IMG/VR virus record: IMGVR_UViG_3300031525_000188
Coordinates: 1-35,743 of that record
DNA: 35,743 bases
Source: a virus
Strand: one strand, 5' to 3'
The position numbers were made by a program, and so were the translations under genes. This document shows positions 1 through 35,743 of the stretch, one piece after another. The notes under the pieces are model-generated. The model was not told where the DNA came from, ran no database searches, and worked only from the letters and a program-made list of their open reading frames with translations. Numbering within the stretch: the first letter of the stretch is position 1; the number at the start of each line of letters is the position of its first letter.

Positions 1-4
1 GCGC

Positions 5-229
5 TTGGCCTCGCGCAAGCCGATCACCGTTATCGGCGGTGTGCTGCAGCAGATTACCTCTCCCGATACGATCGATCCATCGATCTTACCGGCTAGCAGC
101 GCATACTTCACGACCGACATACCCGCAGGTACGACGTACGATGTACCGGCGGGTACCTGTGTCGTCTGCTCGGGGCCAGTGACTGCCGAAGGCGCGCTGA
201 CGCTTGAAGGCGAGCTAATGATCCTATAA
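5..229 (+). CDS. small virion-associated protein, possibly 5'-truncated
   Basis: This is a 74-residue protein read from a TTG at the left edge. The frame is still open at base 2, so the true start may lie outside the window. It begins with a short basic stretch and a segment ITVIGGVLQQI, followed by repeated 'PAGT' turns and a C-terminal 'EGALTLEGEL' segment. This is the look of small beta-rich proteins found next to tail fibres or decoration proteins in many phage structural modules. The last base of its stop codon is the first base of the next gene's ATG, indicating translational coupling to the beta-helix protein. Function is unknown; a structural or accessory virion role is inferred from context only. 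Confidence 0.6.
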   Translation: MASRKPITVIGGVLQQITSPDTIDPSILPASSAYFTTDIPAGTTYDVPAGTCVVCSGPVTAEGALTLEGELMIL

Positions 230-2742
230 TGGCCTCCGTACTGACGCTTACCTCGCAAGCTACACCGACCGCGCCGTCGTCCTTGAAGATTTCGATCTAC
301 ATGGACTCGACGACGGGGCTTCCGTATTACATCGATTCAACCGGCGCGACGCATCAATTTGCGTCGGGCTCATTCGTTCAATCGGTCACGGCCGCGAATG
401 GTAATGTCCTCATTACTGGGACCGCAACGAACCCGATCGTCGGGATAAATGGCTCTCCGGCAATCTCGGGCGCGAATATCACCGCGGGGACCATCCCGGA
501 CGCCTCGCTTGTAACGCCCCCCGTGACCTCGGTAAGCGGGACTGGGCCGAACATTACCATTAGCGGCTCGTCCAGTGCTCCCGTCGTTAATCTCGCGGCC
601 GCGCCGACGGTAACTGGCGGTAACATCACCGCCATTCCGGGCGGGAACCTAACATCGGCCAGTGTGACGAATACGCAACTTGCACAGATGGTCGCCAACA
701 CGGTCAAAGGCAACAACACGGGCGCGACTGGTCCGGTGCTCGACCTGACTACCGCACAGTTGACTGCGATGCTGAACCCGGCGACGACCACACTACAGGG
801 TGCGCTGGCCGCGGTCGATAAGCTGTTCCTCTCTAAGTTTGAGAACGCGACGATCATACTCGTTACGGCGAACTCGTATCAAAATCTGAACGTCGATGGG
901 GCGACGGACGACTCTGCGAATCTGAACGCACTGTATGCCGCCGCGCCCTCCGGGAGCGTCTTACTTTGGCCGCCTGGTACGATGGTGCTGTCCAGCGCTA
1001 CGAATCCGTCCATCCCGTCCGGTAAACACTTCCATCATGTCGGCGCTGGCGAATTCAAGACTATATTCCTTAGCACGTCGCAGTCTGCCGACTTCATTAC
1101 GTGCGGCGACTGGCAGCAGACCTTCGAAAATATTTCGTTCAACGGTAATGCGACAACGCTGACAGGTGCGGCGGTTGCGATCCCGACGACCGGCGGCGTG
1201 TCATTACCAATCACCTCGAACGCCTTCATTCCCGGCGCGGGTGGTGCGGGATCGTGTTACGTCAACTGCCAGAACGTATGGACACTTGTAAACTTTACGA
1301 GTTCGACCGCTACGAATCTTGCGGGTTGTACGACGGCTGTCGCGGCGACCACGACGGCAAGCGGGGCAGTCCAGTTCAAGACGGGCGGCTACGCAATCAA
1401 CGGCGGCTCGAACGTGTACATCAATACACGGTTCTGCTCTTTTGCCGCGTGCTATAACGGCATCCTGCATAACGGCACACTCTGCGCGACCATCAATTCG
1501 TCATTCTCTAGCACGGTCAACTTCGACATGCAGTTCAACGGGCCGAACGTGAATTCGATCCTGCACGCCATCGTATGTGATGGCGCACCGGCCGCCGTGT
1601 CTCATTGCGAAGTAAATCAGTGCGGGTCGCTGCTCATTTCAGATTGCGACTGGATTCGCGCCGTCAATAATATGCGTCTTAATCCGACTTCCCCGAATGG
1701 GGTCTTCGGTGTCTACGCGCTTAACACGTACTTCGACACCGCCACCGGCGGTTCGTGCGTGAAGATTCAGGGCACCGGCAATGTGCAGCGTGTCAAGTTC
1801 GTAAATTGCTGGTTGTCATCTTCGACCACGTCGAGCGGTTTCGAATGCGCGTCAACGGCCGCGACCCTGCCGACTGCAATCGACCTTGTCGATTGCGACA
1901 TATACTCGAACGCTGTGAATGGTGTCCTTGTCAATGGATGCCAGGACATCAAGGTTTCGCTATCGCGCATTGCCGGGAACGTCACGGCCGGGGTAAACGC
2001 CACGCCGTCGACCGGCACCGTAACGACGGTCGAATTGATCGGGAACACGATTGGCCCCACGGGCGGTATCGGGGCGAATGGTACCGGGGTGCTGTTTAAT
2101 GCGGGCGCCTTTAACGTACTGGCCCTGACGGGCAACAATGTACGCGGCAATACGACGGCCGCCGTCACGGATAGCAGCACATCGGCCACCGTCAAGAACT
2201 ACTCCCTTAATTCCGGCATGGCGATCACCGGCCGAGGCGCGACGACCGCGCCGCCGATGCGTACCGCGATCAATACGACAGAAACCGTCCTCTGCTCCGC
2301 GCCAGTTGGCCCAGGGTTGTTAGTCGGCACAACTTTGCGGGCGACGCTCCTCGGTACATGTACCGCGTCCGCGGCGGGCACGTCAACGATTACCGTTCGA
2401 GCCGGTACGGCCGGGACTACGGCAGACGCATCCATTGGCACGGCAGCGATAACATCCGCCGCCACCGGCACAACGATTCCGTTCGAACTGCTTCTTACGT
2501 TCACGGTCGAAGCGATTGGGGCGACGGGCTCAATTACTGGCGCACTGCGTATTCTGAATGGTACTTCTGCGACAACCGGCATCACCGGTATCGTCGTCGC
2601 CCAAGTCTTCAATTTGGTTTTAACAACTACCGCGACCCTGGTGACGAATCAGGCCAACATCATTTCCATTACTTACAAGTCGAGCGCGACGACTTGTACC
2701 TGCACCTTCGCGAATGCTATACTGGAAACAATCTGCCAGTAA
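229..2742 (+). CDS. tailspike/tail-fibre-like protein with beta-helix domain
   Basis: An 837-residue protein. The N-terminal part (about residues 1-210) is low-complexity, rich in Gly/Thr/Ala/Asn, with repeated 'PxVxGGNIT' turns and a 'VKGNNTGATGP...DLTTAQL' segment common in phage tail-fibre stalks. From about residue 220 comes 'NVDGATDDSANLNALYAAAPSGSVLLWPPG', the typical entry into a pectate-lyase-type right-handed beta-helix (about 220-640), and then a beta-rich C-terminal domain. These folds form trimeric spikes that bind or degrade surface polysaccharide. No catalytic residues can be assigned. It is unusual that it lies upstream of the tape measure rather than after the baseplate genes; a capsid fibre or neck whisker is an alternative. 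ATG start overlaps the preceding stop. Confidence 0.75.
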   Translation: MASVLTLTSQATPTAPSSLKISIYMDSTTGLPYYIDSTGATHQFASGSFVQSVTAANGNVLITGTATNPIVGINGSPAISGANITAGTIPDASLVTPPVTSVSGTGPNITISGSSSAPVVNLAAAPTVTGGNITAIPGGNLTSASVTNTQLAQMVANTVKGNNTGATGPVLDLTTAQLTAMLNPATTTLQGALAAVDKLFLSKFENATIILVTANSYQNLNVDGATDDSANLNALYAAAPSGSVLLWPPGTMVLSSATNPSIPSGKHFHHVGAGEFKTIFLSTSQSADFITCGDWQQTFENISFNGNATTLTGAAVAIPTTGGVSLPITSNAFIPGAGGAGSCYVNCQNVWTLVNFTSSTATNLAGCTTAVAATTTASGAVQFKTGGYAINGGSNVYINTRFCSFAACYNGILHNGTLCATINSSFSSTVNFDMQFNGPNVNSILHAIVCDGAPAAVSHCEVNQCGSLLISDCDWIRAVNNMRLNPTSPNGVFGVYALNTYFDTATGGSCVKIQGTGNVQRVKFVNCWLSSSTTSSGFECASTAATLPTAIDLVDCDIYSNAVNGVLVNGCQDIKVSLSRIAGNVTAGVNATPSTGTVTTVELIGNTIGPTGGIGANGTGVLFNAGAFNVLALTGNNVRGNTTAAVTDSSTSATVKNYSLNSGMAITGRGATTAPPMRTAINTTETVLCSAPVGPGLLVGTTLRATLLGTCTASAAGTSTITVRAGTAGTTADASIGTAAITSAATGTTIPFELLLTFTVEAIGATGSITGALRILNGTSATTGITGIVVAQVFNLVLTTTATLVTNQANIISITYKSSATTCTCTFANAILETICQ

Positions 2743-2747
2743 GGACC

Positions 2748-3140
2748 ATGATGCTAGAATTTAAAGCGACCCCGACAGCCGCTGGAATGGCCTGCTCCGT
2801 TACCGGCGTCACCCCATTCACATATGTCGAAGTCCGGTTTCAGAACCTGTCGAACGGTTCGGGTGCCGTGCGCACCGCGAAATCCGATGGGCTCGGCGAA
2901 GCGGCGATCGACTTCCCCGCCTTCACGCGCGATTACGGCGTCCATGTCCTAGCGGGCGCGGGTGCTTATGTGAATGGGGTGACACCGATAGTGGATCGGC
3001 TCACGTATGCGGCCGACCAGCCTACGGACGGCAGTCTCGTGCTGCAGTCCACCGCCGCGGCACCGCCGACCCCTACCCCCAACGTGGGCACCGTCACCTT
3101 CATCACTCCTGACCCGGCTCCGGCAGAGGACCTCATCTAA
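2748..3140 (+). CDS. small hypothetical virion protein
   Basis: A 130-residue protein beginning Met-Met-Leu at 2748, six bases after the preceding stop; a longer open frame upstream merely overlaps the tailspike gene. The sequence has alternating hydrophobic residues and Gly/Ala, consistent with a beta-sandwich, and ends in a Pro/Thr-rich tail (about residues 100-130). Its stop codon shares a base with the ATG of the Ig-like gene downstream, so the three genes 229-3514 appear to be one coupled unit. No family is recognised; by position it may be a decoration or fibre-associated protein. Confidence 0.65.
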   Translation: MMLEFKATPTAAGMACSVTGVTPFTYVEVRFQNLSNGSGAVRTAKSDGLGEAAIDFPAFTRDYGVHVLAGAGAYVNGVTPIVDRLTYAADQPTDGSLVLQSTAAAPPTPTPNVGTVTFITPDPAPAEDLI

Positions 3141-3514
3141 TGGCATTAACTCTCGGTATTTCCATTGTCCACGACACCGCAAAGGCGGGTACCGTAGGCA
3201 TCGACACCATCGTAACGGCGGCCGGTACGGCCCCTTACACGTATCAGTGGTATCGTGCCGCTGGGACATCGATCACGCCCGGATCGGGTAATCTCGTGGC
3301 AGGCCAGACTCAGGCATCGTACGCGGGCCGTGGTGAGCCCACAGGGCTACAAACCTACGCCTGTATCGTAACGGACTCCGCCGCGGCGACCTCGACTGCC
3401 CAGGTTACGCTCCGCGTCCGCGACTCGAACAACGATACGCAGGACCTGTCCCGGTTCAACGCGCTCCCGAACACGAACGCGCAGATTCCTGACTCCGCCC
3501 TCGGCGAAGGCTAA
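3140..3514 (+). CDS. Ig-like domain virion protein
   Basis: A 124-residue protein containing a segment 'PYTYQWYRAAGTSITPG' and later 'LQTYACIVTDSAAATSTAQVTL', the W-then-Y-x-C pattern of a bacterial/phage Ig-like fold (about residues 10-95). A polar C-terminal tail follows. Phage Ig-like domains usually decorate capsids or tails and are thought to give weak binding to carbohydrates or mucus. It is the last gene of the first rightward block, followed 13 bases later by a strong terminator hairpin. The exact virion location cannot be told from sequence. Confidence 0.7.
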   Translation: MALTLGISIVHDTAKAGTVGIDTIVTAAGTAPYTYQWYRAAGTSITPGSGNLVAGQTQASYAGRGEPTGLQTYACIVTDSAAATSTAQVTLRVRDSNNDTQDLSRFNALPNTNAQIPDSALGEG

Positions 3515-3527
3515 GCATTCATTTAGC

Positions 3528-3561
3528 AAGAAGACCCCGGGGGACAACCCGGGGTCTTCTT
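3528..3561. terminator. strong bidirectional intrinsic terminator
   Basis: Perfect 14-bp inverted repeat: AAGAAGACCCCGGG at 3528-3541 and its complement at 3548-3561, with a 6-base loop. The A-rich left flank and T-rich right end let it work on both strands. It separates the rightward block ending at 3514 from the leftward gene ending at 3603. Confidence 0.9.
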
Positions 3562-3566
3562 CATCT

Positions 3567-3600
3567 TGGCAGACCAGGCGGGAGTCGAACCCGCCCCCGG
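3567..3600 (-). other. tRNA 3'-end fragment (T-arm, acceptor 3' strand, CCA)
   Basis: Read on the minus strand, this holds a 5-bp T-stem with a 7-base loop (GCGGG-TTCGACT-CCCGC), then CTGGTCT, G and CCA: the complete 3' end of a tRNA including an encoded CCA. The matching 5' acceptor strand (AGACCAG) is not found within about 100 bases upstream, where the coding sequence of the 3603-3893 gene lies instead. So this is a partial tRNA, directly after that gene's stop codon and before the terminator. It may be an attachment-site core left by integration into a host tRNA gene, or a recombination remnant. Confidence 0.6.
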
Positions 3601-3602
3601 AA

Positions 3603-3893
3603 TTAGCCTCCGAGCTTCGTGGCCTCGGTATGGAGCGCAGCATCCACGACGGCGAACAGCGCCGCTTCCTCGCCACCGAGGAACGTGATGATCTGCGGGC
3701 CTGCGCCCTTGATCGATCCCTGAAGGAACGGATACAGGGCCGGGAAGTCCTTCTGGACCAGCGCGAGCACCGTTGACTCGACTAGGCTAGAGATGCTGAG
3801 ATTTTCACCCGCCGCTAGGGCGAGGATGGCGGTCTTGTTCGCGTCGACATATGCGACTAACGCATCTGCGAGCGAACCGATGGGGGAACTCAT
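3603..3893 (-). CDS. hypothetical small helical protein, isolated leftward gene
   Basis: A 96-residue protein made mostly of hydrophobic/amphipathic helices (for example 'ILALAAGENL', 'PQIITFLGGEEAALFAVVDAAL'). A purine-rich ribosome-binding site (AAAGAGG) stands 8 bases before its ATG. It is the only leftward gene inside the rightward structural region, sits between two rightward blocks and ends toward the shared terminator at 3528-3561. That placement is typical of an independently transcribed late insertion or a structural gene in reverse order. No family is recognised. Its helices could form a small bundle; a clear single membrane span is not evident. Confidence 0.65.
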   Translation of the reverse strand: MSSPIGSLADALVAYVDANKTAILALAAGENLSISSLVESTVLALVQKDFPALYPFLQGSIKGAGPQIITFLGGEEAALFAVVDAALHTEATKLGG

Positions 3894-4167
3894 TGTTTAG
3901 GCCTCTTTCGAAAGGAGCGCGTTACTTTTACGCTCTTCGATTTTACCATTCTCATCGCATTTGCAGTTAGGACCGCGCTTGCGTGGAGGATCACAAGGTT
4001 CGACTTCCTTCCGCGAACCGGAGCCGGACGTATCGACGGTTCGGAGTGTGGTGGGCATACATCATTCCTTTACGGTCGCCGCACTATGCCGCGACTTCGT
4101 ACCCCCAGTATAGTTTAAACAGCGCAACACCTGTTAGCGCGCCCTCTTTCGAAGAAGGATTTTCCAT
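3894..4167. other. divergent intergenic region
   Basis: This gap separates the leftward gene at 3603-3893 from the rightward tail block starting at 4168, so it should hold promoters for both. A 10-bp palindrome CTTTCGAAAG lies at about 3905-3914, and a similar CTCTTTCGAA occurs again near 4143 just before the ribosome-binding site of the tail chaperone gene. A TATAGT at 4109-4114 could be a -10 box but has no convincing -35 partner. A GTG-initiated 62-codon frame here lacks a ribosome-binding site and is not called. Confidence 0.4.
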
Positions 4168-4746
4168 TTGAACACTACCGCCTCCCCGGCAGTCCTACCG
4201 GCCGACCAGTCTCCCGATCGACCGTATCCCGGTGCCGGACCGTCCAACCCCTCCGCACAGAAGAATGAGGAACGGGTCTGGAAGATGTTCACCCCGCCAG
4301 AAGCGATTAACGTCATCAAAGCTCGATCCGAACTGGTAACGATCGGAAGCGGGCCAGAAGCCCGCGAAGTTACCATTCGACCGCTGTCACCGCGCCAATT
4401 ATTGAACGCATATCAGCTAATCTCGCAACTCCTCGTCCCGCTTGTCGAGAACCTGAGGCCTGGCCAGGATGTCAGTCTCGGTGCGATCCTCGGAGCGCTC
4501 GGTCCGAACATCGATAAAGTGCCGGAACTCATTCATGTGATCCTCTCGCGCGGCAACGACATTTCGCTCGATTGGATTAATGACAAGCTCGACGTGCTGC
4601 TCGACCTGCAACTCATCCTCCCGATCTTCCTCCGTCAGAACGGCTTGGAGAAACTGTTCTCCCCAAAAGAGCCAAGTCCGGTCGGCCGGACATCGCAAGA
4701 AGGCCCGACGCGCGACAGCAATACGGCCGAGCAGACGGCGGTATAA
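4168..4746 (+). CDS. tail assembly chaperone, short form (lambda G-like)
   Basis: A 192-residue protein read from TTG at 4168, with AAGGA eight bases upstream. Its place directly before the tape-measure gene, and a second overlapping frame reached by a -1 shift, identify it as the short tail assembly chaperone. The N-terminus (1-40) is Pro-rich and probably disordered. The middle is helical ('PLSPRQLLNAYQLISQLLVPLVENL', 'IDKVPELIHVILSRGNDISLDWINDKLDVLLDLQLIL'). The family coats the tape-measure protein while the tail tube polymerises. The slippery codons Ser-Pro-Lys at 4660-4668 lie near the C-terminus, as expected. Confidence 0.8.
   Translation: MNTTASPAVLPADQSPDRPYPGAGPSNPSAQKNEERVWKMFTPPEAINVIKARSELVTIGSGPEAREVTIRPLSPRQLLNAYQLISQLLVPLVENLRPGQDVSLGAILGALGPNIDKVPELIHVILSRGNDISLDWINDKLDVLLDLQLILPIFLRQNGLEKLFSPKEPSPVGRTSQEGPTRDSNTAEQTAV
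4662..4668 (+). promoter_or_regulatory. -1 ribosomal frameshift slippery site CCCAAAA
   Basis: The zero-frame codons TCC-CCA-AAA-GAG contain the heptamer C-CCA-AAA, a standard X-XXY-YYZ slippery site. Slipping back one base re-pairs both tRNAs with CCC and AAA and enters the overlapping frame, which is open through 5102. Position and direction match the conserved frameshift in siphovirus tail chaperone genes. Confidence 0.85.
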
Positions 4747-5102
4747 TCGATGTCGTCGGCTTTGTCTGCAAGCATTTCGGATGGACCGACACATACGTCT
4801 GGGATGACATTACATTCGCACAACTGCTCCTTTACTGCGAACAAATGCAGACACAGCAACGCGCCGAGGCGGGCGTTCGCGAGATTATCATCGGATATGT
4901 CGGGCATGAAGATGACGCCGATCTAAACGCCGGTGCGCAAACACTGACTGACGTGCTGGGCGCGTTCGAAGGTGTTGCAATCGAATCGACCGTCGAGAAC
5001 CTGCCAGAAGAGATTCGTGCGGTGTACCTCGCGGAGATGATGCGATTGAAGACTGGTGAAATTCGCAAGTCTGCGGACTTCCGTACAAGAGAGGGAATCT
5101 AA
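4668..5102 (+). CDS. tail assembly chaperone, frameshift extension (lambda T-like part of GT)
   Basis: This frame is entered by -1 slippage at 4662-4668 and adds 144 residues to the first 167 of the chaperone, giving a fusion of about 311 residues. After a basic linker it reads 'IIDVVGFVCKHFGWTDTYVWDDITFAQLLLYCEQM', which is characteristic of the second tail chaperone of many siphoviruses. It has no start codon of its own before an internal ATG at 4845, and the conserved segment lies upstream of that ATG. This supports expression by frameshifting rather than independent initiation. It ends nine bases before the tape-measure start. Confidence 0.85.
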   Translation, partial: RAKSGRPDIARRPDARQQYGRADGGIIDVVGFVCKHFGWTDTYVWDDITFAQLLLYCEQMQTQQRAEAGVREIIIGYVGHEDDADLNAGAQTLTDVLGAFEGVAIESTVENLPEEIRAVYLAEMMRLKTGEIRKSADFRTREGI

Positions 5103-5111
5103 ACAACCAAA

Positions 5112-8100
5112 GTGGCCGACGCTGAAATCTCCATAGTAGCTGAGCTAGTTAGCAAAGTTGATTCTGCCGTCGAAGGCTTCAATCAAGTTGCTAACTCGCT
5201 TCAGTCTGCTTTGGACCAGATGCGCGATCAGGTAAATGCGGCGTGGGATAACATCGGCGACGATATGAAGGATCACGCCGGTAACGTCGCGGAAGCCGCC
5301 GGTGACACTGCCGCCGATGAATTCGGCGAGGCATTCGGCGGCGGCATCGCCGCTGCTGTCTCCGCGGCGATGTTGGACTTCGTTGACAAAGTCAAGAATG
5401 CAGTAGACGAAACCGCTGTGTACGCTAATCGGCTCTCGTCACTCAAGATCGAAACCGGCGACAGCGAAGCTAACCTGCAGAAGCTGCAATACGCCTTCGC
5501 ATCGGTCGGTGTAAGCTCCGATTCCGCCGGTGCGCTGTTCGCCCGATTCCAACGCGCCATTTCATCGGCAGCGGACCAGCATAATGGGCGATCGATCTTG
5601 GAACGCATGGGGCTCGACCCCAAGCAGATGCGGACGCAGGACATCACGACGAATCTGGCGTTGGTGTCCGATAAGATTTCCAACCTGAAGGAAGCCTCGC
5701 AGAAGTCCGCTGCCGCAGTAGCGCTGTTCGGACGTGCTGGTTATTCATTGCTGCCCGCGCTAGATCAGGGCGGCAAAGCGTTGAAGGAAATGGCAGCGCA
5801 GGCCGAAGCGGCAGGCGTCATTCTCCCACAGGAAATGCTCGATCGCTTCGATGCCCTGCATTCGAAAACCGATGAGTTAGAAGACACCGCTAAGGCGTTC
5901 TATGCGCGATTCGCAGCGCCGTTTGTAAACGCGTTCCTCGCAATTGACACCGCAGTTCAACACTTCATGGCGAGCTTTCGTGACATATCAGATAGTTCGC
6001 GGCTTGGAATTGTATTTGGCGCTCTGGGCGCAGGCGTGCTATTAGCCGAGCATGCCTTTGCAGCACTTTCAGAGACCCTGACGTTCTTAAAGCCATTCGA
6101 GAAGCTATTCACCGCCTGGGCTCCAGGTCTCAACATTGTCATTATCGCGGTAGGTATACTCGCCCAGCTATTTTCACGCGACATCGGCGGCATACGTGCG
6201 CTATTCGAGCACCTCGGTACGATCATTGTCAAAGTCGCGACGGACATCGGAACCGCATTTAATCAGTATGTAGCGCCTGCACTTAGCGATCTGCTCGACG
6301 CTTTCGGCCCGCTTATCCAAATCGTGACAGACCTAACTGGCGCAGCGGTAAATAACAAAAAGGCCTGGTCCGATTTCAAAGTTGTCGTGGCCGACATTGC
6401 GAAAGTAATTCGCAATGTCGTTGAAGCGGTCGCCGACGTTATTAAGAACTTCGACAAACTCAAAGGCGCGCTGATTGCGCTCGGGACTGTATGGCTCGCG
6501 CTTAATGCGGGGGCCGTCGCCGAGTTCATTATAGGGCTCATCGTATCAATCCCCAACGCAATCGAGGCGACAATCGCGGCCTTCACGGCGCTTCGTACAA
6601 GCGCTATCGCGACATTTGCCGCAATCGCAGCGGGCGAGGATGTCGTATTTCCACCAATGCTGCTTTGGCAAGCACTTATATTACTTATCGGCGGCGCGCT
6701 TGCCATTCTCGCCACACATTGGGATGACGTGAACCGCGGTGCCCAGCGCGTGATTTACAACATACTCGGTTGGCTCGCGACGCTGCTCTCGTTCATTGGT
6801 CAGTGTGTAAAAGCGCTAGCCGATGTAATCGCGAAGGTCCCCGGCCTAAATGGGGTGGCGGAAGCTGTGCGCGGTATCGGAAACGCAGCCGAAACGGCTG
6901 CGACCTTCGCGCAGAAGTTGGCCGATGGCCTGAAGAAGATTGCCGAGGCGAAGCACGATACTAGCGAAGCGGACTTCAGGAACCACGAGAACTGGGACCC
7001 CAGCTTGGGGCCAAAGCCGGATGCCAAGCCGGATGTCAGCGGAGATGCAGGGCTTGGTCCGGTACCTGCCTCCAAAAGCGGCAGCGGCGAAGCAACGACA
7101 GAGGCCATCGAGAAGATCAAGAACTCGCTGCAGCCCCTTAAGGATGCAATCGCGCAAACTGAATATCAAATTGCGCGCCTGTCCTCCGAGTACAAATTAC
7201 TCGGAGACATCAATACGCCGAAACGACTCGCGGAAGCCGAAGCGAACCTAGCGCAGCAGGTGCGGCAAACCAATCGCGAGCGCATTGAGCAGATCGCGCT
7301 CGCGAAGGCGGCCGACGCAGGCTCGCGTAAACTCAAAGGCCTGGCGGCGGGTGACTCTGACCAGAAGACGAAGCGTGATTACCAACGTGCTGGCGTTGAG
7401 ATGGAAGCAGAGGCTAATTCAGCGCGCCTCAAAGCTCTCGACATGCAGAACAAGATGGTCGAGCTTAAGAAACAAGAGCAGTCCATCCGCGCCGAGGAGC
7501 TTAACAAGGAAGAAGACAAGGCAAAGACCTACGCGACGCAGATTGCTATCCTTGAGAAGATTATCAATCTCGGTAAGCGAGGTAAGGTCACCGCGGAAGA
7601 TGCCCTTGCGGCCGAACAAAAGAAGATTGAGATTCTCAAAGCGCAGGCTGAGTACGTCGAGAAAATGGCGAATGCGCATCTCACGACTCAAGAGAACACG
7701 ATTACGGCCGGTAAGACGGCGCGCGATACTCAAGTAACTGGCCCCGATCCGACCGGCGCTATTGCCTATGCTAAGGAACTCGCGGACGCCGAAGATGAAG
7801 TAACGCTCGCCACGCTGAAGGAGACCTCGGCCAAGAACGCCGTGATCGCCGCCCAGCAACAAGTGGCGGCTGCGGCGCATAGCACAGAAGAGAAGCGCAA
7901 CGCCGCCGCGATCGCGCTCGTAGATGCGGAGAACAACCAGCAGACCGCAACGAATGCGCTGACGGCGGCGCAGCAGCAGCTGCTAAACAAACAGCTTCAG
8001 ACCGACGCTTCGGTTATCAAGGTCCGTGAGGGCTTTGTCGCGCTTGCGCAACAGGCGGTCGGCCCGCTGTTCGGAGCGTTCCAAGCGATTATCAATGGCG

Positions 8101-9707
8101 GTAATCCGCTCGTCACGCTGTTCCAGGCGCTGTTCCAGCAGACCGGGTCGTTCAAAGACATCATGGCGGCGTTCAAGGAAATCACGCAGGCAGTCGCCGA
8201 GGTGTTCGATGCGCTACGTCCGGTTATCGACTTCTTCCTCGGTATCCTGATCGGCATCGTTAACGTCTTCATCGTCATGTACAACGTGATCGTTGAACTG
8301 CTTGACGTGTTCGGCCTCGGTATTCAGAAGATCAAGCTGCTCACGACCAATCTGAACAATCTCAATCAGGCCGTGCCGCTGCTGCAGATCACACATGATG
8401 TCCCCACCGCGAACGAGTACAACGCGGGTAAGTGGGGGCCGCTGATTGCCAAACAAGAAGAGACGAACAACACGCTTAACGCCGGTTTCAATTCGATGGC
8501 GACGAAGCTCGGCGAGATGGCGGGCACGCTGCTCGGTATTCGCATGGTGCTCTATCTTATGATGGGGCAGGGCATCCTCGGCCAGAATTCAAATGGCGGC
8601 GGACTGCTCGGCATGTTCACGGGGCTCTTCAACAAGATCACAGGCGGCGGTGCAAGTGGCGGAGCGCCCACGCCGACTGGGCCTGATAGCTCGCAATCGA
8701 GCGCGCTCACGAGCCAACTGAATCAGAACGTATCGGCGACCACAATGCTGGCCCAGGACCAGCAGAACCTGAATGCCTCTGTTCTGCAGTCAATGGACGG
8801 CGTGCAGATCAATACCGGCGGCCTTGGCGATCTGACGAGCGGCACGAGCGATAACACGATCGCAACCGCGGCAAATACGGCAGCGCTGCAAGCATCGGGC
8901 GGTGGTGGCGGACGCGGCGGACTCTTCGGATCACTCAGTGGAATTCTGCCGCAAGTCGGTATGGCAATGGCGGCGCTCGGCGTCGCGACGACTATCTTCG
9001 GCGGCGCGATGAAGTTGTTTGGGCCGAAACTGAACGCGAAAGACAATCCCGATCTAGTGGGTAATACCGCAGCGTACGGGCAGTTCCTTGCGGATTATCA
9101 AGGGGCCTCTCCGCAGGTCGGCGGTAAGGCGTACACCGCTGATGCGGCCGATAACACCGCGCAAGGTGGTACGAGCATCGCGGAACAGATGTCTACATGG
9201 CTGCAGAATAGCTTCAGTGAAACGCTGACCCCGTCAATGCAAGCGATGCAGCAGCAGCTTTTAAAGCTCGCGGGTGGTAGTCCTGGTGGGGACCTTGGGA
9301 TCACGAGTGAGCACCAGGGTATGTTTACGCTGGGCGACGGGGTGAAGGTCGCGGTATCGGCCCTCGAATCTCTGACGAATGAATTCAACATGGCCACGCA
9401 AGCGGCGGGCTCGCTGGCCGGAACGCTCGGTAACGCTGCCGACGTGAATCTTGCTAGTATGTTTGGGAATGGCGTCTCCACTGTCAATGGCGGATATTCC
9501 GTGCAGCCTGGCGAGGGCTCAAGTACGGCGGTAACAGCGCCCACGGTCTCCGTGACGATCGGTAACGTCCACGGCACCGATGCCGCGACAGCTTCGAAAG
9601 TAGGTACGATGATCGCGACCGAAGTCCAGACTCAGCTTGGCGCAATGACGCAACGCACGCAGCGCAATAGCGCGAATGCGTACGGCCGTGACTCGTATAC
9701 GAAGTAA
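5112..9707 (+). CDS. tail tape measure protein
   Basis: A 1531-residue protein from a GTG start. It is the longest gene in the window and directly follows the chaperones. The N-terminal 300 residues are alpha-helical; hydrophobic segments occur near residues 297-315, 340-355, 455-485, 515-540 and 1037-1070, with another around 1276-1300. Residues about 660-960 form a charged Ala/Glu/Lys/Gln-rich coiled coil. The C-terminal 250 residues are Gly/Ser/Thr-rich. Tape measures set tail length at roughly 0.15 nm per residue, which would predict a tail on the order of 230 nm. The hydrophobic segments fit a role in membrane passage of DNA. No muralytic motif (lysozyme, peptidase) was recognised. Confidence 0.93.
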   Translation: MADAEISIVAELVSKVDSAVEGFNQVANSLQSALDQMRDQVNAAWDNIGDDMKDHAGNVAEAAGDTAADEFGEAFGGGIAAAVSAAMLDFVDKVKNAVDETAVYANRLSSLKIETGDSEANLQKLQYAFASVGVSSDSAGALFARFQRAISSAADQHNGRSILERMGLDPKQMRTQDITTNLALVSDKISNLKEASQKSAAAVALFGRAGYSLLPALDQGGKALKEMAAQAEAAGVILPQEMLDRFDALHSKTDELEDTAKAFYARFAAPFVNAFLAIDTAVQHFMASFRDISDSSRLGIVFGALGAGVLLAEHAFAALSETLTFLKPFEKLFTAWAPGLNIVIIAVGILAQLFSRDIGGIRALFEHLGTIIVKVATDIGTAFNQYVAPALSDLLDAFGPLIQIVTDLTGAAVNNKKAWSDFKVVVADIAKVIRNVVEAVADVIKNFDKLKGALIALGTVWLALNAGAVAEFIIGLIVSIPNAIEATIAAFTALRTSAIATFAAIAAGEDVVFPPMLLWQALILLIGGALAILATHWDDVNRGAQRVIYNILGWLATLLSFIGQCVKALADVIAKVPGLNGVAEAVRGIGNAAETAATFAQKLADGLKKIAEAKHDTSEADFRNHENWDPSLGPKPDAKPDVSGDAGLGPVPASKSGSGEATTEAIEKIKNSLQPLKDAIAQTEYQIARLSSEYKLLGDINTPKRLAEAEANLAQQVRQTNRERIEQIALAKAADAGSRKLKGLAAGDSDQKTKRDYQRAGVEMEAEANSARLKALDMQNKMVELKKQEQSIRAEELNKEEDKAKTYATQIAILEKIINLGKRGKVTAEDALAAEQKKIEILKAQAEYVEKMANAHLTTQENTITAGKTARDTQVTGPDPTGAIAYAKELADAEDEVTLATLKETSAKNAVIAAQQQVAAAAHSTEEKRNAAAIALVDAENNQQTATNALTAAQQQLLNKQLQTDASVIKVREGFVALAQQAVGPLFGAFQAIINGGNPLVTLFQALFQQTGSFKDIMAAFKEITQAVAEVFDALRPVIDFFLGILIGIVNVFIVMYNVIVELLDVFGLGIQKIKLLTTNLNNLNQAVPLLQITHDVPTANEYNAGKWGPLIAKQEETNNTLNAGFNSMATKLGEMAGTLLGIRMVLYLMMGQGILGQNSNGGGLLGMFTGLFNKITGGGASGGAPTPTGPDSSQSSALTSQLNQNVSATTMLAQDQQNLNASVLQSMDGVQINTGGLGDLTSGTSDNTIATAANTAALQASGGGGGRGGLFGSLSGILPQVGMAMAALGVATTIFGGAMKLFGPKLNAKDNPDLVGNTAAYGQFLADYQGASPQVGGKAYTADAADNTAQGGTSIAEQMSTWLQNSFSETLTPSMQAMQQQLLKLAGGSPGGDLGITSEHQGMFTLGDGVKVAVSALESLTNEFNMATQAAGSLAGTLGNAADVNLASMFGNGVSTVNGGYSVQPGEGSSTAVTAPTVSVTIGNVHGTDAATASKVGTMIATEVQTQLGAMTQRTQRNSANAYGRDSYTK

Positions 9708-9710
9708 AGT

Positions 9711-10655
9711 ATGCCTGCAATTCTACCATCCGGATTACCAACACTCCTCGATCCCTCGACATACACCGCGGGGGGGTCTCTTTGGAATTTCCGACAGATG
9801 GTATTTGGTGCCTACAACTTCCCGTTAACGTGTCAAGTGAAGACTGACTCGCAGAAGATCGGACTCGATCAGAAGCGGGTACCGTTTAATTTCGGCGATC
9901 AGATTCCGTTGAACACCAACTTCGCCGCGAAAGAGGTCAATATCGTTGGACTTGTGGGCTCGGGTCTTGTTGGTTCATCCGGTGCGACCATCGTCTCTGC
10001 AAATGATTTGGAGGCGGAGAGGGTCAAGTTACAGGGGCTTGCGAATCAGGGACACACGTTCCTCTTCACGCGCTGGGATCGATTTAGACTCGCGTTCCTG
10101 TCCGAGCTACAATGCAACCCCGAGCAAGATTACGGAGAATGGCGATACGCCACCTTCGACGCCAAGTTCATTTGCGATGATCCGCGCGCCTACGGGATCA
10201 CGCAGCATAGCGAGACTGGTAGCGTAAGCGGATCGACGCCGTTCAGCTTTACCGCGACACATGGCGGTAACATCGTAGCCTTTCCACAGATTACCATTAC
10301 TGGGCTGGGAATGACGGACGCGGCGGCAGGCAATGGTCCGATCATTGGTATGGAAGTCGGTGGAAACGTACAGCAGATCGCCTTCAGTACGCTCGCGCTG
10401 AAAGGCGGCGATACACTCGTCATTAACTGCGATCCCCGACCAGAGAATCGCTGCATTGCGGCTGTCTATACTCCGAGCGGCGGGTCACCGCAGAATGCGA
10501 TGGGATTCGTGCGGCCAACGGATTACACACAAGAAATCGACTTCACCGAGTTCTTTCCCTTCATTCCTCCTGGCGCGGGCTGCACGTTTTATGTTAGCTG
10601 TACCAGCGGCGGTAACTTCGATGTCACTGTCGATTACCTTGACACTTTCATCTAA
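9711..10655 (+). CDS. distal tail protein (Dit-like)
   Basis: A 314-residue protein three bases after the tape-measure stop, the usual place of the distal tail protein. The N-terminal half contains 'AAKEVNIVGLVGSG', an 'AERVKLQGLANQG' helix and a 'WRYATFDAKFICDDPRAYG' strand pair, resembling the tail-tube-like belt domain of Dit. The C-terminal half begins 'HGGNIVAFPQITITG', the typical entry to the galectin-like beta-sandwich domain. Dit forms the hexameric ring joining tail tube and baseplate hub. Assignment rests on position and overall pattern; sequence identity in this family is low. Confidence 0.7.
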   Translation: MPAILPSGLPTLLDPSTYTAGGSLWNFRQMVFGAYNFPLTCQVKTDSQKIGLDQKRVPFNFGDQIPLNTNFAAKEVNIVGLVGSGLVGSSGATIVSANDLEAERVKLQGLANQGHTFLFTRWDRFRLAFLSELQCNPEQDYGEWRYATFDAKFICDDPRAYGITQHSETGSVSGSTPFSFTATHGGNIVAFPQITITGLGMTDAAAGNGPIIGMEVGGNVQQIAFSTLALKGGDTLVINCDPRPENRCIAAVYTPSGGSPQNAMGFVRPTDYTQEIDFTEFFPFIPPGAGCTFYVSCTSGGNFDVTVDYLDTFI

Positions 10656-10664
10656 GGCGGCCGA

Positions 10665-11585
10665 ATGTCTGTAGCATCTCAGTTCAACTTCTCCCAAGCC
10701 GATAAAAGCGGCGCGACTTACGCCGAGGCGGCAAACGCGATTGCGACGGCGTTGAATTCCGTATTGACCCGCACGTCGGACACTGGGCAGACCAGTACGT
10801 TCGCATCGAGCGACCCGGACGGTGTGAAGTATCAAGTCTTTAAGTTCACTGATTCGCTGCAATCGACGAACCCGGTATATATCCGCGTCAACTTCTATTG
10901 TCAAGTGGCCGCCGAGTACTTTCCCACGGCGATCGGTATTCAAGTCGGCACATCCACTGATGGTGGGGGGAATATCAATGGGTCGCAATTTAGCCCGCTG
11001 TGCATCCTCGTAAACGGCCAGTTTAATTCTTCTGAGCACCAATTCGGGTACGTCTCTGGTGATACGAATCGCATCGGTATGGCGATCGGTGAAGGGCCGG
11101 ATATATTCAGCGCGATCTTCTTCAATATCGAGCGCACCAAAGATTTAGCGGGTAATGACACGAATGAAGGGATCATCTTTCAGTGTACGTCCCCGTTCAT
11201 ATCGGCATACGGCGGTGTAAACTGCCAGCCTTCCGAAGCGGTAAACGGCTTACAACAAGCTGCCGTTGTAAACATGGTGATTCCCTTCAGCGGCGCGGTC
11301 GCGGGGCACAATACGAGCTTCGTCAGCGCGTATAACAACGGCAAAATCACGATGGCGGTTGGTACTCAAGTCGGAACGAATGCCGTCGTGCCATTCTGTT
11401 TCCGCCCGTATAATCCCGGCTATGGAATCCTCATGTACTTCTCGTCCGATTTCCCGGTATACTCAACACAGAGTATCGCGATGACGGACGGCAACAATCA
11501 TACGTTTCTGGCTTTGCAGCAAACGAATAGGTTCTTTACCAATCCGTACGGCCTACCCGCTAGCATATTGATGAGATTCGAGTAG
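10665..11585 (+). CDS. tail/baseplate protein, first of two tandem paralogs
   Basis: A 306-residue, beta-rich protein with no recognised domain. It shares ordered motifs with the next gene: 'TSDTGQ', 'DSLQST.P...VN', 'VGTSTDG.GN..G', 'DT.R..M', 'IERTK', 'FRPY..GY..L.Y.SDF' and a shared C-terminus '.LMRFE/.LLRFE'. So the pair arose by tandem duplication. Both lie between Dit and the hub protein, where baseplate periphery or receptor-binding components are usually encoded. The ATG follows an AAGG ribosome-binding site. Function as a baseplate/upper fibre component is inference. Confidence 0.7.
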   Translation: MSVASQFNFSQADKSGATYAEAANAIATALNSVLTRTSDTGQTSTFASSDPDGVKYQVFKFTDSLQSTNPVYIRVNFYCQVAAEYFPTAIGIQVGTSTDGGGNINGSQFSPLCILVNGQFNSSEHQFGYVSGDTNRIGMAIGEGPDIFSAIFFNIERTKDLAGNDTNEGIIFQCTSPFISAYGGVNCQPSEAVNGLQQAAVVNMVIPFSGAVAGHNTSFVSAYNNGKITMAVGTQVGTNAVVPFCFRPYNPGYGILMYFSSDFPVYSTQSIAMTDGNNHTFLALQQTNRFFTNPYGLPASILMRFE

Positions 11586-11589
11586 CAAC

Positions 11590-12495
11590 ATGCCCTACAC
11601 ATTAAAGACGCTGCTGCAAGTTCCGTACGGCGCTACAGCCGCGGCGGCAGTTGCCGCTGCAATTAAGACTGCATTTACGACGGGCGGCTGGACGCAGACT
11701 TCCGATACCGGACAAGTGGATCCGGCATCCTGGCCTACGTCCGTGGCGGCGTACGGCGCGTATATGATCTTTCATCTGGGCGACTCATTGCAGAGCACCG
11801 CGCCATTCTTCGTGAAGGTGAACTGCTGGCTGGGTGGTGACGCGGACGGCGTCGCAGGTATGCCGTTGTTCTCCGTTGGTACGAGCACGGACGGCGCAGG
11901 TAACCTAACCGGCAACGTCACATACATCCTGAGTAATTCGAACGTCGCGAGTTCCGAAATAAGCGTGCCGCAAACATGCTACTTCGTATGCGATACGGAT
12001 CGCTTCGCGATGGTGCTTTATACCGGGCCGACCTATTACGCGGAATACGCGATCGGGATCGAGCGTACGAAGAATGCCTCGACCGGCGCAGACACGGCGG
12101 ACGGACTCCTACTACTTGGAAACTCCAACACCGCGGTAGCGCCTGGCGGCGGAGCCTTTGCAACGTCGCAAATGCTGGGCGCTTCATCATTACCAAGCGA
12201 TCAGGGTCCGCTACTGTACTGGCCAGCGGCAGTTAATCTCGCGGCGCCGACGATGGCGACAAGCTCATCACTCGGAGTTGCGCTGCCGGTGTGCTTCAAC
12301 GTCCGGCCGTATCCGACCGGGTACAATTTCCTACTGTATCAAGGAAGCGATTTTGCCGCCTACACCGCCTACGCGCTGACCGTCTATGGCTCATCGCACA
12401 ACTACATAGCGCTGTCCGGCAACGCCCACGATCCCACGCTCGCGTTGTACGGGTGGGCGGCTACTCAGGCCCACCTGCTTCTGCGCTTCGAATAA
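11590..12495 (+). CDS. tail/baseplate protein, second of two tandem paralogs
   Basis: A 301-residue protein four bases after its paralog (10665-11585), with which it is colinear from end to end (conserved anchors: TSDTGQ, DSLQST, VGTSTDG, DTDRFAM, IERTK, RPYPTGYNFLLYQGSDF, RFE terminus). The N-terminus differs, with an Ala-rich helix (residues 16-27). Divergence between the copies is high, so the duplication is old. Possible reasons include heterohexamer formation in the baseplate or alternative receptor binding; neither can be proven from sequence. The next gene's ATG begins right after its TAA. Confidence 0.7.
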   Translation: MPYTLKTLLQVPYGATAAAAVAAAIKTAFTTGGWTQTSDTGQVDPASWPTSVAAYGAYMIFHLGDSLQSTAPFFVKVNCWLGGDADGVAGMPLFSVGTSTDGAGNLTGNVTYILSNSNVASSEISVPQTCYFVCDTDRFAMVLYTGPTYYAEYAIGIERTKNASTGADTADGLLLLGNSNTAVAPGGGAFATSQMLGASSLPSDQGPLLYWPAAVNLAAPTMATSSSLGVALPVCFNVRPYPTGYNFLLYQGSDFAAYTAYALTVYGSSHNYIALSGNAHDPTLALYGWAATQAHLLLRFE

Positions 12496-14322
12496 ATGGC
12501 CGAGCCTAATCCGCAACCTGAGTTCGTAGTCATCACGAGTAATCCCACGCGCACTGGGATTATTGAAACACGCATTGCGGTGATCGAGCCGAATCCCGTT
12601 CGCGACGCCGAGTTCACGAGTCCATTGATATTACCGAGCGGCGGTGCGCCGAATCCCGCGCGCACGGGATCGTATGCTTTTCCATTAGACCTCGTATACC
12701 CGCTAGTTAATGCGATCGGCCCCGCGGTTACACCGAAGTTTCAACTGCTCGTATTCGATACGAGCGGCACCCTCGTGGTCGCAATCCAGGACGCGCTCTC
12801 GGGATCATTCGAGGACATCATTAATGGCGGCTCTGGCCAGGGTTCGTTCGTAGTGCCCCGCTCGTTCGTGGACGTAGGTTGGATCAATTACAATTATCGC
12901 GTGCAGTTCTACCTCCAGGATTCAATCGATCCTTGGTATGACGGCTATGTGATTGAAATCGATCAGACACAAGCCGATCAGAGCAGTGATCGTGAGACCG
13001 TTACGATTCAAACCGATGGATGGCAAACATTCATGTCGCGCTCGATCGTAACTGAGACGCTGTCCCCCGGTGTGCAGCCGAACGGTACCGATAACGGGAT
13101 CGAGTATGCCGATGAGTATCTCATTCATCTGCTAAGCACTTATCTTGATTCGGATCATTTCCGGTCTTCGTTTATCTCGACAATTCAATTCGGCCTCGAT
13201 AAGCTCACCTTCGATGGCAGCGGCCTTGACGATTGCGTGAATCAGGTCGTGAAGCAGGTGCTAGACGAGACCGGGAACCTGTACGAGTGGTGGTGCCGGG
13301 GTGTCCGTAACGGACTGCCAGGGATTGTCATTCAACCGCAGCAGAACCCATCGAAACAGCCGAGCGGATATTACACGCCAACGCGCGTATTGACGAATCA
13401 ATACTTTGCCGAGTTCAAGGACGCCACGATCTACGGCTATACGATCCAGAACAGCGCGCAGAACCTCTACAATCTCATCGCGCTCTACGGCGGGCAGGAC
13501 CCGGTTACTGGCCAACAGCTTTACGGGCCGTTCAAAGATTCGACTTCAATCAGCCTCTATGGGTTGTCAGAAAAGTCAGTCACTGACTCCTCTCTACTGT
13601 CGCAGCAATCGCTTCAGAATTACGCGACGGCATACCTGTTACTCAACGGATACCCGCAACCCCAGGGGCAGTTCACGAAATGGGCGGCGACGGACTACGC
13701 GCGGGCCGGTCAATGGTTTCAAATTCACGAGCCAGGCTTAAATGCGACTGCGGGAATATGGTACCTGGGAACGAACGCGGATAACCTTGTCGAGCTTTCA
13801 AATACCCACCCCGGCAATATCAAGCAGGTTCGTGCGGTGCGCGTCGTGACGATCTTCGGCCAGAGTGGGCAAGACGATCGGGTCGAGCAACAAGTATACA
13901 CTACGGCTCCGCGACCGTTTATCGATCACGCATACTACTCTGCAGTGGCGCAATCGAAGGGTAACGCGGCGATTACCACTTTGACGAAACCCACGTCGCA
14001 GCTTGTGAATTACTTTCTCAAGAGTGGTATGAACTATGTTGGGAACAATAACGGCGTTACGCCGCCGACCGTGACGTTCGATCCGCCGTCCGGGTTTTTC
14101 AATTCAAACACCCTCGTTGCGTTGGGCGGTGGTAACATAACGGTGCAGCTAAAGGACAGCGCGTCAGGGGCGACTGGCCCTGGGGTTTACACCGTCGTGT
14201 TCACGGACAACGAACTCACGCAGTTCGGCGCGGGTACGAACGGCCCTGCGATCCACGTCGTGAAGGGTGTGCCGCCTACGAACAGCCACATCTTGCTAGG
14301 TCACAGGTTCACAGTTACATAA
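12496..14322 (+). CDS. baseplate hub / tail-associated protein
   Basis: A 608-residue protein. Residues about 8-60 contain three short repeats built on 'NPxRxG/NPVRD' (NPTRTG, NPVRDA, NPARTG). From about residue 77 comes 'FQLLVFDTSGTLVVAIQDALSGSFEDIINGGSGQGSFVVP', the pattern seen at the N-terminal hub domains of siphovirus tail-associated proteins. The central region (150-480) resembles the hub core in length and in 'YAD...LL' and 'RAGQWFQIHEPG' segments. The C-terminal 120 residues look like a separate beta domain. No peptidase motif is visible. It overlaps the next gene by one base. Hub assignment is by order (tape measure, Dit, paralogs, hub, fibre). Confidence 0.65.
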   Translation: MAEPNPQPEFVVITSNPTRTGIIETRIAVIEPNPVRDAEFTSPLILPSGGAPNPARTGSYAFPLDLVYPLVNAIGPAVTPKFQLLVFDTSGTLVVAIQDALSGSFEDIINGGSGQGSFVVPRSFVDVGWINYNYRVQFYLQDSIDPWYDGYVIEIDQTQADQSSDRETVTIQTDGWQTFMSRSIVTETLSPGVQPNGTDNGIEYADEYLIHLLSTYLDSDHFRSSFISTIQFGLDKLTFDGSGLDDCVNQVVKQVLDETGNLYEWWCRGVRNGLPGIVIQPQQNPSKQPSGYYTPTRVLTNQYFAEFKDATIYGYTIQNSAQNLYNLIALYGGQDPVTGQQLYGPFKDSTSISLYGLSEKSVTDSSLLSQQSLQNYATAYLLLNGYPQPQGQFTKWAATDYARAGQWFQIHEPGLNATAGIWYLGTNADNLVELSNTHPGNIKQVRAVRVVTIFGQSGQDDRVEQQVYTTAPRPFIDHAYYSAVAQSKGNAAITTLTKPTSQLVNYFLKSGMNYVGNNNGVTPPTVTFDPPSGFFNSNTLVALGGGNITVQLKDSASGATGPGVYTVVFTDNELTQFGAGTNGPAIHVVKGVPPTNSHILLGHRFTVT

Positions 14323-15629
14323 TGGGTATCGTCGGTAATAAGGATATGCGCACCGTAGGCGGTGTGGACAGCACTAATCTCAAGCCGGGTGCGAACTCGC
14401 TTGCGAATGATTCGGATGTGGCGCTTACTACGCTGACGACCGGCCAAGTGCTAACGTGGGACGGCACGAAGTGGACGAATGATAACGCTTCGAGCGGTTC
14501 GCTTGCCGCCCTGTCCGACGTATCCATTAGTTCGCCGACAAATGGACAGGCGCTCGTCTACAATACAGCGGCTTCAAAGTGGGAGAACACGACCCTTACC
14601 CCCGCTTCCATTGCCACGCTATCCGATGTTACGTTATCGAGCCTAGCCTCTGGGCAGTTCTTGAAGTGGAACGGCACGGCGTGGGTTAACGTCACGATCC
14701 CCACTTACCCGACCACGCTCGCGGGCGACACAGACGTTTTAATCAGCAGCCCCACGAACGGCCAGGTCCTTACCTATAACTCGTCGGCAGGTAAGTGGGA
14801 GAACGCGACCCCTAGCGGTGGTAGCGGTATCACTTCGATCGCAGGTGAGACCGGCCCGGTAATTACGCTGTCGTCCTCAGATAGCTCGGTCACGATCACG
14901 CCCTCTGGCTCGAACATCGATCTAAAGGCCACAGGAGGCGGTGGAGGTGGAGGTTCGCCTACCTACATCGACTACCCTATCGACGTCCCGCCAGTGTCCC
15001 CGTCAACATATGACGATGAGTTCACAGGTGCAACGCTTGCGTCTAAGTGGTCCATTATCAACGCCACTTCAGGAGACACGCTGCGCTCGGCAGCACCTGA
15101 CAACACTGGTTCTGGTCCTGGCTACCTCCTCATAGATTCGCCGTACACGACGCTAGATCGACTTTACGGGATATTCCAGACCGCTCCAAGCGTCCCCTTT
15201 ACCATGACCGCGAAGCTTCAGATCGATGGTGCCACTGGCAATTACAATGGCTGCCTAATCTGGGTGCTAGGCACGAACGGTAAGTTCTTTGGCTTTGGGA
15301 CAATCGCCGGTGCTGGAGGCGGCAATTCGTTGATGAACGTCGATCGCATGTACCTCAACTCGGATTACAGCTACAACTCGGATGCGGTGTTCGGCGCGGC
15401 GCCAACATTCGCTGCTCCACTGTACGTTAGAATGGTAAACGACGGCACGTACCTCAACTGCTACCTTTCGGCGTCAGGCTACTTTGGAGGCTCCGCTTCC
15501 GCCTCTCTCGTTTACCAAGAGCCGCTATCAAACTGGATTGCGGGTCCGGCTTCGATCGGCGTCGGTCTTCACCCTTATGGACAGAAGACCCGCGCGCTAT
15601 GCGGCTGGTTCCGTGTCACTACTCCATAA
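14322..15629 (+). CDS. tail fibre / receptor-binding protein with repeats and lectin-like C-terminus
   Basis: A 435-residue protein. Residues about 33-162 carry four copies of a roughly 30-residue repeat built on 'L.DV.ISSPTNGQ.L.Y....KWEN' (variants TTGQVLTWDGTKW, PTNGQALVYN, ASGQFLKWNGTAW, PTNGQVLTYN), a repeat common in phage fibre stalks. A Gly-rich hinge (about 207-214, seven Gly) follows. Then comes a C-terminal domain starting 'YDDEFTGATLASKWSI' that resembles concanavalin/laminin-G-like carbohydrate-binding sandwiches. This architecture fits a stalk plus receptor-binding head. It is the last structural gene before the lysis cassette. Confidence 0.75.
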   Translation: MGIVGNKDMRTVGGVDSTNLKPGANSLANDSDVALTTLTTGQVLTWDGTKWTNDNASSGSLAALSDVSISSPTNGQALVYNTAASKWENTTLTPASIATLSDVTLSSLASGQFLKWNGTAWVNVTIPTYPTTLAGDTDVLISSPTNGQVLTYNSSAGKWENATPSGGSGITSIAGETGPVITLSSSDSSVTITPSGSNIDLKATGGGGGGGSPTYIDYPIDVPPVSPSTYDDEFTGATLASKWSIINATSGDTLRSAAPDNTGSGPGYLLIDSPYTTLDRLYGIFQTAPSVPFTMTAKLQIDGATGNYNGCLIWVLGTNGKFFGFGTIAGAGGGNSLMNVDRMYLNSDYSYNSDAVFGAAPTFAAPLYVRMVNDGTYLNCYLSASGYFGGSASASLVYQEPLSNWIAGPASIGVGLHPYGQKTRALCGWFRVTTP

Positions 15630-15784
15630 TCGCCTCGCATGTGGGTCCAGCGGACCGATCTACATTGACCTCATCGCAGCCTGGTGGCGGTACTCTTATT
15701 GCAGAAGTTTACTAACTACCGAGCAGCGTCCCACGCTATACTAATAAATGCCGCCTCCCCTAGTCCCCTTAAAGGATTGTCAAC

Positions 15785-16360
15785 ATGACCACGCAGGAAT
15801 GGCAGCAAGACTTTGCTGCTCGCCTCATGCATAACGAGGGCTTCCGCCTTCGAATGTATTTGGACTCGATGGGTATCCCCACGATCGGTTGCGGATTCAA
15901 TCTCGATCGACCGGACTGGGCGCAAGGGCTTGTGGCCGCGGGTGTCGCGCGTGAAGATACGCCGGCGGTCAAAGCCGGTACACTGGGCCTCACCGTGCCG
16001 CAGGTTGGCGCGCTGCTGAACTACTCCGACGAGCCGATCATTCCACAAGCTCGTGCGATCCTGCAAACGTCCCACTTTGACAACATGAGCGATGCGCGCC
16101 GCGCCGCCTTTGCCGACCTAGATTTTAATCTCGGCCAGGAAGGGCTCGGGGAGTTCGCGCGTTTCGTTTCGCTAGTCGACTTAGGTTGTCATTATATCCA
16201 AACCGACCGTCCAACGATCGGGCATACTTACTTCGGTCAAGCGGCCGACGATTTAGAAGCAACCGCATATGCTTCACAAGTCGGCGCGCGAGCGAAACGT
16301 AACGGCGAAATGCTGCGAACGTCCAACTATGTGGCGATTGACGCCTTTGAATTAACATGA
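15785..16360 (+). CDS. endolysin, GH24 (T4-type) lysozyme
   Basis: A 191-residue muramidase. The catalytic signature E-(8)-D-(5)-T is present: Glu18, Asp27 and Thr33 within 'HNEGFRLRMYLDSMGIPTIGCG'. The family cleaves the N-acetylmuramic acid to N-acetylglucosamine bond of peptidoglycan. There is no signal peptide, so it should need a holin to reach the cell wall. A ribosome-binding site AAAGGA is eight bases before the ATG. The 155-base gap upstream (15630-15784) contains a TATACT at 15737-15742 that might be a -10 box, without a good -35. Its TGA overlaps the ATG of the next gene. Confidence 0.9.
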   Translation: MTTQEWQQDFAARLMHNEGFRLRMYLDSMGIPTIGCGFNLDRPDWAQGLVAAGVAREDTPAVKAGTLGLTVPQVGALLNYSDEPIIPQARAILQTSHFDNMSDARRAAFADLDFNLGQEGLGEFARFVSLVDLGCHYIQTDRPTIGHTYFGQAADDLEATAYASQVGARAKRNGEMLRTSNYVAIDAFELT

Positions 16361-16461
16361 CCGGGATCGTAATCGCGCTAGTTGAACTTATCATAATCTG
16401 CGGCATGTCGACCCGCTTCCGGTCGCTTGCTGAGAACAAGACTGGCGACGTAAAGCGATGA
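16357..16461 (+). CDS. 34-residue single-span membrane protein, lysis cassette
   Basis: A very short gene fitted exactly between the lysozyme and the coiled-coil gene, with ATGA overlaps (four bases) at both ends. The peptide starts MTGIVIALVELIIICGM, a single hydrophobic helix, followed by a basic/polar tail 'STRFRSLAENKTGDVKR'. Exact overlap on both sides argues for real translation by coupling. By size, topology and context it could be a small holin, pinholin component or holin modulator. No lipobox is present, so it is not an obvious spanin. Confidence 0.6.
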   Translation: MTGIVIALVELIIICGMSTRFRSLAENKTGDVKR

Positions 16462-17045
16462 GCGACGAGCGCGACAACGCTGATGAGTGGAAGCCGCGGC
16501 CAGACCCCACGAGGCTCACGACCGATCAGTTACGGCGCGAACTCGGAGCCCTGAACGAGAAGCTCGGCACGCGGCTAGATGCCATGGATAAGGCGACAAG
16601 TCTCTTACAAGAAAATCAAACCCGCGTGCCGACCGAAATCGACAAGCAGATCATGCATCTCAAAGAGCTGCATGACGAGAAGTTCAAGCGTGTCGACGTT
16701 CAGTTCACCGACCGTGACGTCGCCTTACAGGCGGCGCTGAGCGCGGCGAAGGAAGCAGTCGAGAAACAAACCCAGTGGTTCGCGGAGTCAATCCGCGAAA
16801 GCAAAACCGCAACGGGCACCCAACTCTCATCGCTCGACGGGAAGATCGAAGACCTCAAGGACCGCATCACGCGCGGCGAAGGCCGGAACTCGGGCGCCAA
16901 AGAGACCGTCCTGGAGACGCGCTCGGCTAGCGCCCAAAACTGGGGCTTCGTGGTCGGGGGCATCGGCATATTCTTCGGCCTCGTCGGGTTTCTCGGCGCC
17001 ATCTTTTCGCTGATCCACGGCACACCGATGCACCTCGGCTCGTAA
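16458..17045 (+). CDS. coiled-coil protein with C-terminal membrane span (holin-like)
   Basis: A 195-residue protein. Residues about 20-150 are charged and helical with heptad-like spacing ('KLGTRLDAMDKATSLLQENQ', 'LQAALSAAKEAVEKQTQWFAESIRESK', 'LSSLDGKIEDLKDRI'). A 'GEGRNSGAKETVLETR' turn precedes a C-terminal transmembrane helix (about 161-186, 'WGFVVGGIGIFFGLVGFLGAIFSL'). This layout is widespread beside phage endolysins and is often annotated as hypothetical or holin-associated. It probably sits in the inner membrane with the coiled coil in the cytoplasm. Its exact role is unknown. Confidence 0.7.
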   Translation: MSDERDNADEWKPRPDPTRLTTDQLRRELGALNEKLGTRLDAMDKATSLLQENQTRVPTEIDKQIMHLKELHDEKFKRVDVQFTDRDVALQAALSAAKEAVEKQTQWFAESIRESKTATGTQLSSLDGKIEDLKDRITRGEGRNSGAKETVLETRSASAQNWGFVVGGIGIFFGLVGFLGAIFSLIHGTPMHLGS

Positions 17046-17055
17046 GGAAAACACT

Positions 17056-17100
17056 ATGGAATTAGGTCCGCTTCTCGTCTGGCGCGTCGGGCGTCTTTGA
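17056..17100 (+). CDS. possible 14-residue micro-ORF
   Basis: ATG at 17056 with a strong AAGGA ribosome-binding site seven bases upstream encodes MELGPLLVWRVGRL and stops. It is far too short for composition-based support, but the ribosome-binding site is better than that of several real genes nearby. It could be a leader peptide, a tiny lysis-related peptide, or a broken gene start. Confidence 0.3.
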   Translation: MELGPLLVWRVGRL

Positions 17101-17127
17101 AACGCGCGATAAGGCACTATTCGCACT

Positions 17128-17149
17128 ACCGCACGAGCACGAGTGCGGT
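17128..17149 (+). promoter_or_regulatory. hairpin before small membrane protein gene
   Basis: Perfect 7-bp inverted repeat ACCGCAC (17128-17134) and GTGCGGT (17143-17149) with an 8-base loop. There is no T-run after it, so it is not a classical terminator. It ends shortly before the ribosome-binding site of the gene at 17171 and might modulate its translation. Confidence 0.4.
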
Positions 17150-17170
17150 TAAAGGCAGGAATATCCTACT

Positions 17171-17410
17171 GTGGCGTTGAAATGGTTGTCGAACCCGATC
17201 CTGAAGACTGTGGCTGCACAAACAGGTGGCGCGGTCGGTGCGGTCATCGCTACGGCGCTCGACACGTATCTTGAGCATCCTCGCGAAGGAACAGCCGCAT
17301 ACCTCGTAGTGCATCCGATTACCTACATTGGATACTCGATTGGCGTCGGCTTGATCCATAACTGGATTTCAGCCACATTCCCCCCGGGCCAGCCACCTCA
17401 ACCGAAGTAG
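17171..17410 (+). CDS. small two-span membrane protein, candidate holin
   Basis: A 79-residue protein from GTG, with GCAGGA about ten bases upstream. Two hydrophobic segments (about 11-33 'LKTVAAQTGGAVGAVIATALDTY' and 42-70 'AAYLVVHPITYIGYSIGVGLIHNWISATF') and short polar ends fit a class II-type holin, though other small membrane proteins look similar. It closes the lysis cassette; the next gene begins eight bases later. Assignment is from topology and context only. Confidence 0.6.
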   Translation: MALKWLSNPILKTVAAQTGGAVGAVIATALDTYLEHPREGTAAYLVVHPITYIGYSIGVGLIHNWISATFPPGQPPQPK

Positions 17411-17417
17411 GCACAAC

Positions 17418-18719
17418 TTGAATCTAACTCCGTCGAAGATCATAAGTGATGGCGCGCTCCTATCGATTTACAAGAATTTAGAGCACGACGCTGTTAAGAC
17501 AGGGGAAGCGGTCGGGCTCTCCGCGTCACAGGTTAGGAAGCGCCTCAGCCGTATTCGCCTAGCGGGCGACTCCGAGACTCCCACCCTAATCGAGGCCGCA
17601 AACGAGAAGCCTAATCACCTTCAACAGCTTCTCAAGAACGCCTCCATTAACGAAGAATCGATCGGAAGTATCGCCTTCGTTGACAAGTCCGAGTGGGGCG
17701 GCGGAATTAAGAACAAAGACGGCGAGTGGGAAGCGCATGGACTCTACGCCACAAAGACGCGCCTCTATCCACATTCACCGAAGTTTCCTCTCATGCAACC
17801 GGCCGAGCCGACCACGATCATCCACGTAGACGTGCCCCGAATCCTGCGCCCCGTCCGAAATAAGGTGGTGTTATCGGACATGCAGATGGGGTACCTCCGA
17901 GACATCGATACCGGCGCGATGGAACCGAGTCACGATCCGCGCGCGATGGAAGTTGCGCGGCAGATTATCACCGACCTGCAACCGACTACTGTTTATGGCG
18001 TCGGTGATCGTATGGACTGGCCTATCTTTGGCCGGTGGCAGAAGCGGCCGGAGTTCTTCAGCGTCACTCAGCGCTCGATCCAGACGGGCTACGAATGGGC
18101 CGCGCGGTTCATTGCCGCCGCACCGCCGGATTGCGAACACGTCGAGATACCTTCGAACCACCAAATGCGGCCGGAGACCTTCTTGCTCGAATACAACCGC
18201 GAAGCACTCGGGCTGTCTCGCGCCCGCCGCCCAGGCGATGCGACGGAATGGCCGGTCTTCAGCGAAGCATTCTTACTGCGTTACGACGAGCTAGGAATTA
18301 AACTCCAAGGATCGTATCCCGGCGGGGAACTCTTCATTTTCTCGGACCTGGCAATAATGCACGCGCCTCCAAAGCCGGGCGAATTCTCGGCCAGTGTTCT
18401 GCACGGGCATACGCATAAGCAGGCCATCATTCCGAGCGTGCTGCACGGCTACGAAGGCCGCCAGACGTTCAAGATCATCGATACGGGCTGTCTGTGTCAG
18501 GTTGGTGCCAATATCAATGCCAGGCGGCTCCTGGTGATGAAAGTACCCGGTGATCGGCCCCGGACGAACTGGCACCAGGGGCTGTGCTCGATTGAGTACA
18601 TCGAAGGCAAAGCCACGCAGTGGCAGGCCCACCTGATCGAAATCCGCAACGGCAGTGCGCTATTCCAGGGGCAGGGGTACTACGTGCCCGAAGACTTCGA
18701 GGAGGGGATCGACGAATGA
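17418..18719 (+). CDS. calcineurin-like metallophosphoesterase
   Basis: A 433-residue protein, TTG start. The N-terminal 50 residues look like a helix-turn-helix ('TGEAVGLSASQVRKRLSRIR'). The phosphoesterase motifs run in order: motif I 'LSDMQMGY' (Asp154, with Gln156 in place of the usual His), 'GVGDRMD' (Gly196-Asp197, Asp200), 'SNHQMR' (Asn247, His248; usual GNHD), His315 and 'HGHTHK' (His331, His333). This is a binuclear metal centre used to hydrolyse phosphodiesters or phosphomonoesters. Phage members are common near late genes and may process DNA or nucleotides; the substrate is unknown. Its TGA overlaps the ATG of the protease gene. Confidence 0.85.
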   Translation: MNLTPSKIISDGALLSIYKNLEHDAVKTGEAVGLSASQVRKRLSRIRLAGDSETPTLIEAANEKPNHLQQLLKNASINEESIGSIAFVDKSEWGGGIKNKDGEWEAHGLYATKTRLYPHSPKFPLMQPAEPTTIIHVDVPRILRPVRNKVVLSDMQMGYLRDIDTGAMEPSHDPRAMEVARQIITDLQPTTVYGVGDRMDWPIFGRWQKRPEFFSVTQRSIQTGYEWAARFIAAAPPDCEHVEIPSNHQMRPETFLLEYNREALGLSRARRPGDATEWPVFSEAFLLRYDELGIKLQGSYPGGELFIFSDLAIMHAPPKPGEFSASVLHGHTHKQAIIPSVLHGYEGRQTFKIIDTGCLCQVGANINARRLLVMKVPGDRPRTNWHQGLCSIEYIEGKATQWQAHLIEIRNGSALFQGQGYYVPEDFEEGIDE

Positions 18720-19462
18720 CACGGCAGGACCTGCTCGACCTGTACCGGGTGAACTACCCGGCCTACGAGGTTACGGACGATCCCAAGGCCCACGACTGGA
18801 AGCTCCGTAAGCTCGTGTCGATCGTCCCATACGAAGGCGTCATCGACGATCCGCATGTGCGTAAGGGCATCGTGTACATCCTTGGCGCGCTCGAAGATGC
18901 CGCCGAGATAGACGCAATTATCGGGGCGATGGAGAACGTCCACGCCGTGCTACCGGATGGCAAACCACTAGAGCTTCGGATCAGCAGCTATGGCGGCGAC
19001 GTGTACCTGGGCCAGGCGATCATCGCGAAGATCAATGAAGTTCGCCGCCAGGGCCGTAAGGTTCATGCGCACGTCGTTGGGTACGCCTATAGCGCCGCGT
19101 TCGATATTCTACAGGCCTGCGACCTACGCACGATCGAAGCGACCGGCTCCCTTATGACGCATGAGGAGCAACTGTTTCCAGAGTCCCAGCTTTCCTCGTC
19201 GGAAATGGTGGGTATGGGGGAGTTCTCCCACAAATTAGAAAAGCTCGCCTTCGCCCAGTGGGCGGACCGCACCGGCCGTCCGGTGGACTACTACGTCGCC
19301 CAGACCGACTCGAAAGAGTGGTGGATGACCGCCCAGGAGGCGCTAGGAGAAGGGTTCGTCGATGAGGTGCTAGAGATACCCGACTTGCCGCGTAGCCCCG
19401 CTACAGCGCCCAAGAAACGACGTTCCCGGGGCGGTGTTGAAGCGGAGCGCGAAGCGGACTAG
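18716..19462 (+). CDS. ClpP-like serine protease
   Basis: A 248-residue protein starting at ATG 18716 (overlapping the preceding stop, GGAGG upstream). The open frame reaches further left but only inside the neighbouring gene. ClpP/crotonase-fold landmarks are present: 'ISSYGGDVYLGQAI' (like ISxxGGxVxAGxAI), the nucleophile in 'GYAYSAAFDI' (Ser126), His149 in 'SLMTHEEQLF' and Asp198 in 'AQTDSKEWWMTAQEAL'. Spacing (23 and 49) is close to ClpP. In phages such proteins often act as head maturation proteases, but here the gene lies after lysis genes, away from any head gene. It might instead degrade host or regulatory proteins. It converges with the leftward gene 19459-20277, overlapping four bases. 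Confidence 0.85.
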   Translation: MTRQDLLDLYRVNYPAYEVTDDPKAHDWKLRKLVSIVPYEGVIDDPHVRKGIVYILGALEDAAEIDAIIGAMENVHAVLPDGKPLELRISSYGGDVYLGQAIIAKINEVRRQGRKVHAHVVGYAYSAAFDILQACDLRTIEATGSLMTHEEQLFPESQLSSSEMVGMGEFSHKLEKLAFAQWADRTGRPVDYYVAQTDSKEWWMTAQEALGEGFVDEVLEIPDLPRSPATAPKKRRSRGGVEAEREAD

Positions 19463-20277
19463 TACGCCGCCATCACCGGGAGGAGGACGCGGCCCGAAGG
19501 CCGCTTCCCGATCGCGAAGGTGGGGTCGTCTGACTTCGGCGTCAGCGTGGCGGTCAGTTCGATCTTCGCGCCTTTGAGGCCGTCGATCTGCATGCTCGCC
19601 GGGACCGTCGTCCAGACCTTGTAATCCCCGTCCGCCTTCACGAGCATCTTATGCTCGATGCCGTAGCGCCCCTCGGTGACCTTCTCCGAGAGAACCGTGC
19701 CCTGGAACGTCACCCGGCCGCTGGGGGCGGGGCTCATCGTAGCCTTGTCGGCTTCGCGTTGGGCTAGGAACCGCTGTTTGGATTCGATCACCCGCCGCAC
19801 TGCCGACACTTGGCGTTCGCTAAGCTCGCCGTACTGGGTGAGATTGCCGACTACGTCGCCGACGAAGTCACCGTACTGCCAGGCGTCTTGCTCCACCAGG
19901 GGGCGGAAGTCCGGGTTCTCCCGGAGAAAGGATTCGAGTTTGCCGACTTTGCGGCTGCGCTCGGCGCGGGCCTTGGCGGCTTCACGGATGGCGGTGAAGG
20001 CCACCTGTGACTCGTTGAACCGGTTGTGCAGACAGTCCTCGCCGACCATGATGCGCTCGCCGGTCTGCTGGTGCTCCAGGACGGCAGCATACCGAAGGTG
20101 GGCACCGCAATGGCTGCACCGGCCGACCTTCACGCACGGCTTCTGGCCGCTCTTGAGGTAGGCAGAGTAGCCCCACGGCCCGCCGAACTCGGGCGTGAGG
20201 TCCAAGACGGTCACGAGGTCGTAGTTCTCGACGCTGAAGTCGGGGTGGCTGGCGTGGTGGATAGTTTGTGTGGTCAT
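19459..20277 (-). CDS. zinc-binding hypothetical protein
   Basis: A 272-residue protein from ATG at 20277, which has an AAGGGG ribosome-binding site immediately upstream; an earlier in-frame start eight codons upstream lies beyond that site. Residues about 55-85 contain 'CSHCGAHLRYAAVLEH' and 'GERIMVGEDCL', a Cys-x2-Cys...Cys treble-clef-like zinc site seen in phage and bacterial proteins of unknown function. The rest is a helical middle (85-175) and a beta-rich C-terminus (190-272) that may be an OB-like fold. It is the last gene of the leftward arm, preceded by a repeated leader element (20281-20314). Nucleic-acid binding is a reasonable guess only. Confidence 0.75.
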   Translation of the reverse strand: MTTQTIHHASHPDFSVENYDLVTVLDLTPEFGGPWGYSAYLKSGQKPCVKVGRCSHCGAHLRYAAVLEHQQTGERIMVGEDCLHNRFNESQVAFTAIREAAKARAERSRKVGKLESFLRENPDFRPLVEQDAWQYGDFVGDVVGNLTQYGELSERQVSAVRRVIESKQRFLAQREADKATMSPAPSGRVTFQGTVLSEKVTEGRYGIEHKMLVKADGDYKVWTTVPASMQIDGLKGAKIELTATLTPKSDDPTFAIGKRPSGRVLLPVMAAY

Positions 20278-20280
20278 GCC

Positions 20281-20314
20281 CCTTATAACCCGCCGATTCA
20301 AAGGGTGGTTTCAC
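20281..20314 (-). promoter_or_regulatory. leader element E (repeat of element D)
   Basis: On the minus strand this reads GTGAAACC, 17 bases, then GTTATAAGG running into the ribosome-binding site of the 20277 gene. It matches element D (20687-20720) over about 34 bases with few differences and shares the same spacing with elements B and C. ACC...GGY arms could form a small hairpin. Confidence 0.6.
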
Positions 20315-20411
20315 CTAACTGTACCGCCGCTGCCTCAAAGCCTCGCCACAGCGCCAAAAAAGCGCCGTAAACGGGGTTCGGCGGACACGGCGGACGAGAA
20401 GTGAAAGTAAG

Positions 20412-20438
20412 AAGTCCCCGGTTTTGAATCGAGGACTT
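20412..20438. terminator. intrinsic terminator after 20444 gene
   Basis: Inverted repeat AAGTCCCCG (20412-20420) and CGAGGACTT (20430-20438) with one mismatch and a 9-base loop. Pyrimidine-rich, T-containing flanks occur on both sides. It lies just past the stop codon of the leftward gene 20444-20680. Confidence 0.7.
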
Positions 20439-20443
20439 TCTTT

Positions 20444-20680
20444 CTAGGTCCGCACAAACGCATCAATAGCGGTGTACGTGTATTTAATCCCGAGTTTTTT
20501 GCACGTAGCCCGCATGGCGAGGCTATCTTTGCTGTAGGATTTGCGGTCAATGGCGAACATCATTCGTGCGCTTACTTGGGGGACCGCATCAATCGGCCAA
20601 GTATATACATCGGGATGTGCCAGGACTGCTGCGGTTAACTCCTCAGTATAGGTCCGTTCGAAAAGTTCGCGATTAGTCAT
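20444..20680 (-). CDS. small conserved-looking hypothetical protein
   Basis: A 78-residue protein, MTNRELFERTYTEEL..., from ATG 20680; a second ATG sits one codon upstream and a GAGGG ribosome-binding site overlaps further upstream codons. A longer open frame upstream runs through hairpins and the leader element and is not believed. The C-terminal half ('RKSYSKDSLAMRATCKKLGIKYTYTAIDAFV') is basic and helical, with a pattern I associate with a family of short phage proteins of unknown function. It is individually framed by leader element D and a terminator, so it may be its own transcription unit. Confidence 0.7.
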   Translation of the reverse strand: MTNRELFERTYTEELTAAVLAHPDVYTWPIDAVPQVSARMMFAIDRKSYSKDSLAMRATCKKLGIKYTYTAIDAFVRT

Positions 20681-20686
20681 CATATC

Positions 20687-20720
20687 CCTCATAACCCACC
20701 GATTCAAAGGGTGGTTGCAC
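20687..20720 (-). promoter_or_regulatory. leader element D
   Basis: Minus strand: GTGCAACC, 17 bases, then GTTATGAGG, ending at the ribosome-binding site of the 20680 gene. CCACC and GGTGG arms inside it can pair around a 9-base loop. It is nearly identical to element E. Confidence 0.6.
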
Positions 20721-20734
20721 CTGGTGGGGATAGA

Positions 20735-20788
20735 CGAAACCCCCGGTATCGTACTCCCTTGTGAAGGGGGCCTGCTCCGGGGGTTTCG
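20735..20788 (-). terminator. long nested hairpin after unit C
   Basis: Perfect 12-bp inverted repeat, CGAAACCCCCGG at 20735-20746 and its complement at 20777-20788. A second hairpin lies inside the loop (CCCTT-GTG-AAGGG, 20756-20768). The structure is very stable. There is no long T-run, so it may be a terminator or a protective/regulatory RNA structure. Confidence 0.6.
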
Positions 20789-20888
20789 CCGAGGGTTTCG
20801 CGGTTGTGGTCGCTTTACGCGGCCAAGGGCATCAAGGCCCAGTCGTTGTTTGTCAGTTGTTACCTCCACGCGCGTGTCTACAGCACAC

Positions 20889-20923
20889 CTTACTATACCA
20901 CCTGGGTCGGGGAATGGTTGCAA
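20889..20923 (-). promoter_or_regulatory. leader element C, promoter-like
   Basis: Minus strand: TTGCAACC, about 18 bases, then TATAGTAAGG. TTGCAA and TATAGT resemble -35 and -10 boxes, but the 20-base spacing is longer than usual for a sigma70 promoter. The same head and spacing recur in elements B, D and E. Confidence 0.45.
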
Positions 20924-20929
20924 TACAAA

Positions 20930-20956
20930 AACCCCGGCCTGATAAGGGCCGGGGTT
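20930..20956 (-). terminator. intrinsic terminator, leftward
   Basis: Perfect 10-bp stem AACCCCGGCC / GGCCGGGGTT with a 7-base loop, followed on the minus strand by a run of T (TTTTTG). This is a classical rho-independent terminator for leftward transcription, placed directly before element C. Confidence 0.85.
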
Positions 20957-21047
20957 CAGGGTCGATCGTGCGAGGATGCCTCCTCCGGGGTTCAAGAACT
21001 GACTCGGCTTGGGGACCCCTCCCCATCCGGCCAGCAACTAACCGACA

Positions 21048-21083
21048 CCACTTAAAACCCACCCGGCGGGAGAAAGGTTGCAA
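21048..21083 (-). promoter_or_regulatory. leader element B
   Basis: Minus strand: TTGCAACC, 17 bases ending GGTGG, then GTTTTAAGTGG. It has the same head, spacing and GGTGGG-T-rich tail as elements C, D and E. It starts three bases after the hairpin at 21087-21114. Confidence 0.45.
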
Positions 21084-21086
21084 ATG

Positions 21087-21114
21087 GGAAGGGAGCCCTT
21101 TCGAGCCCCCTTCC
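21087..21114 (-). terminator. hairpin ending unit A
   Basis: GGAAGGG (21087-21093) pairs with CCCTTCC (21108-21114), with partial pairing inside. There is no T-run. It could be a weak terminator or an RNA 3' structure. Confidence 0.45.
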
Positions 21115-21209
21115 GGTTGTACAGCTTTACGCTGCGTAGGCGAGATTCGCCCAGTCGTTGTTGTCAGTTGTTTACTGACGGTATACACGGTCGGCAACTA
21201 CTCCGCCCA

Positions 21210-21244
21210 CCACCTAGACTACGCTACTCGGGCGGGGGTTGCAA
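21210..21244 (-). promoter_or_regulatory. leader element A (most diverged), overlaps end of ETR1-like gene
   Basis: Minus strand TTGCAACC at 21244-21237, with TAGTCT 17 bases after TTGCAA. It lies over the last codons and stop of the upstream gene. Similarity to the other elements is clear only in the head and in the later GGTGG. Confidence 0.35.
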
Positions 21245-21646
21245 GTTTGTGGGCGGGCGCACGAGCATGATCCGATTGCCGCCTAGCGCGTCTTTGGGCG
21301 GGTTGCGCAGGGCCATGGCAATTCCACCCATCGTGACGAGCGAAACGTACGCCAGTACGATGTCCTCGACTAGGGCGAAATAAAAGTCTGGCCTGAAGAT
21401 GTTCTCCACCTCAATGAAGTGGTGGACTCCGCAGAAGAAGACGAACAGCCCGAAGTTCGTCGCAATCCAATTCTGCTGGAAGACGTCGAAGCGCTTCGAT
21501 CGCAGGATCGTGGCACAAAGGACCCCGATCGCGAAGTACGCGATGCCAATCAATGATTGCGTGATGACATCTGTAGCAATGAACGGCACGTTCCAAAGGA
21601 AGCACTCCCCATGCGGGGAGGGGAACGTCAACCAATGTAAATCCAT
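21224..21646 (-). CDS. stand-alone ETR1-like (ethylene-receptor-type) transmembrane sensor domain
   Basis: A 140-residue membrane protein with three predicted helices (about 27-49, 59-80, 88-112) and no other domain. The N-terminal 'PHGECFLWN' matches the 'PHGHCYLW' opening typical of bacterial histidine kinases with an ETR1-like sensor. 'IGIAYFAI' aligns with ETR1 helix 1 (IAIAYFSI), and 'NFGLFVFFCGVHH' aligns with ETR1 'QFGAFIVLCGATH', so the copper ligands Cys65/His69 correspond to Cys72/His76. The ETR1 Asp25 position appears to be Gln30, and the conserved Pro after helix 1 is Gly. The family domain binds Cu(I) and ethylene in plant and cyanobacterial receptors. Here the kinase is absent; the C-terminus is a short Pro-rich tail. 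A TGGGG ribosome-binding site is near the ATG. Confidence 0.8.
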   Translation of the reverse strand: MDLHWLTFPSPHGECFLWNVPFIATDVITQSLIGIAYFAIGVLCATILRSKRFDVFQQNWIATNFGLFVFFCGVHHFIEVENIFRPDFYFALVEDIVLAYVSLVTMGGIAMALRNPPKDALGGNRIMLVRPPTNLQPPPE

Positions 21647-21677
21647 AATCTACCCCATCATACCACAAATCAAAAGG

Positions 21678-21711
21678 CGGGAGGACCCTGACACCACACA
21701 AGGTCCTCCCG
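21678..21711 (-). terminator. intrinsic terminator, leftward
   Basis: Perfect 10-bp stem CGGGAGGACC / GGTCCTCCCG with a 14-base loop, followed on the minus strand by CCTTTTG. It separates the leftward operon ending with the gene at 21772 from the ETR1-like gene, which therefore probably has its own promoter. A TATGAT occurs just before that gene's start but without a clear -35. Confidence 0.8.
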
Positions 21712-21771
21712 ATTAAGCCCCGTGACCAGTCCACGCCGGCCCCTCGTCGGCGTGCTGACCCGCCTCCTGAG

Positions 21772-22164
21772 TTAAGCGGTTTCCTCGGGGCTCTTGAGTG
21801 GTGTAACCTGCACATACCGTGAAATGGTTCCAGTTAGGCAAGCCTTCAGATCGTCCGGCCCCAACACTTTAGCATCGACAAGGGCTTCGACCGCGTCCTC
21901 CCGAACCACCGCCTCCGTTATTTCCTCGGTCAGTGCCCCCTTCGCTCGCACGATCGCGGTCACGAGGCGCATGTCGAGCTTGCGGTTATCGCGCTTCCGC
22001 CACGCGGCGACATAGCGCATACCGTCGCGCTCACCTAGAAGGAGGGCGTCTTCGCTGCCGAGGAACTTCTCAACCTCCAGCTTCAGCTTCACACCTTCGA
22101 CTTCGATCGCTTTCGAACGCCGCATCCAGTCGCGATAGGTTTCGAACAGATTCTCGACGGTCAC
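21772..22164 (-). CDS. hypothetical protein
   Basis: A 130-residue protein from GTG at 22164, with AAGGAG upstream inside the preceding gene and a GTGA overlap with that gene's stop. It has a helical N-terminus ('NLFETYRDWMRRSKAIEVEGVKLKLEVEKFL'), then 'GERDGMRYVAAWRKRDNRKLDMRLV', a charged strand-turn-strand, and a helical C-terminal part. The layout recalls small phage proteins encoded beside recombination or helicase genes, but no family can be named. It is the last gene before the terminator at 21678-21711. Confidence 0.7.
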   Translation of the reverse strand: MTVENLFETYRDWMRRSKAIEVEGVKLKLEVEKFLGSEDALLLGERDGMRYVAAWRKRDNRKLDMRLVTAIVRAKGALTEEITEAVVREDAVEALVDAKVLGPDDLKACLTGTISRYVQVTPLKSPEETA

Positions 22165-22316
22165 TTGATTAACTCCTTGATTTCATCACGAGCACGCTCT
22201 TCATCCTCCGATAATGGGGCGATGATGAACTCGACGATCTTCGTCAACAGTTCCGCCTGCGAGCGACGGTCCATATCGACAATCTTGAGATAGATCGGAT
22301 TAATCGACCTAGCCAC
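22161..22316 (-). CDS. 51-residue hypothetical protein
   Basis: A short gene read from GTG at 22316, overlapping the stop of the HTH gene by eight bases, and ending in a TGA that overlaps the GTG of the next gene. It contains 'DRRSQAELLTKIVEFIIAPLSEDEERARDEIKELIK', an amphipathic helical peptide. The precise fit between its neighbours supports it, although its ribosome-binding site is weak. An internal ATG at 22274 is an alternative start giving 37 residues. Function unknown. Confidence 0.55.
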   Translation of the reverse strand: MARSINPIYLKIVDMDRRSQAELLTKIVEFIIAPLSEDEERARDEIKELIK

Positions 22317-22554
22317 GCGACTGCGCGGCGTTCTTCTTTCTCTTCGCGAACGTACCGTACGGAGCGCTATCGAAGTCGGCTTTCAATCGCTCGGCTTCTT
22401 GTAAGGTGAAGCGCCGTAACGTGCGATCACCTGCGTACTTCGTCGCGCTCGCGGGTTCGGCCAGCACACCTTCGGAGTAATACTTCCGCAGCGTCTGCGG
22501 ACTACGCCCACAGAACTTCGCAACTTCAGCGAGAGACATAAGATGGTCGTTCAC
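22309..22554 (-). CDS. MerR-like winged helix-turn-helix DNA-binding protein
   Basis: An 81-residue protein. 'SLAEVAKFCGRSPQTLRKYYSEGVLAEP' is a MerR/excisionase-type HTH with wing ('TLRRFTLQEAERLKADF'), covering residues about 6-65, and a basic tail follows. Single-domain proteins of this type act as excisionases, small repressors or DNA-bending cofactors. Its ATG overlaps the TGA of the helicase gene by four bases, so both are made from one transcript. It may control the leftward arm or assist the helicase; there is no effector-binding domain. Confidence 0.75.
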   Translation of the reverse strand: MNDHLMSLAEVAKFCGRSPQTLRKYYSEGVLAEPASATKYAGDRTLRRFTLQEAERLKADFDSAPYGTFAKRKKNAAQSRG

Positions 22555-24215
22555 AATACTTGCTCCATGACTTTAGCTTTGTGTGCATGCGTTGCGATGA
22601 TAGTTGAATCAATCGTCAGCAGCGGCGTCCCATGTTTCCGGGACTTCTTACGTTGAACAGAGATTAGTTTGAAGATCGTTACAGGCGACTTCTGGCCGAT
22701 GCGGTGCGCACGATCCTCCGCCTGCTTCTGATTCTCTGGTGACCATTCACAATCGAGAAAGATCACATTCTCTGCGGCTGTCAAAGTAAGCCCTTCTCGG
22801 CACGCGTAAGTGCTACCGAGGAACACGCGGCATGAATCGCTTGTTTGGAATGTCTCGACTTCATTTTCACGGTGCGGTGTATCTCCGTGAATTATCGCAG
22901 GCTCAAGATCATCGAGGGCTTGTGCAAGCGCCGCAAGCTGCGGGCGAAACTGCGTAAACACGATCGATTTACCCGCGCGTTCACGCACGATATTCTCTAC
23001 ATGCGGAATGTGATCTTCGCTTGTAATTTGACGCAGCCGCATCTTCAGCACATTATCGTTTGGAATACGCGAAATCGGTATGTCCGCATCTCTCGCGTAG
23101 AGAATAAGGTCGTTCTCCGCGGCCGTGTAACGGCGTTGCGCGTCCAGACTGAGTTCAACTTTGATCGTACGATACTGCTTCTCCGGCAGTGACGGTAGCA
23201 CTTCTTCTTTCGTACGCCGGAGCAGCGAGGTGAAGAAGATGTCTCGGAGCGCCTTCAGTCCTTCGGCCTTATAGCGCTTGACCTTGCGTCGCGTACCGGA
23301 ATACGGACCACGCCCATTCGGAACTTCGACAACTTCACAGGTATCTTCCTCGAATTGTTCATACGGACGAGGATCGAGTTCCATCCAATGGAGCAAATTC
23401 CAAGCGTCAAGCGGTGCGTTAATCATCGGCGAACCAGTCAGCACGGTCATACGCGGAGCCCAGAGCCGGTGAATCACCTCGGCAACTTTAGACTGCCCAT
23501 TTAACTGGCTGGAATTAACCTTCTGGGCTTCATCCGCGACGATCCAATCGAACTGCATCTGTGCAATGATGTCGATGTCATTACGCATTGTCTCGTATGA
23601 GACTAGTAAGAATCCCGCCCGCGTTAGATCGTGCATACTCGGAACATTTTCGTATACGGCTTCCCGTTGCTGTTTCGTACCTTCCGCGATCCAGTAAACC
23701 GGCTCCGCAGCAAACTGCTTGATTTCCGACATCCATGTTCCGATGTTCGACTTCTTGCAAAGAAGTAGCACGATCTGCGGCGCAACGGCACCGATGTACG
23801 TCACCGCATCGATTAGCTGTTTAGACTTCCCGAGCCCCTGCTCATCGGCTAAGATCGCGTGCGAATTCTGTACCAGAAAGCTCGTGCCGACGTATTGAAA
23901 GTCCGTAGCCGTGCGTGTATTCGTCGGATCGAAGCGCTCGGTGAAAGTCTCTCGATGGGGTCGAAAGTCTTCGATAAGGGTGATCGGTGCATGTGTTGGT
24001 GGGCGATCGTGCTGTAGTGCCGAATCAAGAACGAGCTTTCTACCTAACGCCGCTTCGAGATAATCGAGACCGGCGGGCGGGATCGTCCAACAACGCAGAG
24101 TATAGTCATACTCGGCACCTTCGACACTCTTGATAAGCGCAAGCGTCTCTCCGTCATGGACGGTTAACGTCAGACCGACCTTATCGCCAATTTGCGCGGC
24201 ACTGACCCTAATCAT
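22551..24215 (-). CDS. SNF2/superfamily 2 DNA helicase
   Basis: A 554-residue protein. Motifs in order: Walker A 'ILADEQGLGKSKQ' (near residue 120), motif Ia region 'VLLLCKKSNIGTW', motif II 'DEAQ', motif III 'VLTGSPM', the second RecA lobe with 'SIVFTQF', 'LGSTYACREGLTL' and motif VI 'EDRAHRIGQKSPV'. This is the SNF2-type dsDNA translocase pattern with an N-terminal extension of about 85 residues and without a nuclease domain. Phage members are thought to act in replication restart, recombination or chromatin/protein remodelling on phage DNA. The gene begins directly after the stop of the small gene at 24216. Confidence 0.9.
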   Translation of the reverse strand: MIRVSAAQIGDKVGLTLTVHDGETLALIKSVEGAEYDYTLRCWTIPPAGLDYLEAALGRKLVLDSALQHDRPPTHAPITLIEDFRPHRETFTERFDPTNTRTATDFQYVGTSFLVQNSHAILADEQGLGKSKQLIDAVTYIGAVAPQIVLLLCKKSNIGTWMSEIKQFAAEPVYWIAEGTKQQREAVYENVPSMHDLTRAGFLLVSYETMRNDIDIIAQMQFDWIVADEAQKVNSSQLNGQSKVAEVIHRLWAPRMTVLTGSPMINAPLDAWNLLHWMELDPRPYEQFEEDTCEVVEVPNGRGPYSGTRRKVKRYKAEGLKALRDIFFTSLLRRTKEEVLPSLPEKQYRTIKVELSLDAQRRYTAAENDLILYARDADIPISRIPNDNVLKMRLRQITSEDHIPHVENIVRERAGKSIVFTQFRPQLAALAQALDDLEPAIIHGDTPHRENEVETFQTSDSCRVFLGSTYACREGLTLTAAENVIFLDCEWSPENQKQAEDRAHRIGQKSPVTIFKLISVQRKKSRKHGTPLLTIDSTIIATHAHKAKVMEQVL

Positions 24216-24332
24216 CTAGTCGGGGCAGATACTCAGCAAGTAGTTGAGGTCTTCGAGAACGTCGGCTTTGATGCTCGGATCACCGTGCATACGTTCGACA
24301 CGTTCGATGATGCGCATGAGGCGTTGCTTCAT
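24216..24332 (-). CDS. 38-residue hypothetical protein
   Basis: The peptide MKQRLMRIIERVERMHG...LLSICPD is read from ATG 24332, with AGGA eight bases upstream. The longer open frame to 24404 would cross the tRNA gene and is rejected. It is an amphipathic helix-rich, charged peptide. Its stop codon directly abuts the ATG of the SNF2 helicase. No family is recognised; possibly a helicase accessory peptide. Confidence 0.55.
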   Translation of the reverse strand: MKQRLMRIIERVERMHGDPSIKADVLEDLNYLLSICPD

Positions 24333-24358
24333 ATCGATCCTAAAAGTGGGAGGCGGTT

Positions 24359-24430
24359 TAGCGGGGCCGGGAGTCGAACCCAGTATTTCGTGCTTATGAG
24401 GCACGCGAGATGCCGTTTCTCTACCCCGCT
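24359..24430 (-). tRNA. tRNA-Met (anticodon CAT)
   Basis: A complete cloverleaf on the minus strand: acceptor AGCGGGG/CCCCGCT, D-arm GAGA...TCTC with a G-G in the loop, anticodon stem CGTGC/GCACG with loop CTCATAA (anticodon CAT), a 5-base variable region, and T-arm CTGGG-TTCGACT-CCCGG, then discriminator A. CCA is not encoded. The fully paired first acceptor base pair (A-T) argues against initiator tRNA; elongator Met or a lysidine-modified Ile2 (CAU) tRNA are possible. It lies inside the leftward arm between small protein genes. Confidence 0.92.
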
Positions 24431-24497
24431 AGAGGCGGTCTTCGACACACATATGCGAAGTTCCGGCCAATTCTATCCCTTAATGGGATACAACGGG

Positions 24498-24728
24498 CTA
24501 ACCTTGCGCAATATCGTGCTGGGTTTCGGCCGGACGAACGTGCATCCAGCCCTGGGTCACTTCGAGTCCGATCGCACCGGAATTCGAAGTATCGCCCACG
24601 AGCGTGAACGGCGCATTGGCCGGTACTGCAGGTAGCGAATCGCTGCCGAGCGCGCAAAACGCCGGAGCTTGAGGGGTGACATCGATTCGGTACGGCCCAC
24701 CGATGAGGCTTCCGCCGACTGCGGCCAT
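24498..24728 (-). CDS. small hypothetical protein
   Basis: A 76-residue protein from ATG 24728, with a clear AAGGAG ribosome-binding site. It starts MAAVGGSLIGG and is Gly/Ala/Pro-rich with short strands, ending 'GWMHVRPAETQHDIAQG'. It resembles small beta-rich virion or accessory proteins but no family is recognised. It ends 68 bases before the tRNA. Confidence 0.6.
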   Translation of the reverse strand: MAAVGGSLIGGPYRIDVTPQAPAFCALGSDSLPAVPANAPFTLVGDTSNSGAIGLEVTQGWMHVRPAETQHDIAQG

Positions 24729-24769
24729 GTTGACTCTCCTTGCAAGAAGAAGGCGGCCCGCCTATCGTA

Positions 24770-24783
24770 TCACGAATCCGTGA
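24770..24783. repeat. short palindrome TCACG-AATC-CGTGA
   Basis: A 5-bp-arm palindrome in the short gap upstream of the 24728 gene. It is next to TACGAT on the minus strand, which could be a -10 box. It might be an operator; support is weak. Confidence 0.3.
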
Positions 24784-24863
24784 CGGGGGTGATCCCGGAT
24801 GTATCCGGCGCGTATCCATGCGCAGTGACCGCGTCGCGTCATCCTGCGCCGGGCGCTCGACGT

Positions 24864-24992
24864 TCATCTGGTCCGTCCAATCCTCAGCACGTGGCCGAAC
24901 AAGAACCAGCCGCCCAGGCCGCCGAAAACGACGGTCGGATACACGAGGATCGCGACGAGGAGCGGCGTGGGGACTTGCGTCTCGGGCGTCAT
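24864..24992 (-). CDS. 42-residue membrane protein
   Basis: A small gene read from ATG 24992, which overlaps the TGA of the preceding gene by four bases (ATGA), with a GAAGG upstream. It encodes a short polar start, one hydrophobic helix 'LLVAILVYPTVVFGGLGGWFLFG' and a basic tail 'HVLRIGRTR', consistent with a single-span inner membrane protein. Function unknown. Confidence 0.55.
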   Translation of the reverse strand: MTPETQVPTPLLVAILVYPTVVFGGLGGWFLFGHVLRIGRTR

Positions 24993-25318
24993 GGCTTCTC
25001 GCCTTCGAGTGCGGCGTCGAGGTCGCGGCTGAGAACGAAGTGCCCGCGCAGCACCTCAACTTCCGGTTCGGCGCAGTCATAGGCGCGCCGCAGCGCCGCC
25101 ACGTCGCCCGAACCAACCTCGCCGGATTCGCCCCGCACAACCGCGTCCATATTCACGCCGTTCGCCACCCAAAGACCGCCGCGAGCCGCGAACGCTTCTG
25201 CGATACTGGCGTTGATTGCGTCGAGGATGGCGTCGGCAATAGCTTCTTCGGTGTACACGTTGTAGGGATTTTCGAGAATTTTAATGAGGTGGGCGCGTAC
25301 CACGTCTCGGTCGTTCAT
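24989..25318 (-). CDS. hypothetical protein
   Basis: A 109-residue protein starting MNDRDVVRAHLIKILENPYN. Helical segments ('TEEAIADAILDAINASIAEAF') are followed by an acidic C-terminal half. An alternative ATG at 25351 would add 11 residues and overlap the preceding gene by 14 bases; neither start has a strong ribosome-binding site. It is coupled to the downstream membrane gene by a four-base overlap. No family is recognised. Confidence 0.6.
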   Translation of the reverse strand: MNDRDVVRAHLIKILENPYNVYTEEAIADAILDAINASIAEAFAARGGLWVANGVNMDAVVRGESGEVGSGDVAALRRAYDCAEPEVEVLRGHFVLSRDLDAALEGEKP

Positions 25319-25337
25319 CGCTGCAACACTCGGCGGG

Positions 25338-26858
25338 TCAATGTGCGGCATAAACGAAACTACCCCACGTGACCGACGACGGGAACGGCAAATTGAATCC
25401 GCGCCGGTTGTTCGTCGCGTCGACCCACGTCGGGAGACCTTCTTTGACCGCCTCAGGAACGAACTGCGCGAGGTACGGCGCGGGTAAGCCCCAGGCCGTG
25501 TACGTCTTGTCGCTCTCAAAGTTCGGCGGACCGATGGTCGAGGACGGGCCGCCGCCCGAGTCGATCGCGATCGCGCCGTAATGATCCTCGTCCATCGTCC
25601 GCAAGAGCACAGCGACCAGTGGCGCGACGCCGAGCGCGTTGACCTGCGCGTCGTGCATCGCGAGGTACAGGTGTGAACCTTCGGGCGGCGCGCCAGCACA
25701 CTGCCCGTCGCCCGCGCCGATGAACGGCGGCGGAAGTGGACCGGGTCCCGTGCAGCCGAACGCGTAGCTGATCGCGCCGGGCAACACGCCGCTCGGCGAC
25801 CCGATCGCCGCGAGCCAATCCTTCGCGCGCACGAGGCCGAGCGAGAGCGGCGTATCACTCGCGTCGCCGGCGCAACCCGTGCCCGGCTTCGAGGGATTCG
25901 TGAACCCGTTTCCGGCGAGCGCCGCGCGTCCGCCGAAGCCGACCGTCAGCACGCCGTTGACCGGCGGCCATTGGGTCTGCCACAGGCAATACTCGTAACC
26001 GCCGGCAGGGTCGATCAATGCGAAGTGGTTGTCCGCCGCGCAGCCGCCGGTCGCCGGGCATCCGCCGCTTTGCGGTAGCTCACGCGGGTCGATGTAGATC
26101 GTCAGGCCCTCGACGTTGCAGGCACCCCACGGCTCGGCGCAGTGAATCTTGACCGGCGTGTTGCTGCCAGCGTGGTTCATGTAGACCGGGAAGGCGATCT
26201 CTTGCGCGCTCGGCATCGGGGCGAGTTGCACGAACATCGCGCCGAATGTCGGCGCTCCTTGCTTTGCATCCCACGCGAGCCACGCTGCAGACGAAGCGTT
26301 CGGCGTGACCGTACCGCCGAGCGCGCCAAACGGATTGCCGGGGAAGTACGGCTGCACGCCCGCCGGCGGATCGTAGGCGCTGCTAGTCGGGCTCGGCGAG
26401 GATGGCGCAGATGCGGTCGGTAAGGCCGTCGGCAGTGCCGACCTTGGAGTCGCGGATGGCGATGGCGGCGTCGGAAAGCTCGTCGGTGATGCGCTTGCGC
26501 TTGGCGTCGGTGACCACGTAGCCGTTGGCGCGGGGCTTGGTGAAAGCGTTGGCGGCGGCGCCGTAACGATTGGCGATGGCGTGGGCGTGGCTGCTGCCGG
26601 CGGCGTCGACGAAGGTGGTGACGGCTTCGATGGCGGCGACGCCGAGGGCGCGGAGGTAGCTGGGGGAGACGTCGGCGCCGACGACGCTTGGGGTGTTGTC
26701 GTTGGAGTCGCTGAAGGTTGCGGGGCTGCTGTCCACGTTGGTGCTCCTGTCGGAGTCGGCGATGCGGTTGGGGACTGAGTCGGTGGCGACGTTGGCGGGC
26801 CGCACAGCGTGAGGCTCGCGGTAAACGCGATGCAGACGATCGACTGAGCGATAAGCAT
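25338..26858 (-). CDS. secreted protein with signal peptide and Pro/Thr/Ser-rich linker
   Basis: A 506-residue protein from ATG 26858 (GGAG ten bases upstream); the longer open frame is rejected because the signal peptide begins here. 'MLIAQSIVCIAFTASLTLCGPP' is a hydrophobic signal peptide; 'LTLC' is only an imperfect lipobox. Residues about 22-170 are almost entirely Pro, Thr, Ser and Ala (mucin-like). The C-terminal 330 residues are a Cys-rich, Gly/Pro-rich domain with at least ten cysteines in pairs such as 'CPATGGC', which suggests disulphides outside the cytoplasm. It also has 'DNHFALIDPAGGYEYCLWQTQW'. It is unlike a normal phage protein and more like a host-derived surface protein, hence a possible cargo gene. 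Confidence 0.75.
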   Translation of the reverse strand: MLIAQSIVCIAFTASLTLCGPPTSPPTQSPTASPTPTGAPTWTAAPQPSATPTTTPQASSAPTSPPATSAPSASPPSKPSPPSSTPPAAATPTPSPIVTAPPPTLSPSPAPTATWSPTPSASASPTSFPTPPSPSATPRSALPTALPTASAPSSPSPTSSAYDPPAGVQPYFPGNPFGALGGTVTPNASSAAWLAWDAKQGAPTFGAMFVQLAPMPSAQEIAFPVYMNHAGSNTPVKIHCAEPWGACNVEGLTIYIDPRELPQSGGCPATGGCAADNHFALIDPAGGYEYCLWQTQWPPVNGVLTVGFGGRAALAGNGFTNPSKPGTGCAGDASDTPLSLGLVRAKDWLAAIGSPSGVLPGAISYAFGCTGPGPLPPPFIGAGDGQCAGAPPEGSHLYLAMHDAQVNALGVAPLVAVLLRTMDEDHYGAIAIDSGGGPSSTIGPPNFESDKTYTAWGLPAPYLAQFVPEAVKEGLPTWVDATNNRRGFNLPFPSSVTWGSFVYAAH

Positions 26859-26932
26859 TATTCTGTATCTCCGTTCACCGGCTTCGCGCCGGGCTTGAAG
26901 CGAATCGCGGCCAGAATGAGTGAGGCGATCAA
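26858..26932 (-). CDS. 24-residue micro-protein between coupled genes
   Basis: TTG at 26932, with GGAGAGGA nine bases upstream, encodes a peptide starting MIASLILAAIRFKPG and ending at a TAA whose last base is the first base of the next gene's ATG. Its start also overlaps the preceding stop (TTGA). The exact fit on both sides and the good ribosome-binding site support translation. The N-terminal half is hydrophobic, possibly membrane-inserting. It may also serve to couple translation of the secreted protein. Confidence 0.45.
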   Translation of the reverse strand: MIASLILAAIRFKPGAKPVNGDTE

Positions 26933-27171
26933 TCGATTGAATCCTCTCCGTAAGCTGCACGGAAGTTTTGACGGAATACCGCGATCTGATTAAGGACCGT
27001 GGTTTCGAGATGGTTGAAGGCGGCGGTGACCAGCGCCTTACCTTCGGAAGTGCCGGGATCGACCTCTTCGTCGAAGACGATCTTCGCACTAGCGTGCGGT
27101 TTGACGTTTGCGTACTGATTCCTGAGTGGCATCGTACTGCCGAGTGAGAAGGTCAATTCAGTCAACTTCAT
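26929..27171 (-). CDS. hypothetical protein, first gene of the leftward arm
   Basis: An 80-residue protein, MKLTELTFSLGSTMPLRNQYANVKPHASAKIVF..., with a predicted beta-rich N-terminus and a C-terminal amphipathic helix ('LVTAAFNHLETTVLNQIAVFRQNF'). No ribosome-binding site precedes the ATG. A promoter-like pair at 27180-27209 would start the transcript only 2-3 bases before it, so a leaderless mRNA is likely. As the first gene of the arm it could be an early gene. No family is recognised. Confidence 0.6.
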   Translation of the reverse strand: MKLTELTFSLGSTMPLRNQYANVKPHASAKIVFDEEVDPGTSEGKALVTAAFNHLETTVLNQIAVFRQNFRAAYGEDSID

Positions 27172-27209
27172 TCACATATATTGTATCACGTCGAACATGC
27201 AAATGTGAA
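27171..27209 (-). promoter_or_regulatory. leftward sigma70-like promoter with flanking dyad operator
   Basis: On the minus strand TTCACA (27209-27204), 18 bases, then TACAAT (27185-27180). The expected start is near 27173, next to the ATG at 27171. An inverted repeat TTCACAT (27171-27177) and ATGTGAA (27203-27209) brackets the -35 and the start point, a good position for a repressor site. The region to 27284 also separates the leftward arm from the rightward replication genes; it holds CACAC-GTCTAT-GTGTG and a TTGACA at 27245 that has no -10 partner. Confidence 0.55.
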
Positions 27210-27284
27210 CAGCAGCGGGCGGCGCGCACACGTCTATGTGTGTTTTGACAGGAAGATTAGGGGTGCGCGGCGAAGGTGCGGCAA

Positions 27285-28160
27285 ATGTCGCCTAGCGATC
27301 CCTATGGACGCATATACGGTTCCTGGATTAAGGCGCTCCGGCACGATCATTCGGCGCTCGTGGTCCTAACCGTCCTCATGCTATTCCACCGCGGCACCAA
27401 AGGTGCGTACGTCTATCCCAGCACGAAGACCATAATGGACTACACTGGGCTGGGGCGCAACGCAATCAGACGAGCCCTAAAGCGTATTTCGCTACTGATT
27501 CCGGGAGTCATCCGAGTTAACGACGGCACCCATAAGCGCGAATTTTACATCGAAATACCGACCGGCGAAGGGTACACCAGCGGCCCCCTTGGGGGTCACC
27601 AGCGCCCCCTTGGGGCTCTCCAGGGAGCCCCAGAAGGGTCTCTCGGGGTCTCTCCTGGGGCTCTCCAGGGAGCCCCAGTGGGGCTCTCCAGGGAGCCCCA
27701 TCTATCCTATGAAGAAAGAATAGAAGAAAATACATATATACCCCGGCAAAATTCGGAGGGAGAAGACGCCGTGCCCAGATACCCAGTCAATGGAGTCTAC
27801 ACCGTAGCCAAAGAAGACTCGACCAGGAAACCGCCCACCGATCAGCAGACAAGCCCAGGCATAAAATCCAAGAAGGCCCGAGCTACTAATTATGTAGTTG
27901 ACGGGGAAAGATTGGCTGGGCTCCTTTCCACGCTGACGAAACGGCCGAAGGTGGCGGAGGAACTGCCACGTTGGGCCAAGTTTGCGGAGCGGTATGGCGG
28001 GTATGACGCCGCATCTGCTATCATCTTCGCATGTCTCGCAAACCCGCAATCCACTGCGTGGATGAATTCCGCGATGAGTTTCAAGCGCGTAAACCAGTAC
28101 GCGATCGAGCACTGGGATAAGCAAGCCGATGAGTCGTTACTAGACCCGAGATTCATGTGA
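27285..28160 (+). CDS. replication initiator-like HTH protein (lambda O-like logic)
   Basis: About 291 residues from ATG 27285, with GAAGG eight bases before it (a GTG nine bases earlier is an alternative). The N-terminal domain (about 10-95) is a winged helix: 'YPSTKTIMDYTGLGRNAIRRALKRISLLIPGVIRV...KREFYIEIP'. A Gly/Pro-rich linker (about 95-140) is encoded by the repeat array at 27579-27699. The C-terminal domain (about 200-291) is helical ('LAGLLSTLTKRPKVAEELPRWAKFAERYGGYDAASAIIFACL'). The order initiator, loader-like gene, helicase follows lambda O-P logic. It should bind the origin and recruit helicase. Confidence 0.75.
   Translation: MSPSDPYGRIYGSWIKALRHDHSALVVLTVLMLFHRGTKGAYVYPSTKTIMDYTGLGRNAIRRALKRISLLIPGVIRVNDGTHKREFYIEIPTGEGYTSGPLGGHQRPLGALQGAPEGSLGVSPGALQGAPVGLSREPHLSYEERIEENTYIPRQNSEGEDAVPRYPVNGVYTVAKEDSTRKPPTDQQTSPGIKSKKARATNYVVDGERLAGLLSTLTKRPKVAEELPRWAKFAERYGGYDAASAIIFACLANPQSTAWMNSAMSFKRVNQYAIEHWDKQADESLLDPRFM
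27579..27699 (+). repeat. iteron-like repeat array, candidate replication origin
   Basis: Three copies of a 20-base dyad (arms GGGGCTC and GAGCCCC around TCCAGG) begin at 27612, 27657 and 27680. Two CCCCCTTGGGG repeats lie at 27584 and 27605, and GGGTCTCTC variants lie between. Copies one and two are in the same reading frame but copy three is shifted, so the DNA rather than the protein sequence is conserved. Immediately to the right (27700-27745) is a strongly A+T/purine-rich stretch, as expected for an unwinding element. The array lies within the initiator gene, as lambda ori lies within O. Confidence 0.65.
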
Positions 28161-28696
28161 GGGACTACAGCGAATCTACCGATCCGAACGACTTCTTCGC
28201 CGCCGCAAATCTACCGCGGTTCGCATGGTGTAACCCTGCACCGCAACTCGACCCGGTGCGCTGGCCAGAACTCGGTCCCGGCTTCCATGCGTGGTTAACC
28301 ACCCCCGTGCCGATCCTCACAATCATCGGGGGAACCGAATCGGAGCGCACGCATGAAGCTGCGACGTTGACGCGCTACTGGATCGATAAGGCGACATACT
28401 TCATCCCGGACAACTTTAACTTTTACTTCGCTGACGCGCTGTCGCTTGTTACCGCGTTCAAGGATCGTTGGCGCGAAGAGTCGGACATTATGAACGTCGC
28501 GCAATTCACGAAATTCTTGGTGCTCACTGAATTGCATCGCGTCGAGGCGAAGGATCAGCTTGCGCTTGAGATGGTGATTCGCCAAAGGCGCAACGCTGGG
28601 AAGTTTACTGTGGTTACGGCGGCTAAGGGTATGCCAGGTGTATCAGAGACGATCAAAGAGATGTTGAATACGGGGCGCGTGGTGAAACTTGCGTAA
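28157..28696 (+). CDS. degenerate P-loop protein, helicase loader-like
   Basis: A 179-residue protein from GTG overlapping the initiator's stop (GTGA). 'PVPILTIIGGTESERTHEAATLTRYWI' (about residues 50-76) sits where a DnaC-type Walker A would be, but the Gly-Lys-Thr core is replaced by 'SERTH'. 'QFTKFLVLTELHR' occupies the Walker B position, with Thr-Glu instead of Asp-Asp/Glu. 'QRRNAGKFTVVTAAKG' resembles the sensor I strand. Size, fold order and position between initiator and helicase suggest a loader related to DnaC/P that has lost ATP hydrolysis. Function is inferred. Confidence 0.6.
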   Translation: MRDYSESTDPNDFFAAANLPRFAWCNPAPQLDPVRWPELGPGFHAWLTTPVPILTIIGGTESERTHEAATLTRYWIDKATYFIPDNFNFYFADALSLVTAFKDRWREESDIMNVAQFTKFLVLTELHRVEAKDQLALEMVIRQRRNAGKFTVVTAAKGMPGVSETIKEMLNTGRVVKLA

Positions 28697-29996
28697 CGGT
28701 GAACTGCTTTCGCGGCTCATAAGCGCACACGAGCTTCTTCCTAGCGACACGTTACTGTCGGACGAGATGTTCGACGGATTTCAGTCCGAGTGGGATTTCG
28801 TTAAGTCGTACCATGCACAGTTCGGGCTCATGCCTGACAAGGGTACGTTCCTTACGCAGTTCCCCGACTTCGAATTCGAGGACACCGAAGCGTCGGCGCA
28901 ATGGTTGGCCGATGAAGTAGCTCAAGACATTCTCGACGGTAAGATTCGTCAGAAGCTCGAAGAGCTTGATTCGCTGCGGCAACTGAACCCGCGCGACGTG
29001 ATCGACCGGATGCAGGACGCGCTGCTCGATCTTCGCCCATATGCACATGGTTCGATTCGCCATGATGGTGATCTTTGGGACATGGCGGACATCGCCGCGG
29101 AAGCGCAGCGCCGTCGTGAGAATCCTGATAAGTCTGGGATCACGCTAGGGTTCGAGCTTCTCGACGAAGTAACGAACGGTTCGCAGCCCGGAGCGATCGA
29201 GACCTATTTCGCTAGGCCAGGTATCGGTAAATCACTCGTGCTGTTATACGGTGCGTACGCCGCATCGCAGCAGGGGCGTAAGGGGTTGTACTTCAGTCCC
29301 GAGATGGATAAGTTCGAGACCGGGGTGCGCTTTACGGCATACAACCTCCATGTAAGCGCATTCGAGCTTATGGGCGGACTATTGCCGGATGATGAGTGGA
29401 TTGCGTACCTCACACAGATGCAGAAACTTAAGCGTGGTGCTCCGATCCTATTCTATGAGCCGACCACGCTGGGCGGTCAAATCACTACCGCGCATATAGC
29501 ACGTGCGATTGCGATCGAGAAGCCCGACTTCGTTTGCGTTGACGGCGTAATGCTAACAATGCCGCGGGTGATCGACAAAGACATTCGTAAAACCATATTC
29601 GCGACTATGAAAGAGTTGAAAGACATTGCAGTCGAAACACACATCCCAATCCGCGTGGCGCACCAAGCGAATCGTAACTCCGAATCAAATCGCCCGCGAC
29701 GCGGAACGTCTACGGTCGATGAGCTTATCCCAGCTTTACATCACATGGCTGAGTCTGGAAGCGTTGAACAGTTCACGAATGTTGCCATCGGCCTAGCAAA
29801 GCTCCGTGGCCGACTTCACTTGGCGGTTCGAAAGAATCGCAACGCGCCTACGGGACGCATCATCTCTGTTAGTCACGACGTTGACCGAGGCCGCATTCGA
29901 GAAGCTATGATCGTTCACGGCAATACCGAGATTGACGATGCCGCGCCTGCGAACGTCGAGATGGAACGCGGCGCGCACCCGGAGCATCGTTTCTAA
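28689..29996 (+). CDS. replicative DNA helicase (DnaB-type)
   Basis: A 435-residue protein, TTG start overlapping the previous stop. The N-terminal ~120 residues form the helical domain. A linker leads to the RecA core: 'LGFELLDEVTNGSQPGAIETYFARPGIGKSLVLL' with Walker A Gly178-Ile-Gly-Lys181-Ser182, 'LYFSPEM' with the catalytic Glu205, Walker B 'PDFVCVDG' (Asp285), 'PIRVAHQANR' and an arginine-rich C-terminus ('LAVRKNRNAPTGRIISVSHDVDRGRI'). It is the ring helicase that unwinds 5'-3' at the fork. It lies between the loader-like gene and the primase. Confidence 0.88.
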   Translation: MRNGELLSRLISAHELLPSDTLLSDEMFDGFQSEWDFVKSYHAQFGLMPDKGTFLTQFPDFEFEDTEASAQWLADEVAQDILDGKIRQKLEELDSLRQLNPRDVIDRMQDALLDLRPYAHGSIRHDGDLWDMADIAAEAQRRRENPDKSGITLGFELLDEVTNGSQPGAIETYFARPGIGKSLVLLYGAYAASQQGRKGLYFSPEMDKFETGVRFTAYNLHVSAFELMGGLLPDDEWIAYLTQMQKLKRGAPILFYEPTTLGGQITTAHIARAIAIEKPDFVCVDGVMLTMPRVIDKDIRKTIFATMKELKDIAVETHIPIRVAHQANRNSESNRPRRGTSTVDELIPALHHMAESGSVEQFTNVAIGLAKLRGRLHLAVRKNRNAPTGRIISVSHDVDRGRIREAMIVHGNTEIDDAAPANVEMERGAHPEHRF

Positions 29997-29997
29997 A

Positions 29998-30975
29998 ATG
30001 CGCCCGCATAGTCTCGACGCACCGAAAGTCATCGGTAAACTCATAACGGGCGATGTCGTGCTGGCGATCCTCGATCGACTTGACGTTGACTTCATCGCGA
30101 CCGAGAAGGAGGCGGTGACTTACTGCCCGTTCCACGAACAGGAAGAGGGTTCGCGCCCGCATATGTATATCAATGTGCAGCACAAGCCTGGTGTGTACCA
30201 CTGTTTTAGGTGCGAGGCCAGAGGTGATTTCGAGAATTTCCTCATGCGGTACACCGGCTGGAATGTCTACAAGTGCTTGGATTTATGCAGGAAGATTAGC
30301 AAAGGCGTCGAAAGGGGGGAGATAGAGCCACCTGCACGCCGGGAGTCCGGCCCAGGTGAATTCGCAGAAGCTGATCCGCTTTCAAAGTACGCCTTTAGGC
30401 ATGAGTACCTCTACGAGCGCGGATTGACAGAGGAGACCTTACAGCGCTTCGATATTGGCTACGATCGCGCGGAGAATGAAATCACGTTCCCGTGGTTCTC
30501 AAGAACCGGCGAACTCGTAGCAATTAAACGACGTAACTGCGTTTCTAAGGCATTCCGCTACAGCCTGGGTGGTGATCGACTCTCGACCCTCTTCGGGCTC
30601 AATCATGTTAAACTTAAGGGGGTAACATGGATTGTGGAATCCGAAATAGATGCGATGACCCTCGATCAGGTGTTCCGCATCGCCCATTATGAGGACTTCT
30701 TCGCTCTCGGCCTCGGGGGTAGCACGTTAGCCCCGACTCAGATCGAAGCCCTCAAACCAAAGCAACCTAGAGCAATCGTCCTAATGCTGGACAACGATGA
30801 CCCGGGCCGGGAGGCCCAACGACAGATACGAGCAAAGCTCGTTGAACACGTAACGGTCCCAATCATTGAAGTCGCGTACCCTGGCCCAGAGAAAGACGCC
30901 AACGCGATGACATTCGAGCAGATCGCACAAATCGCACAAACCGTTAGCAACCACGTTGCGGCTAAGGCCGCGTAA
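29998..30975 (+). CDS. DNA primase (CHC2 zinc finger and TOPRIM)
   Basis: A 325-residue protein from ATG 29998; an earlier in-frame start overlaps the helicase gene. The zinc finger is 'CPFH' (Cys43, His46) and 'HCFRC' (Cys69, Cys72). The TOPRIM fold follows: 'TWIVESEIDAMTLDQV' with its Glu and 'AIVLMLDNDDPGREA' with the Asp-x-Asp pair. It is compact compared with bacterial DnaG and lacks the helicase-binding C-terminal domain. It should lay RNA primers at the phage fork, working with the adjacent helicase. Confidence 0.88.
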   Translation: MRPHSLDAPKVIGKLITGDVVLAILDRLDVDFIATEKEAVTYCPFHEQEEGSRPHMYINVQHKPGVYHCFRCEARGDFENFLMRYTGWNVYKCLDLCRKISKGVERGEIEPPARRESGPGEFAEADPLSKYAFRHEYLYERGLTEETLQRFDIGYDRAENEITFPWFSRTGELVAIKRRNCVSKAFRYSLGGDRLSTLFGLNHVKLKGVTWIVESEIDAMTLDQVFRIAHYEDFFALGLGGSTLAPTQIEALKPKQPRAIVLMLDNDDPGREAQRQIRAKLVEHVTVPIIEVAYPGPEKDANAMTFEQIAQIAQTVSNHVAAKAA

Positions 30976-30989
30976 GGGCAGTTACTACA

Positions 30990-31607
30990 ATTCGCGGATA
31001 CCAGTCAGCAGCTAAGCACCATGCCGATAACACCGGCCTTCCCTACAGCATCTTGAAGCTGAAGAAGGACGGCGACTTCGCGGAAGTGCGCGTGCTCCAG
31101 CCGGAAGATGAATGGGTCTCCCTGTTCATCCACCAAATGTTCAATCAGAAGATCAAGGCGACTCGTTGCGCGAGCGACAAAGAGAGAGACATCGCGCTGT
31201 GCGCGCTGTGCGCTCAAGACGCGCCGCGGTCGCTCCGAACGTACATCCCGGTCCGCGTGCGCGGCGAGGATGACATGACCAAGGTGCATGTGATCGAGTA
31301 CGGTCGCGACAACCTCTCGGAAGTCATCAATCAGATCGAGGAACTTCCCGAAGGATCGAACATCACGGAGTTCGATTTCAAGGTCAAACGCAAGGGTACC
31401 GGAACCGACACGATCTACAAATGGGTGCGCCTTAGTACCGCGCCGGACGAGTTGTCGGCCGGACATAAGGCCCTCGTGATCCCGGACATCGAAGCGCTCA
31501 TCCCCGTTCCGGAACAGGAACAGATCGACGTTCGGGCCAAGCAATACGCACAAGCCTCGACGGCTGCGCCGGTTGTCGCGAAGTCCGACGCTAAGTCGCG
31601 GTTCTAG
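30990..31607 (+). CDS. probable single-stranded DNA-binding protein
   Basis: About 205 residues if read from an ATT at 30990 (AAGGG 11 bases upstream). The first standard start is TTG 31053, but protein-like sequence 'RGYQSAAKHHADNTGLPYSILKLKKDGD' continues upstream, and no ATG/GTG/TTG exists between the in-frame stop at 30963 and 31053. Features include 'AEVRVLQPEDEW', a Cys pair 'CALCAQD', 'TYIPVRVRGEDDMTKVHVIEYG' and 'FDFKVKRKGTGTDTIYKWVRL', a beta-barrel-like pattern seen in phage ssDNA-binding proteins with a zinc loop. Position between primase and polymerase agrees. There is no strongly acidic C-terminal tail. Confidence 0.6.
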   Translation: MRGYQSAAKHHADNTGLPYSILKLKKDGDFAEVRVLQPEDEWVSLFIHQMFNQKIKATRCASDKERDIALCALCAQDAPRSLRTYIPVRVRGEDDMTKVHVIEYGRDNLSEVINQIEELPEGSNITEFDFKVKRKGTGTDTIYKWVRLSTAPDELSAGHKALVIPDIEALIPVPEQEQIDVRAKQYAQASTAAPVVAKSDAKSRF

Positions 31608-31642
31608 GACCCTTCGCGATCAAACGCGCGCAGATATACACC

Positions 31643-31771
31643 GTGGACGATACGGATGGTTATGATTTCATGGCCCTCGTTCGTCTATTCAAGGCGGTGT
31701 ACCAGCGCAAGTGTCTTCTGGGCACTTGCGCTGTCTGCGACGCGGTGAGGGCCGGGGAGAAGGATGCGTAA
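31643..31771 (+). CDS. possible 42-residue small protein
   Basis: GTG at 31643 opens a frame MDDTDGYDFMALVRLFKAVYQRKCLLGTCAVCDAV..., ending at 31771 and overlapping the polymerase start by eight bases. Three cysteines in 'KCLLGTCAVC' could form a small metal site. There is no clear ribosome-binding site, and the frame contains a long perfect hairpin, so the region may instead be regulatory RNA. Confidence 0.4.
   Translation: MDDTDGYDFMALVRLFKAVYQRKCLLGTCAVCDAVRAGEKDA
31703..31733 (+). promoter_or_regulatory. 11-bp perfect hairpin upstream of polymerase gene
   Basis: CAGCGCAAGTG (31703-31713) and its exact complement (31723-31733) around a 9-base loop, about 30 bases before the polymerase ATG. 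There is no T-run, so it is unlikely to be a terminator. It may be an RNA-processing site, a translational operator or a DNA site. Confidence 0.5.
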
Positions 31772-33776
31772 GTCTAAGGTTGCAGATACTCAAGTTGCGT
31801 TATTTGAAGACCTTCCAATCCTTACCCCGAAGGGCGATCGCCGCGTAATTAAAGCGCTCGAAGCACGCGAGCGAGATTGCGTTGTGCCGAAGAACTTCAT
31901 CATGGTGGAATCTCTGGCGCAGGTGCGCGAGTGTGTCGCTGAAGTGCGCGCCGCGAAGCTCTGCTCGATTGATACCGAGACCACCGGCATCCACTGGTTT
32001 ACGCCGGACTTCAGAGTCACGGCTATCGGCGTTTACGCCAATTCGACGGGCTGGATTATTCCGCATTTCATGCTGCACGCTCCGCTGACGCTCGATAAGA
32101 CGCAGATTCAGGATGAACTCGGAGATATATTCGAGGACCCGGAGATTGCGAAGATATTTGCATACGCACAGTTCGATCGCCACGCGATCCGGCGTACATT
32201 CGACATTCAGATCGGCGGTACGAAGCATGATGTAGTTCTAGCGGGATGGATTCTCGACGAGAACGTCCGCCACGGTATCGAGCCACTGGCGGAGATGTAC
32301 CTTGGCCAGAGTGGGTGGAAGATCAAGCAAGACGGCAACTTCCACATGTGGCCCAAGAACATGGCGACACTGTATCTAGGGCACGACATTGAAACAACGA
32401 TGGCGCTCTATCGATTCCAGCTTCCGAACTTAGAAGCGCAGCCTAAGCTCTATAAGCTCATGTACGAAATCGAGCAGCCTCATCAGGACTTGCTCTACCG
32501 AATGGAGCAGCGCGGCGTTGCGTGGGACCAGGATTACTTCGATGAGTTCGTGCGACCTGAAATCGATCGACACTATGAGCAGGCAGTCGCCGCGATCCGG
32601 GCGTATCCTGGTATGGAGAATATAAATCCTGCGAGCCCCCAGCAGCTATCGAAAGTGCTATTTGACGGATTAGGGCTGCGTCGCATTAATATGAATTCTG
32701 TCGATAAGCGTGTTCTCTCGCACCTCAAGGGCGAACATCCGATCATCGAAGACCTTGAGCACTTCAGCAAGTATGCGACGCTGAAGAAGAACTTCGTGAA
32801 CAAGTTACCACGATTCGTGGTTAACGGCCGCATCTACACGAGTTTTGCGGGAATCGGTGCGCGCACTGGGAGGCTCGCGGCTAAGAATCCTAATCTTCAG
32901 AACATCCCCAAGGCGGCGATCGGGCCACTAATTCGTAAATCCTTTATCCCGAGCCCCGGCTATGTGCTCGTAACATTAGATTACTCACAGATCGAGCTTC
33001 GTATTCTCGCCCATCTCGCGAACGATCAAGCGATGATCGATGCGTTCGTTGCGGGTCATGACTTTCATACGGTAACGGCACACCGTATGTCGGGGTTATC
33101 GATGGCGGAGTTAGAGGCAGATAAGGACCTTCCACAGCGCGTCGTTGCGAAGAACGTCAACTTCGGTATTCCATATGGTATCGGTGGCGTGAAGCTCGTA
33201 GATACCGTGAACATCCTCCTGTCGAAGATGGGTGTCGATCCGTCGAAGTTCTATAAAGAGGAGCAGGGTAACGATTTAATCGACGACTGGTATGCTGCGT
33301 ACCCTGAGGCCGCTGCATACTTGCAGTCACAGGTCGACCTCTACAAAGATACAGGTGTTGTGGAGACGATCTTTGGCCGGAAGCGGCGCCTGTACGTAGA
33401 GCGCGAGTCCGGCAATTGGGGTATCCGCGCATCGGGCGAGCGCAAGGCGAGGAACGCACCGATCCAAGGGAGCAGCGCCGACCTTGTTAAGATTGCGGCC
33501 CTTGCCCTGGACAAGCTCATTCGTGAGAATCATTGGCCGTACACACCGTTGCTATCGATCCATGACGAGTTGATATTTGAAGTGCCGATCGAGTGGTTAA
33601 ATGCGAATCGTGGTACACTTGAACAACTGAAATACGCGATGGAGCACTGCGCAGAACTTAGTGTTCCGCTCAAAGTGGGCTTGGACATCTTGGATCGATG
33701 GGGCGCGAAACGTCCTGAAGAAGCCGACACCCTCGAATTCGATGACGAGGAAACAGAGGAAGAAGACGCCGCATGA
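31764..33776 (+). CDS. family A DNA polymerase with 3'-5' exonuclease
   Basis: A 670-residue protein, ATG with GGGGAGAAGG upstream. Exonuclease motifs: Exo I 'SIDTETTG' (Asp70, Glu72), Exo II 'YAQFD' (Asp138), Exo III 'YLGHD' (Tyr204, Asp208). Polymerase motifs: 'ARTGRLAAKNPNLQNIP', motif A 'LDYSQIELR' (Asp406, Glu411), motif B 'RVVAKNVNFGIPYG' (Arg459, Lys463, Phe467, Tyr471) and motif C 'HDE' (600-602). No 5'-nuclease domain is present, as in phage replicative PolA. Phe at the O-helix site (E. coli Phe762) is, in marine phage surveys, more often linked with virulent than temperate lifestyle. Confidence 0.95.
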   Translation: MRKSKVADTQVALFEDLPILTPKGDRRVIKALEARERDCVVPKNFIMVESLAQVRECVAEVRAAKLCSIDTETTGIHWFTPDFRVTAIGVYANSTGWIIPHFMLHAPLTLDKTQIQDELGDIFEDPEIAKIFAYAQFDRHAIRRTFDIQIGGTKHDVVLAGWILDENVRHGIEPLAEMYLGQSGWKIKQDGNFHMWPKNMATLYLGHDIETTMALYRFQLPNLEAQPKLYKLMYEIEQPHQDLLYRMEQRGVAWDQDYFDEFVRPEIDRHYEQAVAAIRAYPGMENINPASPQQLSKVLFDGLGLRRINMNSVDKRVLSHLKGEHPIIEDLEHFSKYATLKKNFVNKLPRFVVNGRIYTSFAGIGARTGRLAAKNPNLQNIPKAAIGPLIRKSFIPSPGYVLVTLDYSQIELRILAHLANDQAMIDAFVAGHDFHTVTAHRMSGLSMAELEADKDLPQRVVAKNVNFGIPYGIGGVKLVDTVNILLSKMGVDPSKFYKEEQGNDLIDDWYAAYPEAAAYLQSQVDLYKDTGVVETIFGRKRRLYVERESGNWGIRASGERKARNAPIQGSSADLVKIAALALDKLIRENHWPYTPLLSIHDELIFEVPIEWLNANRGTLEQLKYAMEHCAELSVPLKVGLDILDRWGAKRPEEADTLEFDDEETEEEDAA

Positions 33777-34030
33777 AACTAACTGAACTGTTCAAATTTG
33801 AACCGCGCAAGTCCGTACTCGACGTACCTTGTGAACTCGTCGCGGGGCACCACTCGAAGAAGTACGTACACTTGACGTTTACGAAGACCGTCGTGACCGA
33901 AGTCAAAGAAGGTAACACGACGATCCAGGTCCCGGTGGCGGCGAAGGTGGAATTGAACATCTGCCAAGGCTGTTACAACCTGTTCGTGTACGATGCAACC
34001 TCGATCGCGCGGGACATCGAATACTCGTGA
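33773..34030 (+). CDS. hypothetical protein
   Basis: An 85-residue protein starting MKLTELFKFEPRK, with its ATG overlapping the polymerase stop by four bases. It is beta-rich ('KYVHLTFTKTVVTEV', 'TIQVPVAAKVELNICQGCYNLFVYD') with a Cys-x2-Cys near residue 68. The MKLTEL start recalls the 27171 gene but the rest differs. Position in the replication operon suggests a polymerase or nuclease accessory role, without direct evidence. Confidence 0.65.
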   Translation: MKLTELFKFEPRKSVLDVPCELVAGHHSKKYVHLTFTKTVVTEVKEGNTTIQVPVAAKVELNICQGCYNLFVYDATSIARDIEYS

Positions 34031-34293
34031 GCGATCTATTCTTCATGATTCCTGACGATGATCCGCTTCTGTTGCAACTGCGCGGACAACGGGCTCGGTT
34101 AGAGTGTGGAGAGACTCCGGAACGTGTTTATTCCTCTTCAGCAAAGCCGCATTTCACCGCCGCCGTTGCCGTGATCTATCTCAAGCATATCGAGCTAGGG
34201 GATCGCGACGTGCTGGTTAAGCAGGTGTCCGATGAGGCGTCCAACTACTTAGCCGCTAACCACGGCCAGTTCGGGTATCGGCGTGGCACTTAA
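34027..34293 (+). CDS. hypothetical protein
   Basis: An 88-residue protein from GTG overlapping the preceding stop (GTGA). It begins with an acidic stretch 'MSDLFFMIPDDDP' and continues as mostly helical ('LLLQLRGQRARLE', 'FTAAVAVIYLKHIELGDRDVLVKQVSDEASNYLAANHG'). No motif is recognised. It overlaps the next gene by 11 bases. Confidence 0.6.
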   Translation: MSDLFFMIPDDDPLLLQLRGQRARLECGETPERVYSSSAKPHFTAAVAVIYLKHIELGDRDVLVKQVSDEASNYLAANHGQFGYRRGT

Positions 34294-35128
34294 CCCTGCA
34301 CTCGCGGCGTTAGTCAGTTCGCTGAAGGCCGACGAGAAAGCCGAGCAATCGGCGTCGAACATGCTTATCAAGATCATTGATGATTATTGTAAGACGGGCG
34401 CGTTCGACAAATATCTCGAACACCATTCGCGCGATGCCGCTAAATATCTGTATGCGGAGCACCCCCAAGAGCGCCGAGGGCTCTTTCGTGCATCGTCGGC
34501 GGGTAAGTGTCGGCAAGCTGAGGTTTTCAAGATCATTCACGAGCCGAAGACGAATGACGCGAAGCGTAAGCCGGGTAATTTCCGTGCGCTGCACAACGGC
34601 ACGTTCACGCACGCCCGCTACCACTTACTGTTCGATGCGCTGCACGAGCGCGGCGATATTGAGACGTTGGCCGCGGAAGAATTGCGGTTCAATTCAAAGT
34701 ATCAGCTATCGGGCACGATCGATCGCGCGATAGCAATTCCGTTCAAGCAGGATACTTGGGTAGGAATTCTCGACTTCAAATCGATCAAAGAGGTGTACTA
34801 CAATCGTTTAATCGGCGCGCAGGATGACCATAAGCGTCAGCAGGAAGCGTACGGTATACTTGGCTGGCAGGATCGGGAATCGCCCGACAGCAGCGCATGG
34901 ATGATGATGTACGAGAATAAGAACACGCACGAGCTTAAAGCCTACGCGCGTTCGTACGATTCGGAGATTCGTAAGGAGCTTATCGATAGCTGGGCGGCGT
35001 CAATCGAATGGATGGGCCAGTACGCGAAGACGAATGTCGCGCCGTTCACACTCCCACTCGATACCGAATGGTGTTCGTGGTGCCCCTGGCTCAAACGGTG
35101 CAAGGAATTAAACGGATGCCCGCTTTAG
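34283..35128 (+). CDS. Cas4/RecB-like PD-(D/E)XK nuclease with iron-sulphur cluster
   Basis: A 281-residue protein from GTG. 'RASSAGKCRQA' gives the first cluster Cys (Cys76). 'HNGTFTHARYH' supplies the conserved His110, 'SGTIDRAI' the Asp147, and 'GILDFKSIKE' the Asp164-x-Lys166 catalytic pair. The C-terminus has Cys264-x2-Cys267-x5-Cys273, the typical 4Fe-4S set of Cas4/AddB nucleases. Such enzymes resect DNA ends. In a phage replication module the likely role is recombination or degradation of host DNA. Confidence 0.85.
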   Translation: MALNPALAALVSSLKADEKAEQSASNMLIKIIDDYCKTGAFDKYLEHHSRDAAKYLYAEHPQERRGLFRASSAGKCRQAEVFKIIHEPKTNDAKRKPGNFRALHNGTFTHARYHLLFDALHERGDIETLAAEELRFNSKYQLSGTIDRAIAIPFKQDTWVGILDFKSIKEVYYNRLIGAQDDHKRQQEAYGILGWQDRESPDSSAWMMMYENKNTHELKAYARSYDSEIRKELIDSWAASIEWMGQYAKTNVAPFTLPLDTEWCSWCPWLKRCKELNGCPL

Positions 35129-35145
35129 AGATGGAAAGCTATTAA

Positions 35146-35508
35146 ATGGCGGGACCTACAAGCAAAAGTGCGTGGACCGGCTTCGAACGCGCTATTGCGT
35201 TAAAGGACTGGGATTCGACACGCAACCCTTTGTCCGGTGCCAACAATCGCAGTGACGATGGCAGTGCGCGGCCAGGTGATGTCATCATGCCGAAGGGCGT
35301 GAATGCGATCGTGGAAGCGAAATACCGCGCATCGCACGCCCACCATACGCTGTTCGATGCGGCGCGCATTGATGCGAGCAAGCATAAGCGTAAGCACGCG
35401 ATCCTCTACACGAAGGTGAAGCGCGAGCAGGGCTGGCTGGTGGTGCTCGATGGGGCACTCTTCTCGCAACTAATCCGTATACCGGAAGTTTTGGAACTTC
35501 TGAAATGA
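35146..35508 (+). CDS. resolvase/endonuclease-like protein
   Basis: A 120-residue protein. 'WTGFERAIALK' near the N-terminus, 'SARPGDVIMP' with an Asp and 'NAIVEAKYRASHAHHTLFDAA' with Glu-x-Lys resemble the compact PD-(D/E)XK core of phage Holliday-junction resolvases and related nucleases. 'KREQGWLVVLDGALFSQLI' follows. It would process branched replication or recombination intermediates. Identification is from motif order only. The next gene overlaps its stop by four bases. Confidence 0.6.
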   Translation: MAGPTSKSAWTGFERAIALKDWDSTRNPLSGANNRSDDGSARPGDVIMPKGVNAIVEAKYRASHAHHTLFDAARIDASKHKRKHAILYTKVKREQGWLVVLDGALFSQLIRIPEVLELLK

Positions 35509-35711
35509 TTACGATCAATCGTGAGACGTATGATAAACTTAAGCTGGTGTTAGCATTGGCGAAGAACGCTAATGGTCAACCTGTGTATATACCGCTATAT
35601 TGCGCGGAGCACGAACACTATACGAGCGTAACTGGGAATTACGCCAATGCTAAGCTTTATGAAGCTGAAGCCGTTAGATACGGGTATGAGGTTTCGGAGG
35701 ACGAACCCTAA
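35505..35711 (+). CDS. hypothetical protein
   Basis: A 68-residue protein, MITINRETYDKLK..., mixed helix and strand with an acidic C-terminus and several Tyr. It overlaps the preceding stop (ATGA). No family is recognised; it belongs to the replication operon by position. Confidence 0.6.
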   Translation: MITINRETYDKLKLVLALAKNANGQPVYIPLYCAEHEHYTSVTGNYANAKLYEAEAVRYGYEVSEDEP

Positions 35712-35743
35712 ATGAGACCTTTGTCCGAGGCGGAGCGACTTAA
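35712..35743 (+). CDS. start of next gene, cut by the window edge
   Basis: ATG at 35712, just after the previous TAA, with GGAGG about ten bases upstream. Ten codons are visible (MRPLSEAERL) before the edge. Product unknown. Confidence 0.5.
   Translation, partial: MRPLSEAERL

Follow-up and report, generated by a model that had tools for sequence, protein, structure and literature searches.

Where does replication of this uncultivated phage begin, and does its origin lie within the gene of the protein that would initiate it? The window (the whole stretch of DNA analysed, 35,743 nt) is a linear virus record. Its first half contains tail genes, and a replication operon begins at 27.3 kb on the + strand. 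The original prediction had placed a replication origin inside the initiator gene, and this reading is supported by the geometry of ori-lambda, by a gene-blind repeat scan and by related viral loci. We consider it very probable that the region 27570-27753 is a phage replication origin that sits within the phage's own initiator gene and works like ori-lambda or SPP1 oriL.

The operon opens with the predicted replication initiator (27285-28160, 291 aa from the ATG at 27285). It is followed by a protein in the helicase-loader position (28157-28696, 179 aa), the start of which overlaps the initiator stop codon, and by a DnaB-like replicative helicase (28689-29996; DnaB_C, E 1.2e-20; phrog_19, E 4.5e-49), a DnaG-like primase with zinc ribbon and Toprim (29998-30975), a single-strand DNA-binding protein-like product (31053-31607; phrog_14578, E 1e-6) and a Family A DNA polymerase with 3'-5' exonuclease (31764-33776; DNA_pol_A, E 8.8e-93), all on the + strand. 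The gene order of Streptococcus phages Dp-1 and MS1 is DnaC/DnaI, DnaB, DnaG, SSB and PolA, with the protein in the SSB position unnamed in Dp-1.

The initiator ORF has an alternative start, GTG at 27276, and AAGGTG is found about 10 nt before the ATG. Its protein matches phrog_270 (replication initiation protein, E 2.9e-4) and carries a winged-helix (HTH_36) DNA-binding domain at aa 22-67 (27348-27485, + strand; E 1.8e-6). An AlphaFold model predicted a winged-helix N-terminus with low to moderate confidence, and the predicted fold resembles the DNA-binding domains of CodY and MarR; this model supports the statement "winged helix" and nothing finer. A sequence search of the PDB gave nothing useful.

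The repeats lie at aa 96-139 of the 291-aa initiator, in the part encoding the linker between the winged-helix domain and a helical C-terminus, which is where they had been predicted. Their core is a 20-nt dyad, GGGGCTCTCCAGGGAGCCCC, present in three identical copies (27612-27631, 27657-27676 and 27680-27699), and a search allowing 3 mismatches found no further close match in the window. The related C5TTG4 repeats also proved real: the window contains exact copies of CCCCCTTGGGG at 27584 and 27605 and at no other position. Degenerate dyad copies at 27570, 27591 and 27636 enlarge the array beyond what was originally noted, to about six units, a number taken from a metagenome assembly, which can miscount such repeats. 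In order along the + strand, these units are: copy 1, degenerate, GGGTACACCAGCGGCCCCCTT (27570-27590); copy 2, degenerate, GGGGGTCACCAGCGCCCCC (27591-27609); copy 3, an exact dyad (27612-27631); copy 4, in which two GGGTCTCTC half-sites stand head to tail at 27636 and 27646 (27636-27655); and copies 5 and 6, both exact dyads (27657-27676 and 27680-27699). The six unit starts are spaced by 21, 21, 24, 21 and 23 bp. The dyad has perfect arms of 7 bp and an imperfect centre, and its symmetry was equalled by only 38 of 5000 composition-matched shuffles; in copy 2 the symmetry at position 5 is kept, the C-G of the main dyad being replaced by G-C at this position and its partner. With up to 1 mismatch allowed, half-sites GGGGCTC occur 10 times in the 130 nt of the array, compared with 3 in the densest 130-nt window elsewhere, and are spaced 10-13 bp apart, i.e. 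about one helical turn.

Two other repeat pairs were observed in the window. One is a 43-nt direct repeat (20274-20316 and 20680-20722; 88% identical, 406 nt apart) with ATAACCCRCCGATTCAAAGGGTGGTT in both copies; on the minus strand an ATG stands at the end of the 20274 copy, and the pair may be a promoter or operator shared by minus-strand genes. The other is a 29-nt inverted repeat (2796-2824 and 2967-2995; 86% complementary) with 142 nt between the arms.

Repeats within a coding sequence might simply be an expanding coding repeat: a flexible Gly/Pro-rich linker would have arisen by slippage or tandem duplication, and the pattern in the DNA would be functionless. The frames of the six unit starts relative to the gene (0, 0, 0, 0, 0 and 2) are compatible with this as far as five of the six units are concerned, and a recent duplication might account for two of the exact copies. 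When the linker was resampled synonymously with the codon usage of the window, the observed repetition was reached in none of 20,000 trials (and in none of 5000 in a second run), although this procedure is not enough on its own to dismiss simple duplication. Set against duplication are the dyad symmetry of the unit and the exact copy at 27680, which, as originally predicted, is out of frame with the other two. The array is, moreover, adjoined by the A+T minimum of the window, and arrays in related loci are frame-shifted in 24 of 39 syntenic ORFs, in contrast to none of 10 strong control repeats (see below). We therefore regard a functionless coding repeat as highly improbable. Judged from the out-of-frame copy and the frame-shifted arrays of the relatives, the repeats are constrained as DNA rather than as protein.

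Directly on the 3' side of the array lies an A+T-rich tract (27700-27753), purine-rich on the + strand, which on base composition and stability is a predicted DNA unwinding element. The run of A+T anticipated at this place turned out to be extreme: no other 46 nt of the window are as A+T-rich as positions 27708-27753, the most A+T-rich 30-nt stretch also falls within the run, and the 30 bp at 27711 are thermodynamically the least stable of the whole 35.7 kb according to nearest-neighbour energies. By its architecture as read from the DNA (array, A+T tract and DNA-level constraint), the locus qualifies as a candidate in-gene iteron origin of the lambda/SPP1 type.

A winged-helix protein with dyads nearby, and with a fold resembling CodY and MarR domains, has the look of an autoregulator, and the dyads could accordingly be operators through which the protein represses or otherwise controls the operon it belongs to, with no role as an origin. 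These sites, however, are situated about 300 nt inside the gene and not at a promoter, the only promoter-like match nearby is weak and on the other strand, and 5-6 helically phased units are joined to an A+T minimum within a replication operon, in a layout that recurs in relatives. Operators in place of an origin are thus very improbable, and autoregulation could coexist with origin function. It is also conceivable that the dyads act as hairpins in the mRNA and so adjust how the replication operon is translated or terminated, since folding of the transcript is more stable than that of shuffled sequences (z -3.05). Such folding, however, is given by any GC-rich dyad array, the repeats of the relatives are A+T-rich with dyads that are often weak, and hairpins leave the layout of the A+T tract and the helical phasing unexplained. 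There is no terminator-like T-run, and intrinsic terminators were rejected. We consider the hairpin explanation extremely improbable.

The cumulative GC-skew minimum falls away from the array, at 23.8 kb. This position is weak counter-evidence to the origin because of the opposite-strand genes and the incomplete contig, and for a fragment with genes on both strands GC skew was regarded as uninformative. A sharp change of GC skew was seen at a 583-codon ORF (25338-27089, - strand), which contains a long Pro/Thr/Ser-rich stretch and adjoins the replication operon. A tRNA-Met (CAT) gene (24358-24431, - strand) stands beside a gene of an SNF2-type helicase and is possibly an initiator tRNA or an attachment remnant.

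The comparison with related viruses was based on a primase alignment, which gave 80 viral loci, 39 of them with an ORF of 230-370 aa whose end is 450-1300 nt upstream of the helicase gene. Position was the sole criterion for choosing these syntenic initiator ORFs; the controls were 375 further ORFs from the same loci. At an array threshold of n>=6, a repeat array was found in 28/39 syntenic ORFs and in 10/375 controls, the other 11 syntenic ORFs being without an array at this threshold. The array was frame-shifted in 24 syntenic ORFs (24 of the 28 with an array) and in none of the 375 controls, where all 10 strong repeats were in frame; this bears out the original argument for selection at the DNA level. 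A frame-shifted array with an adjacent A+T tract was present in 20/39 syntenic ORFs, compared with 0/375 controls. The Fisher p-value for the syntenic versus control comparison is below 1e-22, and such values overstate independence because the loci are mutually related; after clustering at 40% identity, an array was present in 10 of 18 cluster representatives. The proposed check for the array in relatives thus had a positive outcome.

HTH_36 was detected in 22 of the 30 initiators scanned (29 from relatives and that of the window). The relatives' initiators are only 11-19% identical to the one studied here, the winged helix of which gives a weak match to their profile (E 0.0048). Neither the initiator nor the dyad pair had a close relative in the viral contigs, phages and genomes searched, so that what is conserved is the architecture and not the array itself. 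The repeat sequences vary by virus, e.g. GTAGTAAAGAAACTTTAC at 22/24 bp, TATGCAACTCAGTTG at 22 bp, AACTCAGTT at 20/22/22 bp and TATGCACCT at 24/20 bp. These uncultivated loci (within the range L045-L120) resemble the present one in having a winged-helix initiator, an in-gene frame-shifted array, an A+T tract and DnaC-like, DnaB-like and DnaG-like genes; unlike it, they belong to A+T-richer genomes, have other repeat sequences, often in three exact copies, and retain an intact Walker A motif in the loader. The closest kin, L043, shares 38% identity in the primase and has matching SSB, PolA and nuclease genes in the same order; its sequence begins within the helicase gene and is without the initiator. 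Helicase-based scans for relatives were discarded, as they yielded distant loci only, in which the module is absent.

In-gene origins are predicted in L045, L046, L049, L053-L059, L061, L064-L066, L069, L070, L077, L078, L088, L097, L100, L101, L106, L110, L114, L116, L117 and L120; among them the repeat sequence varies while its place in the winged-helix gene is fixed. Four further loci (L091, L092, L093 and L095) carry very dense tandem repeats in short stretches, with at least 180 repeated 10-mer pairs per 140 nt in three of them and no A+T tract after the repeats.

An unsupervised scan for repeated 10-mers, blind to genes, was run on lambda, Tuc2009 and the window. It returned ori-lambda as the single array in lambda and the array described here as the single array in the window, and its top array in Tuc2009 was the rep gene, which is annotated as containing the origin. 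The geometry of ori-lambda is close to that of the present locus: dyad iterons of about 18-20 bp lie in the middle of the gene of an initiator of about 300 aa (aa 117-145 of 299 in the O protein, aa 96-139 of 291 here), they are spaced by 20, 24 and 23 bp, compared with 21, 21, 24, 21 and 23 bp here, in mixed frames in both cases, and a purine-rich A+T tract, ACACAAAAGACACTATTACAAAAGAAAAAAGAAAAGATTATT, stands on the same side of the iterons. Lambda O binds as dimers, and related Stx phages have six iterons, four of which are bound strongly (PMC7466680), a number similar to that of the present array. According to Dodson et al. (1986), as cited in PMC7466680, two iterons with the A+T tract constitute the minimal unwinding unit in lambda. 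The original description of the locus as lambda-like therefore stands for the architecture (position, spacing and side of the A+T tract) and fails for the proteins. The initiator belongs to HTH_36 and not to Phage_rep_O (PF04492), for which the window contained no match up to E 10 while lambda O itself scored 5.7e-36, and the next gene is not lambda P, the Phage_lambda_P domain (PF06992) not being found in it. Unlike lambda, the phage itself encodes a helicase, a primase and a polymerase, and its iterons are G+C-rich and unrelated in sequence.

In SPP1, oriL lies in gene 38, with direct repeats and an A+T unwinding element inside the gene of the origin-binding protein, and gp38-gp39-gp40 include a helicase loader and a DnaB-type helicase (PMC6316719), the same plan as here. 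SPP1 differs in using host primase and polymerase (PMC6316719), and the likeness shown here is one of architecture, not of sequence. The same can be said of Tuc2009, which likewise has the array in the rep gene; its Rep, in contrast, is annotated as DnaD-like. The oriV of repABC plasmids is placed within the coding sequence of the initiator RepC and has an essential A+T region, and in the parts of PMC3155836 consulted an iteron or dyad array was not found described. The initiator studied here has a weak match to the RP-C domain (E 0.016, under the cut-off). The arrangement is already known from phage lambda; its putative counterpart in this uncultivated phage recurs at the same site, differently spelled, in most of the distant relatives examined.

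Of the two genes named as following the initiator, the helicase was confirmed, whereas the loader-like assignment of 28157-28696 was not borne out by sequence alone. In relatives, the gene between initiator and helicase carries the GNGKTSW and DD motifs of the DnaC/DnaI loaders (AAA+). Here, the protein has no Walker A motif (GxxGxGK[TS]), no match to PF01695 or another family and none to the Dp-1 and MS1 loaders, and its AlphaFold model, computed with no alignment, was too poor to use (mean pLDDT 36). An hhalign comparison with the loader profile of the relatives gave a weak match of 26 residues near the Walker B/sensor-I region (p 0.034). Together with gene order, this match suggests that the protein may be a degenerate or different loader.

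We infer the following course of events at the candidate origin. Dimers of the initiator would bind the 5-6 iterons via the N-terminal winged helix, at about one dimer per 21-24 bp and on a single face of the helix, with the DNA wrapped around them. The strain of wrapping would open the adjacent A+T-rich tract, at which the initiator C-terminus and the small downstream protein would deliver the phage DnaB-like helicase; the primase, SSB and PolA of the phage would come next. As the iterons encode the linker, its amino-acid sequence would follow from the DNA sites. On a bolder reading, which we consider somewhat less likely than not, the winged helix and the embedded iterons would form a self-contained, co-diverging cassette across the uncultivated DnaC-DnaB-DnaG-PolA phages, in which the iterons would turn over while the place in the linker, the frame-independence and the A+T neighbour stay. 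The linker peptide would then be a by-product, and the loader here would in addition have lost its ATPase site.

The analysis pinpoints, to the base, where replication of an uncultivated phage is likely to begin. A simple rule, i.e. a frame-shifted array with an A+T minimum in a winged-helix gene upstream of a DnaC/DnaB pair, appears to find origins in many other phages, and the spread of the same layout with a changing iteron sequence adds to the interest of the finding. As the initiator-iteron pairs number in the dozens and differ in their sites, the change of winged-helix specificity alongside the in-gene site becomes directly testable.
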